DNA of 64,000 bases from Geotoga petraea (GTDB lineage: Bacteria > Thermotogota > Thermotogae > Petrotogales > Petrotogaceae). The notes under the pieces were generated by a model. That model was not told the DNA's origin, made no database searches, and saw nothing but the letters and a program-made list of their open reading frames with translations. Shown one piece after another: positions 1 through 64,000 of this stretch (position 1 is the first letter of the stretch; each line of letters begins with the position of its first letter). The stretch is taken from positions 124,001-188,000 of the forward strand of contig NZ_FMYV01000003.1 in the NCBI RefSeq assembly GCF_900102615.1, in the 5' to 3' direction. The translations under genes and the position numbers were made by a program.

Positions 1-995
1 AACTCTTTGTACAAATTTTCCAGTTCGTCGTTAGAAGACGAAATTTCTTCATATGAAGCGCTTAAATTTTCAATTAATTCAATAAATTCTCTGACAGCCA
101 GTTCCTCTACTTCTCTCAATTCCTTAAGTTCTTGAAATTCATAATTTTTGTTTTTAATTTTTTCTAAAATTGAATCAAATTGAACTTCGGGTATGATTTT
201 CATGCTTTGGTCATCTAACAATCTTAATTCATTAAGTAAAATTTCAATGGATTCTATCATGTCTTCGTATTCGTCCTCAAAATTTTGTAAAAGTTTCACA
301 GTTTTTTTCTTAGAATTTAGATTCCATATAATCATAGCCAAGGTTATAATTGAAGCTATAAAAAGAAAATATACTTGTAAAGTAATATTCAAAGAAGTTA
401 CTACTTTTATACCGCCATAACTATTTTTGTCATTCAAATAAAAATTAAAATCAGAGAAGGTTAAATGATTAATGTCATTATATTTCATATTCTTTTTAAA
501 AATTCCGTTTGTAAGAATTCTCCCATTTTTATCAAATGAAGAAAATAGAACGCTTTCATTATTTAATTTCAATGATTCCATTTTAATTTTACTTAGAGAA
601 TAACCATCACTAAAACGCGATGCCAAATAAATTTCATCTTTATTTGAATATAGATAATAATCATTTCCATTAAAAGTGAATGGATCAATCTTTTTCTCTT
701 CTAAATTATTTGGTATTGTTTTAATTATATTCATGTTTAGATCATAAAAATATACTTCTGAGAAAAATGATTCAAGGCTTTTATATTCTGAATATTTCTT
801 AGCGCTTGATAACTTTTGCCTGTAATCTTCTACAGTTTTTTCAAAATTTTCTAAATTATTTGAAGAAACTGTACTCAAAGTAGTAGAAAATATGGCAAGC
901 ACTAAACCCCAAAAAATTATTATGGCAGCAACTAAAAAATAATTCTGTAAGGATATATTTCTTACAGTTCTTTTAAAAATTTGTTTAAACTTCAT
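1..995 (-). CDS. Membrane sensor protein, C-terminus cut off by window edge
   Basis: Open reading frame of about 331 codons running off the left edge. The ATG at 995 follows a GGGAGAG ribosome site. A first membrane segment lies at about residues 18-38, then a 160-170 residue extracytoplasmic region, then a second membrane segment at about 205-228 and a cytoplasmic coiled coil rich in Glu, Asn and Leu. This is the layout of a sensor histidine kinase or HD-GYP phosphodiesterase. The coiled-coil end (ASYEEISSSNDELENLYKE) closely resembles the linker before the HD-GYP domain of the protein at 60312-61988, so an HD-GYP output domain is my best guess. The catalytic part is outside the window, so the output activity cannot be seen. 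Confidence 0.7.
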   Translation of the reverse strand, partial: MKFKQIFKRTVRNISLQNYFLVAAIIIFWGLVLAIFSTTLSTVSSNNLENFEKTVEDYRQKLSSAKKYSEYKSLESFFSEVYFYDLNMNIIKTIPNNLEEKKIDPFTFNGNDYYLYSNKDEIYLASRFSDGYSLSKIKMESLKLNNESVLFSSFDKNGRILTNGIFKKNMKYNDINHLTFSDFNFYLNDKNSYGGIKVVTSLNITLQVYFLFIASIITLAMIIWNLNSKKKTVKLLQNFEDEYEDMIESIEILLNELRLLDDQSMKIIPEVQFDSILEKIKNKNYEFQELKELREVEELAVREFIELIENLSASYEEISSSNDELENLYKE

Positions 996-1057
996 ATTAT
1001 ACTCTCCCAAGAAAAATTGATAATGAAAATTATTTCACACAATTTTATTATAACATA

Positions 1058-1495
1058 TCACTTGATAGATTTAAAAAAATCTATTAATTTTTTAAGCCTT
1101 TTTATTCTTAAATTATCTTCAAAATTTTGGGCCTTGTCTAATGAAAATTCTAAATATTTTATATTTCTATCTATGGAAGTTTTTTCATTTCTTTTCATGC
1201 TGAATTCATCTGAAATAAATGTAGATTTTAAAATATTTAAAGGTAATTCAGTAACGATTCTTTCATGATAAGGATCAAAAATTATTTTGTTATAAGCTTC
1301 TTTACTAACGATTCTATCTCCAAAAGAATTGATTATTTTCATTTTTTTTGAAGAAGTACTTGAGAGCTTATTTAGATGGTTTTTTTGGACTTCTTTGAAA
1401 CAGTTTTTACAATATTCAATATGCTTAACTATACCGTCCTCTATTATTGTCTGTTGTATATCAGAATCTTTAGAGTTACACAAATTACAAGCCAA
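1058..1495 (-). CDS. McsA-like zinc-binding protein (possible UVR motif)
   Basis: A 145-residue protein with an N-terminal CxxC pair (CNLC, residues 3-6) and a second CxxC (CKNC, about 29-32), as in the zinc-ribbon start of McsA-type proteins. The C-terminal helix (about 108-143) looks like a UvrB/UvrC-type UVR helical motif. McsA activates the McsB arginine kinase in Firmicutes. No McsB or ClpC is visible here, so the role may differ. Translation starts at TTG (1495), 7-8 bases after GAGGTG; there is no in-frame ATG near. It is the last gene of the glmU-prs-rplY-pth run, 13 bases after pth. Family assignment rests on the Cys pattern and the helix only. Confidence 0.5.
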   Translation of the reverse strand: MACNLCNSKDSDIQQTIIEDGIVKHIEYCKNCFKEVQKNHLNKLSSTSSKKMKIINSFGDRIVSKEAYNKIIFDPYHERIVTELPLNILKSTFISDEFSMKRNEKTSIDRNIKYLEFSLDKAQNFEDNLRIKRLKKLIDFFKSIK

Positions 1496-1508
1496 AATGC
1501 TACACCTC

Positions 1509-2081
1509 TTATATTAAAAAATCACCATTATATTTATTCATGCTTTTTTCTAAATTACCTTCTAAAATCATGCCAATCGCATTTGATACTTCATCTAAAA
1601 TTTTATACAAATCGTAAATTTCTTCTTTTGAAAATTTTGACAAAACGAAATCAGCCAAATCAATATAATCTGGCTTCTTTCCTACACCTATTCTTATTCT
1701 TGGGAAATTCTTGGTGCCTAAAACCTTAATTATACTTTTCATACCATTGTGCCCGCCATCTGAGCCAGTTGGTCGGATTCTAATTTTTCCAAAGTCTAAA
1801 GCCACATCATCATATATAACGACAATGTTTTCAGGATCTGTCATTCCATATTTCTTAAACAGTTCAGGGAAAATTTGTCCACTAAGGTTCATATAAGTCA
1901 TAGGTTTAACCAGGATAAAGTCGTTAGTTTCTAAAGCCTCAAAAGTTCTACCAGAAGTTTTTTTAAAATCTATAAATTTGTTGTTCTCAACATATTGATC
2001 AATACCTAAAAAGCCCACGTTATGTCTTGTAAAGACATAACGTGGACCGGGATTACCTAATCCAACAATTATTTTTTTCAT
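1509..2081 (-). CDS. pth: Peptidyl-tRNA hydrolase
   Basis: A 190-residue protein that cleaves the ester bond of peptidyl-tRNA released from stalled ribosomes, recycling tRNA in the cytosol. The N-terminus MKKIIVGLGNPGPRY followed by TRHNVGF carries the family's conserved Asn (10) and catalytic His (20). The VVIYDDVALDFGKIRIR and GSDGGHNGMKSI blocks hold the conserved Asp and Asn. Length matches bacterial Pth (about 185-195). It starts six bases after rplY ends and is followed by the McsA-like gene, so it should be co-transcribed with glmU-prs-rplY. Confidence 0.96.
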   Translation of the reverse strand: MKKIIVGLGNPGPRYVFTRHNVGFLGIDQYVENNKFIDFKKTSGRTFEALETNDFILVKPMTYMNLSGQIFPELFKKYGMTDPENIVVIYDDVALDFGKIRIRPTGSDGGHNGMKSIIKVLGTKNFPRIRIGVGKKPDYIDLADFVLSKFSKEEIYDLYKILDEVSNAIGMILEGNLEKSMNKYNGDFLI

Positions 2082-2087
2082 TTATAA

Positions 2088-2747
2088 TTATTCTTCTGTT
2101 TCTTCTTCTGAAGATTCTTCGATTACTTCAGGTTCTAACAATTCTTCTTCAGCTTCGGCTTCAGCTTCTAATTCTTCGATTGATACTCCTGGTTTTGTTA
2201 TAGTTACTAATAGTTCATCGTCTTCTAATAAGTAGTGGGCGCTTTCGGGTAATTTATCTTTTATGTCTTTAGCGAAAATATGATCGTTGATTTCTAAGTC
2301 AGAAATATCAACAACAATTTTTTCTATAACGTCACTTGGTAAGATTTCAACTGGGATATCGTGAACTAATACGTCTAACACTCCACCGTCTCTTTCTACA
2401 CCAATAGGAGTACCTTCTACTTCAAAAGGAATATGCAATGTCATTACATGTCCTTCTGATGGAACATAGAAGTCACCATGAATAGGTTTATCGGAAACTT
2501 TATGTCTTTGAATAGTTTTTAAGAATGTTGTAATTTTTTCTTTTCCTTCGATATCTATTTCGATTATCGTTGTTTCACTAACGTGATCTAATAAAGATTC
2601 GAATTCTCCAAAAGGAATTGCAACATGTCTATTTTTTTCAAGCCCAGGTCCGTAAACTTCTGCAGGGATGTATCCTTCTCTTCTCCAAACGTTTGCTTTT
2701 TTCTTTGTGTCTCTTTCGACTACTTCAAGATTAAATCTTCTTGCCAT
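2088..2747 (-). CDS. rplY: 50S ribosomal protein L25/CTC
   Basis: A 219-residue long-form bL25 (CTC/TL5 type) that binds 5S rRNA. The N-terminal L25 domain covers about residues 1-95 and the beta-rich CTC extension about 96-190. The last 30 residues are almost entirely Glu plus a few Ser and Ala, the acidic tail usual in this form. The ATG at 2747 follows AGGAGG by ten bases. It lies between prs and pth, a widely conserved neighbourhood in Thermotogota and Firmicutes. Confidence 0.95.
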   Translation of the reverse strand: MARRFNLEVVERDTKKKANVWRREGYIPAEVYGPGLEKNRHVAIPFGEFESLLDHVSETTIIEIDIEGKEKITTFLKTIQRHKVSDKPIHGDFYVPSEGHVMTLHIPFEVEGTPIGVERDGGVLDVLVHDIPVEILPSDVIEKIVVDISDLEINDHIFAKDIKDKLPESAHYLLEDDELLVTITKPGVSIEELEAEAEAEEELLEPEVIEESSEEETEE

Positions 2748-2775
2748 CGTCTTATACCTCCTAAAAATATTTTAT

Positions 2776-3729
2776 TTATCTAAACAGTATACTTACTGAA
2801 AGATTTTTTCTGATTCTTACCACGGCTTCTCCAAATAATGGAGCTACGGATAGAATTTTAAATTTGTCAGGCAATTTATCATGATATATTGTATCAGTTA
2901 CTATGATATTACTTAACTGTGAATTTTGCATTTTGCTTACAGCATCTTTTGATAATATGCCATGAGTGGCACATGCAGTGACTTCTTTAGCTCCTGCATT
3001 TAAAAGGGCTTCAGTTGCACCTATAATAGAACCGCCTGTATCTATTAAATCATCAAAAAGAATACATTTTTTGCCTTGAACTTCCCCAATAACATTCACT
3101 ATTTCAGCAACGTTGTCTTTTGGTCTTCTTTTATCCAAAATAGCTAAAGGAGTGGAAATCTTTTCAGCAAATTTTCTTGCTCTTTTTACCCCTCCAACAT
3201 CTGGAGAAACAACTATATATTCTTCAGGGTCCATTTCTAAATCTTCTGTAAAATAATCTGCAAATACTGGGAAACTCCATAGATTGTCTAACGGGATATC
3301 AAAAAAACCTTGGATTTGTTCAGCATGTAAATCAATTGTGACAACTCTGCTTGCACCCGCTGTTGTCAACAAATTCGCCATTAACTTTGCAGTTATAGGG
3401 TCTCTTCCTCTTGCTTTTCTATCTTGTCTCGCATAACCATAATATGGCATTATAACTGAAATAGATGCTGCAGAAGCTCTTTTTAAAGCATCTATCATAA
3501 TCAACAATTCCATCAAGTTTTCATTTACAGGTTGTGAAATAGACTGAATTAAATAAACATCATATCCCCTAACAGTTTCGTTGATTTTGACATTAATTTC
3601 TCCATCAGAAAAGGTAGTTACCTCACAATCACCTAATCTTGTACCCATATATTCAACGATCTTATTAGCTAATGCAGGGTTTGAATTACCAGCAAAAACT
3701 TTCATTTCTGAACGCCCGACTAATGACAC
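2776..3729 (-). CDS. prs: Ribose-phosphate pyrophosphokinase
   Basis: Makes PRPP from ribose 5-phosphate and ATP for purine, pyrimidine, His, Trp and NAD synthesis. It shows the N-terminal MKVFAGNSNPALANKIVEYMG block, the PYYGYARQDRK ATP flexible-loop motif and the PRPP-binding loop ILFDDLIDTGGSI. The longest frame begins at a GTG (3750) overlapping the glmU stop. The better start is a second GTG at 3729, seven bases after AAGGGAGAG, giving 317 residues, the normal length. It is translationally close to glmU, coupling a UDP-sugar gene to nucleotide supply. Confidence 0.95.
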   Translation of the reverse strand: MSLVGRSEMKVFAGNSNPALANKIVEYMGTRLGDCEVTTFSDGEINVKINETVRGYDVYLIQSISQPVNENLMELLIMIDALKRASAASISVIMPYYGYARQDRKARGRDPITAKLMANLLTTAGASRVVTIDLHAEQIQGFFDIPLDNLWSFPVFADYFTEDLEMDPEEYIVVSPDVGGVKRARKFAEKISTPLAILDKRRPKDNVAEIVNVIGEVQGKKCILFDDLIDTGGSIIGATEALLNAGAKEVTACATHGILSKDAVSKMQNSQLSNIIVTDTIYHDKLPDKFKILSVAPLFGEAVVRIRKNLSVSILFR

Positions 3730-3746
3730 GGCTAAACTCTCCCTTC

Positions 3747-5081
3747 TCACTTTTTGAATTTAGACTTCCCTTCTTTTATTACTTGCTTTGCACGTCCAAA
3801 CGCCAAAGAATTTTTAGGTATATTTTTAGTGATAACAGAACCAGCAGCTACAGTCACATTTTCTCCAATTGTAACTGGTGCAACTAAAGAAGAATTGCTT
3901 CCTATAAAAGTTCCATTTTCTATTTTTGTTTTATGTTTATTAATTCCATCATAGTTACAGGTGATGGTTCCAGCACCAATATTAACCCCTTCTCCAATCT
4001 CAGCATCTCCAAGATAGGTTAAATGTTGTGCTTTTGAACCTTCGTGAACATTTGCTTTTTTAGTTTCAACATAGTTTCCAATCTTCACTTTATCTTCTAA
4101 TATAGTACCAGTTCTAAGTCTGGCAAATGGTCCAACAGAAACATTGTCTTTCACAATAGCTTCTTCACATTCTGACCTAATTATATTTGAATTATTTCCA
4201 ATTTTAGAATTTTTTATTCTTGTCATAGGACCGATGATACAATCTTCACCTATTTGGGTAGCACCGTAAATATAAGTTTGAGGATAAATTATCGTGTCAA
4301 TTCCAATTTGTACGTCGGGTGAAATATAAGTTGACTCAGGATCTATTATTGTAACTCCATTAAGCATTAATTCTTTTAGCTTGTTTTCTCTGGCTTTTCG
4401 TTCTAATTGAGATAGTTGAATTCTGTTGTTAACACCAGTTACCTCTGTAATATCCTTTATTTTGTGGGTTTGGACTTTTTTAAAATGTAAAAATGTATCA
4501 GGTAAATAGTACTCTTTTTGAACGTTGTTGTTGTTAATCTTTTTAAGAGCTTTTTTCAACTCATCAATATTGTAAACAGCTATTCCACTGTTAATTTCTT
4601 TAATGTTTAATTCTTCATCGCTACAATCTTTGTGTTCAACAATCTTTTTAAAGTTTCCGTCACTATCTCTGACTATTCTCCCATAACCTGTTGGATCATC
4701 TAAATCAACGGTTAATATCGTTGCAGAGTTTTTGTTATTTCTGTGTTTAGATATAAGCTCTTTCAAAGTTCCTTCTGAGATGAGTGGAACATCTCCGTAT
4801 AATACTAAAAGTTCTTCTCCTACTAAAAAATCTTCTGCAGACATGACTGCATGTCCAGTACCCAGCATTTCTTTTTGTTCAAAAATCTCTATGTCCTTAT
4901 CTACAATGGTTTTCACGTTTTCTATGCCGTGTCCTAAAACAACTGCAATTTCAGAAGTAAGTTTTTTAGAAGTATCTATAACCCAATTTAACATTGGTTT
5001 TTCCAATATTGAATGCATAACTTTTGGCATTTTGGACTTCATTCTTTTGCCCATCCCAGCTGCCAGTATCAAAATTTTCAT
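3747..5081 (-). CDS. glmU: Bifunctional N-acetylglucosamine-1-phosphate uridylyltransferase / glucosamine-1-phosphate acetyltransferase
   Basis: Makes UDP-GlcNAc, the precursor of peptidoglycan and other surface glycans. The N-terminal half (about 1-225) is the uridylyltransferase, with LAAGMGKRMKSKMPKVMH and the VLYGDVPL metal site. The C-terminal half (about 250-444) is a left-handed beta-helix of hexapeptide repeats ending in the acetyl-CoA site (GAGTITCNYDG, then a lysine-rich end). A TTG at 5084 directly precedes ATG 5081; the ATG is better spaced from GGGGGTG. First gene of the glmU-prs-rplY-pth cluster; 78 non-coding bases separate it from ruvA upstream. Confidence 0.96.
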   Translation of the reverse strand: MKILILAAGMGKRMKSKMPKVMHSILEKPMLNWVIDTSKKLTSEIAVVLGHGIENVKTIVDKDIEIFEQKEMLGTGHAVMSAEDFLVGEELLVLYGDVPLISEGTLKELISKHRNNKNSATILTVDLDDPTGYGRIVRDSDGNFKKIVEHKDCSDEELNIKEINSGIAVYNIDELKKALKKINNNNVQKEYYLPDTFLHFKKVQTHKIKDITEVTGVNNRIQLSQLERKARENKLKELMLNGVTIIDPESTYISPDVQIGIDTIIYPQTYIYGATQIGEDCIIGPMTRIKNSKIGNNSNIIRSECEEAIVKDNVSVGPFARLRTGTILEDKVKIGNYVETKKANVHEGSKAQHLTYLGDAEIGEGVNIGAGTITCNYDGINKHKTKIENGTFIGSNSSLVAPVTIGENVTVAAGSVITKNIPKNSLAFGRAKQVIKEGKSKFKK

Positions 5082-5159
5082 CAATACACCCCCATATTAA
5101 CATTTTTATCTGTATTTAAAGTTACCATATAGTAGCGATAAGTTAATATGTTTTATAGC

Positions 5160-5720
5160 CTATTTAATTTCAGCCAAACAAATTTTAATTAACTCTTCTA
5201 CTGGTTTATTTTCTGTGTCTACTTTTTTGAGAACTTTCAATATTTTTCCTCTATCAAACCCAAGAGCTTCCAAAGCTTCTATGACATCAGTTGTTTTATC
5301 GTTTACCTGCTTAATTTCATATCCTTCAAATTCACCATTCAGCTCAGATATAATTCTTTCAGAAGTTTTTTTACCTATACCAGGTAAGCTGGATAAACCT
5401 TTTATATCACTGTTTTCTATCATCATGGCTATATTTTCTGCGTCATTTGTAAAGGTTATTTTTGCGGCTGTTTTAGGACCTATTTTCGAAACTTTTTTTA
5501 AAGATTGGAAGACTTTTTCTTCTATTTGATCTTTGAAAGTATATAAAGCCATGTTATATTCACTCATCTCAAAAGAAGCATAAAAATTGTAAGTCTCGCC
5601 TGTTTCAACATCTTTGGTTATTCTAAAAGAAGGGAAGGCCTCTAAAGTTAGTGCCCCTACTTCTATCAATATTGAATCTTTTTCAACGCTTATAACTTTT
5701 CCCTTAATTTTTTTAAGCAT
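5160..5720 (-). CDS. ruvA: Holliday junction branch migration protein RuvA
   Basis: A tetrameric protein that binds four-way DNA junctions and loads RuvB. The N-terminal OB-fold covers about residues 1-60. Two helix-hairpin-helix motifs follow (VSKIGPKTAAKI and SLPGIGKKTSERII). The C-terminal three-helix RuvB-binding domain is about 140-186. An ATG at 5729 lies too close to its purine stretch. ATG 5720 (MLKKIKGKV), nine bases after AAAGAG, is preferred and gives 186 residues. The start overlaps the end of folC by eight bases. No ruvB or ruvC is seen nearby. Confidence 0.93.
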   Translation of the reverse strand: MLKKIKGKVISVEKDSILIEVGALTLEAFPSFRITKDVETGETYNFYASFEMSEYNMALYTFKDQIEEKVFQSLKKVSKIGPKTAAKITFTNDAENIAMMIENSDIKGLSSLPGIGKKTSERIISELNGEFEGYEIKQVNDKTTDVIEALEALGFDRGKILKVLKKVDTENKPVEELIKICLAEIK

Positions 5721-7038
5721 TTTTATCATCTCTTTTATTCAATAAAAGGCCTTTAATATAACCCACAAGATACAAAGAACCAGTTACAAAATAATAGTCG
5801 TAACTTTCTTTTAGAAAATGTTCAAATGCTTTTTCAGTATTTTCAATATATTCAATAACTGTTTTTGAGTGTTTTTGAAGTTCTTCTCTAACATTTTTAG
5901 GATTAACACTTCTATGAGAAGGAACCGATGTCACTATTATTTTTTCAAAAATAGATGGAATTTCTTCTACCATTTCTGAAATATCTTTATCGTCTAAAAT
6001 ACCTATTAAGGCAATTTTTCTTGAAAAAGGAGTGTATAGAGAAACAGTTTTTTTCAGCATTTTTATCCCGTCTACATTATGGGCTCCTTCTAAAATAATT
6101 CTTTTGTTATTATACTCTATTAGTTCAAATCTGCCTTCCCAAGAATAAGTTTTTAAAGATTCTCTGAGTTTTGTTTCGTCTAAATTCATTTGGTTTTTTT
6201 CACAAAAAGATTCGGCAGCAGCTATAGCTACAGAGAGATTATGTGGTTGATAAGAACCGTTACTCTTGAAAACCAAGTCATCGTAAGTTTTCGATATTCC
6301 AGAATAATTGATCATATTCCAGTTCATAGAATATCTTGTTTTACTGAATTTAAAGTCTTTATCATACTCATATAATTTAAGAGCATCAACAGATTTTGCC
6401 TTTTCTTTTATTACTTTTTTAGGAGATTCCGGGATATCTCCCAAAACGACTATGTTACCTTTTTTTATAATACCCGCTTTTTCTCCGGCTATGGCTTCAA
6501 GAGTGTCACCTAAAATTTTTATATGGTCTTTTTGAATTGTTGAAATGACAGAAACATCAGAATCAACAACATTTGTAGAATCCAGACGCCCTCCAAGCCC
6601 CACCTCCATTATTGCAAGTTCTACTTTATTATCTGCAAAATACTTCAGAGCCATGGCAGTTATGATCTCAAAGAAAGAAGGTTCCATTTCAGGATCGGTT
6701 TCTTTCAAACTATAGATGGCTGGTTCTATTTCTTGGTAAACTTTTACAAACTCTTCTTTTGATATTTGTGAGTTGTTTATGTTTATCCTTTCGGTAATTG
6801 AAACCAAATGTGGAGATATAAAAGAACCAGTTTTCAAACCCTGCCCGGAAAAAATAGTTGCCAAAGCCTTTGTTATACTTCCTTTTCCATTCGTCCCTGC
6901 AACGTGTATTACTTTGAAGTTCTTATGAGGATTTCCTATAGCTTCAATTAATTTTTGGATTCTTTCGAGTCCCAATTTTATTTTTACATTTCCCGCTCTT
7001 CTACCATACAAAGTATTGACCAGTTGATCAAAGTTCAT
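5713..7038 (-). CDS. folC: Folylpolyglutamate synthase / dihydrofolate synthase
   Basis: A 441-residue Mur-ligase-family enzyme that adds glutamate to dihydropteroate and/or folates. The signature VAGTNGKGS P-loop (about residues 46-54) binds ATP. LGGRLDSTN is the Mg-binding/catalytic block. The GAHNVDG motif opens the C-terminal Rossmann-like domain. The start ATG is one base after the valS stop codon, so translation is very likely coupled. The end overlaps ruvA. Synthase versus bifunctional activity cannot be told from sequence alone. Confidence 0.94.
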   Translation of the reverse strand: MNFDQLVNTLYGRRAGNVKIKLGLERIQKLIEAIGNPHKNFKVIHVAGTNGKGSITKALATIFSGQGLKTGSFISPHLVSITERININNSQISKEEFVKVYQEIEPAIYSLKETDPEMEPSFFEIITAMALKYFADNKVELAIMEVGLGGRLDSTNVVDSDVSVISTIQKDHIKILGDTLEAIAGEKAGIIKKGNIVVLGDIPESPKKVIKEKAKSVDALKLYEYDKDFKFSKTRYSMNWNMINYSGISKTYDDLVFKSNGSYQPHNLSVAIAAAESFCEKNQMNLDETKLRESLKTYSWEGRFELIEYNNKRIILEGAHNVDGIKMLKKTVSLYTPFSRKIALIGILDDKDISEMVEEIPSIFEKIIVTSVPSHRSVNPKNVREELQKHSKTVIEYIENTEKAFEHFLKESYDYYFVTGSLYLVGYIKGLLLNKRDDKNA

Positions 7039-9663
7039 TTAATCAATCTCCTTAATTAATGTTTCGAGTTTTTTCACTTGATATTTCGCATCTTCATATT
7101 TTATTTTTGCCTCTTCTACTACTTCTGGGTCAGCTTTTTCCAAGAAATTTTTGTTATTTAATTTTTTCTCAAATTTATTAACTTCTTTTTCTAATTTTTG
7201 GATTTTTTTGTTTAACCTGTCTTTTTCAGCATCTACATCTATCATATCTCCCAAAAGAACGTACGTTTCAACGTTTTCATCTACGTATGCTGTTGCTGAT
7301 CTTTCTTTTTTAGCATCTGTTTTATCTAAATTTTCGAGGTTAGCCAATTTTAATATTTGATCCTGTGCCCCTTCAATCCAATCGTTATCTGATAATATTT
7401 TGTATTCTGCCTTTATCTTTTGTGATTGGGGGATATTCATATCCGCTTTAACGTTTCTTATCCCTCTAATAACCGACATTATATCGTTGAATCTGTTTTC
7501 TTCTTTTTCAAATATTTCTTCTTTTGTTTCTTTTGGCCATTTAGATATAATTAATAATTCATCTTCTTTTATAGATGGAATAGCTTGCCACAATTCTTCT
7601 GATAAATAGGGCATAAATGGATGCAACAATCTCAAGGCATTATCAAATACTTTTACAAGAACATTTTGGGCTAATTTTTTGCTTCTGCCTTCAGAATTCA
7701 ATCTCTCTTTTATAGATTCTATATACCAATCGCAAAGCTCACTCCAAACAAAATCATAAATAGCTTTTGCGGCATGGTTGAAATTATATGTTTCTATACC
7801 TTCTGAAACACTTTTTATAGCTCTATTCATCCTTGTCAAAATCCATTTATCTTCAAGGTGAAGTTCATCATAATCATATTCTATAGGTTCAAAATCGTTT
7901 AGGTTTAAAAGTGCAAATCTTGTTGCATTCCATATTTTGTTTGCAAATTTTGAATACGGTTCAAAAGATTTTTCGTCTAATTTAATATCTCTGCCTTGAG
8001 CTGCTAAAATTGATAATGTAAATCTCATAGGATCTGTTCCATATTTATCTATAATATCCAAAGGGTCCACTCCGTTACCCAGAGATTTAGACATTTTTCT
8101 TCCCTTTTTATCTCTTACAAGAGGAGTTATGAATACGTGTGAAAATGGTTTTTCCCCCATGAATTTTTCACCCATCATTATCATTCTTGCCACCCAGAAG
8201 AAAATTATGTCAAAAGCTGTGACTAATGTTCCGGTTGGATAGAATCTCTCAACATCTTCTGTTTTTTCAGGCCAGCCGAGTGTTGAAAAAGGCCAAAGAG
8301 CTGATGAAAACCAAGTATCTAAAACATCTGGATCTTGAGTTAAATTGTTTGATCCACATTTTGGACATGATGTTGGGTCTTCTTCAGAAACGATAGTTTC
8401 ACCGCATTCATCACAATACCAAACAGGGATTCTATGTCCCCACCAAAGTTGCCTTGAAATACACCAATCTCTGATTTCGTTCATCCAGTTAAGATATACT
8501 TTTTTCCATCTTTCAGGAAAAAATTGAATTTCATCTTCTTCTACTGCTTCTATAGCTTTTTTGGCAAGAGGTTTCATTTTTACAAACCATTGATCCATCA
8601 AGAATGGTTCAACTATAGTATCACATCTATAACAATGGCCAACTGAATGTTTGTGTTCTTCTACTTTTTCTAAATAACCTTGTTCTTCAAGATCAGCTAC
8701 AATTTGTTTTCTGGCCTCAAATCTATCCAGTCCTGCATATTTTCCGCCGTTTTCGTTTATCTTAGCTTTTTCGTCCATTATTTGAATTCTTTCTAAATTA
8801 TGTCTTAAACCGATTTGGTAATCGTTAGGATCATGAGCTGGGGTAATTTTTACAAATCCAGTTCCAAATTCTGGATCAACATATGGATCTCCAATGACTT
8901 CAAGCTCTCTATTAACCAAAGGAAGTATAACTTTCTTTCCTATCATATGCTTGTGTTTTTCATCTGATGGATGTACGGCTATTGCAACATCACCCAACAT
9001 TGTTTCAGGCCTTGTGGTTGCTATAATTATAAAATCATCTTCACCTTTTAAAGGATATTTTATATACCAAAAGTGTCCGTTATCATCTTTATGTTCTACT
9101 TCATCGTCTGCAAGAACTGTCCCACAACTTGGACACCAATTAACGATGTACTTTCCTTTGTATATAAGCCCTTCTTCATAAAGATCTACAAAAACCTTTC
9201 TAACAGCTTTGTTTAGACCCTCATCAAGAGTGAATCTTTCTCTTGACCAATCTACAGAAGCCCCCATAGCTTTTAGCTGTTTTCTAATGTAATCTCTGTA
9301 TTCGTTCGCCCAATCCCACACTTTTGAAACAAATACGTCTCTATCATATTCTTCTTTTCTTTTGCCTTCTGTTTTTTTAAGATGTTTTTCAACAACATGC
9401 TGAGTTGCTATGCCAGCATGGTCTTCACCAGGGATCCATAAAGTATCCTTGCCTTTCATTCTGTAATATCTTGTTAGTATATCCTGTAAAGTTAAATTTA
9501 AAGCATGACCTATATGTAATTTACCAGTTATATTAGGTGGCGGAATGACTATTGTGAATGAATCTTTGCCTTTATTTTGAGGTTTAAAAGCACCTTTTTC
9601 CATCCATTCTGAGTACCATTTTTTCTCTAACTCATGTGGAGTATATCTCTTACCTATGTCCAT
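7039..9663 (-). CDS. valS: Valyl-tRNA synthetase
   Basis: A class Ia aminoacyl-tRNA synthetase of 874 residues, the usual length. The HIGH motif is at 50-53 (PPNITGKLHIGHALN) and KMSKS at 523-527. The CP1 editing domain lies between them, with a zinc-knuckle-like CxxC...CxxC (YCDECGE, SCPKCGS) in the middle. The anticodon-binding helical domain is at about 600-750. The last 65 residues form the tRNA-binding coiled coil typical of ValRS (KDRLNKKIQKLEKEVNKFE). It leads the valS-folC-ruvA group. ATG 9663 follows GAGGAGG, well spaced. Confidence 0.97.
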   Translation of the reverse strand: MDIGKRYTPHELEKKWYSEWMEKGAFKPQNKGKDSFTIVIPPPNITGKLHIGHALNLTLQDILTRYYRMKGKDTLWIPGEDHAGIATQHVVEKHLKKTEGKRKEEYDRDVFVSKVWDWANEYRDYIRKQLKAMGASVDWSRERFTLDEGLNKAVRKVFVDLYEEGLIYKGKYIVNWCPSCGTVLADDEVEHKDDNGHFWYIKYPLKGEDDFIIIATTRPETMLGDVAIAVHPSDEKHKHMIGKKVILPLVNRELEVIGDPYVDPEFGTGFVKITPAHDPNDYQIGLRHNLERIQIMDEKAKINENGGKYAGLDRFEARKQIVADLEEQGYLEKVEEHKHSVGHCYRCDTIVEPFLMDQWFVKMKPLAKKAIEAVEEDEIQFFPERWKKVYLNWMNEIRDWCISRQLWWGHRIPVWYCDECGETIVSEEDPTSCPKCGSNNLTQDPDVLDTWFSSALWPFSTLGWPEKTEDVERFYPTGTLVTAFDIIFFWVARMIMMGEKFMGEKPFSHVFITPLVRDKKGRKMSKSLGNGVDPLDIIDKYGTDPMRFTLSILAAQGRDIKLDEKSFEPYSKFANKIWNATRFALLNLNDFEPIEYDYDELHLEDKWILTRMNRAIKSVSEGIETYNFNHAAKAIYDFVWSELCDWYIESIKERLNSEGRSKKLAQNVLVKVFDNALRLLHPFMPYLSEELWQAIPSIKEDELLIISKWPKETKEEIFEKEENRFNDIMSVIRGIRNVKADMNIPQSQKIKAEYKILSDNDWIEGAQDQILKLANLENLDKTDAKKERSATAYVDENVETYVLLGDMIDVDAEKDRLNKKIQKLEKEVNKFEKKLNNKNFLEKADPEVVEEAKIKYEDAKYQVKKLETLIKEID

Positions 9664-9691
9664 TAAATTGCCTCCTCTAAGTGTTTTTATA

Positions 9692-10120
9692 TTAATCTAA
9701 TAATTTTTTTCTTTCCCATAAATTTGTAAAAGCTGTGGATATTGCTATCCCTATTACTATACCAAATGCTCCAACAAATGTTTCGTAAGCATAACGTGAC
9801 GCTGTATCAAGGTTTCCTTCTATAAAACTCTGAAACGTGAAAAAAGCAGGAGCTCCAGGTACCAAAGGTATAATTCCAGCGGCGATGAAAGGATGAACAT
9901 TTGTGTTCAAAATATATGAAAAAAAATAAGACAAAAGTCCTATGCTTAATGAAGATATTATAATCGCACTTTCATAACCAAATTTTAAATTCACCAATTC
10001 ATACAATGTCCAACCTATTGCACCGGTGAGCGCTGCAAAAAAGATACTTTTTTTGGGGGTTTTAAATATTACGGCAAATCCACCCGTTGCAAAAAAAGAA
10101 AAAAAGATTCTTAAAAGCAT
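9692..10120 (-). CDS. Threonine/serine exporter-type small subunit (ThrE_2/DUF3815, YjjB-like)
   Basis: A membrane protein of 142 residues with four to five hydrophobic helices. It resembles the C-terminal half of the ThrE amino-acid exporter family, which in many bacteria is a separate small gene (YjjB type). A longer frame starts at 10171, but ATG 10120 sits seven bases after GGAGG, which itself spans the stop of the upstream partner. The two genes are separated by four bases and are very likely one two-subunit transporter. In E. coli the YjjPB pair exports succinate, so the substrate here is open. Confidence 0.75.
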   Translation of the reverse strand: MLLRIFFSFFATGGFAVIFKTPKKSIFFAALTGAIGWTLYELVNLKFGYESAIIISSLSIGLLSYFFSYILNTNVHPFIAAGIIPLVPGAPAFFTFQSFIEGNLDTASRYAYETFVGAFGIVIGIAISTAFTNLWERKKLLD

Positions 10121-10124
10121 AAAA

Positions 10125-10865
10125 TTACCTCCATATTGCTGTAGCAATACCTGCTCCCAAAACCAAAGCACCTAATATAAAAACTGATTCAACTAATTTT
10201 GATACACCAGAAACTAAATTTCTATCTCCTATTTCCATTATAGCATTAGTTAATAAAAGACCAGGGACAAAAACCATAATAGCTCCAGCCAATATTGGAT
10301 ATGTTCTAATTTCAGTAAATAAATTGAAAACTTCTATTATAGAATAAATTGAGAATCCTGCTATAAAATCTCTTAAAATTTTATTTTTCAAATTAATGGT
10401 AACATAATAAACAGTTGTACCTACAATACCAGATATGAAAGATTCTAAAAGATTTCCCTTGAAAACAAAAGAAAATGAAAAAGAAGCGATAAAAACTGCT
10501 ATAATTAAAAGTGAAAAAGAATGTACCAGATTTTTATTTTCATATTTAATTCTTTTTATTTCGTCTCTTATGAATGTAAAAGGTGGCTTTTCTTTTAGAA
10601 TTTTTTTTATAAATGATTCCCAAATAGAAAGCTTTTCAAAATCAATAGATGTATAGTTTATTCTTTCTATCCTCGTTAAAGATTTACCAGTTCTGTCAAT
10701 AACAGTTATATATAATACAGTTCCTATTGAAGCAATTTGAACATCTAATTCATAAGTTTTTCCTATTTGTGTTATATAATTTTCAATTTCAGTTGCATTA
10801 GAACCATAGTAATAAAGTTCTCTTGCTAAATCCATAAAAGTATCCACAATTCTTTCTAAATGCAA
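10125..10865 (-). CDS. Threonine/serine exporter-type large subunit (ThrE_1/DUF1212, YjjP-like)
   Basis: A protein of 246 residues. The N-terminal soluble part (about 1-115, beginning HLERIVDTFMDLARELYYYGSNATEIE) matches the DUF1212 start. About five membrane helices follow from about 118 to the end. Family members export threonine/serine or dicarboxylates together with the small subunit that follows it here. Start codon is TTG at 10865, six bases after a GGGGGG tract. Its start lies only 28 bases from the divergent kinase gene at 10894, so the promoter must overlap one of the two coding regions. Confidence 0.75.
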   Translation of the reverse strand: MHLERIVDTFMDLARELYYYGSNATEIENYITQIGKTYELDVQIASIGTVLYITVIDRTGKSLTRIERINYTSIDFEKLSIWESFIKKILKEKPPFTFIRDEIKRIKYENKNLVHSFSLLIIAVFIASFSFSFVFKGNLLESFISGIVGTTVYYVTINLKNKILRDFIAGFSIYSIIEVFNLFTEIRTYPILAGAIMVFVPGLLLTNAIMEIGDRNLVSGVSKLVESVFILGALVLGAGIATAIWR

Positions 10866-10893
10866 GGTAATCCCCCCATAAGGATGTGTTTAC

Positions 10894-12822
10894 ATGAAAA
10901 GTTTTGCTGATAAAGTATCAAAATCATTATATTTTAATTATATTATTTTTTCCATTGTGATGGTTTTGATAATTTTTATAGCCACCTATGGAATTATAAA
11001 ACAAAATGTTCAAAACAATCTAAATATTCTTTTTAAAAATAAAGAAGATTTCATAAATAATTATTATCTTGATATGACAGACGAATTTTTTTCTTACATG
11101 TTAGGAACTAATCAAGAAATTGAAAACATTGATTTCGTCTATAACCTGGATAACCTATCTTTTGTTAAGACTCCCGAGACCCAAAGTTCTTTTAGTTTTT
11201 CATATGAAGATTTATCTAAACAAATATACGTAAATGATTCAAATCAATTATACCTTATAAATTGGCAATATTTTGATACTAAAAGGTATATATACGGGGT
11301 TAGTCTCGAAAATTTGAACAAAGCTTTAAATTCTGAAGGCCAAACTGGTGATTTTATTTCTGTTATCAAATACAATGATCGCTATATAATTCCCAATTCG
11401 GTTGTTTTCAAATCAAAGTTAGAAAATATTCTAAGTGAGTATCCTTCAAAGATCTCTCTCGAAAATAATTCCTATGAAGTTTTATATGGAAATATTAGAA
11501 GTTTTGATTTTTTTCTTCTATATAATTCAACAGTTTTATTACAATTAAGGAATACTTTAATTATAATAGCTGCTATATTTTTAGTTTTGGGATTTTTAAT
11601 ATCGAGGACAAACATACAGTACATTAAATCACAGATTTCCGAACCGATAACCTCTATTGTAAATGGGATAAAAAATGTAAAAAATAACAGAAGCAAAGAA
11701 ATAATTTATTCTGAAGATGACGAATTCAGACTTATAAAAGATGAGTTTAACTCTTTATACAAAAGTTTATCAAAAACGATTAAAGAGCTGGAGATTTCAG
11801 AAAATAATTTAAAAAAGAACTCTGAATTTAAAAGCAATATATTGAAAATTTTGTCTCATGAAATCAGGACTCCTATACATACAATCATGGGGTTTTCAGA
11901 TATTTTACAAATGAAAATAGATAGTGAAGAAGACAAAGAAAATTTGAGAACAATTAAAAAATCATCTGAAGATATATTGAATAAATTTGACAGGTTGTTT
12001 GAAAGGTCTAAAATTGAGTCAGAGTCAGATGAGATAAAATTAAAACTTTCTAAATTCAATATTTTAGATGTGATATTTGAAATATCCTCAAAATACGAAT
12101 CTATGTGTAGAAAAAAGGGGATTAAATTGAAAATATCTGAAGAAAACCTTGAACAAATAGGAGATTCTCTTTTGGATTATAAAAAAGTTAAAAGGATTTT
12201 TGAAGAAGTAATAGATAATGCATACAAGTTTACCGATGAGGGCGAGATAACAATAAGTGTTGAAGACGAGGGCGATGAAATAGAAGTTTCTGTAAGAGAT
12301 ACTGGAATAGGTGTAAAGACAGAAAACATGGATTTACTCTATGATAGTTTTTTCCAAACGGAAAACTATTTGAGCAGAAAAAAAGATGGTTTAGGGATCG
12401 GCTTGAGTATCGTGAAAAGCTATGTTACTATGTTGGGGGGGCAAGTATTTTTAGAGCCTTTAGATGAGGGGACTTTGGTAAAAGTTTCTTTCCCTAAGGG
12501 TATAAACAAACAAAAGATAAGTAATATAGACCCTTTAGAAGACATAAAAAATGCGCAGAAAATTATAGAACAAAATGATTTAAAAAGGGTTTTAAACATA
12601 ATAAGCAATACTCTTGAAAACATCGTTAAATCCACTTCTGAAGATAGCGTCTATAGCAACATGGTTGAGCTGCAAAGCATTTTTAAATCAAATAACTTTG
12701 TAAATAGTTATGAAATAAACACAGAAATATTGAACTCTTTAAAAGAAAAAGAAACAAGAGAAATTATCGATTATTATAAAGAATTTAAAAATGTTTATGA
12801 AACTGTGAGCTATTCTTTGTAG
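10894..12822 (+). CDS. Sensor histidine kinase with an extra C-terminal region
   Basis: A 642-residue membrane kinase. Helices at about 16-38 and 217-238 flank an extracytoplasmic sensor of about 175 residues. A HAMP-like linker follows (about 240-300), then the HisKA dimerisation helix with phospho-accepting His322 in LSHEIRTPIH. The HATPase domain has EVIDNAYKFTD (N box), DTGIGVK (G1) and GLGIGLSIVKSYV (G2), ending near residue 545. About 95 helical residues then extend past the catalytic domain with no recognised motif; they may form a degenerate phosphotransfer or partner-binding domain. No response regulator lies next to it. The ATG follows AAGGATG by seven bases. Confidence 0.88.
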   Translation: MKSFADKVSKSLYFNYIIFSIVMVLIIFIATYGIIKQNVQNNLNILFKNKEDFINNYYLDMTDEFFSYMLGTNQEIENIDFVYNLDNLSFVKTPETQSSFSFSYEDLSKQIYVNDSNQLYLINWQYFDTKRYIYGVSLENLNKALNSEGQTGDFISVIKYNDRYIIPNSVVFKSKLENILSEYPSKISLENNSYEVLYGNIRSFDFFLLYNSTVLLQLRNTLIIIAAIFLVLGFLISRTNIQYIKSQISEPITSIVNGIKNVKNNRSKEIIYSEDDEFRLIKDEFNSLYKSLSKTIKELEISENNLKKNSEFKSNILKILSHEIRTPIHTIMGFSDILQMKIDSEEDKENLRTIKKSSEDILNKFDRLFERSKIESESDEIKLKLSKFNILDVIFEISSKYESMCRKKGIKLKISEENLEQIGDSLLDYKKVKRIFEEVIDNAYKFTDEGEITISVEDEGDEIEVSVRDTGIGVKTENMDLLYDSFFQTENYLSRKKDGLGIGLSIVKSYVTMLGGQVFLEPLDEGTLVKVSFPKGINKQKISNIDPLEDIKNAQKIIEQNDLKRVLNIISNTLENIVKSTSEDSVYSNMVELQSIFKSNNFVNSYEINTEILNSLKEKETREIIDYYKEFKNVYETVSYSL

Positions 12823-12969
12823 AAATCACATTGTGAGTTGTATAGGTAAAAACAAGTTGTAACTCTATAAAGATAATATAATAAGAAATTTTACTATAAA
12901 CCTAAATCCATCAAATAATTAATCTTCAGAATATTAACTGTTAATTAATGTTTATTTTACCTTTAGTTG

Positions 12970-12998
12970 TTGAAATCTCCTTTTTGTTTTGATATAAT
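12970..12998 (+). promoter_or_regulatory. Promoter of tRNA-Asn
   Basis: TTGAAA (12970-12975), a 17-base spacer and TATAAT (12993-12998). The predicted start is near 13005, about ten bases before the tRNA. The stretch 12823-12969, between the kinase gene and this promoter, holds small AT-rich inverted repeats (for example TCACA-T-TGTGA at 12826-12836) but nothing I recognise. Confidence 0.8.
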
Positions 12999-13015
12999 TT
13001 TTTTCGGATATAGAT

Positions 13016-13090
13016 TCCGGCTTAGCTCAGCGGTAGAGCGGGTGGCTGTTAACCACTAGGTCGGGAGTTCAAATCTCTCAGCCGGAGCCA
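13016..13090 (+). tRNA. trnN: tRNA-Asn (anticodon GTT)
   Basis: Complete cloverleaf with encoded CCA. The acceptor stem TCCGGCT pairs with AGCCGGA at 13080-13086, followed by discriminator G and CCA. The D stem is GCTC/GAGC. The anticodon stem GGTGG/CCACT holds the loop CTGTTAA with GTT. The T stem GGGAG/CTCTC holds the TTCAAAT loop. It has its own promoter and terminator, so it is a monocistronic tRNA gene. Confidence 0.97.
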
Positions 13091-13094
13091 AGAA

Positions 13095-13124
13095 AAAGAG
13101 TCTGCTTTTGCAGACTCTTTTTTT
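13095..13124 (+). terminator. Intrinsic terminator after tRNA-Asn
   Basis: Eleven-base perfect stem AAAGAGTCTGC / GCAGACTCTTT around a TTTT loop, followed by more T. It begins five bases after the tRNA CCA end. Confidence 0.92.
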
Positions 13125-13137
13125 AATATATTGTATA

Positions 13138-13176
13138 TGATATAATTTATCGTGGATGGTAAACAATTTACCATCC
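13138..13176 (+). promoter_or_regulatory. Extended -10 promoter plus perfect start-site hairpin of the NYN gene
   Basis: TGATATAAT (13138-13146) is an extended -10 element with no good -35. The predicted transcription start is near 13153. From 13154 to 13176 lies a perfect inverted repeat, GGATGGTAAA / TTTACCATCC with a CAA loop, so the mRNA should begin with a ten-base-pair hairpin at or very near its 5' end. It could protect the message, be an operator, or be a target of the encoded RNA-binding protein. Confidence 0.7.
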
Positions 13177-13224
13177 AAAAACATCATTTCATAAAGGAGA
13201 TGAAGAATATAAGAAGGTGTAAAA

Positions 13225-14553
13225 ATGAATAACTTATTTGTGTTCATGGATTATCAGAATCAGCCTGTTGATCCAGAATTAGTAACACAAAAGCTTAACG
13301 ATTATGGAAAATTGGTTGGAGGAAAGGCGTATGGGCACTGGTCGAAATTTCCTGCAACAATGTTTTCTTTTTCAAGGCACGGTATTGAATTGATTGAAAT
13401 GCCCGAAGATGGTTTCGGAAACAAGAAGGGTAATGACATTAAATTAGCGGTAGACGCAATGGAAACTATGTTTTCATTACCACATGTAGGGGATTTCGTG
13501 TTAGTTACAGGAGATGCTGACTTTGTACCTCTTGTAAAAAAATTAAGGACTTATGGAAAGTCAGTAATTGTAATAGGTAGAAGTAAAAATACTTCTCCCG
13601 ATATGCAATTGTCTGCGGACACTTACATACCTTACGAAGAAATTGTTAAGTCTGAAAAGATAAATTCTACAGATTCTTTTGATGATATTGTTGAAGAAAT
13701 CATCAAAATAATGGAAGAAAAGAATTTACAACCAGATGAAATAGTTATAAAAAGAATAATTACGGGTATGGGGATTTATTACGGCACTTTTGGTTACAAG
13801 ACAATGGCTTCTTTTATAAAAGATATTCAAAAAGAAGTTAAGAAAATAATTTTAAAAGAAGTAGAATATTCTGAATATGAAGAAAACTACATGAGATTCC
13901 TTGAAAGGTTGGTTGCTACAAGTGATTTAGCTATGGATGTAGAAAAACTTGCAAAATCAGCAAAACAAAAACATCAATGGATAGCTAAAAACTCCAGCAG
14001 TGAAACGCTTAATCATTTCATAATGCAGATGATAAGCAATGGAAGGCTTAGACAAAACAAGAAGGGGTTTTTATATGTTCCTGCTCCAAGAAGATGGGAG
14101 ATAAAATACGATAAGATTCTTCCTTATCCAGAATTGAGAGAAAAATTTACAAAACATGTTTATGACCTATTCACAAAGGGTAAAGTGTCTACTATATCAG
14201 ATGCTCTTCACAGAGCAAAAGATGATCTAAATTTAACAAATAAAGTTATAGGTTCTTTTGGGATAGCATTAAAGTTTTCAGGGATGTTCTTAGGGCCTGA
14301 TGGGTCTGATTATGTTAGTTTGAAAACACCTGTAAAACTTAACGGTAGCTTTGACGAGTTCAAAATTTCTTTAGATACTTTTTATGTAAAAAGAATTTTA
14401 AAAGATGAAGATATACATGAAAATTCACTTCCAATAGTTTCAAAATATGTTTTTGATGAATCAAGTCCAAATCCAGTTAAAAAAGTTTTGGATTATCTTG
14501 TGAAAGCAAAAGAAGTCAAACTTGAAAAAAGCTATTACAAATATTACAAATAA
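13225..14553 (+). CDS. NYN (PIN-like) domain protein with OST-HTH/LOTUS-like module
   Basis: A 442-residue protein. Residues 1-140 form an NYN/LabA-type PIN-like nuclease fold with the expected acidic residues: Asp9 (VFMDYQN), Asp71 and Asp77 (NDIKLAVDAM), Asp97 and Asp99 (TGDADFVPLV). Residues about 151-206 look like an OST-HTH/LOTUS RNA-binding helix-turn-helix, ending in the typical FGYKTMASFIKDI. The remaining 235 residues are helical with further winged-helix-like stretches and no motif I know. NYN-OST-HTH proteins are predicted RNA-processing or RNA-binding factors. ATG 13225 follows AGAAGGTG. It is monocistronic, bracketed by its own promoter and a terminator. Confidence 0.82.
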   Translation: MNNLFVFMDYQNQPVDPELVTQKLNDYGKLVGGKAYGHWSKFPATMFSFSRHGIELIEMPEDGFGNKKGNDIKLAVDAMETMFSLPHVGDFVLVTGDADFVPLVKKLRTYGKSVIVIGRSKNTSPDMQLSADTYIPYEEIVKSEKINSTDSFDDIVEEIIKIMEEKNLQPDEIVIKRIITGMGIYYGTFGYKTMASFIKDIQKEVKKIILKEVEYSEYEENYMRFLERLVATSDLAMDVEKLAKSAKQKHQWIAKNSSSETLNHFIMQMISNGRLRQNKKGFLYVPAPRRWEIKYDKILPYPELREKFTKHVYDLFTKGKVSTISDALHRAKDDLNLTNKVIGSFGIALKFSGMFLGPDGSDYVSLKTPVKLNGSFDEFKISLDTFYVKRILKDEDIHENSLPIVSKYVFDESSPNPVKKVLDYLVKAKEVKLEKSYYKYYK

Positions 14554-14620
14554 AGCATTAGCAACCATTGAATTATGATGGTTTTAGTATTAGAAAAATA
14601 TTTTATGATTTATAAGAATA

Positions 14621-14647
14621 AAGCTGGCTTTTTAGCCAGCTTTTTTA
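14621..14647 (+). terminator. Intrinsic terminator of the NYN gene
   Basis: Nine-base perfect stem AAGCTGGCT / AGCCAGCTT with a TTTT loop, followed by a T tract. It lies between convergent genes; the minus strand also has some T after the stem, so it may serve both. Confidence 0.88.
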
Positions 14648-14655
14648 TATAGTGT

Positions 14656-15378
14656 TTAATATTTTTTTGCTTCTATTATTTCATTTTTATATTTTTTATA
14701 AGAAGGAAATCCTTTTTCTTCAGCGATTTGCAGATGATTTTCAATATCATAATCTACCCTTTTAAATTCAGTTTCCATATCTTTATCCTTTCTGATATCG
14801 AGAACTATGAAACTTGCCTTAGGAATCTCGTCAAAAGGAAGCCCTACACTTCCAACGTTAATTATCTTTTTACCGTTTATTTCCTTGTAAAAGTATTGAT
14901 GAGAATTACCACACAATAAGACATCTTCTTCAACATTCTTCAGCATTTCTTCAATTTCTTTATCTGTTCTTTTTGAATCAATAACATCATTATTTGATAT
15001 TGGAGATCCGTGTACGCATAAGAAACTTTTATCAAATATTTCAAAAGAATCTTTCTCAGGTAATCTACTTAAAAATCTAAGGTTATTATTGCTAAGTTCA
15101 TTTTTTGCAAAAAGAAAATATTCATAGGATTCTTTTTTTAGTTTGTTTTCTATTTGATTGATTTCTTTTAAATTAAACCATTCATCTGTATTACCTTTAA
15201 GCCAAATATATGGCTTTATTTGTTTCATAAATTGAAAACAATCTTTAGGTTCTGGCCCTTTTAAAACCAAATCCCCCAAAAACACTATTTCATCAATATC
15301 TTCTGTTTCAATAGCGGACATAACAGCACTAAGAGCTTCAAAATTTCCATGAATATCCGACATAACAGCTATTCTCAT
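14656..15378 (-). CDS. YfcE/DevR-type calcineurin-like metallophosphoesterase
   Basis: A 240-residue cytosolic dimetal phosphoesterase. The motifs come in the order SDIHGN (Asp8, His10), FLGDLVLKGP, LKGNTDEW, LCVHGSP and CGNSHQYF...NVGSVGLP. This is the DNA-polymerase-II-like/YfcE subgroup, whose members hydrolyse phosphodiesters or phosphoproteins. The substrate cannot be given. ATG 15378 follows GAGAGGTG. Single gene, divergent from the amidase and convergent with the NYN gene. Confidence 0.88.
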   Translation of the reverse strand: MRIAVMSDIHGNFEALSAVMSAIETEDIDEIVFLGDLVLKGPEPKDCFQFMKQIKPYIWLKGNTDEWFNLKEINQIENKLKKESYEYFLFAKNELSNNNLRFLSRLPEKDSFEIFDKSFLCVHGSPISNNDVIDSKRTDKEIEEMLKNVEEDVLLCGNSHQYFYKEINGKKIINVGSVGLPFDEIPKASFIVLDIRKDKDMETEFKRVDYDIENHLQIAEEKGFPSYKKYKNEIIEAKKY

Positions 15379-15474
15379 AAAATCACCTCTCGTTTATATC
15401 ATAACTATTATACATTTTTTAAAAAATTAAAAAAATGTTGTATAATTAGATAAAATTAGTTAGGAGGATGAACT

Positions 15475-16872
15475 ATGAATTTGAAAAATTTAACCATTAA
15501 AAAAATACAAAAAATGTTTGAGGGAAATGAGCTTACATCAGTAGAATTAACGGAATTTTACTTAGGTAGAATTGCTAATTACAACGGAAGATTGAATGCA
15601 ATAATAGAAATAAATCCAGATGCTTTAGATATCGCCTTTAAAATGGATCAAGAGAGAAAAAATGGGAAAGTAAGAAGCCCACTTCATGGAATACCTTTTG
15701 TTATTAAAGCCAATATTGACACTGGAGATAAAATGAGGACAAGTGCAGGAGCCATTGCATTAAAAGACAATTATGCTGAAAAAGATGCTCATATTGTGAA
15801 ACTTTTGAGAAAAGCTGGGGCTGTATTGTTGGGAAAGGCCAATTTAAGCGAATTTGCAAATTTCATTTCTTTTAACCTTCCAAACGGATTTTCTGCTGTT
15901 GGAGGGCAAACGAAGAACCCATATGGAGATTACGATACAGGTGGTTCGAGTTCTGGTTCTGGAGTAGCTGTAGCAGCAGATTTTTGTACTTTTGCAATAG
16001 GGACTGAAACATCAGGCTCTATTCTTTCTCCTGCAAGTTCAAATTCTTGCGTTGGACTAAAACCAACAACAGGAAGTATTAGTAGAACAGGGATAATCCC
16101 TATATCACACAGTCAAGATACTGCAGGGCCCATCACTAGAACAGTTGAAGATGCTTACTTGGTTTTCAAAGAAGTAGTTGGATACGACAAAAAAGATGTT
16201 AAAACAATTATTGCTAAAGATTATAATTTAAAAAGAAAAGAAAAAAAATCTTTTAAAAACAAAAAGTTTGGATATCATAAAACTATAATAAACTATCTTA
16301 GTGAATCTCAAAAAATAGTTTGGGAAGAATCTATAAAAATGTTGGAAGCAAATGGTGCAGAGGTAATACCTTTTGAATATGAGGATATGAATAGAATATC
16401 TAATATAAACACATTGCTCTATGAATTTAAATACGGAATAAACAATTATTTGAAAGATAAAAAATTGGAAGTTAAGAGTCTTACAGATGTAATAAAATTC
16501 AACCAAAGAAACAGAAAAGCTATTCCATACGGTCAATCTATATTGCTAAAAGCAAACTCAACCTCAGGATATTTAAAAGAAAAAGAGTATTTGGAAAGCT
16601 TATTAGACGATAGAAAATATTCAAGAGAAGAAGGTATTGATAAAAAAATTGAAGAATTGGGATTAGATGCCATTATTTCTCCAGCCAATTTTGGAGCCAT
16701 GGTTCCTGCAAAAGCAGGTTATCCTTCAATCACAGTTCCTGCGGGATACACGGATGAAGGTCCTTTTGGATTTACGTTTAGCCACAAAGCTGGTAGAGAA
16801 ACGGAAATAATATCTTTAGCTGAATTATTTGAAAAGATGCACGATGTTAGAAAACTTCCAGAATTAAAATAA
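15475..16872 (+). CDS. Amidase signature family protein
   Basis: A 465-residue Ser-cisSer-Lys amidase: Lys78 (FVIKANID), the cis-Ser in GGSSSGSG (about 158-159) and nucleophile Ser182 (GTETSGSI). It resembles GatA and peptide amidases, but no gatB or gatC lies beside it. The loop after the signature is also closer to stand-alone amidases. It is therefore probably a catabolic amidase and not part of the Glu-tRNA amidotransferase. ATG 15475 follows AGGAGG; a TATAAT at 15441-15446 is the likely -10. Confidence 0.88.
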   Translation: MNLKNLTIKKIQKMFEGNELTSVELTEFYLGRIANYNGRLNAIIEINPDALDIAFKMDQERKNGKVRSPLHGIPFVIKANIDTGDKMRTSAGAIALKDNYAEKDAHIVKLLRKAGAVLLGKANLSEFANFISFNLPNGFSAVGGQTKNPYGDYDTGGSSSGSGVAVAADFCTFAIGTETSGSILSPASSNSCVGLKPTTGSISRTGIIPISHSQDTAGPITRTVEDAYLVFKEVVGYDKKDVKTIIAKDYNLKRKEKKSFKNKKFGYHKTIINYLSESQKIVWEESIKMLEANGAEVIPFEYEDMNRISNINTLLYEFKYGINNYLKDKKLEVKSLTDVIKFNQRNRKAIPYGQSILLKANSTSGYLKEKEYLESLLDDRKYSREEGIDKKIEELGLDAIISPANFGAMVPAKAGYPSITVPAGYTDEGPFGFTFSHKAGRETEIISLAELFEKMHDVRKLPELK

Positions 16873-16891
16873 TATCAACAGAATAAATTTC

Positions 16892-16928
16892 ATTAAAAAA
16901 ATACTTGCTTGTGCAAGTATTTTTTTAA
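16892..16928. terminator. Bidirectional terminator, 17-base arms
   Basis: Perfect inverted repeat with GCAAGTAT-type arms flanked by A and T runs: 16892-16907 against 16912-16928 around a TTGT loop. T runs face both directions, so it can end both the amidase and the convergent gene at 16952. Confidence 0.9.
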
Positions 16929-16951
16929 TAGTTCCAACCTATTTTTACATC

Positions 16952-17296
16952 TTAATAAAGTTCTTGTCCAGTACTCAAAGCTATGATCACACCTATTATT
17001 GCCATAACCAAAGAAACAATGATCAAAACGCCTTGAATGGTAAAATAAACTCTTAAATTATCTAAAATTTCTTCAATATGCTTTTCATTTTTTCCTTCAT
17101 CATATTTATAAGCCATAGCGGAGTTTCTGATTTTCATTAGTTTAATAGCCATAAAAATAGTTATAATGCCTGGAATAGCCCCAACTCCATATGCAAAAAG
17201 CCCCCCAATTACGCCAATTATTCCTCCAATTAGTGAAAGAATACCTATGAAATACGTCCATTTACCCAGTTTTTCTACTAAATCTACAGAAATCAT
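16952..17296 (-). CDS. Small membrane protein, DUF5362-like
   Basis: A 114-residue protein with three hydrophobic helices (about 13-33, 36-55 and 88-110) and a charged loop between the second and third (KIRNSAMAYKYDEGKNEKH). It resembles the small DUF5362-type proteins in helix layout, but I cannot confirm the family by eye. The ATG follows a GGGGGG tract. A duplicated ATTATAAT (17316-17323 and 17327-17334) lies upstream and probably contains the -10. It stands alone between the amidase and pcm. Confidence 0.65.
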   Translation of the reverse strand: MISVDLVEKLGKWTYFIGILSLIGGIIGVIGGLFAYGVGAIPGIITIFMAIKLMKIRNSAMAYKYDEGKNEKHIEEILDNLRVYFTIQGVLIIVSLVMAIIGVIIALSTGQELY

Positions 17297-17408
17297 CTCA
17301 ATCCCCCCTTTTTAATTATAATTTGATTATAATATATATTTAAGTTGATGACAAGCCATTTTATTTTTATGGTTTTTTTAGTTATAATTAACACGAGGTG
17401 AAAAAACT

Positions 17409-18032
17409 ATGAACTTCGATTATCTAAGAGAGAGAATGGTGAATGAAAATCTATTTTCAAGAGGTATAAAAAATGAAAGAGTTTTAAATGCCTTTAAAAA
17501 AGTACCAAGAGAAAATTTTATCCCTGAAGAAGAAAAATTACATGCTTACGAAGATCACCCTATACCAATTGGAAATGGTCAAACTATTTCTCAGCCGTAT
17601 ATTGTGTCTTATATGATAGAAAAATTGAATTTGGATAGTAAAGATGTGTTAGAGATTGGCACTGGGTCAGGCTATCAAACAGCCCTTTTGGCAGAAATAT
17701 TTGAAGAAGTTTATACGATTGAGAAAATTGAAAAATTACAAATAAAAGCAAAAAATGTTTTGGAAAGTTTGGGTTATAAAAATATTATTTATAAAACTGG
17801 TAATGGAATAAATGGTTGGAAGGGTAAAAGTTTTAGCAATATAATAGTTTCAGCAGCAGCAAGGCACTTTCCTGACAAGTTATTTGAACAACTAAAAATT
17901 GATGGGGTTATGATAATTCCTATTGGAGAAACTTTTTTTCAAAATTTGTACAAAATTACAAAAAAAGATGAAAACAACATAGAAAAAGAAGAATTAATCG
18001 GGGTAAGATTTGTTCCTTTAGTTGATGATTAA
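17409..18032 (+). CDS. pcm: Protein-L-isoaspartate O-methyltransferase
   Basis: A 207-residue SAM-dependent enzyme that methylates isoaspartyl residues in aged proteins so that they can revert to aspartate. It shows VPRENFIPEE, GNGQTISQPYIVSYM and the SAM loop VLEIGTGSGYQTALLA, all diagnostic of Pcm. TATAAT at 17383-17388 and the ribosome site GAGGTG precede it. It is the first gene of a tight operon with the hybrid kinase (20-base gap), the HD-domain protein, the receiver and pgeF. Confidence 0.94.
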   Translation: MNFDYLRERMVNENLFSRGIKNERVLNAFKKVPRENFIPEEEKLHAYEDHPIPIGNGQTISQPYIVSYMIEKLNLDSKDVLEIGTGSGYQTALLAEIFEEVYTIEKIEKLQIKAKNVLESLGYKNIIYKTGNGINGWKGKSFSNIIVSAAARHFPDKLFEQLKIDGVMIIPIGETFFQNLYKITKKDENNIEKEELIGVRFVPLVDD

Positions 18033-18052
18033 TAATAAGTTGAGGTGATTAT

Positions 18053-20752
18053 ATGTACGATAAAAAAGGCTCTTATAAACAAGAATTTAAAATTAAATCG
18101 AATATATTAAATATCAAAAAATTGATATATTTTTCTTTAGCGATCGGTTTGATCAGTTTAATGATATCTGCTATTAATTTTTTTAACTCTAATTTAGATG
18201 CTGGATTAGTTAATTTGGGTTATTCAATATTTAGTATATTCATTTCATTTAGTTTGAAAATACTTTCAAATAAAGATATTAAATCAATGAAAAAATTGAA
18301 TACACTTTTTAGTTCTTATATTTTTACAGTGTATTTGTGGGCCTTTAAAGACTACTTTTTTAATGGAAGTATAGCTATGAGTCTTTGGATGTTCAACATG
18401 ATGATTTTAATTGTTGCGTTTTTATTTAACCAGAATAAGAAAATACATTTAATTAGCACTTTTATAGCTACATTGAGTTTTTCTATTGCATTATTTATTG
18501 AAGGATTTCAAATACCTCAACTTATTTTTTATAACTCAATTATATTTTTTGCTTTTATATTTTCTAATTTGTTGAACAACAATTTTTTCGATTTACTCTA
18601 TAAAAATTATGAAAGTGAGATTTTGATAAATCAAAAAGATAAAGTCATTGATGAAATCAAAGAGGAGGTTAGATTAGAGATACAAAATAAAACTTCTGCG
18701 ATTGAAAAGCTTTACGAAGAAACATCTAAAACAAATGAAAAATTAAAAAAAACTATGGAGGAATTGAAAAGCTCTTATTCAGATTTAAACAAAAAATCAG
18801 AAGAACACTACCTTCTTTTTAGGATATCTATGAAGTTTAGTTCCTCTGATTCAAGTTCAGAAAAAATTGAATACGCATTGAAGTTACTTGGAGAGTTTAC
18901 AAATGTAAGCAGGGTTTACATATTTGAAAATGATTATAAAAATAAAACAACATCGAACACTTATGAGTGGACTGACTATAAAGTAGAACCAGAAATAAAT
19001 AACTTACAGGGAATCCCTTTAAACGATATTTCTGAATGGATGGAAATGTTGAAAGAAGAAGGAATGATAAAATCATCTAATATAGAAGAATTGCCAGAAA
19101 GCATAAAAAACTATTTAGAGCCACAAAATATAAATTCTATACTTGTCCTACCGATATTCTTGGAAGATGAAATATTTGGATTTATTGGATTTGATGATTG
19201 TGAATCCTATAAAAATTGGGGGAAAGACAAAATTGAGTTGTTGAGAATAATTTCAACTCTTATAAGTCACGAACTCGAAAGAAAAATAAGTAATGAAAAG
19301 TTAAAACAAGCTAAAATAAAAGCAGAAATATCTAATGAAGCTAAAACCAAATTTCTTGCAAATATGAATCATGAGATTAGAACTCCTATAAACACAATTT
19401 TTGGGGTAAATTCTTTGTTATTACAAAAAAAAGGTTTAGATTCTGATTCAAAAAAACTTTTAAACATGTCCTATGAAGCATCAAAAAATTTACAGGATTT
19501 AATAGAAAATATCCTTGATTTTTCAAAAATAGAACAGGGGAAAATAGAACTAAACAAAACAAACTTTAACTTAAAAAATTTACTGGATGAGATTATAGAA
19601 AACTATAAGATGAAAAACGAAAATAACGTTGATATAAACTTTGATTATAATTCAGAAATAGATGTTTTTTATGCTGATAAAGTAAAGATATATCAAATAA
19701 TAAATAATATTTTTGGAAACGCTTATAATCACACTGAAAGTGGATATATTTCACTTAAATTCAAATCAGAAAAACATTTAAATGATGAATATAAATTGTG
19801 TTTTACAATTGAGGATACAGGAAAGGGAATTAGTGAAGAAAATTTAGAGAAAATTTTCAAAGAATTTTATCAGGTTTATAGCGAAAATCAAAGAAATTAT
19901 TCTGGAGTTGGTTTAGGGTTACCTATATCAAAAAAGTTAATAGAAATGATGGATGGAGAAATTAATGTAGAAAGTTTAATTGATAAAGGGACAAAAATTA
20001 ATTTTTCATTTTTTGTTGAAAAAGGTCAATTACATAATGAGAAAAAAACTGGTTTTGCAAAAATACTTTTTAATAATAACAAAGTTTTGTTGGTAGAAGA
20101 TAATAAAGTAAATCAAGAAATTCAAAAAAGAATATTACAAAATTATGATTTAAATGTAGACGTAGTAGACAATGGACAAGAAGCGGTAGAAATAATAGAA
20201 AATAACCCGAATAAATATGAAATAATTTTTATGGATATATCAATGCCTGTTATGAATGGTTTTGAAGCTATAAGTTATTTAAGGAACGAAGTATCAGAAA
20301 ATAAATTCAAAATAATAGCTTTAACAGCTTTTACTTCTAGCATTGATAGAAAAAAAGTTTTTGATTTTGGTTTTGATGATTTTATACCAAAACCAATTGA
20401 AGAAAATGAACTTTTAAGAATATTGAAAAAATTTTTGAAGGACGAAAAACAGAATCAAAATAAAATTGAAAATATAACTAAAAATAAAGATATATTAGAT
20501 CTATTTATAAAAGATTTAGAAGAAAAAATCCCTTTAATAGAGAATTACTATGATGAGATGAATTATGGAAAAATGTCTGAAATTTTTCATCAAATTAAAA
20601 ATCCTTTTAAGTATTTAAAATATGAAGAAATGTATGAAGTAGCAAAAGAATTAGAAAAAGTTGCAAAGAACAATGATAAAAATGAAATAAAAGTATTATA
20701 CCCTGAATTTAAAGAAAAAATCGAAGATTTTATAAAAGAAAATAAGGAGTGA
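18053..20752 (+). CDS. Hybrid sensor kinase: membrane domain, GAF, HisKA-HATPase, receiver, Hpt
   Basis: An 899-residue phosphorelay protein. About six membrane helices (20-180) lie at the N-terminus with almost no extracytoplasmic domain. A coiled coil (195-250) and a GAF-like domain (about 255-415) follow. The HisKA site is His440 (NMNHEIRTPINTI), and the HATPase carries DTGKGISEEN and GVGLGLPISKKL. The receiver has phospho-acceptor Asp728 (IIFMDISMPVMNG). The C-terminal Hpt-like helix has His846 in FHQIKNPFKYL. The full relay His-Asp-His in one chain suggests onward transfer to a separate receiver, probably the one at 22430. Possible ligands: a membrane or redox cue through the helices, and a small molecule through GAF. 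Confidence 0.9.
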   Translation: MYDKKGSYKQEFKIKSNILNIKKLIYFSLAIGLISLMISAINFFNSNLDAGLVNLGYSIFSIFISFSLKILSNKDIKSMKKLNTLFSSYIFTVYLWAFKDYFFNGSIAMSLWMFNMMILIVAFLFNQNKKIHLISTFIATLSFSIALFIEGFQIPQLIFYNSIIFFAFIFSNLLNNNFFDLLYKNYESEILINQKDKVIDEIKEEVRLEIQNKTSAIEKLYEETSKTNEKLKKTMEELKSSYSDLNKKSEEHYLLFRISMKFSSSDSSSEKIEYALKLLGEFTNVSRVYIFENDYKNKTTSNTYEWTDYKVEPEINNLQGIPLNDISEWMEMLKEEGMIKSSNIEELPESIKNYLEPQNINSILVLPIFLEDEIFGFIGFDDCESYKNWGKDKIELLRIISTLISHELERKISNEKLKQAKIKAEISNEAKTKFLANMNHEIRTPINTIFGVNSLLLQKKGLDSDSKKLLNMSYEASKNLQDLIENILDFSKIEQGKIELNKTNFNLKNLLDEIIENYKMKNENNVDINFDYNSEIDVFYADKVKIYQIINNIFGNAYNHTESGYISLKFKSEKHLNDEYKLCFTIEDTGKGISEENLEKIFKEFYQVYSENQRNYSGVGLGLPISKKLIEMMDGEINVESLIDKGTKINFSFFVEKGQLHNEKKTGFAKILFNNNKVLLVEDNKVNQEIQKRILQNYDLNVDVVDNGQEAVEIIENNPNKYEIIFMDISMPVMNGFEAISYLRNEVSENKFKIIALTAFTSSIDRKKVFDFGFDDFIPKPIEENELLRILKKFLKDEKQNQNKIENITKNKDILDLFIKDLEEKIPLIENYYDEMNYGKMSEIFHQIKNPFKYLKYEEMYEVAKELEKVAKNNDKNEIKVLYPEFKEKIEDFIKENKE

Positions 20753-20757
20753 TTTAT

Positions 20758-22416
20758 GTGAACAACACTCTAGACGAACTACTCTATGGAATTGGTCAAG
20801 AATTAAAACCATCCCTTCTAAAAGGGATAATTGCGTTAAAAAATGGAGAAGAATATGTTCAAATAAGCACATATGATGGATTAAAAAATAGTTTGAGAGA
20901 TGACCAAAAAGGGATCACTTTTTTATTAAATAACAGGTTAAATGATATTATAAATCAAAATAGTTTCTTTTCAAGAGAAATTAATGTAGACGACTTTAGG
21001 GAGCAGTTTTGGTGGGTTCTCTCAGAGTTGAGACAAAAAGAAGTAAACCTTTTTATAAAGCCTCTTTATAAGCCTCTTATTAACAATTTAGAGGAAATAG
21101 GTGTTATAATTTTTATTTCATTAAACAATTTAACGGTTGAAATTAATGATATATTGGATAGAGAATACATGTTGATAAATGAGGCTTCATACAATTTGTA
21201 TAAAAAATATGAAAAAAATAACATAATCCGTGTTTTTATAAATAGTATGGTGAAAATGTTAAAACAAGATCATCCTAAAATATATGAACATTCTTTAAGG
21301 ACATCTGATCTTACAACATTAATAGCCCAAACTCTACATTTAAAAACAGATGAGGTTGAGAAATTGAGAAATGCTTCTATTATTCACGATTTTGGAAAAG
21401 TATTTTTATCAAAATCTGACCAAAGTTATAATCAAGATTTAAAATCTATAGAAAATCAAATATACTATTCTCATACAGATAAATTATTTGAACTTTTTAA
21501 AAACAATCCTTATATGAAAGAAGTTCTAAATATATCTTACAAACACCATGAAAAACCAAATAAAAAAGGATATTATGGGCTGGGAGAGGAAGATTTAGGG
21601 ATATTAGATAATATACTCATTATTAGTAATGTTTTTGACAATCTTTTTCATAAAGAAAATGACACAAAAACTGTAAAGCAAGTACTGGAAAAAATGGAAT
21701 TAATGGCTGATAGAAGAGAAATAGATAAAGATATTTTTCAAAATTCTAAAGAAGTTATTTCTTCTTTTTATGGAGGCTTTTTACATTTTTCTCCTACAAC
21801 ATCAATAGGAGTTTCAAAAAATATACATATACAAGACCCAGTCAAGAAAGAGGAAATGCATAAAGCGGAAATAATTAATTCCCTTGGGAATTTAATCATC
21901 ATTAATTTTGAAAAAAACCCTGAGTTCTCTTTGGGTAGAAATCTTATTTTTATGTGTGATGTTGGAGGTTTGATAGAAAAATTTAACGCGAAGATTATAT
22001 CAAAAACAAAAAATGATTATACTCTACTGATTTGGGTTAAAGAAAAAAACAAAAATAAAACATTAAAAATATATTGGAACGAAGAAGCATCTTTACACAA
22101 ACTTCCTATTGAATTTAAATCTTTAGAAAATATCAATTTAGAAAAAAACTTTGATCAAAAAATATTAATAAGAAAATTGGGTGGGGAAGAATTAGTTTTT
22201 CAAAGTGAAGAGGAGATAATAACTGGTGAAAAAAGAATTATTAATTTTGAATATAAAGGTGAAAGAATACTGATTCCTGGAATAATAAAAAGCAAAATAC
22301 ATGAAACCAGTAATATAATATATTTTTTTGAATATTTAGAAATGAAAGATAAAGATTTGAGCAAAGTGTATAGGGCAATTTTCAAAAAACAAGTTGAATT
22401 AAAATTAAAAGTATAA
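20758..22416 (+). CDS. HD-domain protein related to HD-GYP, with altered GYP motif
   Basis: A 552-residue soluble protein. GTG 20758 is eight bases after AAGGAG; a GTG at 20749 overlaps that site. Residues about 170-330 match an HD-GYP phosphodiesterase, with His210-Asp211 (IIHDFGK) and His263-His264 (KHHEKPNKKGYY). The canonical HHExxDGxGYP is changed: the Asp is absent and GYP reads GYY. It may therefore bind rather than cleave c-di-GMP, or cleave another nucleotide. The C-terminal 170 residues are beta-rich, resembling a PilZ fold without its RxxxR and DxSxxG motifs. It lies between a hybrid kinase and a stand-alone receiver, suggesting it is the output of that relay. Confidence 0.72.
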   Translation: MNNTLDELLYGIGQELKPSLLKGIIALKNGEEYVQISTYDGLKNSLRDDQKGITFLLNNRLNDIINQNSFFSREINVDDFREQFWWVLSELRQKEVNLFIKPLYKPLINNLEEIGVIIFISLNNLTVEINDILDREYMLINEASYNLYKKYEKNNIIRVFINSMVKMLKQDHPKIYEHSLRTSDLTTLIAQTLHLKTDEVEKLRNASIIHDFGKVFLSKSDQSYNQDLKSIENQIYYSHTDKLFELFKNNPYMKEVLNISYKHHEKPNKKGYYGLGEEDLGILDNILIISNVFDNLFHKENDTKTVKQVLEKMELMADRREIDKDIFQNSKEVISSFYGGFLHFSPTTSIGVSKNIHIQDPVKKEEMHKAEIINSLGNLIIINFEKNPEFSLGRNLIFMCDVGGLIEKFNAKIISKTKNDYTLLIWVKEKNKNKTLKIYWNEEASLHKLPIEFKSLENINLEKNFDQKILIRKLGGEELVFQSEEEIITGEKRIINFEYKGERILIPGIIKSKIHETSNIIYFFEYLEMKDKDLSKVYRAIFKKQVELKLKV

Positions 22417-22429
22417 GGGGGATATTTTT

Positions 22430-22807
22430 ATGAACAATAAATCAATATTTGTTATAGAAGATTATGATATAGATTACGAAATAATAAAAAAAGAAATGGA
22501 AGAAAATGGAATTATTAATGAAATCAAAAGATTCAAAAATGCAGAAGATGCTATTAAAGAATTAGAAAAAAAAGAAAAACCTTCGATCATATTGTTGGAC
22601 ATAATGCTTCCAGAAATGAATGGTATAGACTTTTTAAAAGCTGTTAAAAAAGAAAAACTTTTAGAGGGGATTAAAGTTATAGTTTTAACAAAAAAAGAAG
22701 AAGACAAAAATAGGATAGATTCTTTCAACCTTGGGGCAGTTGGCTATATGAATAAACCTTTTGATATAAATGATTTTATAAATATAGTGAGATCAAATGG
22801 AGAATAA
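22430..22807 (+). CDS. Stand-alone response-regulator receiver domain
   Basis: A 125-residue CheY/Rcp1-like receiver with the acidic pair Glu10-Asp11, phospho-acceptor Asp57 (IILLDIMLPEMNG), the conserved Thr in VIVLTKK and Lys in YMNKPFD. There is no output domain. It is 14 bases after the HD-domain gene and overlaps pgeF by 11 bases. It is the likely phosphate acceptor from the Hpt end of the hybrid kinase, acting on the HD protein by contact. Confidence 0.92.
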   Translation: MNNKSIFVIEDYDIDYEIIKKEMEENGIINEIKRFKNAEDAIKELEKKEKPSIILLDIMLPEMNGIDFLKAVKKEKLLEGIKVIVLTKKEEDKNRIDSFNLGAVGYMNKPFDINDFINIVRSNGE

Positions 22808-23534
22808 TTTTAAAATAACTTTTATAAATAACAAAAAACTATTGGAATACAAAGATGAAGATATGAAAATATTATTTACAACAAAAGATTTTGGTTCATT
22901 TTCAACTAATGATGCAAAGGGATATAAAGAATTACTTCAAGAAATTAATCTTGAAGATAACGTTTTGATTCTTTCAGACCAAGTTCATGAAAACCACGTT
23001 GAAACAATTAAAAAAATCGAAAAAGAAGTATTGAAGCTCAAAGATACAGATGGAATGGTAACAAATCTTTCTAAAACATCTCTTTGCACAGTTTACGCAG
23101 ATTGTGTCCCTCTCTTTTTTTATGATAAAACGAAAAAAGTAATCGCCAGTTCTCATTCAGGCTGGAAAGGAACAGAAAAAAACATAGCAAAAGAAACTAT
23201 AGATAAAATGAAGACCAATTATGGATGTAAGCCAGAAGATATAAAATGCTTGATAGGCCCTTCAATATCTCAGAAAAATTACGAGGTAGATGGAAAAGTA
23301 TTCCAAGCAATAAAAAATGTGACTGATACAGAAAAAATAGCAATAAAGCAAGGAGAAAAATACCTTATAGATTTATGGCAAGCGAACAAGATGTTGATTG
23401 AAAAAGAAGGTATACCTACTGAAAATATAACGATCTCTGGATTTTGTACCTATGAATTTAGCGAACTTTTCTACTCATATAGACGTGAAGGTCAAAATGC
23501 GGGAAGAATGACTGGGATAATAACCATTTTATAA
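22797..23534 (+). CDS. pgeF: PgeF/YfiH-type multicopper-oxidase-like purine nucleoside enzyme
   Basis: A 245-residue protein of the laccase-domain/YfiH family. Family members act as purine nucleoside phosphorylase/adenosine deaminase-type enzymes, and E. coli PgeF corrects mis-incorporated peptidoglycan amino acids. The metal ligands are visible in YADCVPLFF, HSGWKGT and the C-terminal FCTYEFSELFYSYRREG. It overlaps the receiver gene by 11 bases and is the last gene of the pcm operon. A link between the phosphorelay and this enzyme is only contextual. Confidence 0.88.
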   Translation: MENNFKITFINNKKLLEYKDEDMKILFTTKDFGSFSTNDAKGYKELLQEINLEDNVLILSDQVHENHVETIKKIEKEVLKLKDTDGMVTNLSKTSLCTVYADCVPLFFYDKTKKVIASSHSGWKGTEKNIAKETIDKMKTNYGCKPEDIKCLIGPSISQKNYEVDGKVFQAIKNVTDTEKIAIKQGEKYLIDLWQANKMLIEKEGIPTENITISGFCTYEFSELFYSYRREGQNAGRMTGIITIL

Positions 23535-23549
23535 AATTATATTATAAAA

Positions 23550-23601
23550 CCATCGTGCAGAGGAACATTCACGATGGCAACACAACTTATATGGGTAAGT
23601 T
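23550..23601. repeat. Two hairpins between convergent genes
   Basis: CCATCGTG / CACGATGG (23550-23557 and 23570-23577) with a 12-base loop, then AACTTA / TAAGTT (23584-23589 and 23596-23601). Neither is followed by a T tract on either strand, so they are not classical intrinsic terminators, although they occupy the position between pgeF and the convergent permease gene. Confidence 0.6.
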
Positions 23602-24256
23602 ATGATTCATTTATATACACACAATCTGTTAGGACCTTATCACCTTTTTGAACATCATTTGCAAAAGCCTCGCAATTTTTAGAACCGCAAGCTCCACAAT
23701 TCATACCAGGTAATTTTTCCAGGACAGGGTTATAATTTTCTTCTGTTTCATCCAATATTTCTTCTCTGCTAACAATCTTGCTTACAAAAAATGACATTAC
23801 CAATATTGCGGGGATAGTCAATAGATATCTTGTTAGTGCGAAGCTAATTCCAAGAAAACTAGATTCAACCATGAACATCACTATTTTAATTACAGCCCAA
23901 GAGCTTATTATGATAACAGTGTTGGCAACAGAAGCACCCTTTTTTAATAACGAATGAGTTACTGGAAAGGCTGCATAAATTGGACCAGCTGAAAAGGATC
24001 CTATTATAAAAGAATAGATTTTGCCTTTTATTCCAGAGCCATCGCCAAAATGTTTAATTATCACTTCTCTTGGTACCCATTGGTTAATTAAAGCGGATAT
24101 TATCATTATTGCTGGCATGATTTGGAGCATTTCTAAGAAAAACCCTTTTGTAATATTCAAAGCTTCAAAAAAAGCGTTTGGGTTATAAATAGGGGTTGTA
24201 AATATCAACAAACCAGCTATTATTATAAATTTGTATTTTTTTATTTTTTCAATCAT
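23600..24256 (-). CDS. YraQ-type permease (COG0701/DUF318), second half, with C-terminal Fe-S motif
   Basis: A 218-residue membrane protein of about five helices in the family of predicted permeases that includes YraQ and ArsP. The last 45 residues are soluble and carry NCGACGSKNCEAFANDV followed by a fourth Cys 17-18 residues on. This CxxCxxxxC...C pattern resembles the 4Fe-4S module of RnfB-like proteins, pointing to redox control or metal handling. Its ATG overlaps the stop of the first half by four bases (ATGA). Two-gene versions of this permease occur in anaerobes; most other members are one longer chain. Confidence 0.78.
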   Translation of the reverse strand: MIEKIKKYKFIIIAGLLIFTTPIYNPNAFFEALNITKGFFLEMLQIMPAIMIISALINQWVPREVIIKHFGDGSGIKGKIYSFIIGSFSAGPIYAAFPVTHSLLKKGASVANTVIIISSWAVIKIVMFMVESSFLGISFALTRYLLTIPAILVMSFFVSKIVSREEILDETEENYNPVLEKLPGMNCGACGSKNCEAFANDVQKGDKVLTDCVYINES

Positions 24257-24729
24257 AGTATGACCCCCATGAGAATAGCTATTATTATCGCCATGAAAAA
24301 TGCGGTTATATTTCTAACTATACTGAATTTTTTCTTGAAATACTTTTTTTCAATTGGAAATGTTGCAAAACCTACCATCGTCAATGTTGTTATAAAAGCA
24401 GCTATAGCTGTTAAGTTAGCTCCGCTTGTATACAAAGATTTAGATAATGGGAAAGCTATAAAAGCTGGAATGATAGTTACAGTACCTATAAGAGCACCCC
24501 ATAAAGTACTTACAAATTCGTTGGCGCTTCCCAAAAGGTTACGAATATAACTCTCTGGAATGATTGCCAAAACCCAACCTATTATCGCCATTATTCCTAC
24601 TATCTCTATCAACATTTCTTTCATCATAACCAAAGCATTTTTCAAAGTATCTTTAGTTTTTGGGACATCTTTTTTGAAAGACCATGCAAGAAACCCGCCT
24701 GCTCCGAATATTAGTAAAATAGTTGTCAA
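24253..24729 (-). CDS. YraQ-type permease (COG0701/DUF318), first half
   Basis: A membrane protein of about 158 residues with four to five helices and the conserved IPAFIAFPLSKSLYTSGANL stretch of the family. A GTG at 24738 lies inside the ribosome-binding site itself. TTG 24729, eight bases after GGAGG, is the better start. A -10 TATAAT on the minus strand (24756-24751) places transcription start near 24744, with a Crp-type palindrome centred about 41.5 bases upstream. Substrate unknown; organoarsenicals, metals or thiolated compounds are possibilities from relatives. Confidence 0.75.
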   Translation of the reverse strand: MTTILLIFGAGGFLAWSFKKDVPKTKDTLKNALVMMKEMLIEIVGIMAIIGWVLAIIPESYIRNLLGSANEFVSTLWGALIGTVTIIPAFIAFPLSKSLYTSGANLTAIAAFITTLTMVGFATFPIEKKYFKKKFSIVRNITAFFMAIIIAILMGVIL

Positions 24730-24773
24730 ATTGTCCACCTCCGTAATTTTATTATAAGAAAAAAAATAAAAAA

Positions 24774-24797
24774 ATACCGTGATCTATATCACGGTAT
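24774..24797. promoter_or_regulatory. Perfect 24-base Crp/Fnr-type operator
   Basis: ATACCGTGAT / ATCACGGTAT separated by CTAT, containing GTGAT-N4-ATCAC. Centre is 24785.5. It abuts the -10 TATAAT (24795-24800) of the plus-strand crp-like gene, so binding would block that promoter. It lies about -41.5 from the predicted start of the minus-strand permease operon, the class II activator position. Neither promoter has a good -35. Confidence 0.82.
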
Positions 24798-24817
24798 AAT
24801 ATATTGAGGTGATTATA

Positions 24818-25450
24818 TTGAATTTGGTTGATTTAATCAAGAAAGAATTTGATATCAAAAAGATGAACAAAATTTTTCTAAAGAAAGGAAGTATATATAA
24901 GAAACCAACAGATGAAATCAACAACATAACTTATTTGATTTCAGGGAAGTTGAAAATTGTAAAATACCTCCCATCTGGAAAAGAGCTAATAATAAGACAC
25001 ATTAATAAAAACAATACTTTTGCTGAAACATTGCTATTTTCTGTATCCAATTATCCTGCATATATAATAGCAGATATCGACTCAAAAATTGTAGAAATAA
25101 GTAAAGAAAAGATTTTGGAACATTTATCAGATATCAAGTTTACAACCGAATATATAAAATCTATTTCTGATAAAATAAAAGTTCTAACCGATAAAATAGA
25201 GTTTCTCTCTTTTGAAAATACGAAGAAAAAATTGGCTTATTATTTGATAAACCTTTATGAATTTCAAAAAAGCAAACATATATACATAGATAAATCTAAA
25301 GCAGAAATAGCCAGAATTTTCGGTTCTACAAGAGAAAATATATCAAGAAATTTTTCATCATTCGAAAAAAATAAAATCATCAAAATAATAGATAATCGTA
25401 AAATTGAACTAAAGAATATAGAAGTTTTAGAGGATATTCTTCTTTCATAA
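24818..25450 (+). CDS. Crp/Fnr-family transcriptional regulator
   Basis: A 210-residue regulator with an N-terminal cyclic-nucleotide-binding-type beta barrel (about 10-115), a dimer helix, and a C-terminal winged helix-turn-helix (KSKAEIARIFGSTRENISRNFSSFEK). There is no cysteine in the protein, so Fnr-type Fe-S oxygen sensing is excluded. Heme, NO or small-molecule sensing remains possible. A GTG at 24809 overlaps the ribosome site; TTG 24818 after GAGGTG is the likely start. It is divergent from the permease pair with a perfect palindrome between them, so it probably controls that operon and itself. Confidence 0.85.
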   Translation: MNLVDLIKKEFDIKKMNKIFLKKGSIYKKPTDEINNITYLISGKLKIVKYLPSGKELIIRHINKNNTFAETLLFSVSNYPAYIIADIDSKIVEISKEKILEHLSDIKFTTEYIKSISDKIKVLTDKIEFLSFENTKKKLAYYLINLYEFQKSKHIYIDKSKAEIARIFGSTRENISRNFSSFEKNKIIKIIDNRKIELKNIEVLEDILLS

Positions 25451-25451
25451 A

Positions 25452-26312
25452 TTATAATTCTATAGTTATTTCATCTATTATTACAGCTTTTCCGCCAACT
25501 TTGACTTTTTCATATATTCCTTCTTTTGATTCTACAATTGCTTTTATTTTTGATGGCTTTTTCATTTTATATCCTTGTTCAAAAACCATTTTTTTGTTAG
25601 GTTTGTAAATCCCCTGTTCAACAAAATAACTCGCTAGAGCACCACTTGCTGTACCTGTGGCTGATTCTTCTTTAATCCCCAAATTGGGTGCAAAATTTCT
25701 GCAAGAGGCATGAAAATTTTTTCTCTCCAAGTTAAAAATATGAAAACCCGCAGAATCGTTTTCAACACATATTTTAGCAATTTTATCGAAATTTGGAATT
25801 AAGAAGTTCATTTTGTCAAAAGATTTTATTGGAACAATTATATCTTTCAACCCTGTGGAAACTATTTGGACAGGGTATTCGGAATAAAAATCTTCTACAG
25901 AAATATTCAAAGCTTCTGCAATTATTTTTTTGTCTAAGTATTCTCCAAAATAAGGGATATTCTGGTCCATCATGATTTCTTCGTTTATGCTAACATCTAT
26001 ACCCAATAAACCAGCTTTAGTTTCTTGGTTGTATTTGCCGGGGGATATGATTCCCTTTTTATTCAATAGTGAAAAAGTAGCTATTGTTGCATGTCCGCAT
26101 AGATCAACTTCATCAACAGGTGTAAAAAATCTTACTTTAAAGTCAGCTTTATCTGATTTTGAAACAAAGGCTGTTTCTGAATAGCCTACTTCTTTTGCAA
26201 TGTACTTCATTTCTCCTTCTTTTAAATTGTCTGCGTTTAACACAACTCCAGCAGGATTTCCGCCATTTATACTATCAGTAAATGATGATAATCGGTAAAC
26301 TCTTATTTTCAT
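25452..26312 (-). CDS. PhzF-family isomerase/epimerase
   Basis: A 286-residue two-domain diaminopimelate-epimerase-like fold. It starts MKIRVYRLSSFTDSINGGNPAGVVL and contains GYSETAFV (catalytic Glu), RFFTPVDEVDLCGHATIAT and the second-domain ESATGTASGALASYF. These are hallmarks of PhzF/YddE proteins, which use a Glu as general acid/base; most have no known substrate. It converges with the crp-like gene with one base between stop codons and no terminator between them. Confidence 0.88.
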   Translation of the reverse strand: MKIRVYRLSSFTDSINGGNPAGVVLNADNLKEGEMKYIAKEVGYSETAFVSKSDKADFKVRFFTPVDEVDLCGHATIATFSLLNKKGIISPGKYNQETKAGLLGIDVSINEEIMMDQNIPYFGEYLDKKIIAEALNISVEDFYSEYPVQIVSTGLKDIIVPIKSFDKMNFLIPNFDKIAKICVENDSAGFHIFNLERKNFHASCRNFAPNLGIKEESATGTASGALASYFVEQGIYKPNKKMVFEQGYKMKKPSKIKAIVESKEGIYEKVKVGGKAVIIDEITIEL

Positions 26313-26477
26313 TTTTTAACAACCTCCTCCTGATTATTATAACAGAAATTAGTTAGTTGATTAAACAAAATATTAATATAGTAATTAAGGTTATATGTTA
26401 TTAGTTCTTTAATTTAAACAAATATTACAAATATTGCCGTAATAAATCTATTATGTGATTATTTTTTTATTTTGAAG

Positions 26478-26483
26478 TATAAT
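26478..26483 (+). promoter_or_regulatory. -10 element of the AIM24-like gene
   Basis: TATAAT 26478-26483, 41 bases before the ATG. No convincing -35 is seen. Upstream, CAAATATT is repeated in tandem around 26419-26437. Confidence 0.55.
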
Positions 26484-26518
26484 AAACGTGAATAACTAAA
26501 AAGGGAGGCATATAAAGT

Positions 26519-27298
26519 ATGGCTGATTTTATTGATTACATAATTCATGGGGATGATATGCAACTTGTAGAAATTGAATTAGACCCTGGTGAAGGCGTCA
26601 GGGCTGAAGCTGGAGCTATGATGTATATGGAAAATGATATAGAAATGCAAACAAACACTGGCGGTGGAGTTTTTAAAGGTTTGAAAAGAATGTTCACTGG
26701 AGAAAGTTTCTTTATAACAAATTTTGTACATAGAGGTTCTGGAAAAGGTCATGTGGCTTTTGGAGCTCCTTATCCTGGAAAAGTAGTACCTATTGATCTT
26801 GTTGCTTTTAATGGAACTTTCATTTGTCAAAAAGATAGTTTCCTGTGTGCTGCTAATGGAATTGAAATTGAAATTGAATTAACTAAAAAATTAGGAACTG
26901 GGTTATTCGGTGGTGAAGGATTCATTCTTCAGAGGTTAGAAGGTCATGGGATGGCTTTTATCCATGCTGGTGGAGCTTTAATTAAAAGACATTTACAACC
27001 TGGAGAAATTTTAAAAGTAGACACTGGTTGTATTGTTGGATTTGAAAAAACAGTTGATTATGATATTAATTTTGTTGGCGGTTTTACCAACGCATTGTTT
27101 GGAGGAGAAGGTTTATTTTTGGCAACTTTAAGAGGACCAGGAGTTGTTTATTTACAATCATTACCTTTTTCAAGACTTGCAGATAGAATTATGGCTGGTG
27201 CAAGAAAAACCGGAACTACAAAAGGTGAGCAAAAAGGATTTTCTGGAATAGGTGGAAATATTTTTGGTGGTTTTTTAGGTGGAGATAATAACTATTAA
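26519..27298 (+). CDS. AIM24-like / TIGR00266 family protein
   Basis: A 259-residue glycine-rich beta protein. It has the EAGAMMYMENDIEMQT start, GESFFITNF, two copies of the LFGGEGF/LFGGEGL motif and RLEGHGMAFIHAGG. This is the widespread DUF124/AIM24 fold (a double-psi or tubby-like beta structure); bacterial function is unknown. The C-terminal 25 residues are Gly-rich and disordered-looking. ATG follows GGGAGG. Single gene with its own terminator. Confidence 0.88.
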   Translation: MADFIDYIIHGDDMQLVEIELDPGEGVRAEAGAMMYMENDIEMQTNTGGGVFKGLKRMFTGESFFITNFVHRGSGKGHVAFGAPYPGKVVPIDLVAFNGTFICQKDSFLCAANGIEIEIELTKKLGTGLFGGEGFILQRLEGHGMAFIHAGGALIKRHLQPGEILKVDTGCIVGFEKTVDYDINFVGGFTNALFGGEGLFLATLRGPGVVYLQSLPFSRLADRIMAGARKTGTTKGEQKGFSGIGGNIFGGFLGGDNNY

Positions 27299-27333
27299 AA
27301 AAATAAATCCTGCTTAGCAGGATTTATTTTTTT
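27298..27333. terminator. Bidirectional terminator
   Basis: Fifteen-base perfect stem containing AAATCCTGC / GCAGGATTT with a TTA loop (27298-27330), flanked by A run and T run, serving both the AIM24-like gene and the convergent DUF1893 gene, whose stop codon lies inside it. Confidence 0.92.
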
Positions 27334-27755
27334 GACATCGATTCTTTTATTTTTTCTTCAAGGGCTTTATAAGCTTTGTTTGGTTTCGAAATATTCATTG
27401 TGACCTTTTCCATTGGGCACATATCGTCACCTGTTTTGTTCAAAATATATTTCACTTCTTCATCATAAGTGTATGGGAAATCTTTGTCATTAAAAACTTC
27501 CATTGCAGTTTCGCTCATTATATAGCCATGAACTTCTTTTGCTTTGGCATATAACATCAATAAAGCTGCTGCTTTACCAATAACTTTATCTGCTATAGAA
27601 GATTCCTTCAGCATGGATTTATTTTCTCTTATGATTTTAATCAAAGGTTTTATTCCATCTTCTTGAGAAGCGGCAATGATGTGACCGTCTTTAACTGCCA
27701 CAAAACTATAATTCCCTTTTTCTAAAAAATCTTTAGCTTTTTCTATATCCTTCAT
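27324..27755 (-). CDS. DUF1893 protein (TM1506-type, cytidine-deaminase-like fold)
   Basis: A 143-residue protein matching the DUF1893 family, known structurally from Thermotoga TM1506, which has a deaminase-like fold. Visible blocks are AKDFLEKGNYSFVAVKDG, IADKVIGKAAALLMLYAKAKEVHGYIMS and GDDMCPMEKVT. Only one of the Cys residues expected of an active zinc deaminase is present (MCPME), so catalysis is uncertain. It overlaps the upstream S-component gene by 23 bases. It has been suggested to act in redox or nucleotide sensing; that is not evident here. Confidence 0.85.
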   Translation of the reverse strand: MKDIEKAKDFLEKGNYSFVAVKDGHIIAASQEDGIKPLIKIIRENKSMLKESSIADKVIGKAAALLMLYAKAKEVHGYIMSETAMEVFNDKDFPYTYDEEVKYILNKTGDDMCPMEKVTMNISKPNKAYKALEEKIKESMSKK

Positions 27756-28278
27756 TTAGTGAACCCCTTTTTTCTAAAATTTGAACTATTAGAGGAATTA
27801 AAACAATCTGTAGGATTATGCCCGGTAATCCTGATACAACAGCTCCCCAAACAGTTATTCCATTAGGAATATTCATCATAAATATATTGGAAAGAACTAT
27901 AATCCCTAATCCATAAGTTAATCTACCAAATAACATTGCGGTTATCAAAGAAAGGAACATATTCATCCTTTTCTTTTCAAAAAGATATCCTGAAATTAGT
28001 CCGTATACGGGCAATTCAAACATCATTAAAAAAAGTATTGGCACTGGAGAAATAGGAGGCATTCCAGTCAAAAGAGAACTCAAAGCTGGAGTTAAAAAGC
28101 CTGCTAATAACCCATATAAAGGGCCTGCTATGAACCCAGTTAATAGAACTGGGATGTGCATAGGTAACAAAATGCTTCCCAAATTAGGCCCCCCAATCAA
28201 ATGAAAAATCTGAGGCAATAACACACCAAGTGCTATCATTATTGCAGCTGTGATCATTTTTCTTGTCCTTGAATTCAT
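27733..28278 (-). CDS. ECF transporter S-component
   Basis: A 181-residue integral membrane protein with six helices. The start RKMITAAIMIALGVLLPQI and LPMHIPVLLTGFIAGPLYGLLAG are typical of substrate-binding S-components of energy-coupling-factor vitamin transporters. No EcfA or EcfT is in the window, so it must share a module encoded elsewhere. Substrate cannot be named. Promoter and a 13-base palindrome lie just upstream; co-transcribed with DUF1893. Confidence 0.8.
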   Translation of the reverse strand: MNSRTRKMITAAIMIALGVLLPQIFHLIGGPNLGSILLPMHIPVLLTGFIAGPLYGLLAGFLTPALSSLLTGMPPISPVPILFLMMFELPVYGLISGYLFEKKRMNMFLSLITAMLFGRLTYGLGIIVLSNIFMMNIPNGITVWGAVVSGLPGIILQIVLIPLIVQILEKRGSLNEGYRKS

Positions 28279-28309
28279 AATTCACCTCTTATAATATATT
28301 TACTTTGTT

Positions 28310-28339
28310 ATTATACATTAAAATGATTTGTATTACAAA
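28310..28339 (-). promoter_or_regulatory. Promoter of the ECF S-component with palindrome over -35
   Basis: On the minus strand: TTGTAA (28338-28333), a 17-base spacer and TATAAT (28315-28310). The palindrome TTTGTA-T-TACAAA (28327-28339) covers the -35 and is a likely operator for an unidentified regulator. Confidence 0.7.
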
Positions 28340-28345
28340 CTATAT

Positions 28346-28954
28346 TTAGTCTTTTAAGGAACTAATAGCCAGAAACAATAAGGGTGTTGTGAGTAATGAT
28401 AACATATAAACCTTTTGATAATTCAATTCTCCATCGAGTAGATAAACGTAAAATAACCCCATTGAAATTATAAAATATCCAAAAAATCCACCTATTTTAG
28501 ATTTTGTAGCAATAACAGTTGCCAACAAAATAAATGCTGGTAAAATAAATTCTTGAGGTATAGAAAATCCATGTGAAACAAATGTGTATAAAAATAATAA
28601 TAGAGTGATAATATATCCAGCTCTTTTTATAAGTATGTCTCGACCTCTTAAAAAAAGTGTTCTAAAAAGATTGGTATATATTAAAGGGATTAATATAAAG
28701 ATTTCCAAAAATATGGGTTTAATTTCCAATTGTAACGATACACTTACAATTGCTATGGAAATTATTATGAAGAGTGAGTGCATAGCAGATTTGTTAAAAA
28801 CTATTTTTCCTTGATCATCAAGTTTGTTGTATTTTTTATATTCCATAAACAAAATAATAAAAAACAATAAAAAGTAATACCCGTTGAAGTTTGAAAGATA
28901 TAAAATTGATATTATTCCCAAAAGTTCTAATAAAGACCATGTTCTAATTTTCAT
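28346..28954 (-). CDS. Hypothetical membrane protein, about six helices
   Basis: A 202-residue hydrophobic protein with about six to seven membrane helices, short loops, and a Lys/Arg-rich cytoplasmic segment (LRGRDILIKRAG). I do not recognise a family. ATG 28954 follows AAGGGGTG. A 30-base near-perfect palindrome stands 25 bases upstream. It precedes the S-component gene by 67 bases on the same strand but that gene has its own promoter. Confidence 0.65.
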   Translation of the reverse strand: MKIRTWSLLELLGIISILYLSNFNGYYFLLFFIILFMEYKKYNKLDDQGKIVFNKSAMHSLFIIISIAIVSVSLQLEIKPIFLEIFILIPLIYTNLFRTLFLRGRDILIKRAGYIITLLLFLYTFVSHGFSIPQEFILPAFILLATVIATKSKIGGFFGYFIISMGLFYVYLLDGELNYQKVYMLSLLTTPLLFLAISSLKD

Positions 28955-28978
28955 TTTTTCACCCCTTGTGAATAAAAT

Positions 28979-29008
28979 GTAAATTTAAGGGTTAACTCTT
29001 AAATTTAC
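28979..29008. repeat. 30-base near-perfect palindrome upstream of a membrane-protein gene
   Basis: Arms GTAAATTTAAGGGTT and AACTCTTAAATTTAC pair at 14 of 15 positions, with GTTAAC at the centre and no loop. No T tract follows in either direction. The uninterrupted dyad is more like a protein-binding site than a terminator. Confidence 0.75.
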
Positions 29009-29040
29009 AAATATTTAACAAAAATAAATAAAAAAACAGC

Positions 29041-29155
29041 TTGACATTTAGTTTGCTTAGCGTAATATAATATATATGAAAATAGTCTCACCCACTATGT
29101 ATGCTACATAATTTTTAAGAGAGGGCGTTATTAAATTAACGTCCTCTCTTATTAT
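29041..29155 (+). ncRNA. Candidate small RNA with promoter, antisense to the 3' end of the GNAT gene
   Basis: A plus-strand TTGACA (29041-29046) and TATAAT (29066-29071, 19-base spacer; alternative TAATAT gives 16) precede no plus-strand gene. The predicted RNA from about 29078 would fold as TATGTA-TGC-TACATA (29096-29110) and a 14-base-pair stem at 29117-29150 (AAGAGAGG-type arms, one G-U). There is no T tract, so the 3' end is unsure. Confidence 0.35.
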
Positions 29156-29585
29156 ACAACATTTCTACATGAGGGATGTTATCCTCAAGGTAAACGTCTG
29201 AAACTGTATCAAAACCAAAACTGTTATAAAACTTTTCCAGATACTTTTGGCCAGATAACCTTATTGATGTTTCTCCCCACTTTTGTTCAACAAAATTTAT
29301 AGCATTTTTTAAGATCTTCTTGGCATAACCGTTACCTCTATAATTTTTATTTACTATGACTCGACCTATTGAAACCTCGTCATAAGAGACACCTTTTGGT
29401 AATATTCTTAAATATGCAATTATTTCATCTTTTTCTTTTATAAAATGATGAATAGCTTTATAATCTTTTCTGTCAAGTTCTGGATAAGGGCAATTTTGTT
29501 CCACAACAAAGATATCTATTCTTAATTTAATTATCTCGTATAATTCTTTTTTTGTTAGTTCATCAAAATTCTTATAATATTCCAT
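29136..29585 (-). CDS. GNAT-family acetyltransferase, ElaA-like
   Basis: A 149-residue acetyltransferase resembling ElaA. ELYEIIKLRIDIFVVEQNCPYPELDRKD is the ElaA-type N-terminal block, and VIVNKNYRGNGYAKKILKNAI carries the acetyl-CoA pyrophosphate-binding RxxGxA/G loop. A longer frame to 29648 would read through a terminator hairpin. ATG 29585 six bases after GGAGG is the correct start. The leader carries a promoter with palindrome and an intrinsic terminator before the ribosome site, so expression is probably attenuated. Acceptor substrate unknown. Confidence 0.85.
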   Translation of the reverse strand: MEYYKNFDELTKKELYEIIKLRIDIFVVEQNCPYPELDRKDYKAIHHFIKEKDEIIAYLRILPKGVSYDEVSIGRVIVNKNYRGNGYAKKILKNAINFVEQKWGETSIRLSGQKYLEKFYNSFGFDTVSDVYLEDNIPHVEMLYNKRGR

Positions 29586-29603
29586 TTTCGACCTCCAAAA
29601 TAC

Positions 29604-29632
29604 AAAAAAAGACTTCGCATTTTTGCGAAGCC
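29604..29632 (-). terminator. Terminator in the leader of the GNAT gene (candidate attenuator)
   Basis: On the minus-strand RNA an eight-base-pair stem (GGCUUCGC / GCGAAGUC, one G-U) with a six-base loop is followed by seven U. It ends 11 bases before the GGAGG of the GNAT gene and begins about 14 bases after the predicted transcription start. Confidence 0.8.
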
Positions 29633-29642
29633 TAAAATTCAC

Positions 29643-29681
29643 TATCATTACAATGATAACATGAAAATCAAAAAATGTAAA
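29643..29681 (-). promoter_or_regulatory. Promoter of the GNAT gene with overlapping operator-like repeat
   Basis: Minus strand: TTTACA (29681-29676), a 17-base spacer, extended TG and TATCAT (29658-29653). The inverted repeat TATCATT-AC-AATGATA (29643-29658) covers the -10 and start point. Confidence 0.68.
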
Positions 29682-29756
29682 TAAATTTAATATAAAATGA
29701 TAATTAAAAAATTAAGACTTATTTTCTAAAAAAATACTATTAGTTTTTCATTTTTT

Positions 29757-29765
29757 TGTTATAAT
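29757..29765 (+). promoter_or_regulatory. Extended -10 of proC
   Basis: TGTTATAAT, 33 bases before the GTG start of proC; no clear -35. Confidence 0.65.
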
Positions 29766-29797
29766 ATATGTGTATATTAAAATTAGGAGGTTTTATC

Positions 29798-30580
29798 GTG
29801 AAAATAGGATTTTGTGGTTGTGGAAACATGGGGTCTGCAATACTTGGAGGTTTAATCGAATCAAAAATTGTAGTAGAAGACGACATATTTATTTATGAAC
29901 CAAATGATGATAATATAGAAAAAATCCATAATTCGTATGGTCAGGTGAATTTTCTAAAAAGCAACATCGACGTTGTTGATAAAAGTGAAATTATTTTTAT
30001 CGCAGTTAAACCATATATGTATAAGACTATTTTAGAAGATATAAAAGATAAGTTGAACAAAGAAAAAATAGTTATAACTATAGCTCCTGGAATATCTATA
30101 AAAGAAGTAAAAAATATAATAGAAAATAAAGCTAAGGTTGTTAGAACAATGCCAAACACACCAGCATTAGTAAGAATGGGTATGACAGCAGTGAGCTTTG
30201 ATGAATTAATCGAAGATTCTGAAAAACTTGATGTGATTTCCTTATTGGAGAGTTTTGGAGAGGTGGAAGTAATAAATGAAGGCTTAATGGATCATATTCC
30301 AGCTGTTTCCGGGTCATCCCCAGCATATGTTTACATTATGATAGAAGCTATGGCAGATGGAGCAGTTAAAGCTGGAATTCCAAGGGATAAAGCTTATAAA
30401 TTTGCAGCACAATCTGTTATGGGTGCTGCAAAAATGGTTATTGAAACGGGTAAACACCCAGGAGAGCTTAAAGATGCAGTGTGTTCACCAGGGGGAACAA
30501 CGATAAAATCCGTTGCAAAATTGGAAGAAAAAGGATTTAGAAGTGCAATTATTGAAGCTATGAAAGAATGTTACATGTGA
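29798..30580 (+). CDS. proC: Pyrroline-5-carboxylate reductase
   Basis: A 260-residue enzyme for the last step of proline synthesis, reducing pyrroline-5-carboxylate with NAD(P)H. The Rossmann loop GFCGCGNMGSAILGG, RTMPNTPALVRMG and the family signature (AVSGSSPAYVY, then CSPGGTTIKSV) are all present. An ATG at 29768 precedes the ribosome site; GTG 29798, seven bases after AGGAGG, is the start. No proA or proB is adjacent. It may share its transcript with the small basic protein that follows. Confidence 0.95.
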   Translation: MKIGFCGCGNMGSAILGGLIESKIVVEDDIFIYEPNDDNIEKIHNSYGQVNFLKSNIDVVDKSEIIFIAVKPYMYKTILEDIKDKLNKEKIVITIAPGISIKEVKNIIENKAKVVRTMPNTPALVRMGMTAVSFDELIEDSEKLDVISLLESFGEVEVINEGLMDHIPAVSGSSPAYVYIMIEAMADGAVKAGIPRDKAYKFAAQSVMGAAKMVIETGKHPGELKDAVCSPGGTTIKSVAKLEEKGFRSAIIEAMKECYM

Positions 30581-30641
30581 TTTTTTGATTAATTATATTT
30601 TAACTTTCATCCGATAATATTAATACATGGAGGTGAAAGTT

Positions 30642-30989
30642 ATGAGAATAAACAGGATAAATGAAATTGAAAGAAAATATTCTGAAAGAACTCAGCCAGT
30701 TACAAATGACAGAGTTGAAGGAGTAAAAGATAATTATAAGCAATTTCAAGAGCATCTCCACAGAGAAATGACGGAAAAGGGAAAAAATAAGAAAAAGAAG
30801 AAATCTATGCTTTTTTATCCAGACACTTTGATAAGGGATGATATAGATTATAGTAAGGTTTTGTATACAGAGCTTTCAAAAAATAAGAAAAAACACGTAA
30901 TAAAAAAAGATACTTTTGAATTATTTGCAGAGAGAAATAGAAGAATAAAAAAAGGATCTAAATTAAAGCCACGATATTTTAGAGGTTAA
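30642..30989 (+). CDS. Small basic hypothetical protein
   Basis: A 115-residue, highly charged, lysine- and arginine-rich protein with no membrane segment or cysteine. The start RINRINEIERKYSERTQPV is helical and amphipathic. A run of lysines (KGKNKKKKKS) lies at about 47-56, and the end is RRIKKGSKLKPRYFRG. No family recognised; nucleic-acid or membrane-surface binding would suit the charge. ATG 30642 is seven bases after GGAGGTG; an ATG at 30627 overlaps that site. It follows proC by 61 bases and has its own terminator. Confidence 0.7.
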   Translation: MRINRINEIERKYSERTQPVTNDRVEGVKDNYKQFQEHLHREMTEKGKNKKKKKSMLFYPDTLIRDDIDYSKVLYTELSKNKKKHVIKKDTFELFAERNRRIKKGSKLKPRYFRG

Positions 30990-30990
30990 T

Positions 30991-31022
30991 AACAAAGCAC
31001 CCATATAAAGGGTGTTTTGTTT
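30991..31022 (+). terminator. Intrinsic terminator
   Basis: Stem of 12 pairs (AACAAAGCACCC / GGGTGTTTTGTT) with a seven-base loop and a T-rich tail, directly after the small basic protein gene. Confidence 0.85.
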
Positions 31023-31049
31023 TAATTAAAAAGGAGATAGGAGAAAATA

Positions 31050-31922
31050 ATGAATCCATTTAAAATCATAAAAACAAGATATGTTTTCTTATTGATGATA
31101 ACTTATTTGGCAGTAAATATAGTTTTTGATATATGGTTTGATGTAGAAAATAATGTTTTAGAAGCTTTATTAACTCAAATAGGATTTCAGCTGGTAATTA
31201 TATTTTGGATGTTTTACGAAATGCTTCAGGTTAACAAGAGAGTTGATTTTAAAATCAAACATTTTTTTCAAGATGATCAAAAATCAAACGGGTTTTCTAT
31301 AATATACTTGATTTTTCTATTCATTTCTTTGATATTCAGTGTGATAATATCTTCGTCTATTTTGCAATTAATGCCTGATTTTATCCAAGAATATCTAAAT
31401 AATCTAATGACGAACTATGAAAATGCCGTAGTGTTTTCTCAAGACGCTACATTTTTAATATCAACACTTCAGTTTCTAACAATCGTAGTGCTTGCTCCGA
31501 TTATGGAAGAATTTTTATACAGAGGTTTTTTGATAAATAGGCTTTCTTTAAAATTTGGTCTTGGTTGGGGAGTTTTTATTTCTACACTCCTATTCACAAT
31601 AGGCCATGGAGATATAATAAGTAGCTTTATAAAAGGGTATGCTTTTTCAATTATATACGTAAAGACTAAAAGTTTAAAAATACCTATAATCTTTCATGTT
31701 TTGAACAATTTATTTGCGTTCACTCTTTTTAAAACTTTTGACGCTTCGAAAATGGATTCACTTCAGATACCTGAATTTATAGCGGTTATTTTATTTTTGC
31801 TTTTAATAATATCTTTTCCTATTTTGATTCATTTCTTCTATATGTACAGAGTTAGAGACGAAAAGATTTCTCCATTCGAAAAAATTTTTAAAGGGGATGA
31901 ATTAGATGTACAGGATGAATAA
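31050..31922 (+). CDS. CPBP-family intramembrane protease (CAAX-like)
   Basis: A 290-residue protein with about seven to eight helices. The glutamate motif EEFLYRG, FTIGHGD and HVLNN (HxxxN) are the three catalytic motifs of CPBP/Rce1-type proteases. In bacteria members process prenyl-like substrates or bacteriocin leaders, but many are uncharacterised. ATG 31050 follows AAGGAGATAGGAG. The last 17 bases overlap the amidohydrolase gene, so the pair is translated together. Confidence 0.88.
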   Translation: MNPFKIIKTRYVFLLMITYLAVNIVFDIWFDVENNVLEALLTQIGFQLVIIFWMFYEMLQVNKRVDFKIKHFFQDDQKSNGFSIIYLIFLFISLIFSVIISSSILQLMPDFIQEYLNNLMTNYENAVVFSQDATFLISTLQFLTIVVLAPIMEEFLYRGFLINRLSLKFGLGWGVFISTLLFTIGHGDIISSFIKGYAFSIIYVKTKSLKIPIIFHVLNNLFAFTLFKTFDASKMDSLQIPEFIAVILFLLLIISFPILIHFFYMYRVRDEKISPFEKIFKGDELDVQDE

Positions 31923-33180
31923 AGATGGTGAATTTGATTTTATAAATACCAAAGTGAATAACAACAAATACGTAACCCCTTTGCTAACCGACTCACATTT
32001 ACATGTTATTGCCTATGGTGAAAAGTTATCAAATCCAGATTTGGAATTTAAAAGTATTTTGGAAATTAAAAATATAATTGAAGCTAAGTTGAAAGATAAC
32101 CCAGAAAAACTAATTTTAAGAGGTTGGTCAGAGCCTGGAGTTCCCAAAAAAGATTTTTTAGACTCAATTAACAAAAATATTCCCATGATGATGGTTCGCC
32201 GATGTGGCCATGTTGCTACTATTAATAGTAAAATGCTTGAAAAAATAGATTTTTCTGGATATGAACAATACGTTGATGAAAAAGATGGTTTTATATATGA
32301 ACAAGCCCTTGAAGTAGTTTATGCTGAAATAGGGTATTATCAGAATATAGAAAAATCTTTTGAAAAAGCACAAGAAAGTTTACTTAACGAAGGCTTTGGG
32401 TTTATCCATTCTGAGGATATTCACGGTATAACAAAAGATGAACTTCCGTTTGAAAATTCTAAGATAAAAGTCTACGAAAAGATAGCTGTAAATAATTTAA
32501 AAGAATTGTATTTATTTGATGAGAAAAAATATTTTGAAGAATTTAATTCTGTAAAAGTGTATACAGATGGTTCTTTTGGTGGATGGACTGCTTTAATGAA
32601 AGAAAACTATTCAGATAAAAATACAAAGGGTAAAAAGGTTTGGAAAGATGAAGAACTAAAAAAAGTTATGGAATTTTGTGAGAAAAAACATTTGCATCTT
32701 GCCATGCATGCGATAGGAGACGGAGCCGTTGACCAGATACTTCAAATTGCAGAAAAGATTAATCCAAAATCACAGCATAGAATTATTCATTCAGCAGTCT
32801 TACACGATTATCAACTTGATTTGATAAAAAAACACCGTTTTATTTTAGACATGCAACCATCTTTTATCCCATCTGACGAACCAATTTTAAAAAGTAGACT
32901 TGGTGACAGAGTTAACATTACTTATAGGTTTAAAGATATACTTGACAAAAATATAGATCTCTTTCTATCATCAGATGCACCAGTAGAAGAACCAATATGG
33001 ATAAGATATTTAGATATATTATCCAAGCAGAATATATCGTACAAACAAACATTAAAGATGTTAGTTTTATCGCCACAAATAATAGATGGTTTTGATAGAA
33101 TTGGTGATATGTACGATAGAAGGTTGATATTTGAAAGGAACCCTTTTGAATATATTACCATGCCAATGGTAGAAATATAA
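31906..33180 (+). CDS. Amidohydrolase, YtcJ-like, short form
   Basis: A metal-dependent hydrolase of 424 residues. TDSHLHV supplies the first two His ligands; VYTDGSFGGWTAL, LAMHAIGDGAVDQ and LSSDAPVEEP are the later metal and acid blocks. This is the amidohydrolase_3/YtcJ group, whose members are usually about 520-550 residues. The shortening is at the N-terminal beta-sandwich, where only about 25 residues precede the HxH. Substrate unknown. The start overlaps the CPBP protease gene. Confidence 0.85.
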   Translation: MYRMNKDGEFDFINTKVNNNKYVTPLLTDSHLHVIAYGEKLSNPDLEFKSILEIKNIIEAKLKDNPEKLILRGWSEPGVPKKDFLDSINKNIPMMMVRRCGHVATINSKMLEKIDFSGYEQYVDEKDGFIYEQALEVVYAEIGYYQNIEKSFEKAQESLLNEGFGFIHSEDIHGITKDELPFENSKIKVYEKIAVNNLKELYLFDEKKYFEEFNSVKVYTDGSFGGWTALMKENYSDKNTKGKKVWKDEELKKVMEFCEKKHLHLAMHAIGDGAVDQILQIAEKINPKSQHRIIHSAVLHDYQLDLIKKHRFILDMQPSFIPSDEPILKSRLGDRVNITYRFKDILDKNIDLFLSSDAPVEEPIWIRYLDILSKQNISYKQTLKMLVLSPQIIDGFDRIGDMYDRRLIFERNPFEYITMPMVEI

Positions 33181-33216
33181 AAAATAGCCTCCTGAAATTT
33201 CAGAAGGCTATTTTTT
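33181..33216 (+). terminator. Intrinsic terminator after the amidohydrolase
   Basis: AAAATAGCCT pairs with AGGCTATTTT; an inner CTGAAATTTCAG palindrome sits above one mismatch; a T tract follows. It starts one base after the stop codon. Confidence 0.9.
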
Positions 33217-33229
33217 CAATATTTCAAAT

Positions 33230-33301
33230 ATGAGGGATGTTCTAAGGGTGATTATTACGGGCGGAGTTACACTCACCATTATATTACCCCCGATAACTTA
33301 A
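33230..33301. other. Relatively GC-rich block with tiny open frames on both strands
   Basis: Between the terminator and the convergent gene lies a stretch visibly richer in G and C than its surroundings. On the plus strand a 23-codon frame runs 33230-33301. On the minus strand a 23-codon frame, 33279-33208, has a good GGGGGT ribosome site and starts MVSVTPPVIITLRTS. I cannot say which, if either, is real; it may instead be a structured RNA or a relic. Confidence 0.3.
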
Positions 33302-33321
33302 AGAAAACTTATAAAAAATTT

Positions 33322-34701
33322 TTACTTTATTTTTTCAACAATTTTTTTGATAAATTCATCTTTGTCTTGAACATACTTTTCTCTATTGCTAAAAGTTGTT
33401 CTAGATAATTTTTCTTTAATTTCAGCGTAAAAATCTCTATCTTTTTTATTTTTTCTCAAATGATCTCTAAATTTAATATGTCTTCTCCAAAAATCACTGT
33501 CAAATTTTGCCAAATGAATGTGAAATTTTGTCACTTTATCTTCTGTAGTATATTTAAAGAAAAATCTGTCAGTTATTCCGTTTTCACCAAAGAAAGTGTA
33601 ATCTAAATTTTTTAATCTTTCAATTATTTGATTTTTATTAAAATCATCTTCATACCCAATCATAATATCTATGATGGGTTTTGCCGATAATCCTTCTACA
33701 GCAGTACTTCCTATATGCTCAATGTTATTTATTTCTGGAATATTTTCCTTTAATCTTGATTTTTCGATTTGATATGCTTTTTTCCAAACTTCTGTATATG
33801 GGCTTACAACTACATAACCATTCTTAAGTCCGAAAGAGTTATCGAATAGAAAATCATGAACCTCATTTTTGATTTCTGTTAAATTCATTTTTGCGATTTC
33901 TCTTAAGCCCATATTTTTTTCAAGTTTTTTTATTAACTGTGTGCCAATATAGTATCCAGTTTCACTATAACCATCTATATCAAACCAATCACCATAAAAG
34001 TCGAACTCATCTTTTCCTTCTTCAGCATATCTAATATATTCAGCGCATAGTTTTGGAAGGTTTATCTCACACCATTCTACCCAATCCCCGTGATTACCTT
34101 GATGGTAATAATCTTTACCCATGATTTTTTGAGAAAATCTCTGGGCAAAACCTTCCTCATAAAGTATCCAGTATAGATAATCAGATTGATATTTAAACAT
34201 TCTCTTTGTTAACCAGTCTTTTCCCCTTAAAATCATGTGTAAAATATGTCCAATTTCATGATATATAAGGTCTTGTAGTTCAGAGTTTTGATACCAGCCA
34301 AGATCTACTATTTTTTCTAAACCAAAAAAAACAGCTGGTTTATTTTTATAAGTGTCTACATGCCCTGCACCTGTTCCAAGTCCGATAAAGCTAATGGCAT
34401 AAAATGTTTCATCAACAACTTCTTCTATTTTATTTTTTGAATTTTTTAGGTAATGGATTAAATTTTCATGAGCTATTTCGAATTTATCCCATTTATTTTG
34501 AAAAATTGGGTAAATATGTTTTTCAAAAATATCAAATATCTCATAAACTTTATCCTCTCTGTATGATTCAACAATCATTTCTTTTATTTCTGGATATTCA
34601 GAAATATATTCATTCCAGATTTTAAAAGTATTTTCAATACTTTTGTTGTCTAGTTTTTCATATCTGATTTTAAACCCATCGTAAATATCTATGATTTCCA
34701 T
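33322..34701 (-). CDS. Fusion: zincin-like HExxH domain plus GrpB-type nucleotidyltransferase-like domain
   Basis: A 459-residue cytosolic-looking protein with no signal peptide. Residues 1-290 hold a gluzincin-like metalloprotease pattern: HEIGH at 148-152 and EEGFA at about 182-186, as in DUF2268-type proteins. Residues 296-459 match GrpB/UPF0157: EVWKKAYQIEKSRL, IEHIGSTAVEGLSAKPIIDIMIGY and FHIHLAKFDSDFW. The GrpB fold is related to nucleotidyltransferases. I know of no characterised protein with this pairing. An ATG at 34737 is displaced by ATG 34701 after GGGGGTGG. The -10 TATAAT region (34769-34764) overlaps ATGAT-TAT-ATCAT. Confidence 0.8.
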   Translation of the reverse strand: MEIIDIYDGFKIRYEKLDNKSIENTFKIWNEYISEYPEIKEMIVESYREDKVYEIFDIFEKHIYPIFQNKWDKFEIAHENLIHYLKNSKNKIEEVVDETFYAISFIGLGTGAGHVDTYKNKPAVFFGLEKIVDLGWYQNSELQDLIYHEIGHILHMILRGKDWLTKRMFKYQSDYLYWILYEEGFAQRFSQKIMGKDYYHQGNHGDWVEWCEINLPKLCAEYIRYAEEGKDEFDFYGDWFDIDGYSETGYYIGTQLIKKLEKNMGLREIAKMNLTEIKNEVHDFLFDNSFGLKNGYVVVSPYTEVWKKAYQIEKSRLKENIPEINNIEHIGSTAVEGLSAKPIIDIMIGYEDDFNKNQIIERLKNLDYTFFGENGITDRFFFKYTTEDKVTKFHIHLAKFDSDFWRRHIKFRDHLRKNKKDRDFYAEIKEKLSRTTFSNREKYVQDKDEFIKKIVEKIK

Positions 34702-34789
34702 ATTTCCACCCCCATGAAAATAATACAGATTATTCATAAATCACAAACTATTTTCTATTATGATTATATCATTTTTGTAAAATATAAAT

Positions 34790-34829
34790 AAAAATAGGTC
34801 TTATAAATTTCATAAGACCTATTTTTAGT
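34790..34829 (-). terminator. Terminator of the bcd-etfBA-maoC operon
   Basis: Perfect 15-base arms containing ATAGGTCTTAT / ATAAGACCTAT with a seven-base loop (34790-34826), with T-rich sequence beyond the stem on the minus strand. Confidence 0.9.
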
Positions 34830-34838
34830 AATGATGGA

Positions 34839-35246
34839 TTATTTGTCGTATTTTACCATTGCTTCTCCATCAATTGCAGCTTTTCCGTTTTCTTTTAGGA
34901 TTTGTGTATTAAGTATGAGCCTTTTCTTTTCTTCAATTTTTTCTTTTACAGTTATTTTTATAGTTACTTCTTCATCTAAATATATAGGTGCTAAAAATTT
35001 TGATGTTTGAGACATATAGATTGTTCCTGGGCCAGGAAATTCCATGCCTAAAACAGCGGAAATTTTTCCAAGTCCCAACATTCCATGAACAATTCTTCCA
35101 CCAAAAATAGTCTCTTTTGCAAATTCGTCGTCTAAATGAAGGGGGTTTTTGTCCCCAGTAATTTCTGCAAATGTTTCAACATCTTTAGATGTTGTGGATA
35201 CTTTTTTTTCATACACTTGACCCACTTTTATTTCATCATATGTCAT
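34839..35246 (-). CDS. MaoC-like (R)-enoyl-CoA hydratase
   Basis: A 135-residue single-hotdog protein of the MaoC/PhaJ group. The hydratase-2 motif (TGDKNPLHLDDEFAKET, then FGGRIVHGMLGLG) holds the catalytic Asp and His. It would hydrate enoyl-CoA to (R)-3-hydroxyacyl-CoA or the reverse. It is the last gene of the bcd-etfB-etfA-maoC operon, 26 bases after etfA, so it should supply or consume the enoyl-CoA handled by the dehydrogenase. Confidence 0.9.
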   Translation of the reverse strand: MTYDEIKVGQVYEKKVSTTSKDVETFAEITGDKNPLHLDDEFAKETIFGGRIVHGMLGLGKISAVLGMEFPGPGTIYMSQTSKFLAPIYLDEEVTIKITVKEKIEEKKRLILNTQILKENGKAAIDGEAMVKYDK

Positions 35247-35272
35247 TAAAAAACACCTCTTTTATTTAAAAA

Positions 35273-36322
35273 TTACGCCATAGCTTTCTTTTCTATTTCA
35301 TCCATTTTGTCCAATTTTTCAATTATTTTTGGAACTATATTGTATAAATCTCCTACAATTCCTATGTCAGCTACTTTGAAAATTGGAGCATCTTTATTTT
35401 TATTAATAGCTACTATGAAATCCGAATCTTTCATACCAGTAACGTGTTGTATAGCCCCAGAAACTCCACAAGCGATGTAGAGTTTAGGCCTTACTGTTGT
35501 ACCAGTTTGACCAACTTGATGAGAATGATCTATCCAGCCATTATCTACGGCTGCCCTAGAAGCACCAACTACTCCACCAATTTTTTTGGCAAACTTTTCT
35601 AATAATTCAAACCCTTCTTTATTTCCCAAACCTCTACCACCGGTTACTATTATATCAGCATCTTCTATAGCCACATCATTTTTTGCTTTTTTTATTACAT
35701 TGATGATTTGTGTTCTTATGTCTTCTTCTTTTATATTTGGTTCGTATTTTATAACCTCTCCAGTTCTGGTATCATCTTTTTCTGCTTTTTTCATAACTCC
35801 TGGTCTAACTGTTGACATTTGAGGTCTATGATTTGGACAAATTATTGTAGCCATAATATTTCCACCAAAAGCAGGTCTTGTCATCAAGAGTTTACCGTCT
35901 TCATCATCTATTTCTAAATTTGTACAATCAGCTGTTAAACCTGTGCCTGATTTAGCTGCAATTCTTGGTGCTAAATCTCTTCCAATATGTGTTGCACCTA
36001 TTAAAACAATTTCTGGTTTGTATTCTGAGATCAGGTTTGAAATAACTTTTGAATAGCCATCTGTTGTAAAACTTTCTAAGTTTTCATCTTCCGCAATATA
36101 TACTTTGTCTGCACCATGTTTTATCAAATCTTCTGTTAGTCTATCGACATTGTTGCCCAATAATACTGCAGCAACTTTTTCATTTAATTTGTCAGCTATT
36201 TTTCTCGCTTCACCCAGTAATTCATAAACTACTGGCATGATCTTACCTTCTCTTTGTTCTGCAAATACCCATACACCTTTGAAATCTTCAAATTTGTTAG
36301 TATTTGAATCTATATAAGCCAT
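35273..36322 (-). CDS. etfA: Electron transfer flavoprotein alpha subunit
   Basis: A 349-residue EtfA. The C-terminal FAD domain has [30 protein letters not shown] and [13 protein letters not shown]. The N-terminal domain (about 1-190) carries [16 protein letters not shown]. With EtfB it passes electrons between the acyl-CoA dehydrogenase and a further carrier. In anaerobes Bcd-EtfAB can bifurcate electrons from NADH to crotonyl-CoA and ferredoxin; that is possible but not shown here. ATG follows AGGAGG; 23 bases separate it from etfB. Confidence 0.95.
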
Positions 36323-36345
36323 TATATTAAACCTCCTAATATGGA

Positions 36346-37140
36346 TTAAAGCACGTGTTTCCTTTTTAATTCAACGAGCATTTTTTCTGCAACTTCATCT
36401 GATGTACCTTCGAGCATTATACCTTTTCCTTTTTGTTCTGGTGTGAATGATTTTCTAACTTGTGTTGGAGAGCCTTTTAGACCTATGTTTTTTCTGTCAA
36501 CATCTAAATCATCCACTCCCCATACAGTAACTTTGTTTTCATCTCCAAAAGATTCCCAAATTCCTGAAATGGACATGTATCTTGGTTCGTTCAATTCTTT
36601 TATTGCTGTTAAAAGCACAGGGGTTTTAACTCTAATTTTTTCATATCCATCTTCCAAAGCTCTTTCAACAATTACTGTTTTTTCATCTTCAAATTCAAAG
36701 TTTTGAACGTAGGTAACTTGCGGTATATTAAGTCTTTCGGCTATCTGTGGCCCAACTTGAGCCGTGTCTCCGTCTATAGCCTGTCTGCCAGTGAAAATAA
36801 TATCATAATCTGCAATTTTTTTAATTCCAGCAGCCAAAGTTTCTGATGTTGCCCATGTGTCTGAACCACCGAAGAATCTATCGCTCAATAAAATAGCTTC
36901 ATCTGCTCCCATAGCTAAAGCTTCGTTTAATGCTTCTTTAGCTTGAGAAGGGCCCATTGAAATTACTGTTATTTTTGTGTTTTCATTTTGATCTTTTATC
37001 AATAACGCTTGCTCTAAAGCATTTTTATCATCTGGATTAATAATACTTGGCACACCTTTTCTTATAAGAGTCCCTTTTATTGGATCTATTTTAAGCTCTG
37101 TTGTATCAGGAACCTGTTTTAAACATACAACTATATTCAT
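36346..37140 (-). CDS. etfB: Electron transfer flavoprotein beta subunit
   Basis: A 264-residue Etf[34 protein letters not shown], and the family block [20 protein letters not shown]. It binds AMP in housekeeping ETFs or a second flavin in bifurcating ones; eye inspection does not separate these with confidence. It follows the dehydrogenase by 22 bases and precedes etfA. Confidence 0.95.
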
Positions 37141-37162
37141 AAAAATTCCTCCTTATTAGCTA

Positions 37163-38302
37163 TTATTTCAATGTGTTTGCTGCGATAACCATTCTTTGAA
37201 CTTCTGAAGTACCTTCGTAAATCTCTGTGATCTTAGCGTCTCTCATCATTCTTTCTACTGGATAATCTTTTGTGTAACCATATCCACCATGTAACTGAAC
37301 AGCTTTTGTAGTAACGAACATTGCTGTTTCAGATGCAAATAATTTTGCCATTGCAGCTAAATTGGAATATGGTTCTCCATTTTTTTTGGCAGCTGCAGCT
37401 TTATATACCAATAATCTGGCTGCCTCAACTTGTGTTTTCATGTCAGCAATATTGAATTGTAAAGCCTGGAACTTACTTATAGGTCTACCAAATTGTTCTC
37501 TTTCTTTAATGTAGTTAATTGTTTCGTCGAGAGCGCCTTGAGCAATACCCAATGCTTGAGCAGCAATACCGATTCTTCCACCATCTAAAGTTTGCATTGC
37601 TATCTTGAACCCTTTTCCTTCTTTACCCAAAAGATTTTCTTTGGGCAATCTCACATCTTCAAAAATCAATTCTGCTGTAGCTGAACCTCGGATACCCATT
37701 TTGTCTTCAATTTTACCTATTGAAAAACCTGGAGTACCTTTTTCTATAATAAATGCAGAAATACCTCTTGTTCCCAGAGAAGGATCTGTCATAGCAAAGA
37801 CAACATAAGTATCTGCATATTTTCCGTTAGTAATGAAAACTTTTGATCCATTAATAACCCATTCGTTATTTTCAAGAACTGCGTGTGTTTGTTGCCCTGC
37901 AGCGTCTGTACCAGCATTTGGCTCAGTTAATGCAAAAGCACCCAATTTAGAACCATTTGCAAGAGGTTTTAAATATTTTTGCTTTTGTTCTTCAGTTCCA
38001 AAATTTAAAATTGGCCAACAAGCTAATGAATTATGAGCTGATGCAATAACTCCTGTTGTAGCACAATATCTGGATAGTTCTTCTACGGTAATTGCGTAAG
38101 CTATTTCATCTGCTCCTGCTCCACCGTACTCTTTTGGTACGGTCATCCCCAAAATTCCATAACGTGCCATTTTTTTCACATTCTCCATAGGGAATTTTTC
38201 TGTTTCATCTGTTTCTGCAGCGATAGGTTTAACTTCTTTTTCAGTGAACTCTCTCACCATTTTTCTAACCATTTCCTGTTGTTTTGTTTCTTTGAAATCC
38301 AC
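37163..38302 (-). CDS. bcd: Acyl-CoA dehydrogenase, short-chain (Bcd-like)
   Basis: A 379-residue FAD enzyme. It shows FALTEPNAGTDAAGQQT, GSKVFITNG, the LPKENLLGKEGKGFKIAMQTLDGGR-type block split here for length as LPKENLLG and GRIGIAAQALG, FGRPISKFQ and LHGGYGYTKDYPVERMMRD. The catalytic Glu sits in ITEIYEGTSEVQR. Chain-length preference is inferred as short. GTG 38302, seven bases after GGAGG, replaces a longer frame from 38338. A 16-base palindrome of the Crp type lies just upstream. Confidence 0.93.
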   Translation of the reverse strand: MDFKETKQQEMVRKMVREFTEKEVKPIAAETDETEKFPMENVKKMARYGILGMTVPKEYGGAGADEIAYAITVEELSRYCATTGVIASAHNSLACWPILNFGTEEQKQKYLKPLANGSKLGAFALTEPNAGTDAAGQQTHAVLENNEWVINGSKVFITNGKYADTYVVFAMTDPSLGTRGISAFIIEKGTPGFSIGKIEDKMGIRGSATAELIFEDVRLPKENLLGKEGKGFKIAMQTLDGGRIGIAAQALGIAQGALDETINYIKEREQFGRPISKFQALQFNIADMKTQVEAARLLVYKAAAAKKNGEPYSNLAAMAKLFASETAMFVTTKAVQLHGGYGYTKDYPVERMMRDAKITEIYEGTSEVQRMVIAANTLK

Positions 38303-38323
38303 GAGAATACCTCCTTCGATACA

Positions 38324-38339
38324 AGTGATATATATCACT
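38324..38339. promoter_or_regulatory. Perfect 16-base Crp/Fnr-type palindrome before bcd
   Basis: AGTGATAT / ATATCACT, containing GTGAT-N4-ATCAC, the same core as the site at 24774-24797. It lies 22 bases upstream of the bcd start codon, overlapping the probable -10/start region (TATATA or TATAGT around 38346-38337, minus strand), which would suit repression. Confidence 0.72.
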
Positions 38340-38563
38340 ATATATACAATATTTTAAAAAGCTTTATTTTTAATTGTTAAAAAAATTTCAAAGTGAATCA
38401 AATCTCATTTATATTATAACGTAAAAACAAATAATAATAAAGGACGATGAGCCTTAATTTTGATAAAATATTCACGATTAGAATCAAAAAGCTTTCTTTT
38501 AACTAATTAGTAGTGTTTTGTTTCAACTTGATTATACTATTATTAAAAATAAGTTTTCTCAAG

Positions 38564-38569
38564 TATAAT
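38564..38569 (+). promoter_or_regulatory. -10 element of the exported-protein gene
   Basis: TATAAT 38564-38569, about 52 bases before the proposed ATT start. The 280 bases between bcd and this gene otherwise hold only AT-rich sequence and the palindrome at 38324. Confidence 0.5.
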
Positions 38570-38620
38570 CTATATTGGTACGATTTAATAATATATAAAG
38601 AATTTTGGGAGGAGATTATC

Positions 38621-39196
38621 ATTAAAAAATTATTTATTATTTTAATATTGTTAGTGGGTATTTTTAGTTTTTCAGAGGTTTATAAAAATGAAGTTTTTTT
38701 AAATGATAAAAATGAATGGGAATACTACGATTTTAGAGAATCTATAGAAGGAACGTATCGCGGAATAAAATATGGAGCTTCTATGGAGAATGTTTCTAAA
38801 TTCATAATTCCAGAAACTCAAACAGCAACAAAAATAGTTTTTCAAGACAAGTATTTGAACAGAAATGTTGAAGCGACAATGTATTTTTATAATGACCAAT
38901 TTTACAAAGTCAATAATTATTTTTATCCTGGTTGGTCACCAGAAACTGCACTAAACGAATACGAAAAGCTCAAAGGAGAGTTGACCAGTATTTATGGAGA
39001 CCCAGTTGAACATTATGTTTATTACGACAATGTTTTTTTGATTGGTAGATTGGAATACGCTTACAAAAATAATCAAGCCAGAATAGAAACTATTTGGGAA
39101 AATGATTATGCTACTATAAAAACTGAATTATACAGAGACAATAACTTAAACCATATAGAAATAACTTATACATCAAAAGAGATAGCCGTAGAATAA
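38621..39196 (+). CDS. Exported hypothetical protein with apparent ATT start
   Basis: The frame encodes a classic signal peptide, KKLFIILILLVGIFSFS, directly after GGGAGGAG and the codons ATT ATC ATT. No ATG, GTG or TTG lies at a usable distance. ATT 38621, seven bases after the ribosome site, is the likely start, giving 191 residues. Upstream in-frame ATGs would add a long hydrophobic, Leu/Tyr/Trp-rich stretch and are unlikely. The mature part is acidic and aromatic, with repeated YxxY and WxxD motifs and no recognised domain; it is probably periplasmic. It has its own terminator. Confidence 0.65.
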   Translation: MKKLFIILILLVGIFSFSEVYKNEVFLNDKNEWEYYDFRESIEGTYRGIKYGASMENVSKFIIPETQTATKIVFQDKYLNRNVEATMYFYNDQFYKVNNYFYPGWSPETALNEYEKLKGELTSIYGDPVEHYVYYDNVFLIGRLEYAYKNNQARIETIWENDYATIKTELYRDNNLNHIEITYTSKEIAVE

Positions 39197-39224
39197 AATA
39201 AAAGCCCCGAAAGGGGCTTTTATT
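39197..39224. terminator. Bidirectional GAAA-tetraloop terminator
   Basis: AATAAAAGCCCC / GGGGCTTTTATT around GAAA. It serves the exported-protein gene and the convergent iorB, whose stop codon lies at its edge. Confidence 0.92.
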
Positions 39225-39798
39225 AATTTAATGATAAACTTTTTTCAAAAGCCTTTAAATTTATTTCATGGAATTTTGGCTTGATATTTTCTTTCAAAAT
39301 ATCCTCCCATTCTATATCTTCAAGTCCCAGTTCTTTTGTTAATTGAGCCAGCATTATTATATTCATAGTTTTTATATTTCCGATTTCAGACGCTAAATCA
39401 GACGCTTTTAAAGAAATCAAATTAGTTCTTTCTTTTAATTCTTCAACAATCTTTTCAGGGTACTCTGCTTTTCCAGCTAATATAGGTGCTGAGCCTAATT
39501 CAAAATCGTTTAATATCAATTTCCCGTCAGGTTTTAGATAATCTAACCACCTCATTGCTTCCATTTTTTCAAAAGCCACAACAAAGTCAGCGCTACCTTT
39601 TCCTATAATTGGTGAGTAAACTTTTTCACCAAATCTAATTTGAGTGGTAACTGCTCCACCTCTTTGTGCCATTCCGTGAACTTCTGACATTTTTATATCA
39701 TAACCAGCTTTTATGAGAGCAGCACTTAGTATTTTAGAAATAAGAATAATACCTTGACCACCAACACCAACCAATAATATATTTTTAGTTTCTTTCAT
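39223..39798 (-). CDS. iorB: Indolepyruvate ferredoxin oxidoreductase beta subunit
   Basis: A 191-residue gamma-type domain protein: NILLVGVGGQGIILISKILS, MSEVHGMAQRGGAVTTQIRFG and YSPIIGKGSADFVVAFE are IorB hallmarks. With IorA it oxidatively decarboxylates aryl pyruvates (from Phe, Tyr, Trp) to aryl-acetyl-CoA, reducing ferredoxin. ATG 39798 begins one base past the iorA stop codon region; a GTG at 39807 overlaps the ribosome site. Coupled with iorA. Confidence 0.94.
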   Translation of the reverse strand: MKETKNILLVGVGGQGIILISKILSAALIKAGYDIKMSEVHGMAQRGGAVTTQIRFGEKVYSPIIGKGSADFVVAFEKMEAMRWLDYLKPDGKLILNDFELGSAPILAGKAEYPEKIVEELKERTNLISLKASDLASEIGNIKTMNIIMLAQLTKELGLEDIEWEDILKENIKPKFHEINLKAFEKSLSLN

Positions 39799-39799
39799 A

Positions 39800-41575
39800 T
39801 TACACACCTACCTTTTCTATTGCATCAAAAGTACAAACTTGAGCACAAACAGAACATCCAACACAAGAGTTTGGATCTATGTAAGCACCTGTCTCTTTAT
39901 CAAATGAAATTGAAGGGCAACCAATTTTTAGACACATTTTACATTTACTACATTTCTCGGTGTTTACTTTATAAATGTGTTGGACTGGTGCGAATTCTTC
40001 TTTTTCTTCTTCGTGTAATTTTTTTAGGACACAAGGGTATCTTGTTATTATAACACTTGGTTCTTCTAATTCCATTGTTTCGTCTATGGATTCTTTCACT
40101 TCATCAAGATTATTTGGATTGATTGTTCTAACATGTTTGATCCCAATAGCTCTAACTAATTTTTCAAAATCCACTTCATCAGTTTTTTCACGCATTAGTG
40201 AATAACCTGTACCTGGATTTTCTTGGTGACCAGTCATTGCAGTTATTCTGTTATCTAAAATGATTATAGTTGCATTGCTTTTATTGTAAACAATGTCTAA
40301 AAGACTTGTAATCCCAGAATGGAAGAAAGTTGAATCTCCAACAACACCAAAAACTTTTCTTTTTTGATTTGTTCTTTCGAAAACTTTTGCAAAACCGTGA
40401 GCAGCACTAACTCCAGCTCCCATACAAATTACTGTGTCCATGGCGTTTAATGGATCTGCGGATCCAAGAGTATAACAACCTATGTCTCCAGTTATAACTG
40501 CACCTTTTTTCTTTGAGAGTTCAAAGAACATTCCTCGATGAGGACATCCTGAGCAAAGTGTAGGTGGCCTTGCAACTATTTTTTCTGGGTTAGGTTGAAC
40601 AGTTTCTCTTTTTTCTCCCAATAAAGCTTCTCTTATGATATCTGGGTTTAACTCTCCTGTAAGTGGGATCTTGTCTTTTCCAGTGACTTCTATTCCCAAG
40701 GCTTTGATCTCTGTTTCTAAGAAGGGTTCGTTTTCTTCAATGACATATATTTTTTTTACTTTTTTTGCAAAATTTCTTATTTTTTCTTTTGGAATGGGAA
40801 ATGTAAAACCTAATTTTAAATATGAAGCGTCTTCACCGAATACTTCTTTTGCATATTGATAAGAAATACCAGAAGTGATGATCCCTATTTCATCTGAATT
40901 TATTTCCTCTCTATTTAATTTTGTTTCATTGTTTGCATATTCTTCTAATTTTTTGAGTTTTTCTTCTAACTCAACATGATGTACTCTGTTTGCTGCTGGT
41001 GTGGCAACAAATTTTTGGATGTTTCTTTTGTATTTTTTAACTTCAACTTCTTTTCTATCTTCCAATTCTACTAAAGAATAAGAGTGACAAATTCTTGTTG
41101 TCAATCTAAATAAAACAGGCACATCGAATCTTTCTGATACTTCGTAGGCTTCTTTGATAAAATCTTTTGCTTCTTGTGAATCAGAAGGTTCTATTAAAGG
41201 CATTTTTGCATGTCGTGCGTAATATCTATTGTCTTGTTCATTTTGTGAAGAATGAAGTCCCGGGTCGTCAGCAGTTACAACAACGTATCCTCCGTTTACC
41301 CCTAAATAAGCGTAAGTAAATATTGGGTCAGCAGCTACGTTCATTCCAACGTGTTTCATTGCTGCTAAACTTCTCGCTCCTGCTATTGAAGCCCCTACAG
41401 ATGCTTCTACTGCTACTTTTTCGTTTGGAGCCCATTCAGAATAGACTTCTTTATAATTAGCCATCGTTTCGAGTATTTCTGTACTTGGTGTTCCTGGATA
41501 AGCAGAAGCAAAATGAACGCCTGCTTCCCAAGCACCTCTTGCTGTAGCTTCATTACCAGTTAATAATTTTTTCAT
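39800..41575 (-). CDS. iorA: Indolepyruvate ferredoxin oxidoreductase alpha subunit
   Basis: A 591-residue protein. The pyruvate-binding/pyrimidine domain has the start GNEATARGAWEAGVHFASAY. The thiamine-diphosphate domain has PPTLCSGCPHRGMF and GDIGCYTLG, then GDSTFFHSG with DN for Mg. The C-terminal ferredoxin has two 4Fe-4S motifs (CSKCKMCLKIGCP, CVGCSVCAQVC). A longer frame reaches 41737, but ATG 41575 follows AAAGGGG and matches the family start. A -10 TATAAT lies at 41621-41616. The enzyme is typical of peptide-fermenting anaerobes and thermophiles. Confidence 0.95.
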   Translation of the reverse strand: MKKLLTGNEATARGAWEAGVHFASAYPGTPSTEILETMANYKEVYSEWAPNEKVAVEASVGASIAGARSLAAMKHVGMNVAADPIFTYAYLGVNGGYVVVTADDPGLHSSQNEQDNRYYARHAKMPLIEPSDSQEAKDFIKEAYEVSERFDVPVLFRLTTRICHSYSLVELEDRKEVEVKKYKRNIQKFVATPAANRVHHVELEEKLKKLEEYANNETKLNREEINSDEIGIITSGISYQYAKEVFGEDASYLKLGFTFPIPKEKIRNFAKKVKKIYVIEENEPFLETEIKALGIEVTGKDKIPLTGELNPDIIREALLGEKRETVQPNPEKIVARPPTLCSGCPHRGMFFELSKKKGAVITGDIGCYTLGSADPLNAMDTVICMGAGVSAAHGFAKVFERTNQKRKVFGVVGDSTFFHSGITSLLDIVYNKSNATIIILDNRITAMTGHQENPGTGYSLMREKTDEVDFEKLVRAIGIKHVRTINPNNLDEVKESIDETMELEEPSVIITRYPCVLKKLHEEEKEEFAPVQHIYKVNTEKCSKCKMCLKIGCPSISFDKETGAYIDPNSCVGCSVCAQVCTFDAIEKVGV

Positions 41576-41615
41576 ATTACTAACCCCTTTCAAAAAATTT
41601 TTGCTATATACATCT

Positions 41616-41621
41616 ATTATA
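41616..41621 (-). promoter_or_regulatory. -10 element of iorAB
   Basis: TATAAT on the minus strand, 41 bases upstream of the iorA ATG. No convincing -35. The remainder of 41622-41716 shows nothing I recognise. Confidence 0.5.
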
Positions 41622-41716
41622 CACGTTTGTGTGAAATATTTTTCATGGTATATAGTTTTATTATGCGATAATATTCTCAAATAAAGGGGATTAAACTCTC
41701 TCAACCTAATTTTTTG

Positions 41717-41752
41717 TAAAAATAAAATCCCCAGCATTTTAAAATGCTGGGG
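41717..41752 (-). terminator. Terminator of the fab operon
   Basis: Perfect 24-base palindrome (arms CCCCAGCATTTT / AAAATGCTGGGG, 41729-41752) followed on the minus strand by ATTTTATTTTT. It separates acpP from the iorA promoter. Confidence 0.9.
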
Positions 41753-41835
41753 GTGATATGATTTTCAAAATTTTTACTTTTTTCTATAAAAAGTAATTTA
41801 ATTTTATAAAGAATTAGGTACTTAATTTTTATTTT

Positions 41836-42078
41836 TTATCCCAATTTTTCTTTGATTAGATTTACTATGTCTCCAACAGTTTTTATTTTTTCTACTTGAT
41901 CATCTTCGATTTCGATATCAAATTCATTTTCAAATTCCATTGTTAAATCTACCAATTCTAATGAATCTATGTCTAAATCATCGATTAAATTAGAATCCAT
42001 AGTTATTTTTTCTTCTTCGACATCAAGACTTTCTACCAATACATCTTTTACCTTGCTTTCAATTTCTTTTAATTCCAT
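41836..42078 (-). CDS. acpP: Acyl carrier protein
   Basis: An 80-residue, very acidic four-helix protein with Ser39 in DLDIDSLEL, the site of 4'-phosphopantetheine attachment. It carries the growing acyl chain for the Fab enzymes encoded just upstream. Last gene of the fab operon; 13 bases after the second FabK-like gene. Confidence 0.97.
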   Translation of the reverse strand: MELKEIESKVKDVLVESLDVEEEKITMDSNLIDDLDIDSLELVDLTMEFENEFDIEIEDDQVEKIKTVGDIVNLIKEKLG

Positions 42079-42091
42079 TTTACTCTACCTC

Positions 42092-43135
42092 CTAAAAATC
42101 CATAATGTTTTTTATAATTTGTTTTACACTTTTTATTGAATTAGTATCTGGACCTTTTTTCCCTGAGAAGACAACACCGTTATCCACATCTCCTCTGACA
42201 GAATTATATAAAGCCTGAGCAATACAAAATTCTACATTTTTAAAATTACAAGTTTTAATACATTGGTAGTTACATGTTTTAGGTTTTGCTTTCCCTGATT
42301 TTATTAAATCAAAGAATTTTGTTTTTATGGCCCTACCAGGTAAACCAACTGGAGAATTTAATATTCCTATATCATCTGTTGTAGCTTCGATAAACTTATT
42401 TTTAAATTTAATATCTGCATCACATTCTTCTGTTGGTATAAAAGCAGAACCAACTTGGATTCCATCTACGCCTTGATCAAATAGCTGTTTTGCTATTTTT
42501 TTATTGTTTATACCACCTGCAGCAATAATAGGAATATAAATTTGTTTTTCTGCGTATAGTTCATCTCTAAAACCAACTAATTCTTTTGCAAGATTTAGTG
42601 TTGAATTCTTTGAATCGTTTAATTTATCTTTTTTAAATCCTAAATGACCTCCTGCTTCAGAACTTTCAACAACATAAGCATCTGGAATATAATTATATTT
42701 CTTCATCCATCTTTTTAAAATAACTTGTGCCGCTTTTACAGAAGAAACAATAGGTACTAATTTTGCTTTTTTTTCTTTGTTTAATTCAGGTAAGCTTAAC
42801 GGTAACCCAGCACCTGAAAAAATTATCTTTGCCCCTTCTTCAATGGCTGTTTGTACATATTTTTCATAATTATTTAGAGCAACCATTATATTTACTCCAA
42901 ATATTCCCTTTGTTTTTTCTTTAGTTTTTTGAATATAATATTTTAGTGCTTCAATATTTGATTTTAAACTATTGTCGTCATTTTTTACCAATCCTATACC
43001 TGCTGTTCCTATTACTCCGATTCCACCTTCGTTGGCAACAGATGAAGCAAGGTTGTCAAGTGAAATCCCTACAGCCATTCCACCTTGAACAAGTGGTATT
43101 TTTGGAATTAAGTTTCCTATTTTTAATTTTTTCAT
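42092..43135 (-). CDS. FabK-like / nitronate-monooxygenase-family flavoprotein (second copy)
   Basis: A 347-residue FMN TIM-barrel protein: PLVQGGMAVGISLDNLASSVANEGGIGVIG, shown here by its core QGGMAVGISLDNLA, then ESSEAGGHLGF, IIAAGGINN and GVDGIQVGSAF. It is diverged from the FabK at 44770 and about 30 residues longer. The C-terminal region carries a Cys cluster (CNYQCIKTCNF and a later Cys) that could bind a metal or Fe-S cluster. It lies between fabG and acpP, so a lipid role (enoyl reduction of particular chains) is likely by context. True nitronate oxidase activity is the alternative. Confidence 0.82.
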   Translation of the reverse strand: MKKLKIGNLIPKIPLVQGGMAVGISLDNLASSVANEGGIGVIGTAGIGLVKNDDNSLKSNIEALKYYIQKTKEKTKGIFGVNIMVALNNYEKYVQTAIEEGAKIIFSGAGLPLSLPELNKEKKAKLVPIVSSVKAAQVILKRWMKKYNYIPDAYVVESSEAGGHLGFKKDKLNDSKNSTLNLAKELVGFRDELYAEKQIYIPIIAAGGINNKKIAKQLFDQGVDGIQVGSAFIPTEECDADIKFKNKFIEATTDDIGILNSPVGLPGRAIKTKFFDLIKSGKAKPKTCNYQCIKTCNFKNVEFCIAQALYNSVRGDVDNGVVFSGKKGPDTNSIKSVKQIIKNIMDF

Positions 43136-43148
43136 ATTTTCAACCTCA

Positions 43149-43883
43149 TTATAATTTTAATCCACCATCTACTCTTATTACTTGCCCTGTTACGTAAGAA
43201 GATAAATTACTTGCTAAAAATAAAGCGACATTCGCGACATCTTCGGCTTCACCCATTTTTTTGAGACAAGAATTTTCAACAACATGATTTTTAACTTTTT
43301 CATCTAAATTTTCTGTCATTGTTGTTTTAATAAATCCAGGAGCAATAGCGTTTACTCTTATTTGTTCACCTTTTAAAGTTAGCTCTTTTGCCATGCTTTT
43401 TGTAAGTCCAATTATTCCAGCTTTTGAAGCGGAATAATTTGCTTGAGCTATATTGCCTTCTATTCCAACCACACTTGAAATATTTATAATACTTCCCTGT
43501 TTTTGCTTTCTCATTAATTTGGCGACTTCTTTTGAAACCAAAAATGTTCCTTTTAAATTAACTTCTATAACTTTCATAAATTGTTCTTCTTTCATCCTAA
43601 TTAGAAAATTATCTGAAGTGATTCCAGCATTGTTAACCAAAACATCAATTCTTCCTATATCATTTTTTATAGATTTTATGGTTTCAGCGACTTCTTGTTC
43701 GTTTGCTACATCACATTTATATGCAAAAAAGTTTTCACCCAGTTCATTTTTTGCTTTGGATAATTCTTCTTCATTTCTTGATATCCCAACAACTTTAGCT
43801 CCATTTTTTATAAATATTTTTGATATAATGTATCCTATACCTCTTGAAGCTCCAGTTATTAAAGCTATTTTATTATTTAACAA
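43149..43883 (-). CDS. fabG: 3-oxoacyl-ACP reductase
   Basis: A 244-residue short-chain dehydrogenase: TGASRGIGYIISK cofactor loop, NNAGIT, catalytic Ser (INISSVVG) and YSASKAG, and the FabG-type VNAIAPGFIKT. Reduces 3-oxoacyl-ACP with NADPH. A GTG at 43892 overlaps the AGGAG; TTG 43883, eight bases after it, is the likely start. It begins 11 bases after the fabD stop codon. Confidence 0.95.
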   Translation of the reverse strand: MLNNKIALITGASRGIGYIISKIFIKNGAKVVGISRNEEELSKAKNELGENFFAYKCDVANEQEVAETIKSIKNDIGRIDVLVNNAGITSDNFLIRMKEEQFMKVIEVNLKGTFLVSKEVAKLMRKQKQGSIINISSVVGIEGNIAQANYSASKAGIIGLTKSMAKELTLKGEQIRVNAIAPGFIKTTMTENLDEKVKNHVVENSCLKKMGEAEDVANVALFLASNLSSYVTGQVIRVDGGLKL

Positions 43884-43894
43884 TCTTTTCACTC

Positions 43895-44773
43895 CTAAAC
43901 ACTTAATAATTCGAGATCTTTAATGATGCTTTTGTTCAATTTTGTCAATACTTTTGTAGGTCCTATTTCTACTATTGTTTTTATATTCATTCTGTCCATA
44001 AGCTCAATTGTTTCAACCCATCTAACAGATGATGTTATTTGTTGTATTATATTTTCTTTTATTTCTCTTGGATTTGTTTCAACTTTTGCAGTATAATTTT
44101 GAATTATAGGTATTTTTGGCTGACTAAATTCAACATTTTCCAAATATTCTCTCATTCTTATTTTTGCATTTTGAATAAGGGGAGAGTGAAAAGGACCACT
44201 AACATTAAGCGGTATGACTCTTTTAGCACCTTTATCTTTTAAAAGTTGAATGCTTTGTTCTATTTCAGAAGTTTTTCCGCTTATTACAATTTGGTTAAGA
44301 GAATTATGATTTGCAACTACGACATTAGGTAAATTTTCTAAAGCACTTCTTATTGAATCAGCATCTAAACCTAAAACTGCGGCCATTGTTCCTTCGCCAG
44401 GTTTACAAGATTCACTCATATATTTCCCTCGTATATGTACGGCTTTTAAAGCCTCCTCGTAACTAATAACTCCAGCAACCACTAATGCCGTCCATTCTCC
44501 TAACGAATGACCTGCTAGAACTTCAATGTTTTCTTCGTTTTCTTCCATATATTTTTTGTATTTCATATAACTTATAGCTAATATAGCTGGCTGTGCATTT
44601 TCAGATAAAGTTAAAGTTTCTAAGTCATCACCAAATATTATAGATTTTAAATCATATCCCAATGTTTCATTAGCTATATTTAAATATTTTTCATATTCTG
44701 GATTTTCTTCAATAAGCTCTTTCCCCATGTTCAATTTTTGAGAACCTTGTCCAGGAAAAACTAATGCTTTCAT
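43895..44773 (-). CDS. fabD: Malonyl-CoA:ACP transacylase
   Basis: A 292-residue enzyme that loads malonate onto ACP. LVFPGQGSQ is the oxyanion block, GHSLGEW holds the nucleophile Ser, and PFHSPL the catalytic His. Standard length. Its start overlaps the fabK stop codon by four bases (ATGA). Confidence 0.96.
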   Translation of the reverse strand: MKALVFPGQGSQKLNMGKELIEENPEYEKYLNIANETLGYDLKSIIFGDDLETLTLSENAQPAILAISYMKYKKYMEENEENIEVLAGHSLGEWTALVVAGVISYEEALKAVHIRGKYMSESCKPGEGTMAAVLGLDADSIRSALENLPNVVVANHNSLNQIVISGKTSEIEQSIQLLKDKGAKRVIPLNVSGPFHSPLIQNAKIRMREYLENVEFSQPKIPIIQNYTAKVETNPREIKENIIQQITSSVRWVETIELMDRMNIKTIVEIGPTKVLTKLNKSIIKDLELLSV

Positions 44774-45717
44774 TGTAAGTTCACCTCCAAAAATGTTTTC
44801 AACTTTTCATCTATTTTTGTAAACATGTCAGTTATAACTTCTTCAACAGTTTTTATGTCACCAACAAGACCTGTTGATTGGCCAGCCATGAAAGCAGCAT
44901 TATCATTATCGCCCTCAAGGAAAGCTCTTTTTAAACTACCAAGCATCATTTCTTCAGCTTCTTCAGCTGATCCAACTTCTGCTTTTATAACGTTTTTCAT
45001 AAATTTATTTTTAAGACTTCTTGCAGGATGTCCTAATTTAGCCCCTGCTATTAAAGTATCTCTTATTCCTGATTTAACAACTTTATTTTTATAATTTTCA
45101 TCTGCTTCGCTCTCTACTGTTGCAATAAACCTTGTTCCCATTTGAATTCCTTCTGCTCCAAGCATGAAAGAAGCCAAAGCTCCCCTATAATCAGCAATTC
45201 CTCCTGCTGCTATGACGGGTACTGATAACATTTCAGTCAATTTAGGTATAAGTACCATTGTAGTTACATCTCCAATATGTCCACCACATTCCATACCTTC
45301 ACCTATTATTGCATCAATACCTTTTTTTTCAAGTCTTAAAGCCAAATTTTCTGACGAAACAACTGCAGCAACTTTTATCCCCGCTTTTTTTAATTTATCT
45401 ATGTATTTTCCAGGATTTCCAGCTGCTAAAATTGCCACAGGTACTTTTTCTTTTATTAAAAGATCTATAATTTCTTCAACAAATGGATTGAGCATTATAA
45501 CATTTACAGCAAATGGTTTGTCTGTAAGTGTTTTTATTCTTTTGATTTCTTTTTCTAATATTTCAGGAGTCATGCTTCCTGAACCAATTGTACCAAGGCC
45601 TCCAGCATTTGAAACTGCTGCAGCTAATTTTGCAGTTCCTACCCAAGCCATTCCGCCTTCAATTAATGGATATTTAATTCCAAATAATTTTGTTATTCTA
45701 TTATTTTCATAATTCAT
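44770..45717 (-). CDS. fabK: Enoyl-ACP reductase II (FabK)
   Basis: A 315-residue FMN-dependent enoyl-ACP reductase: PLIEGGMAWVGTAKLAAAVSNAGG (core EGGMAWVG), EGMECGGHIG, IAAGGIADYRGALASFMLGA and GTRF. It does the last reduction of each elongation cycle and replaces FabI. Overlaps fabD by four bases and follows fabZ by eight. The paralogue at 42092 lies in the same operon. Confidence 0.93.
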   Translation of the reverse strand: MNYENNRITKLFGIKYPLIEGGMAWVGTAKLAAAVSNAGGLGTIGSGSMTPEILEKEIKRIKTLTDKPFAVNVIMLNPFVEEIIDLLIKEKVPVAILAAGNPGKYIDKLKKAGIKVAAVVSSENLALRLEKKGIDAIIGEGMECGGHIGDVTTMVLIPKLTEMLSVPVIAAGGIADYRGALASFMLGAEGIQMGTRFIATVESEADENYKNKVVKSGIRDTLIAGAKLGHPARSLKNKFMKNVIKAEVGSAEEAEEMMLGSLKRAFLEGDNDNAAFMAGQSTGLVGDIKTVEEVITDMFTKIDEKLKTFLEVNLQ

Positions 45718-45725
45718 TTGATTCC

Positions 45726-46151
45726 CTACCTTTTAATTCCTGCCATTATTTCTGCCTTAGCAGCTAATTTTTCTCTAACATAAACTTTTGCTTCGAGTTT
45801 ATATACTTCCTTTTTTGATTGTAATAATTTAACTTTATATATAATTCTATCTCCCGGTCTAATTTCTCTTTTAAATCTCGCATGGTCTATTCCCATGAAA
45901 ATTGGTAATACATTTTGGTCCTTCATATCTTTCATAAGTAATATTCCAGCTGCTTGCGCCATACCCTCTACTATAAGTACTCCAGGCATGATAGGGTACA
46001 TCGGAAAATGTCCTTGAAAATAAGGTTCGTTAATGCTAACGTTTTTCTCTGCTACTATGTAATCTTCTCCCATTTCAGACACACTTTCAACTAATAAAAA
46101 AGGAGATCTATGGGGAAGTATTTCCATTATTTGATCTATATTCATAACCAT
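45726..46151 (-). CDS. fabZ: 3-hydroxyacyl-ACP dehydratase
   Basis: A 141-residue hotdog-fold protein: MEILPHRSPFLLVE, FQGHFPMYPIMPGVLIVEGMAQ (core GHFPMYPIMPGVL) with the catalytic His and Glu, and the C-terminal ARFKREIRPGD. It removes water from 3-hydroxyacyl-ACP. ATG 46151 follows the GGAGG that lies in the degV 3' end; the degV stop codon ends one base before it. Confidence 0.95.
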   Translation of the reverse strand: MVMNIDQIMEILPHRSPFLLVESVSEMGEDYIVAEKNVSINEPYFQGHFPMYPIMPGVLIVEGMAQAAGILLMKDMKDQNVLPIFMGIDHARFKREIRPGDRIIYKVKLLQSKKEVYKLEAKVYVREKLAAKAEIMAGIKR

Positions 46152-46152
46152 T

Positions 46153-46995
46153 TTAATTCCTCCAAACTGCTATTATTCCACCAGAATTCGGTCCTAAATG
46201 ATTTCCAATGATAATATCAATATATGATGATTCAATTAATTTTTCATCAACTCCATAATTAATCAATTCTTCTTTTATTTTATCTGCTATTTTTAAACTG
46301 TCTGTATGAGCTACCATTAAATGTTCTAGCTTATTTAAACTATCTCTCATAGCCATTTTAACCATTTCTTTATAAAGTTTTTTTTGCCCTCTAATACTTT
46401 TAACTGGTTCTAATTTCCCTTCGTATAATCTCAAGAGTGGGCTCATATTTAAAATATTACCCATCATAGTTTTGGCTTTACCTATTCTTCCACCTTTATA
46501 TAGATAATTTAAATCTCCAACACTAAAATAGGTATCAACTTTTTTATGATAATTTTCTGCAAACTTAACTATTTCATTGATATCCTTGCCTTCATCGATC
46601 ATTTTTTTAACATCCATAACTAAAAATCTAAGGCCAAAGGTAGTTAGTTTTGATTCAACAACTATTACTTCACCATCATCAACCATGTTTGAAGCTATTT
46701 TAGCCGAGTTATAAGTCCCAGATAACTCGGATGAAATATGAAGAGATATTATTTTGTCATAATTATCAAGCATTTCTGTATAAATTTTTTCAAAATCTTT
46801 AACAGATGGCTGAGAAGTTTTTGGGATATATTCTATATTCTTTATTTCTTCATAAAATTCTTCAACGTCTTTTTCAGAAGCCTTATAAAAATTATCTCCA
46901 TTATTTACATATAGTGAAACCAACCCTATATCATTTTCTTCAATATATTTTTTATCTAAATTTGCTGTATTATCAGTAACGATTCCTATTTTCAT
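46153..46995 (-). CDS. DegV-family fatty-acid-binding protein
   Basis: A 280-residue two-domain DegV protein: GIVTDNTANLD, KTSQPSVKDFEKIY, ISLHISSELSGTYNSA, LNYLYKGGRIGKAK and the C-terminal IGNHLGPNSGG. Firmicute FakB proteins of this family bind a fatty acid for the FakA kinase, letting external fatty acids enter phospholipids. No fakA is visible, but the position between fabF and fabZ is strong contextual support for a lipid role. It is 33 bases after fabF. Confidence 0.9.
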   Translation of the reverse strand: MKIGIVTDNTANLDKKYIEENDIGLVSLYVNNGDNFYKASEKDVEEFYEEIKNIEYIPKTSQPSVKDFEKIYTEMLDNYDKIISLHISSELSGTYNSAKIASNMVDDGEVIVVESKLTTFGLRFLVMDVKKMIDEGKDINEIVKFAENYHKKVDTYFSVGDLNYLYKGGRIGKAKTMMGNILNMSPLLRLYEGKLEPVKSIRGQKKLYKEMVKMAMRDSLNKLEHLMVAHTDSLKIADKIKEELINYGVDEKLIESSYIDIIIGNHLGPNSGGIIAVWRN

Positions 46996-47028
46996 ATAAT
47001 CACCTCATTATAAGTTAACCCCAAAAAT

Positions 47029-48261
47029 TTATTTTTTCCTATATACTAAACATGCATTATGACCGCCAAAACCAAAAGAGTTTTTAAGAATATATTTTAT
47101 ATCTGCATTAATTGTTTTATTTGGAATATTTAGCCCAATAAACTCATCATCTCTTTCAAATAAATTAGGCATTCCATGAGCAAACCCATTTTCTGATTCT
47201 ATTATTGAAGCCACTAATTCGTTCGCTCCTGCAGCTCCCAAAGAATGTCCAAAAAGTGTTTTGTTAGATTGAATAATTGAGTTGTTTATAGAATCTCCCA
47301 TAACGTCCCTTAATGCTTTTATTTCTGACTGGTCTCCCACAGGAGTGCTTGTTGCATGTGCGTTTATCAAATCAATTTGTTCTGGGGTAATTCCTGCCAT
47401 TTCTATTGCTTGCTTCATAGCTTTTGCTGCGCCTTTTCCTTCTGGATCAGATTTGCTTATATGATAAGCGTCTCCTGACATACCAAATCCTTCAATGTAA
47501 CCGTAGATTTTTGCGCCTCTTGCTAAAGCATGTTCTTCTGATTCTAATATCAGTGTTGAAGAACCCTCTCCCATTACAAATCCATCTCTATTTTTATCAA
47601 ATGGGCGTGAGGCTGTTTTTGGGTCGTCATTCCTTTGAGATAATGCGGTCATGTTTGCAAATGCCGCAATTGGCATAGGATCTATACAAGCTTCTGTCCC
47701 TCCAGCTAAAGCAACATCGATATAACCATGTTTAATCATCATAGTTGCGTTTATTATTGCGTGTACTGCTGAAGCGCAAGCACTCATCGTAGAGTAATTT
47801 GGACCTTTAATACCATTTTCAATTGAAACAACACCACTTGCCATATCTGCAATCATCATAGGTATTAAAAAAGGAGAAACTGATTTTGGTCCTCTACTAT
47901 GTAATTTTTCAAATTCAACATTTAGCGTTTTAAAACCACCAATTCCAGAAGCGATTAAAACTGCAGCGTTCTCTTTCCAGTCTCCTTCTTCTGGTAATTT
48001 TGAATCTTCTAAAGCCTGTTGGGAAGAAACCATTGCAAATTGTAAAACTCTATCATATCTTCTTGCTTTCTTTTTATCCATATACTGTTTAGGGTCAAAA
48101 TCTTTTACTTCTGCAGCTATGGATACTTTATGTTCAGAAGTATCAAACTGTGTTATTTTGTCTATGCCAATTTTCATTTCTTTTAAAGAATTTACCATTT
48201 CATCTTTATTTTTAGCTATCGCATTGATAGTACCAATACCTGTCACTACTACTTTTTTCAT
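47029..48261 (-). CDS. fabF: 3-oxoacyl-ACP synthase II
   Basis: A 410-residue condensing enzyme. Nucleophile Cys162 (STMSACASAVHAI), first catalytic His in NAHATSTPVGD, second in NKTLFGHSLGAAG. It elongates acyl-ACP with malonyl-ACP. It is the first structural gene after tetR. A TetR-type palindrome lies 25-41 bases upstream of its ATG. No fabH is present in the window, so initiation must be encoded elsewhere or done by this enzyme. Confidence 0.95.
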   Translation of the reverse strand: MKKVVVTGIGTINAIAKNKDEMVNSLKEMKIGIDKITQFDTSEHKVSIAAEVKDFDPKQYMDKKKARRYDRVLQFAMVSSQQALEDSKLPEEGDWKENAAVLIASGIGGFKTLNVEFEKLHSRGPKSVSPFLIPMMIADMASGVVSIENGIKGPNYSTMSACASAVHAIINATMMIKHGYIDVALAGGTEACIDPMPIAAFANMTALSQRNDDPKTASRPFDKNRDGFVMGEGSSTLILESEEHALARGAKIYGYIEGFGMSGDAYHISKSDPEGKGAAKAMKQAIEMAGITPEQIDLINAHATSTPVGDQSEIKALRDVMGDSINNSIIQSNKTLFGHSLGAAGANELVASIIESENGFAHGMPNLFERDDEFIGLNIPNKTINADIKYILKNSFGFGGHNACLVYRKK

Positions 48262-48285
48262 TTAATGACCTCCTAAATTCTAAAT

Positions 48286-48302
48286 AATGACCACTGGTCA
48301 TT
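48286..48302. promoter_or_regulatory. TetR-type operator between tetR and fabF
   Basis: AATGACCA-C-TGGTCATT, a perfect 17-base odd palindrome. The same core occurs at 48997-49011 before tetR. It is placed where it would cover the start region of a fabF promoter, or act as a roadblock to read-through from tetR. Confidence 0.85.
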
Positions 48303-48327
48303 TAATCTCATAAAAAATACTCTAAGT

Positions 48328-48975
48328 TTAATTTGTTTTTTGTAGAGTTTTTTGAGTTATTTCTATATAGTAATTAAGAATGTCTAATGGTTTAGCACCA
48401 CTCCAATTTTTAAATAGAACTTCTCTCAATTTTACCTGTTGAACCAATCCTGTTGTTTGACTCCACAAAACCATAGCAAATTTTTCTGGATCAATGTCTT
48501 CTCTTATGCTTTTATCTTTGATTCCCAATTGAATTAGTTTTTTAAGGTGATCAAAGAGTTGTTCGCTTTTACTGTATGAAAGTTTAACCAGTGGGTCTTC
48601 AGTACTTAACTTTGCTTTTTGCCCTTCGTAATTGGCAATAAGAGAATAATAATCAGGGTAATTGTTAGAAAATTCAATATAAGCTTTCCCCATAGAAACT
48701 ACTTTTTCTAACCCGTTTTTGGCTTTAGAAACATTATTTTTTATAATATCTTCAATAATATCCAACGCTTTTAAAACTACTGAAATATCCAACGCTTTTA
48801 AAACTACTGAAAAATATAAATCTTTTTTACTCGAAAAATAAAGATATAAAGTACCTTTTGCAATTCCAGCATTTTTTGCAATTTTTGACATAGAAACTTC
48901 TTCATAATTATTTTCAAAAAAAAGCTTCTCTGCAGCCTCTATTATTTTTTTGTACTTGTCCTCTTTATTATTCAT
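48328..48975 (-). CDS. TetR-family regulator of the fab operon, with internal tandem duplication
   Basis: A 215-residue repressor. The N-terminal helix-turn-helix (KIIEAAEKLFFENNYEEVSMSKIAKNAG, core SMSKIAKNAGIAKGTLYLYF) is intact. Directly after it, nine residues occur twice in tandem (SVVLKALDI), encoded by an exact 27-base repeat. The ligand domain (about 60-215) is all-helical. Two copies of one palindrome, before this gene and before fabF, point to autoregulation and control of fatty-acid synthesis. The inducer is probably an acyl-CoA or acyl-ACP, by analogy. ATG follows AAAGGTG. Confidence 0.88.
   Translation of the reverse strand: MNNKEDKYKKIIEAAEKLFFENNYEEVSMSKIAKNAGIAKGTLYLYFSSKKDLYFSVVLKALDISVVLKALDIIEDIIKNNVSKAKNGLEKVVSMGKAYIEFSNNYPDYYSLIANYEGQKAKLSTEDPLVKLSYSKSEQLFDHLKKLIQLGIKDKSIREDIDPEKFAMVLWSQTTGLVQQVKLREVLFKNWSGAKPLDILNYYIEITQKTLQKTN
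48757..48810. repeat. Exact 27-base tandem repeat inside tetR
   Basis: Two identical 27-base units, 48757-48783 and 48784-48810, each beginning AATATCCAACGC on the plus strand. The frame is kept and nine residues are duplicated at the junction of the DNA-binding and ligand domains. Exact identity implies a recent event. Confidence 0.95.
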
Positions 48976-48996
48976 AAAATCACCTTTCTAAAAAAT

Positions 48997-49011
48997 ATGA
49001 CCACTGGTCAT
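48997..49011. promoter_or_regulatory. TetR-type operator before tetR
   Basis: ATGACCA-C-TGGTCAT, perfect 15-base palindrome with the same core as 48286-48302. It lies just downstream of the predicted tetR transcription start (about +8 to +22). Confidence 0.85.
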
Positions 49012-49025
49012 TTTGAGTCAAATGA

Positions 49026-49055
49026 ATTATAACACACAAAAATTAAGAATGTCAA
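49026..49055 (-). promoter_or_regulatory. Strong promoter of tetR
   Basis: Minus strand TTGACA (49055-49050), an 18-base spacer, extended TG and TATAAT (49031-49026): the closest match to consensus in the window. Small palindromes TACAC-C-GTGTA (49060-49070) and TACAT-GTG-ATGTA (49081-49093) lie just upstream. Confidence 0.85.
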
Positions 49056-49149
49056 ATGCTACACCGTGTATATAAATCTTTACATGTGATGTATGTATTA
49101 TTAACTTTTTGATATTTTTCTTGTTACTTTATTTCTGTTAAATATAGAC

Positions 49150-49218
49150 TAGTTATCGAAATAATCCTTCTTTAAAAAGTTTAAATTAGATAACTATAAA
49201 TTAAAATTAGAAGGAGGT
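49150..49218 (+). promoter_or_regulatory. Possible pseudoknot leader masking the decarboxylase ribosome site
   Basis: TAGTTATC (49150-49157) can pair with GATAACTA (49189-49196). TCCTTCT (49165-49171), in the loop between them, is exactly complementary to AGAAGGA (49209-49215), the Shine-Dalgarno region. The two pairings are compatible as an H-type pseudoknot. A possible -10 (TATAGA, 49143-49148) would start transcription within the first arm, so the leader may be shorter. Confidence 0.35.
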
Positions 49219-49225
49219 AGTAATT

Positions 49226-50395
49226 ATGAAAATTACGCCATTAGTAAGACAAGCAGCCGAAATTTTAGATACTCCATTTTTAGCCTTGGACCTAAATTAT
49301 GTAGAAAATAATTACAAAAGTTTAAAAAATTCCATTAATAATGTAGATGTTTATTATGCAGTTAAAGCAAATTCCCATACAAAGATATTGTCGTTGTTAA
49401 AAGATTTAGGAAGTTCTTTTGATGCTGCATCAAAAGGAGAAATAGATAAATTATTATCTTTAGGGGTTGATCCTAATAATATTAGTTTTGGTAATACAAT
49501 CAAAAAAGAATCAGATATAAAATATGCTTGGGAAAATGGTATAACAATGTTTGCTGTAGATTCTGAAATGGAAGTAGAAAAAATTGCAAGAAATGCTCCT
49601 GGAGCCAAAGTGTATGGAAGAATTTCAACAAGTTCAAATGATGCGGACTGGCCTTTGTCTGATAAATTTGGTACTGATGTGGATCATGTAATTTCTATAT
49701 TAGAATATGCTCATAGAAAAGGTTTATCAGCATATGGGGTTTCATTTCATGTAGGTTCTCAATCTTACAACAAATATAAATGGAAAGAAGCAATTCTTAA
49801 TGCAAGCGAAGTATTTGAAAAATTAGCTTTAAAAGGAATTCATCTTAAATTATTAAATTTGGGTGGAGGTATGCCCGTTCAACACGTTAAACCCATTCCA
49901 GAGGTAAAAGAAATTGGAGAAGTTATTAACGAATCTATCAAAGAATATTTATATTGGGTAGATGGTTTAAAAGTAATAACAGAACCAGGTAGATCAATGG
50001 TAGGAAATGCGGGTATTATGGCTTCAAGAGTCCTTTTAAGAAGCAGAAAAGGAACAAAAACCTGGGTTTACCTCGACGTTGGAGTATTCCACGGATTGAT
50101 GGAAACAATTGAAAACTTTAGATATGAAGTTGTTGTAGATAGAAAAGAAAATCATGAAACAATGGAGATGACTTTAGCTGGCCCTTCTTGCGATAGTGTT
50201 GATACTATATACGATGAAGTAGAATTACCAGTTGATGTGGGATACAACGATGTTGTATACTTTATGAATACAGGTGCTTACACCATAGAATATGCATCCC
50301 CACATTTTAACGGGATTACACCACCTGAAGTTTTCACAATAGAAGAATTACAAGAAGCAGTAGATAAAAAATTAGCTATAATGGCTCAACAATAA
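49226..50395 (+). CDS. Ornithine/lysine decarboxylase, fold-type III PLP enzyme
   Basis: A 389-residue alanine-racemase-fold decarboxylase. PLP-binding Lys47 (YYAVKANSH), FHVGSQ, LNLGGGMP (phosphate loop), TEPGRSMVG and the substrate-site Cys in GPSCDSVDTI, typical of ornithine rather than diaminopimelate decarboxylases. Makes putrescine or cadaverine; thermophiles use these for long polyamines. ATG follows GAAGGAGG. It is monocistronic with a strong terminator and a possibly structured leader. Confidence 0.9.
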   Translation: MKITPLVRQAAEILDTPFLALDLNYVENNYKSLKNSINNVDVYYAVKANSHTKILSLLKDLGSSFDAASKGEIDKLLSLGVDPNNISFGNTIKKESDIKYAWENGITMFAVDSEMEVEKIARNAPGAKVYGRISTSSNDADWPLSDKFGTDVDHVISILEYAHRKGLSAYGVSFHVGSQSYNKYKWKEAILNASEVFEKLALKGIHLKLLNLGGGMPVQHVKPIPEVKEIGEVINESIKEYLYWVDGLKVITEPGRSMVGNAGIMASRVLLRSRKGTKTWVYLDVGVFHGLMETIENFRYEVVVDRKENHETMEMTLAGPSCDSVDTIYDEVELPVDVGYNDVVYFMNTGAYTIEYASPHFNGITPPEVFTIEELQEAVDKKLAIMAQQ

Positions 50396-50396
50396 T

Positions 50397-50422
50397 AAAA
50401 CTCCTCGAAAGAGGAGTTTTTT
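50397..50422 (+). terminator. GAAA-tetraloop terminator
   Basis: AAAACTCCTC / GAGGAGTTTT around GAAA, then TT. Follows the decarboxylase; the convergent DUF2442 gene ends at its edge. Confidence 0.92.
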
Positions 50423-50738
50423 AATTGTCGATTTTTTTTGATTCCAAATAAATGGAGTCTTTACAAATGTCAACTTTTTTATTTAGTTCTCTTTGTGATT
50501 CTTCGTTTAACCATGCTATATTACCATGTTCATCAATGAATACTTTTTTAAAATTATCAATATTTTTTAAAAATCCGAAAACCCCGAATAAATTGTTAGA
50601 CATATCATAAATTCTTCTTTCATTGTTATCAAAAATAATTTCAAGAGTATAATTTTCTTTTGGAAGAACTTTCTTTATTTTTCTTGGGCCATTTTTAAAA
50701 TATTTTTCTACATCTTCTGGAATATTTTGTGTTTTCAT
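50421..50738 (-). CDS. DUF2442 protein
   Basis: A 105-residue protein with the DUF2442 core: KKVLPKENYTLEIIFDNNERRIYDMSNNLFG (core YTLEIIFDNNERRIYDMS) and VFIDEHGNIAWLN. These small proteins are usually encoded beside a DUF4160 gene, as here (19-base gap). The pair has features of a toxin-antitoxin module, with DUF2442 the likely antitoxin or DNA-binding partner. That role is inferred from genomic pairing only. Confidence 0.85.
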   Translation of the reverse strand: MKTQNIPEDVEKYFKNGPRKIKKVLPKENYTLEIIFDNNERRIYDMSNNLFGVFGFLKNIDNFKKVFIDEHGNIAWLNEESQRELNKKVDICKDSIYLESKKIDN

Positions 50739-50757
50739 TATTTCTCACCACCTTTAA

Positions 50758-51018
50758 TTATTTTAAAGGATCAATAGGAAATAGTTCTTTTTGTTGTTGA
50801 GCAAGATACCACTCTTCATTTAATTCTTCTTGATGTAACGCAGCCCATCCATAAATCATTTTTAATTGTTTGTTAGGCATATCACCATTAATAATTTCTA
50901 TATCTTCAATAGAAATAATACAGTTAAATTCACCATATTCACAATGAAAATGTGGAGGTAAATGATCTCTATAGTTAATATATATTTTAATTCCTCTAAA
51001 CATACATATAGTTGGCAT
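50758..51018 (-). CDS. DUF4160 protein
   Basis: An 86-residue protein with the DUF4160 signature: MPTICMFRGIKIYINYRDHLPPHFHCEYGEF, core DHLPPHFHCEYG. The His/Cys cluster suggests a metal site or a nuclease-like active site. Together with the DUF2442 gene after it, a candidate toxin-antitoxin pair. ATG 51018 follows AGAGG by seven bases. No promoter stands out in the 49 bases before the acetyltransferase gene. Confidence 0.85.
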   Translation of the reverse strand: MPTICMFRGIKIYINYRDHLPPHFHCEYGEFNCIISIEDIEIINGDMPNKQLKMIYGWAALHQEELNEEWYLAQQQKELFPIDPLK

Positions 51019-51067
51019 TTTTAAACCTCTTTTATTTAATAATTTTATATTCTAATTATACCATATA

Positions 51068-51625
51068 TTATATTTTTTTAATTATTTTTGCTGGGTTACC
51101 ACCAATTACAACATCATCTGGGAAGTCTTTTGTAACTACAGCTCCAGAGGCTATTACAACATTGTTACCTATTGTAATTCCAGGATTTATAATAGCTCCC
51201 CCGCCAATCCAGACGTTATCGCCAATGGTTATTGGTGCTGCAAGCTCTCTTCCAGAATTTCTTTCTTTTGCATTTAAAGGATGATAAGCAGTATATATTT
51301 GAACTTTTGGAGCTATCATACAATTGTCTCCAATTTTTACCTTAGCACAGTCTAAAATTACACAGTCGTAATTCATATAAAAATTTTCTCCTACTTCTAT
51401 ATTAAATCCATAATCAACTTTTAAAGAAGGTTCGATATAAATACTCTTTCCAGTTTTTCCAAAAAGTTCTTTCAACAATTGTTTTCGGTATTTTCCGTCT
51501 TCTTCTGTAGTTTGGTTAAAAAGACGAGTTAGTTTCCTCGCATTTTGTCTGGATTTCACTAAAAAATCATCTAATGGGTCATACATTCTGTTATTAATCA
51601 TATTTTCGTATTCAGTCATATCCAT
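51068..51625 (-). CDS. Maltose/galactoside O-acetyltransferase-like (Maa/LacA type)
   Basis: A 185-residue left-handed beta-helix acyltransferase. N-terminal Maa-type helix (DPLDDFLVKSRQNARKLTRLFNQ), YIEPSLKVDYGFNIEVGENFYMN (core GFNIEVGENFYMN), catalytic His in YTAYHPLNAKER and the C-terminal GGNPAKIIKKI. Acetylates a sugar with acetyl-CoA, substrate not predictable. ATG follows AGGAGG. Confidence 0.92.
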   Translation of the reverse strand: MDMTEYENMINNRMYDPLDDFLVKSRQNARKLTRLFNQTTEEDGKYRKQLLKELFGKTGKSIYIEPSLKVDYGFNIEVGENFYMNYDCVILDCAKVKIGDNCMIAPKVQIYTAYHPLNAKERNSGRELAAPITIGDNVWIGGGAIINPGITIGNNVVIASGAVVTKDFPDDVVIGGNPAKIIKKI

Positions 51626-51716
51626 GTTACTTCCTCCTATTTATATAAAATGCATTGGTTTTTACCTATTTTAGATTTTAACAATGTTTTTAACTTCAAC
51701 CTCATCATCTTCCAAC

Positions 51717-51773
51717 AGAAATCTTTGATTTCTTCTCTTCCATCCTTTAACAGAAATCATGAAGATGATTTCT
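51717..51773. repeat. Two related hairpins in tandem
   Basis: AGAAATC-TTT-GATTTCT (51717-51733) and AGAAATCAT-GAAG-ATGATTTCT (51752-51773), each preceded by a similar TTCCA...AAC stretch, so the unit looks duplicated. No T tract follows on the minus strand. They fill the gap between the phosphatase gene, whose stop is at the edge, and the acetyltransferase. Confidence 0.75.
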
Positions 51774-53163
51774 AATACGCCTTTTGAACTAAAACAAATT
51801 TTTTTCTAATTGAGTTCAAAATATCTTGTGAAACACTACAGTAGTCTCTTAAATAATTTTCGCTTCCACCGTATTTTTGATTGATGGTATCTATTAACAT
51901 ATCTATCAGTATTTCAGAACTGTCTTGATAAGAAGACATAAAATCTTTTTTTATAACTCTTTTTTCAACTCCTAAAAAATCCAGTAAAATAGCTATTATT
52001 AAACCTGTTCTATCTTTTCCACTTTCACAGTGAATAATCATTCTATCTTTATCAGCGTTGTTGAAATGATTTTCAAAGAGAACTTTTATAGATTTTTTTT
52101 GAGTATTGAGAAATTCGTCAAAACCATTTTTTATAATATTATTTCTAAAAATTTTATTTACAGAAAAATTACTAATTGGGATGTTAATGACGTACTTTTT
52201 TTTAAAATCATCCGAATAAAAAGTGTTTCTTTTTTCTTTGTACAAAGCTAATTCTTCTTCATCTCTAAGATCAACTATTTTAGTAATATCATTATTTTTC
52301 ATAAATTCTTCTATATCTTCTTCTTTGTATCTTTCAAGAGAAGCCGATCTATAAACAAGGCCTTCGTTCAATATAACTTTTTCAGAATCATTGTTCGCTA
52401 TTTTTGAAATGTCTCTTAAATTAAAAAAATAAGGATATTTTTTGTTTATAGATAATAATACCGATTTTACTTTTTTATAATCTTGATCTTTTTCGTTTAA
52501 AAATTTGATAAATATTTCAGACAATTTTTTTATCTTTTTCATCATTTTATTTGGGTTTAAATTTGAAGATAAGTTAACCAATATTTCTAAATCTTTTCGT
52601 GCTGGATGATTTGAAGAATACCAAATTTTGCTTTGTTCTGTTGAGTCATATATTCCTTTCATATCAAATAAAGTGTATAACAATTCATTAAAATTTTTAT
52701 AGGCTTTTATAAAATCACCGAGATAAAAGTGGGTGTAAAAATCATCATAATTTTTTATAAAGTTGTTTATAAAGTTGCTTTTTATGTTTTGCGTTTCATA
52801 ATTTTTTCGAACCAAAACAGATTTATCCCAATTAATACCTCTTTTTTCTAATATTTCTTTGTCTTTTTCTATGGTAAAAGGTTTTTTGATTTTAAAATCA
52901 ATTTTTAAACTATTTTTTGTATAGAAAGATGACTGTTTTTCTTCCAAGATTTCGTATTTTACATCGAAATAGTTATGAACCAAATTTTTAAAAAGTTCTA
53001 TTTTTTCGATATGGTCGTCTTTTTCAGAATAAAATATTACAAATAAATTAGAAAAAATATCTGGGTTATAGTTAAAATCACCATATGCAAGTAATATAGC
53101 TAAATCATCGTATTTTTTAAAGTTGTTTTTAACGCTATCTATAAAATCGTCATTAATTTTCAT
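51772..53163 (-). CDS. Possible nucleotidyltransferase-like domain fused to an IphP-type protein phosphatase
   Basis: A 463-residue protein. The C-terminal 190 residues are a tyrosine/dual-specificity phosphatase of the IphP/Y_phosphatase3 group: GLVYRSASLERY, IVDLRDEEE and the P-loop HCESGKDRTG (about 378-387). The N-terminal 100 residues (AILLAYGDFNY...LFVIFYS, KIDFKI) have the strand order of a small nucleotidyltransferase but lack the GS and paired Asp, so this domain is probably inactive. A helical linker follows (about 125-240). ATG 53163 after GGGGG replaces 53178. The promoter carries a very long palindrome. Confidence 0.72.
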   Translation of the reverse strand: MKINDDFIDSVKNNFKKYDDLAILLAYGDFNYNPDIFSNLFVIFYSEKDDHIEKIELFKNLVHNYFDVKYEILEEKQSSFYTKNSLKIDFKIKKPFTIEKDKEILEKRGINWDKSVLVRKNYETQNIKSNFINNFIKNYDDFYTHFYLGDFIKAYKNFNELLYTLFDMKGIYDSTEQSKIWYSSNHPARKDLEILVNLSSNLNPNKMMKKIKKLSEIFIKFLNEKDQDYKKVKSVLLSINKKYPYFFNLRDISKIANNDSEKVILNEGLVYRSASLERYKEEDIEEFMKNNDITKIVDLRDEEELALYKEKRNTFYSDDFKKKYVINIPISNFSVNKIFRNNIIKNGFDEFLNTQKKSIKVLFENHFNNADKDRMIIHCESGKDRTGLIIAILLDFLGVEKRVIKKDFMSSYQDSSEILIDMLIDTINQKYGGSENYLRDYCSVSQDILNSIRKKFVLVQKAY

Positions 53164-53201
53164 TAAAAGCACCCCCACGAAAAAAAGTTTACATTTATAA
53201 C

Positions 53202-53251
53202 ATTATATCATTTATTAATGGATTCTCTTTTAGAGAACCCATTAATAAATG
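53202..53251 (-). promoter_or_regulatory. Extended -10 with a 43-base palindrome over the upstream promoter region
   Basis: Minus strand TGATATAAT (53210-53202). Arms of 19 bases, 53209-53227 and 53233-53251, pair with one mismatch (G-U in minus-strand RNA) around TTTTA; each arm contains CATTTATTAATGG or its complement. No T tract follows. The remaining 53252-53398 holds nothing I recognise. Confidence 0.75.
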
Positions 53252-53398
53252 TATATTTTATCCTTTTTTAGATCAAATTTTTCAATTTCAGTGGGTCTTT
53301 ATTAAATTTAGTTATCATTAAATTCTTAAAAGTCTTTTAAAGTTTTACATAATTTTATTTGATTGTGATATTCTTTTCAGCGGTATTTTAAAATTTGT

Positions 53399-54760
53399 TT
53401 ATTTAAATATTTTTTTTAACAACCATAAGCTCTTATAAGGGGGATACCTGAATTTTAAATCAGGCCAAAATGATTTTTTCAAAACACTTTTTTTATGAGA
53501 AAATGTTTCAAAAGAGTATTTTCCGTGATATTGACCTATTCCAGAATCACCAACGCCGCCAAAAGGAAGCTCAATATTTCCTATGTGCATTAAGGTGTCG
53601 TTAAAAGTTCCGCCACCAAAACTTATCTCTTTATTTACCTTATCTTGTAATTTTCTATCCTTAGAAAATAAATAAAGTGCAAGGGGTTTTGGTCTACTTT
53701 TTACAAAATCGATAACTTCGTCTATGTCCTCATACCCGTAAATTGGTAAAATAGGGCCAAAAATCTCTTCCTGCATTACTTTAGAATTTTTATCTGGTGA
53801 ATCTAACAAAGTGGGCTGTATGTATTTATCTTTTCTTAGATGTTCTCCACCATACAAGATTTCCTGATTCTCTATTAAACTTACTAATCTATCGAAATGT
53901 TTTTCAGTGATTATCGATGGATAGTATTGAGATTTTTTTGGGTCTTCTTTGTAGAAATCGTTTATAGTTTTAATAATTTCTTCTATTAATTGATTTTTAA
54001 TATTATTATGTATAAACAGATAATCAGGAGCTATGCAAGTCTGCCCAGCGTTAATAAACTTACCCCAAACAATTCTTTTTGCAGTAGTTGATAAGTTTAC
54101 AGTATCATCTACTATACAAGGACTCTTACCTCCAAGTTCAAGGGTGACAGGAGTTAAGTTTTTTGATGCTGCTTCCATAACTTTTTGGCCTACAACCGTA
54201 CTACCAGTAAAAAATATATAATCAAATTTTTTTTCTAAAAGTTCTTTTGCAACACCTGCTTCGCCTTGAAAAACATGCAAATAATTTTCATCAAAATTTT
54301 CATTTATTATTTTTGCGAGAGCTTCTGACATATTTGGAGAATGTTCGGAGACTTTTACAGCTGTACAATTTCCAGCTGCTATGGAACCGATTATGGGAGA
54401 AACGGTAAGTTGAAAAGGATAATTCCATGGTGAAATTACCAAAGAAACCCCATATGGTTCGTAATTTACATAGCTTTTACCATAAAAGTTTATAACAGAC
54501 GTTCTAACTTTTTTTGGTTTAGACCATTTTTTTAGCTTTTTTATAATATAAGACAACTCTTTTATTACAAAACCTATTTCAGTTTCAAATGATTCAAAAA
54601 AAGACTTGTTTAGATCTCTTTTTAAAGCTGTCATAAGATATTCTTCATTTTCTAATATGATTTTTTTCAATTTTTTTAATTGCTCAATTCTAAAATCTAC
54701 ATCTTTTGTGTTGTTATCATTAAAAAATCGTTTCATTGAATTTATTTTTTCAGAAATCAT
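53399..54760 (-). CDS. Aldehyde dehydrogenase, class 3-like
   Basis: A 453-residue NAD(P)-dependent aldehyde dehydrogenase of the short class 3/coniferyl type. SPWNYPFQLTVSPIIGSIAAGN (core SPWNYPFQL), FFTGSTVVGQKV cofactor loop, Glu in VTLELGGKSP and Cys in NAGQTCIAPDY. The C-terminus ends in a basic, aromatic tail (FRYPPYKSLWLLKKIFK), like members attached to membranes that oxidise fatty aldehydes. It is 12 bases after the alpha/beta hydrolase, likely one operon. Confidence 0.93.
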   Translation of the reverse strand: MISEKINSMKRFFNDNNTKDVDFRIEQLKKLKKIILENEEYLMTALKRDLNKSFFESFETEIGFVIKELSYIIKKLKKWSKPKKVRTSVINFYGKSYVNYEPYGVSLVISPWNYPFQLTVSPIIGSIAAGNCTAVKVSEHSPNMSEALAKIINENFDENYLHVFQGEAGVAKELLEKKFDYIFFTGSTVVGQKVMEAASKNLTPVTLELGGKSPCIVDDTVNLSTTAKRIVWGKFINAGQTCIAPDYLFIHNNIKNQLIEEIIKTINDFYKEDPKKSQYYPSIITEKHFDRLVSLIENQEILYGGEHLRKDKYIQPTLLDSPDKNSKVMQEEIFGPILPIYGYEDIDEVIDFVKSRPKPLALYLFSKDRKLQDKVNKEISFGGGTFNDTLMHIGNIELPFGGVGDSGIGQYHGKYSFETFSHKKSVLKKSFWPDLKFRYPPYKSLWLLKKIFK

Positions 54761-54772
54761 AATATCCCCCCA

Positions 54773-55669
54773 TTATTTTTCGATTTCATCTAAAAAATCA
54801 CTCACCACTTTTCTATATTGTTCTGGATTTTCATTATAAGAACCTGCATGTGGAGCATTTGGCATTAGAAAAAGCTTGCTATTTGGTTTTAAATTGTGCA
54901 TTTCTTCACTCATTTTACAAGGTATATAGTCATCTTTCTTTCCGTGTATAAAAAGAATAGGCGCTTTTATCTTGTCCAAAATATTCTTGGGAGATGCTTC
55001 TTTAAAATCGAACCCATATTTGGTTGTAATATATAATTCTGCCAAATTTAAAATTGGAAAAGGGGGTAGCTTAAAATCTTTTTTTAATCTAAATTCTAAT
55101 AGTTCTTTCAAATCAGAAAAAGGGCAATCAGCAATTATGAATTCCAAATAGTCGTCAAGTGCACCATATTGTAAAACAGTAGCAGCACCCATAGATTCTC
55201 CGTGTAATCCAATTTTGTGTTCTTTACCTTTTCTATTTCTAACCCAATTTACAACGTCTTTCATCTCATAGCTTTCAAAAAAACCTAAAGATACAAATTT
55301 ACCCGAACTTTTTCCATGATAAGGATGATCATACATCATAATATTATATCCCCTATCATAAAATTGTTTTGCATATTTCATATCTCCCCATAAAGTCCAA
55401 GTTATTCCATGCCCAAAAACGACAGTTTTATCTGTGTCTTGATCTATAAAAATACAATGTATATTATTTCCACGCCAAGATTCTATATAAAACTCTTCTT
55501 TTTCAACATTTTCTACCCAACTTTTATCAATAGAGTCATTTTCAAAAATATATTCTCTTGTATAATCATAATCCTTAGTTCTTGGTTTCACAACTTTATT
55601 TGCAAGAAAAATAGTAAGAATATAAATCATCAAACCAATAAAAATAATTGTTATTATGGCAGTTAACAT
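54773..55669 (-). CDS. Membrane-anchored alpha/beta hydrolase
   Basis: A 298-residue protein with an N-terminal membrane anchor (about 3-24) and an alpha/beta-hydrolase domain. Oxyanion region VVFGHGITW, YDHPYHGKSSG, nucleophile Ser in GLHGESMGAA, acid Asp in HGKKDDYIP and His in NAPHAG. It resembles the BEM46/YqkD-type esterases on the membrane. ATG 55669 follows AAGGAGG; a longer frame starts at 55723. Co-transcribed with the aldehyde dehydrogenase; the pair might handle esters and the aldehydes derived from them. Confidence 0.9.
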   Translation of the reverse strand: MLTAIITIIFIGLMIYILTIFLANKVVKPRTKDYDYTREYIFENDSIDKSWVENVEKEEFYIESWRGNNIHCIFIDQDTDKTVVFGHGITWTLWGDMKYAKQFYDRGYNIMMYDHPYHGKSSGKFVSLGFFESYEMKDVVNWVRNRKGKEHKIGLHGESMGAATVLQYGALDDYLEFIIADCPFSDLKELLEFRLKKDFKLPPFPILNLAELYITTKYGFDFKEASPKNILDKIKAPILFIHGKKDDYIPCKMSEEMHNLKPNSKLFLMPNAPHAGSYNENPEQYRKVVSDFLDEIEK

Positions 55670-55736
55670 ATTTTGTCCTCCTTTACTACAACTAAAAATG
55701 CGTATTATATTTCTATTATACATTATATATAATTTT

Positions 55737-55767
55737 TAATGCAATGATCATTAAAAAGATTGCATTA
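55737..55767. repeat. Inverted repeat in a divergent promoter region
   Basis: TAATGCAAT / ATTGCATTA, nine-base arms 13 bases apart, with TGATCA between them. It lies between the hydrolase and helicase genes and may be an operator for either. Confidence 0.6.
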
Positions 55768-55835
55768 TTCATTTATAATGAAATATAGTAAGTTATGCCC
55801 GTTCACAATTGATTAAAGTAATATTTATATTGTTT

Positions 55836-55844
55836 TGTTATAAT
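55836..55844 (+). promoter_or_regulatory. Extended -10 of the helicase gene
   Basis: TGTTATAAT, 34 bases before the ATG, no clear -35. Confidence 0.6.
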
Positions 55845-55878
55845 TGATTGTAATTCAATTTAAGTAAGGAGTTAAAGC

Positions 55879-57549
55879 ATGATTAAATTTGAGGAATTAG
55901 GTTTAAGTAAAGAAACGTTAAGTGCGTTAAAAAAGAAAGGTTTTGAAGAGCCTACGCCGATTCAGGAAAAAACTATCCCTATCTTGATGAACGAAGATAA
56001 AGATGTTATCGGACAGGCTCAAACAGGTACTGGGAAAACAGCAGCCTTTGGTATTCCCATAATTGAAGATTTAGAACATAGTAAAAGTAGAGATGTTCAA
56101 GCTTTAATTTTAGCACCTACAAGAGAGTTAGCTGTTCAGGTAGCAGAAGAAATCAATTCGTTAAAAGGTAGCAGAAATCTTTTTGTTCTTCCTGTTTATG
56201 GTGGAGCTTCAATAGACCATCAAATAAGAGGCCTTAAAAGAGGTGCTGACATAGTAGTCGGTACTCCTGGAAGAGTCATAGACCATATAAATAGAGGGAC
56301 ATTAAAGTTAAACAGCCTTAAATACATGATTTTGGATGAAGCAGATGAAATGTTGAACATGGGATTTATTGAAGATGTGGAAAAAATCCTTGCAGAAACA
56401 AATCAAAATAAAAAGATGCTTTTATTTTCTGCTACAATGCCAAAAAAGATTTTGAATTTGGCAAAAAGATTCATGAAAAATTACGAAATTGTTACTGTGG
56501 AAGAAGAGAATTTAACTACAGATCTTACAGATCAGATTTATTTTGAAGTTAGAAATTCAGATAAGTTTGAATCTCTTTGTAGAATTATTGATGTTGAAAA
56601 AGAGTTTTATGGGCTTGTTTTCTGTAGAACAAAAGTAAACGTTGAGAATGTAGCCAACAAATTGATTGACAGAGGTTATAGTGCAGAAGCATTACACGGG
56701 GATATTTCTCAATATCAAAGAGAAAGAATCTTGAGAAAATTTAAATCTCAAAATATCAACATATTGGTTGCTACTGATGTTGCTGCAAGAGGGATAGACA
56801 TAAACAACTTAACACATGTAATAAACTATTCTCTACCACAAAATCCTGAATCTTATGTTCACAGAATAGGTAGAACAGGTAGAGCAGGACAAGAAGGCAC
56901 AGCTATCACTTTTGTTACTCCAGAAGAGTATAGAAAACTTGCATTCATAAAAAGATATGCTCAAACAGAAATCAGAAAAGAAAAGATACCTGAAATTAAA
57001 GACATTATTTCAATTAAAAAACAAAGAATTCAAGATGAACTGAAAGATATCGTTGCCAAAAATGATTACGAAGAGTATATGGATTTAGCAAAAGAAATGA
57101 TTAAAGAAAATTCTCCAGAAGAGGCAATAGCAGCTCTTATAAAATTATCTTTTAGTGATGAACTTTCTGAAGAAGGATACAATGAAATAAAAGAAGTTAA
57201 CATTGATAAAAGTGGGAAAACCAGATTATTTGTTGCTTTGGGTAGAGAAAAAGGTTACAACCCTAAGAAGTTGGCTGAATACATCGAAAAAGAAACAAAA
57301 GTTGATCAAAAGAAAATACGAGACATTAAAATAATGGACAATTTTTCTTTTGTTACAGTTCCTTTTGAAGAAGCAGAAATAATATTGGGAACTTTCCAAA
57401 AACAAAAAAGAGGAAGAAAATCTCTTGTTGAAAAAGCTAAACCAAGAAGCGGTGGAAACAATGAAAATAGGGGAAGTAGAAGCAATAGAAGCAACAAGAA
57501 CTATAAAAAAGATAATGCCAGGAGAAGTTACAAAAATAAAAGAAATTAA
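55879..57549 (+). CDS. DEAD-box ATP-dependent RNA helicase (CshA/DeaD-like)
   Basis: A 556-residue helicase with Q motif (GFEEPTPIQEKTIP), AQTGTGKT, PTRELAVQ, TPGRVIDH, DEAD, SATMP, ATDVAARGID and HRIGRTGRAG. A DbpA-type RNA-recognition domain lies at about 430-510 (RLFVALGREKGYNPKKLAEYI). The last 45 residues form a basic Arg/Asn/Gly/Lys tail. Such proteins assist ribosome assembly, RNA decay and cold growth. ATG follows AAGGAG. Single gene with its own promoter and terminator. Confidence 0.95.
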   Translation: MIKFEELGLSKETLSALKKKGFEEPTPIQEKTIPILMNEDKDVIGQAQTGTGKTAAFGIPIIEDLEHSKSRDVQALILAPTRELAVQVAEEINSLKGSRNLFVLPVYGGASIDHQIRGLKRGADIVVGTPGRVIDHINRGTLKLNSLKYMILDEADEMLNMGFIEDVEKILAETNQNKKMLLFSATMPKKILNLAKRFMKNYEIVTVEEENLTTDLTDQIYFEVRNSDKFESLCRIIDVEKEFYGLVFCRTKVNVENVANKLIDRGYSAEALHGDISQYQRERILRKFKSQNINILVATDVAARGIDINNLTHVINYSLPQNPESYVHRIGRTGRAGQEGTAITFVTPEEYRKLAFIKRYAQTEIRKEKIPEIKDIISIKKQRIQDELKDIVAKNDYEEYMDLAKEMIKENSPEEAIAALIKLSFSDELSEEGYNEIKEVNIDKSGKTRLFVALGREKGYNPKKLAEYIEKETKVDQKKIRDIKIMDNFSFVTVPFEEAEIILGTFQKQKRGRKSLVEKAKPRSGGNNENRGSRSNRSNKNYKKDNARRSYKNKRN

Positions 57550-57554
57550 TAAAC

Positions 57555-57589
57555 AAAACGCTGAAGTTTCAAAAACTTCAGCGTTTTTT
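57555..57589. terminator. Terminator of the helicase gene
   Basis: Fifteen-base perfect stem AAAACGCTGAAGTTT / AAACTTCAGCGTTTT around CAA, then TT. It lies against the end of the convergent HAD gene and may serve both. Confidence 0.92.
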
Positions 57590-58249
57590 CTATATGAACA
57601 AACTTTTCAATAAATCATAATTTAATACATCAAATTTATTTATCACGATATCTGCTTTTGTAAGATCTTGTCCATGTGAGTCTGGGTTATTGAACCCAAT
57701 GCACTTAGCACCAGCCTTTTTTGCGGCTTTTATACCATTTGTAGAATCTTCTATAACTAAACAGTTTTTAATATTAACTTTTAGCTTTTTTGCAGCATAA
57801 ATAAAAATATCAGGGTTAGGCTTACCTTTTTCAACTTCTTCTCCACTTACCAAAATATCAAAATATTGGCATAAATCAAATCCCTTTATAACTGTTTCTA
57901 TTAAATCTTTGGAAGATGAAGAAGCCACAGCTGTTTTTATGTTTTTGTCTTTTAACTCTTCCAAAATCTTTCTTATTCCAGGGATTTCATTCCCATTCAT
58001 ATTTTTTCTTATAAAATCGTGGGTATGCTTCCTGTGTTTATCTGTCAGTGTATCAAGGTTTTCGTTTAAATCATATTTATCTCTTAGATCTTCCCACATT
58101 TTTTCTGTGGAAATACCAATATAATTACTATATTCATTCATGGGTACTGAAAAGCCAAGTTTATCGAATAGTTGTTGGTTCGCTTCGTAATGTAATGGCT
58201 CAGAATTTATAATAACTCCATCCATATCAAAAATAACTGCTTCAAGCAT
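57590..58249 (-). CDS. HAD-family phosphatase, beta-phosphoglucomutase-like
   Basis: A 219-residue HAD hydrolase: motif I DMDGVIINSEP, motif II VASSSS, Lys in EKGKPNPDIF, and motif III/IV VIEDSTNGIKAA. The alpha-helical C1 cap (about 15-85) places it in the PGMB/DhaB group, which includes beta-phosphoglucomutase and sugar-phosphate phosphatases. Substrate unknown. It starts 10 bases after ftsH and probably shares its transcript. Confidence 0.9.
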   Translation of the reverse strand: MLEAVIFDMDGVIINSEPLHYEANQQLFDKLGFSVPMNEYSNYIGISTEKMWEDLRDKYDLNENLDTLTDKHRKHTHDFIRKNMNGNEIPGIRKILEELKDKNIKTAVASSSSKDLIETVIKGFDLCQYFDILVSGEEVEKGKPNPDIFIYAAKKLKVNIKNCLVIEDSTNGIKAAKKAGAKCIGFNNPDSHGQDLTKADIVINKFDVLNYDLLKSLFI

Positions 58250-58259
58250 TATTATTCAC

Positions 58260-60122
58260 CTATCCATTTTGATTTTCTTTAACAAAGTTTTTTAATTCAT
58301 CAATGTCTTTTCTCATCAATTCTTTAAATAAATCTCCAGATATTTTTTCGTTGTTAAAAAGATAAGTAGCCATAATTTCCAATCTTTCTTTATTTTTTTG
58401 AAGTATTTCTTTAGCCTTGTTATATGCATTGAAAATGATGCTTTTTATTTCATTATCAATAGCTCTTGAAGTTTCCTCTGAAAAGGTTTTGCTCCTTGTC
58501 ATATCTCTACCTAAGAAAACTTCATCATTTTCATCTTGCCAGACAGAAGGACCCAATTTGCTACTCATACCCAAAGAATAGATCATTTTTTTTGCCATAT
58601 CGGTAGCCCTTTTGATATCATCTGAAGCTCCTGTTGTAATTTTTTCAAAAATCAATTCTTCAGCAGCTCTTCCACCTAAGGCAAAAGAAATTCTATCCAC
58701 AATTTCCGATTTTGAGTTCAAGAATTTGTCTTCTTCAGGGATTAAAAGTGTGTATCCAAGTGCTGAATTACCTCTTGGAACAATGGTAATTTTCTGTACA
58801 GGGTCCAAATTATCTAAATAATAGCCCATGAAAGCATGGCCAAGTTCGTGATAAGAAAGAATTTTTCTTTCATCTTCGGATATTACTCTTGACTTTCTTG
58901 CCGGGCCGGCTATAACTCTTTCTACTGCTTCTTCAAAATCTTCCATGGTCATGTGATTATGTTTTTCTCTTAAAGCTAACAAAGCTGCTTCGTTGACCAA
59001 GTTTTCCAAGTCAGCACCAACAAACCCTGGGGTTTTTGCAGCCAATTTTTCTGGGTTGACATCACTTGAAATCTTTTTTCCTTTCAAATGAAGTTTCAAT
59101 ATTTCTTCTCTTCCTTTTTTATCTGGAGCATCGATTACTATTTTTTTATCAAATCTACCAGGCCTTAAAAGAGCCTTGTCCAAAACATCTGGTCTATTTG
59201 TAGCCGCCATTACTATAACGTTTGTATCGTTATCGAAACCATCCATTTCTACCAATAAAGAGTTAAGTGTTTGCTCTCTTTCGTCGTTTCCGCCTCCGAG
59301 GCCTGCACCTCTTTGCCTTCCAACTGCATCAAGTTCATCTATAAAAATTATAGAAGGAGCTTCTTCTTTTGCCTTTTTAAAGAGATCTCTAACCCTTGAA
59401 GCACCAACTCCAACATACAATTCAACAAAATCAGAACCACTCATGTAAAAGAAAGGAACATTTGCTTCTCCCGCTACAGCTCTTGCAGTAAGAGTTTTAC
59501 CTGTTCCAGGAGGTCCAACCAAAATAACCCCCTTGGGCATACGTGCTCCGATTTCTAAAAATTCTTTTGGGTCTTTTAAATACTTTACTATACTTTGAAG
59601 TTCTTCTTTTACTTCATCAATACCAGCAACGTTATCAAAAGTAATTTTATTTTTCTTTGGATCATATTTTCTGGCTGTTGTTTTTCCAAATGGCATTCCA
59701 GAAGTTCCGCCAGCTCCTCCATTCATCATAGGTCTTAAAAGCCAAAACCAGAACAATATGATTATCACAATTGGTAATAAAGAACCTAAAAGGCTGAACC
59801 ACCAATTTGATGCTAAACTTTTTATATATATTATTTCAACTCCATTTTGTGCAATTTGGTTTATATACTGCTTATCAACAACTAAAGGTGGAGCATACGA
59901 CTTTATTTGTACTCCTTCAGTGGTTGTCAGGGTTATATTGCCACCACTTTCAATAGTCATCCTTTGAATTTGTCCATCTTCAATCAAATTAATTAGTTGA
60001 GAATAATCTATTTGCCTTGGCCCTGTGGTATTCATCTGTGATATAGAAAAGAAAAATATTACCGCTAAAATTAAATATATCCAAAAAACACCAATATTAG
60101 AAGTTCTTTTACCATTAGCCAT
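58260..60122 (-). CDS. ftsH: ATP-dependent zinc metalloprotease FtsH
   Basis: A 620-residue membrane AAA+ protease. Two membrane helices (about 12-29 and 110-130) flank a periplasmic domain. Walker A GPPGTGKT is at 203-210, Walker [12 protein letters not shown], and the second-region-of-homology arginines in [17 protein letters not shown] (core [15 protein letters not shown]). The zinc site HELGH is at 425-429, where most FtsH have HEAGH; the HExxH ligands are kept. It degrades misfolded and short-lived membrane and cytosolic proteins. ATG follows AGGAGG. Confidence 0.96.
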
Positions 60123-60311
60123 CTATTCGACCTCCTGTTTGATATCTATAATACAATTATATCAGTATATCAGATAAAATCAAAAAATATTCATATAATT
60201 ATATCTTTATAACCTTTTAAAAAGATTAAAATAAGTTTATAAAATTTTAAAACAATAGACTAAAATAAAAAGTATAATTTAAATGAGTGATTTGAAAAAG
60301 GAGATAACAAA

Positions 60312-61988
60312 ATGGATTATTTTTGGATAAACATATTAATTCTTTCAACTTTTATTTTTATAGTTTTAATGATGATTGTTTTTATTTTAAAGCTTAGGAA
60401 AAACAACCAAAACATTAATGAGTCGAAAAAACGATATAAAAATCTTTTTAATTCAATACCAGTAGCTATTTTTGTATGGGGAAAAGATTTAAAAGTTTTA
60501 GATTGGAATAAACATGCAGAATATATTTTTGGTTATAAAAAAGAAGAAATAATAGGTAAAAATTATTTTGATTTTATTGTTCCAGAAGATTTAAGAAAAG
60601 ATGTGGATAAAGTAACTTCGAAAATACTAGATATGAATAGGGTGAAAAACGTAAGTGAAAATATAACAAAAGATGGAAGAAGAATTCTTTGTGAATGGGA
60701 TGTTATAGTAGAAAAAGATGAAAAAGGGAATTTTTATCGTGCAATTTCAATGGCTCAAGATGTTACTGAGAAAACAAAATATCAGCAAGAATTGAAAAAA
60801 ACAGTTGAAAAATTATCTGAAACTAATGAAGAATTGTACAGTTCAAATGAAGAATTAGAAGAATCTTATAAAATAATAGAAAATCAATCTGATCAAATGA
60901 GAGAGATGATAGAGCTGTTCAACAGATTCGATCAAACAGATATGTCTTTAGATCAATTCTACAGCGAAATCCTTTTGGTGGCTATGGATGTTATGACTGA
61001 GGCAGATTATGGATCTATATCAATTATTGAAAAAGATAAATGGGAGTTTATAGCAAGTTCAGGACATAATTTAGAAAAGTTGAGAGAACTCGAATTGCAC
61101 AAAAAAGATTCAATAATAGTCAGTAGCCCTACTATTATAAAAGATATAAAAAAAGAGAACATGAAAAGATTTAACGATGCTCAAAGGCGTATTTTCGAAG
61201 AAGCCACTCGTGATATAAAAGAATCTCTCATTATTTCTGTTCCCATAGATGACGATATATATTTGAATATAGCCATAGATATTGCAGCAGAAAGTAAGAA
61301 GGGTTTTAACGATAATAGTATAATGCTTTTTCAAGCTTTCAAAAATATAGCAAGTACATATCTTAAGAACAAAGTTTATTCAAAAAAGATAATAGATTCT
61401 TATTTAGACTTTTCAAAAAAACTTGCTACGATTGCTGAAGCACATGACGATATTACAGGGAAACATATTAATAGAGTAGGTGAATTATCAGCTTTCTTTG
61501 CAGAAAAATTAGGTTATAAAAAAAGTTTTGTTGATAGGATCAGAAATGAAGCGCCACTTCACGATATTGGAAAGATATTTGTAGATAAAGCTATTTTAGA
61601 TAAAAAAGGCCCGTTGACAGATGAAGAATGGGAGATCATGAAAAAACATACAGTTCTATCTGGTAGGCTTCTTTCTGAGGACTTTTTTAGATTGGCTAAA
61701 AAAATAGCCTATTACCACCATGAAAAATGGGATGGATCAGGTTATCCATTTGGAATGAAAGGTGATGAAATTCCTTTAGAAGCACAAATTGTTTCTCTTG
61801 TAGATGTTTACGATGCCTTAAGAGACGAAAGGCCTTATAAAAAGGCTTTCACACATCAACAAGCAGTTGATATAATCTCAAAAGGAGATGGAAGAACAAA
61901 ACCTGAACATTTCAACCCAAAACTTTTGAAAATATTTTTGGAGTATGAAAAAGATATAGAAAAAATTTTCGACGATTTAAAAGAGTAG
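60312..61988 (+). CDS. PAS-GAF-HD-GYP cyclic-di-GMP phosphodiesterase
   Basis: A 558-residue protein with one N-terminal membrane helix (about 5-27), a PAS domain (about 40-155), a coiled coil with repeated NEELYSSNEELEES, a GAF-like domain (about 200-350) and a canonical HD-GYP domain (365-545). His417-Asp418 (PLHDIGK) and His469-Pro479 (HHEKWDGSGYP) are intact, so c-di-GMP hydrolysis is expected, unlike the variant at 20758. The coiled coil resembles that of the truncated protein at the left edge. ATG follows AAGGAG. Confidence 0.92.
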   Translation: MDYFWINILILSTFIFIVLMMIVFILKLRKNNQNINESKKRYKNLFNSIPVAIFVWGKDLKVLDWNKHAEYIFGYKKEEIIGKNYFDFIVPEDLRKDVDKVTSKILDMNRVKNVSENITKDGRRILCEWDVIVEKDEKGNFYRAISMAQDVTEKTKYQQELKKTVEKLSETNEELYSSNEELEESYKIIENQSDQMREMIELFNRFDQTDMSLDQFYSEILLVAMDVMTEADYGSISIIEKDKWEFIASSGHNLEKLRELELHKKDSIIVSSPTIIKDIKKENMKRFNDAQRRIFEEATRDIKESLIISVPIDDDIYLNIAIDIAAESKKGFNDNSIMLFQAFKNIASTYLKNKVYSKKIIDSYLDFSKKLATIAEAHDDITGKHINRVGELSAFFAEKLGYKKSFVDRIRNEAPLHDIGKIFVDKAILDKKGPLTDEEWEIMKKHTVLSGRLLSEDFFRLAKKIAYYHHEKWDGSGYPFGMKGDEIPLEAQIVSLVDVYDALRDERPYKKAFTHQQAVDIISKGDGRTKPEHFNPKLLKIFLEYEKDIEKIFDDLKE

Positions 61989-62010
61989 AAGCCTCGCTTC
62001 TACTCTTTAA
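61981..62010. terminator. Bidirectional terminator
   Basis: AAGAGTAGAAGC / GCTTCTACTCTT around CTC (61981-62007). It overlaps the stop codon of the HD-GYP gene and also faces the convergent ABC permease gene. Confidence 0.9.
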
Positions 62011-62011
62011 T

Positions 62012-62818
62012 TTATGCTTTTATCAATTTTTTAAGAAAGTAGTTTATCAAGAAAAATATGAATAGTAAAACAACTATCGATGGCCCAGATGGTATATCAA
62101 GGTAATAGGAGAAGTATATTCCCAAAAACGAGCTTAGTAAACCGAAAATGGAACTAATGATGACCATTTGATTTATAGATTTTGCCCAAAGCTTTGCTAT
62201 AACTCCTGGGGTTATAAGCATGGAAGTAACCAAAATTATTCCTATGATTTTTACTGATGTAACAACAACAAGAGCAACCGCTATTAAAAATAAAAATCTG
62301 ATTAGTTCAGTTGGTACTCCGTAAATTTTAGCCATTCTTTCATTGTAGCTGAAATATTTTAGCTCTTTGTTGAAAATTGTTATAAAAAATATGACCGACA
62401 ATAAAATTATTCCCAAAGTGATGATATCCGTTAGATTGACCATCAAAATATCTCCAAAAAGATAACTTTCTATCTCTGGAGTATATCCCGGTTTTAAGTT
62501 CATAATAATTACACCCAATGCCATTGATAATGGAAAAAGCATTCCAATTAAGGAATTCTCACTTATCTTACCTTTTTTACCTACAAAATAAATAAAAACA
62601 GCAAATAATATCCCTGTTATAATACTCACTAAATTCATATTCCATCCAAAAAAAATCGCTACGGCTATTCCTCCAAAAGCAGTGTGGGCTGCACCATCAC
62701 TTATGAATTCCATCTTTCTCAAAACGATGTAGTTCGAAAGAATGGAACAAGAAAGTCCCGAAAGAATTGATGCTATTAGTGCGTATAACATAAATTGATA
62801 AGACAGTATCTCAATCAT
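62012..62818 (-). CDS. Zinc/manganese ABC transporter permease (ZnuB/MntB type)
   Basis: A 268-residue permease of eight to nine helices of the ABC-3 family: LSGLSCSILSNYIVLRKMEFISDGAAHTAFGG (core RKMEFISDGAAHTAFGG), and VTSMLITPGVIAKLWAKS. ATG 62818 lies inside the 3' end of the ATPase gene. TTG codons at 62830 and 62827 are possible but have no good ribosome site. It works with the ATPase and a solute-binding protein; control by the adjacent Fur-type protein is expected. Confidence 0.9.
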   Translation of the reverse strand: MIEILSYQFMLYALIASILSGLSCSILSNYIVLRKMEFISDGAAHTAFGGIAVAIFFGWNMNLVSIITGILFAVFIYFVGKKGKISENSLIGMLFPLSMALGVIIMNLKPGYTPEIESYLFGDILMVNLTDIITLGIILLSVIFFITIFNKELKYFSYNERMAKIYGVPTELIRFLFLIAVALVVVTSVKIIGIILVTSMLITPGVIAKLWAKSINQMVIISSIFGLLSSFLGIYFSYYLDIPSGPSIVVLLFIFFLINYFLKKLIKA

Positions 62819-63548
62819 TTCTATCAACAACTTTCACTTTGTTTTCTACATGTACAAGCATTTCCAAACTATCGGGGTATAAAATTTTGAGATCTTCAGC
62901 GGTCATTTCTTTTGTGCTTTTATGACAATGAAGGGTTTTGTTCAGACACATAACTCTGTTCGTCTTTTTAAACACCATTGATAGATCATGGCTCACGAGA
63001 ATTATGGTCATGTTTTTTTCAGTTTGTAATCTTTCTAAAACTTTGTAAAACAATTCTTGGCCTTTTTTGTCAATGCCAGCTTCTGGTTCATCCAGAACCA
63101 ATATATCTGGATCAAATATAACAGCTCTTGCAAGCATTAACCTTTGGTATTCACCGCCAGATAATTTCCCAACTTGTCTATCGAAAACGTACTCGATGTC
63201 TAATAGGTTTAACAATTCTTTAACTTTTTTTTTGTCTAAATCATCAAACCCTTTCAAAATCTTTTTATTTTTGTATAGGCCCATTAATACAACTTCTGAA
63301 CCTGTTATTGGAAAATCTTTTTCAAAGTCATCATGTTGAGGAATATAACCTACCTTTCCGTTAATTGTAATTTTTCCAGTATATTCAAGTTCACCCAAAA
63401 TACACTTTATAAGAGAAGATTTCCCAGCACCATTTGGACCTATTATTCCGACAAAATCTTTTTTATATATATCAAAATTGATGTCTTTTAAAATATGATT
63501 ATTGTCTGATTTAAAATTTAGATTTTCTACTTTAATCATTTGCTTCAT
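62811..63548 (-). CDS. Zinc/manganese ABC transporter ATP-binding protein (ZnuC/MntA type)
   Basis: A 245-residue ABC ATPase: Walker A IGPNGAGKSS, Q loop IPQHDDFEKDF, signature LSGGEYQRLMLARA, Walker B DILVLDEPEAG and the switch His in LVSHDLS. The extra C-terminal 35 residues include CLNKTLHCHKST, a Cys/His group common in zinc-type importers. ATG 63548, eight bases after AGGAGAG, is preferred over the longer frame from 63590. It overlaps both fur and the permease gene, so all three are translated together. Confidence 0.92.
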   Translation of the reverse strand: MKQMIKVENLNFKSDNNHILKDINFDIYKKDFVGIIGPNGAGKSSLIKCILGELEYTGKITINGKVGYIPQHDDFEKDFPITGSEVVLMGLYKNKKILKGFDDLDKKKVKELLNLLDIEYVFDRQVGKLSGGEYQRLMLARAVIFDPDILVLDEPEAGIDKKGQELFYKVLERLQTEKNMTIILVSHDLSMVFKKTNRVMCLNKTLHCHKSTKEMTAEDLKILYPDSLEMLVHVENKVKVVDRND

Positions 63549-63924
63549 CATAATCTCTCCTATTTTTACAATCGTGGCATAATCCTTCAAAATAAAGAGT
63601 ATGCGATTTCACTTCAAAGTCTAACTTTTTATTAATATGTTTTTTGAACTCTTCTTCAAAACATTTGTTTATTTTCTGAAATTTTTTACATTTAGTACAA
63701 TAAACAAAATGGTAGTGACCTTTTGATGTGAAATAATATTTTATCTTGTCAGAAAACACTATAGACCTTAAAATAGCTTGTTCCTCAAAAAAATTCAAAT
63801 TTCTGTATATAGTCGAAAGATCGTAATCTTCTTCGAGAATTTTGCTTAGTTGTTCTGCATTTAATGGCTTATCATTTTCATTAAATATTTTTAAAATGTC
63901 TCTTCTTGCCTTTGTCATTCTCAT
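63532..63924 (-). CDS. Fur-family metalloregulator (Zur-like)
   Basis: A 130-residue regulator. N-terminal winged helix (TKARRDILKIFNENDKPLNAEQLSKIL, core KPLNAEQLSKIL; DLSTIYRNLNFFEE recognition helix). C-terminal metal-binding part with HYHFVYCTKCKKF (CxxC) and a final CHDC, the structural zinc Cys4 site. Its place in front of the zinc-type importer suggests Zur or a manganese sensor. ATG 63924 follows GAGGTG; the 63933 start is too early. The stop of the upstream partial gene lies 10 bases before. Confidence 0.92.
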   Translation of the reverse strand: MRMTKARRDILKIFNENDKPLNAEQLSKILEEDYDLSTIYRNLNFFEEQAILRSIVFSDKIKYYFTSKGHYHFVYCTKCKKFQKINKCFEEEFKKHINKKLDFEVKSHTLYFEGLCHDCKNRRDYDEAND

Positions 63925-63934
63925 AAAAAACACC

Positions 63935-64000
63935 TCATTGAACTATCACGTCCACTTCTGATTCTTTTCCTCCAATTGGTTTTACAACTATAGAGTTTGG
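63935..64000 (-). CDS. C-terminal end of a gene entering from the right edge
   Basis: An open frame from 64000 to a TGA at 63937-63935, encoding PNSIVVKPIGGKESEVDVIVQ. It ends 10 bases before the fur start and overlaps its ribosome site region, so it is probably the preceding gene of the same operon. A solute-binding protein or another metal-related gene would fit the context, but 21 residues are too few to tell. Confidence 0.55.
   Translation of the reverse strand, partial: PNSIVVKPIGGKESEVDVIVQ

Follow-up and report, generated by a model that had tools for sequence, protein, structure and literature searches.

A palindrome conserved upstream of a split Fe-S-tailed permease as the predicted class II operator of a CRP/FNR-family regulator in Geotoga petraea

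The closest described system is a one-sentence prediction in C. tetani, where CTC0897-CTC0898, encoding a permease and a ferredoxin-like protein, was placed under the control of a divergent HcpR2 paralog (Rodionov et al., 2005; PMC1274295). A later characterisation of this predicted system was not found in the literature searched, and a search for YraQ/COG0701 permeases and for the CRP/FNR regulons of Thermotogales returned nothing direct. A correlation between residues 180/181 of such regulators and their sites was described in the same study (PMC1274295), and HcpR relatives act as activators (PMC1274295; PMC12750200). In P. gingivalis HcpR, Met68 serves as heme ligand (PMC12750200). As for promoter geometry, class II activator sites are centered at -41.5 (PMC5957442).

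The locus studied here, from Geotoga petraea, resembles the C. tetani genes in having a divergent regulator beside an operon for a permease and a ferredoxin-like protein. It shares with HcpR and HcpR2 a CRP/FNR fold devoid of the FNR cysteines, a palindromic operator and the correlation of residues 180/181 with the site. It differs from them by a GTGA instead of a GTAAC site and a glutamate instead of a proline at position 181 (GTGATnnnnATCAC with E181, whereas HcpR and HcpR2 combine GTAACnnnnGTTAC with P181), by the lack of an hcp target, by a lysine in place of Met68 and by the presence of a separate HcpR in the same genome. The class II promoters of E. coli CRP and FNR (PMC5957442) are similar in their center at -41.5, their -10 element without a -35 element and their R180/E181/R185 recognition helix, but the regulator studied here is local, serving a single operon, rather than global, and has neither cAMP contacts nor Fe-S cysteines. 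The permease belongs to the same fold family as the ArsP_1/YraQ proteins (PF03773), which include the Cu/Zn exporter SO_0444 and SaoE of the NCBIfam models; unlike these, it is split into two half-genes, the second of which carries an Fe-S domain, and its scores lie so far below the equivalog cut-offs that the substrate cannot be deduced from these models.

In the window, i.e., the whole stretch of 64,000 nucleotides that was analysed, the regulator gene reg (24818..25450, plus strand) encodes a CRP/FNR-family protein without cysteine, whose helix-turn-helix GSTRENISR bears R180, E181 and R185. Divergent from it are perA (24253..24729, minus strand), the first half of the split ArsP_1/PF03773 permease, and perB (23600..24256, minus strand), the second half, which bears a C-terminal PF04060 Fe-S domain; Cys 187, 190, 195 and 212 of PerB are invariant in the alignment. 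The likely start codons are TTG at 24818 for the regulator, suggested by a ribosome-binding site, and TTG at 24729 for perA, suggested by ortholog alignment, the perA reading frame being open from a GTG at 24738. The palindrome ATACCGTGAT-CTAT-ATCACGGTAT (24774..24797, center 24785.5, half-site GTGAT) has two perfect 10-bp arms and an asymmetric inner 4 bp. On the minus strand, the -10 hexamer TATAAT of the putative perAB promoter (24756-24751), whose first base lies 29 bp from the palindrome center, implies a perA start at 24744 and places the center at -41.5 for the permease. On the plus strand, a candidate TATAAT for the regulator (24795..24800), overlapping one operator arm, implies a start at 24807 and a center at -21.5. 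A -35 partner was sought for both hexamers and found for neither. An initial annotation of this DNA had proposed a palindrome between a Crp/Fnr-family gene and a divergent split permease with an Fe-S tail, centered at about -41.5 for the permease; all of this was borne out, including the likely start codons. It had also placed the palindrome inside the core promoter of the regulator, which agrees with the position of the box in the window, but this box is not conserved in relatives. At the other end of the regulator gene, its stop codon and that of a convergent PhzF-like gene are 1 base apart (25450-25452).

The palindrome by itself is no proof of an operator. Seven perfect N4 palindromes with 10-bp arms occur within the window, those other than the perA site being mostly terminator-like, and since palindromes of such arm length are not rare there, the decision has to come from conservation, which carries the case together with the fixed spacing. 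Across the 2.17 Mb of the genome, the extended form CCGTGAT-N4-ATCACGG has a single occurrence, but the short GTGA-N6-TCAC core shows no enrichment, with 9 sites vs 18 for the reversed control. A wider regulon in this genome was considered and rejected: among the 9 core sites, only the one at perA has a 6/6 match to the -10 hexamer at 29 bp, the other 8 being inside genes, terminator-like or devoid of a good -10. The window holds another perfect GTGAT-N4-ATCAC core (38325-38338), which lies shortly before an acyl-CoA dehydrogenase gene; it lacks a -10 at the spacing of class II sites and was set aside as a probable chance occurrence.

Then, regulator-linked perA orthologs were compared across the Thermotogota families f1, f2, f5 and f10. 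As the initial annotation had suggested checking, the palindrome recurs beside the same gene pair in related genomes: GTGA-N6-TCAC, with at most one mismatch, was found upstream of perA in 18 Thermotogota loci, a count that includes a locus of genome G015 with broken permease genes. The -10 hexamer begins 29 bp from the site center in 17 of these loci and 30 bp from it in the remaining one. This spacing is constant across four gene arrangements, the regulator being divergent as in the window, co-directional, convergent downstream of perB, or unlinked. In the unlinked case (G005), perAB is on contig 32 and the regulator on contig 10; the possibility that the latter is a pseudogene was discarded, its reading frame being intact. 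Whatever the gene order, the site accompanies perA in all 18 loci, and in Thermotogota other than the window organism it does not precede the regulator gene. Where a Thermotogota perA locus contains no regulator gene, which is the case for L037 and L092, no site was found either. Most of the f1/f10 genomes searched have one copy of CGTGA-N6-TCACG, at perA, the exceptions being G015 with 2 copies and G013 and G019 with none; hence, the regulator looks dedicated to one operon. In the G015 locus, the perA start frame meets stop codons and much of perA and perB is missing, with operator and regulator intact. This breakage is a recent loss.

Beyond Thermotogota, 80 named loci (Thermotogota, Bacillota, Spirochaetota, Thermoplasmata and others) were gathered with a perB profile, 79 of which have perA. 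A CRP/FNR gene is present in 61 of these 79 loci, mostly divergent in Clostridia, as in the window. The same regulator-permease pair thus occurs in Bacillota and Spirochaetota, often in divergent order; the palindromes differ there but are similarly placed, and those of Clostridia are GTTAC-N4-GTAAC or GTAAC-N4-GTTAC. For 70 sites picked on the palindrome alone, the best TATAAT match lies at 29 bp in 44 cases, vs a mean of 3.8 and a maximum of 10 in shuffles; a second spacing group, made of Clostridial loci, has its best -10 at 27 bp (15 sites), and the Spirochaetota loci L096, L099 and L102 reach only 4/6 matches at 29 bp. According to the criterion used, a site is present in 51 of the 61 loci with a CRP/FNR gene (and missing from 10) vs 3 of the 18 loci without (p 3e-7). 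When equal 160-bp regions are compared, the association gives p 0.03, since in many loci an intervening cupin gene shifts the site upstream. This small cupin-like gene, located between regulator and perA in many Clostridia (L124:3148-3504, L142, L152 and L154), is the first gene of the permease operon there, and the operator precedes it.

The regulators and their sites also vary together. The residue aligned to CRP E181 pairs with operator base -5, glutamate with G, proline with A and threonine with T, in operators that were located without use of base -5: E occurs with G/G in 19/20 cases, P with A/A in 13/14 and T with T/T in 22/22, and where the residue is serine the base is T or mixed. Because independent switches of residue and base are few, and sign tests over them cannot reach 0.05, these counts represent a strong regularity and not a formal test. 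The rule also agrees with the HcpR paralog of the same genome, which combines RPSLSR with GTAACATATGTTAC upstream of hcp, and the T-T pairing extends the correlation reported by Rodionov et al. (2005; PMC1274295). Hence, the tracking of base -5 by residue 181 identifies the site as the operator of the neighbouring regulator. What the sequences show is a site held at a constant spacing, linked to this regulator and matched in its base -5 by residue 181.

The regulator matches PF00027, PF13545 and PF00325, i.e., a cNMP-binding domain followed by a Crp-type helix-turn-helix, which assigns it to the CRP/FNR superfamily. Its structure model has a mean pLDDT of 91.5 and matches CRP and HcpR structures. 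Consistent with the earlier statement that it is not an Fnr-type Fe-S sensor, it contains no cysteine, no cysteine is invariant among its orthologs, and the cysteines that hold the FNR [4Fe-4S] cluster are missing. The cAMP contacts of CRP are also absent: R82 and S83 are replaced by Y and P in 17/17 Thermotogota regulators, and T127 by L or M.

Taken with the recurrence of the site at perA, these data make it highly probable that the palindrome serves as a dedicated operator for the regulator beside it, functioning as a class II activator site for perAB and covering the promoter of the regulator itself. In the proposed mechanism, the regulator dimer would read the GTGA half-sites through R180, E181 and R185 and, bound at -41.5, would act as class II activator of the perAB promoter, whose predicted layout is that of such promoters: a center near -41.5, a -10 and no good -35. 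Given the divergent gene order, the same occupancy would cover the core promoter of the regulator and probably limit its expression. The regulator, an HcpR paralog, would serve one operon and respond to a signal other than an FNR cluster or cAMP, probably also not through an HcpR-type Met-ligated heme. From this layout, we infer that perAB is activated rather than repressed. The distance from the regulator start codon to the site center is 32 bp in the window and has a median of 30 bp (13-44) in 29 divergent loci, so that a bound dimer would cover the core promoter or the leader of the regulator and autorepression is plausible; a conserved regulator-side -10 was sought in divergent relatives and none was found, hence the argument for autorepression is a geometric one. 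The model of the initial annotation, activation of the permease combined with repression of the regulator by itself, is therefore strongly supported in its first part by the -41.5 position in 17/18 Thermotogota loci over four arrangements and by the residue-base match. Its second part fits the geometry of the window and of the divergent relatives, but neither the regulator box nor, in other Thermotogota, the location of the site before the regulator is conserved.

The same geometry could be read in the opposite sense, the regulator repressing perAB by occupying the -35 region and being released from it by an inducer. The site does cover the -35 region, and fixed spacing alone is no proof of activation, a repressor over this region being also compatible with a fixed position. 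However, the absence of a -35 element together with a 29-bp register that is nearly invariant despite large divergence is typical of class II activation, and the HcpR relatives mentioned above are activators, which makes repression unlikely. A further reading would equate the regulator with HcpR and assign the permease to the NO-stress hcp regulon. The regulator and the NO sensor HcpR are paralogs; the regulator model has its best TM-score with HcpR (9day_A, 0.70), and the best sequence match of the regulator is the CRP-family protein 1o5l. The latter is T. maritima TM1171, which we take to be HcpR2. In addition, hcpR adjoins the permease-linked regulator in genome G023, where the two genes are in tandem (C1:1225117-1226553) and hcp is about 1.4 kb away. 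Identity with HcpR is nonetheless distinctly improbable. In the genome studied here, the regulator adjoins perAB, whereas hcp lies on contig 2 with a separate HcpR that has P181 and a GTAAC site; at this locus (L229, G000:C2:53500-60000), GTAACATATGTTAC precedes a 422-aa ORF and hcp, from which the HcpR-type regulator diverges. The position of Met68 is occupied by K in 16/17 Thermotogota regulators and by M in the HcpR of this genome, but it varies among HcpR-type rows (M in 9, H in 4, K in 4, others in 4) and is therefore a weak defining feature. In the tree, the regulator is placed on a long branch beside other permease-linked regulators and apart from HcpR2, with a moderate support of 94, so this separation is not fully supported.

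Dedicated-operator function also has to be weighed against the folding of the element. Read on the minus strand, in the permease direction, the palindrome forms a terminator-like hairpin (24757..24797), whose 10-bp stem (-13 kcal/mol) precedes the T-rich TTTTTTATTT; such sites occur in shuffles with a mean of 0.0. In co-directional f1/f10 loci, the regulator stop codon is immediately followed by longer arms (AAAACCGTGA/TCACGGTTTT) and a T tract, with the -10 still at 29 bp. These features would suit an element that is primarily an intrinsic terminator and whose placement with respect to the promoters is fortuitous, yet this we regard as very improbable indeed: Kosmotogales-type (f2) and Mesoaciditoga-type (f5) loci and those of Clostridia keep the core (GTGA or GTTAC) and its 29-bp distance to the -10 although they have neither the extended stem nor the T tract (f5 fold z -1.3), the regulator is located elsewhere in f5, residue 181 tracks the operator core, and in the window the hairpin is retained though no gene ends there. 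The hairpin is a lineage-specific addition to the operator. The arrangement in f1/f10, with extended arms and T tract right after the regulator stop, rather suggests that one element is probably both operator and terminator in these loci. Extended to the window, which would then have inherited the double structure, a class II operator of perAB combined with a regulator terminator in co-directional Thermotogota is a reasonable possibility to which we give somewhat less than an even chance; the stable fold and the -10 kept at 29 bp argue for it, but given its divergent gene order, the window has no evident target for a terminator. This dual function is compatible with the class II operator explanation, the two not being mutually exclusive.

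Regarding the permease, PerA and PerB both match ArsP_1 PF03773 above the gathering score and show a weak mutual match; they are homologous halves that most likely pair as a heterodimer into one permease. The Fe-S tail is a 4-Cys PF04060 domain in Thermotogota, Spirochaetota and Thermoplasmata, and in most Clostridia a ferredoxin-like mono-cluster domain, Fer4_13/Fer4_15 (e.g., L141:3926-4762). That two Fe-S domains with no relationship to each other occupy the same place in PerB suggests that the tail matters, and lends indirect support to the proposal of the initial annotation that the permease may be the redox-sensitive part; the tail might act in sensing, electron transfer or substrate binding. 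A structure model of PerB was of insufficient quality (mean pLDDT 53) and was left out of use. As a tentative generalization, about which our doubts outweigh our confidence, the locus may represent a widespread module of anaerobes, in which a one-operon CRP/FNR regulator controls a two-gene permease bearing either of the two Fe-S domains as a tail, transport being coupled to or gated by redox state, with a residue-181/base -5 code and an operator that doubles as regulator terminator in some lineages. What was predicted for one species in 2005 now has a concrete promoter architecture, shared by Thermotogota, Bacillota and Spirochaetota, and an explicit rule for regulator specificity; the initial annotation is further extended by the terminator-like hairpin, the kinship with HcpR and the spread across phyla. 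With practically a single operon per operator, reporter and footprint assays would be simple to carry out, and the inducing signal, once found, would expose the substrate of this Fe-S-tailed permease family. The genome also encodes another split ArsP_1 pair, which has no Fe-S tail (L230, G000:C9).
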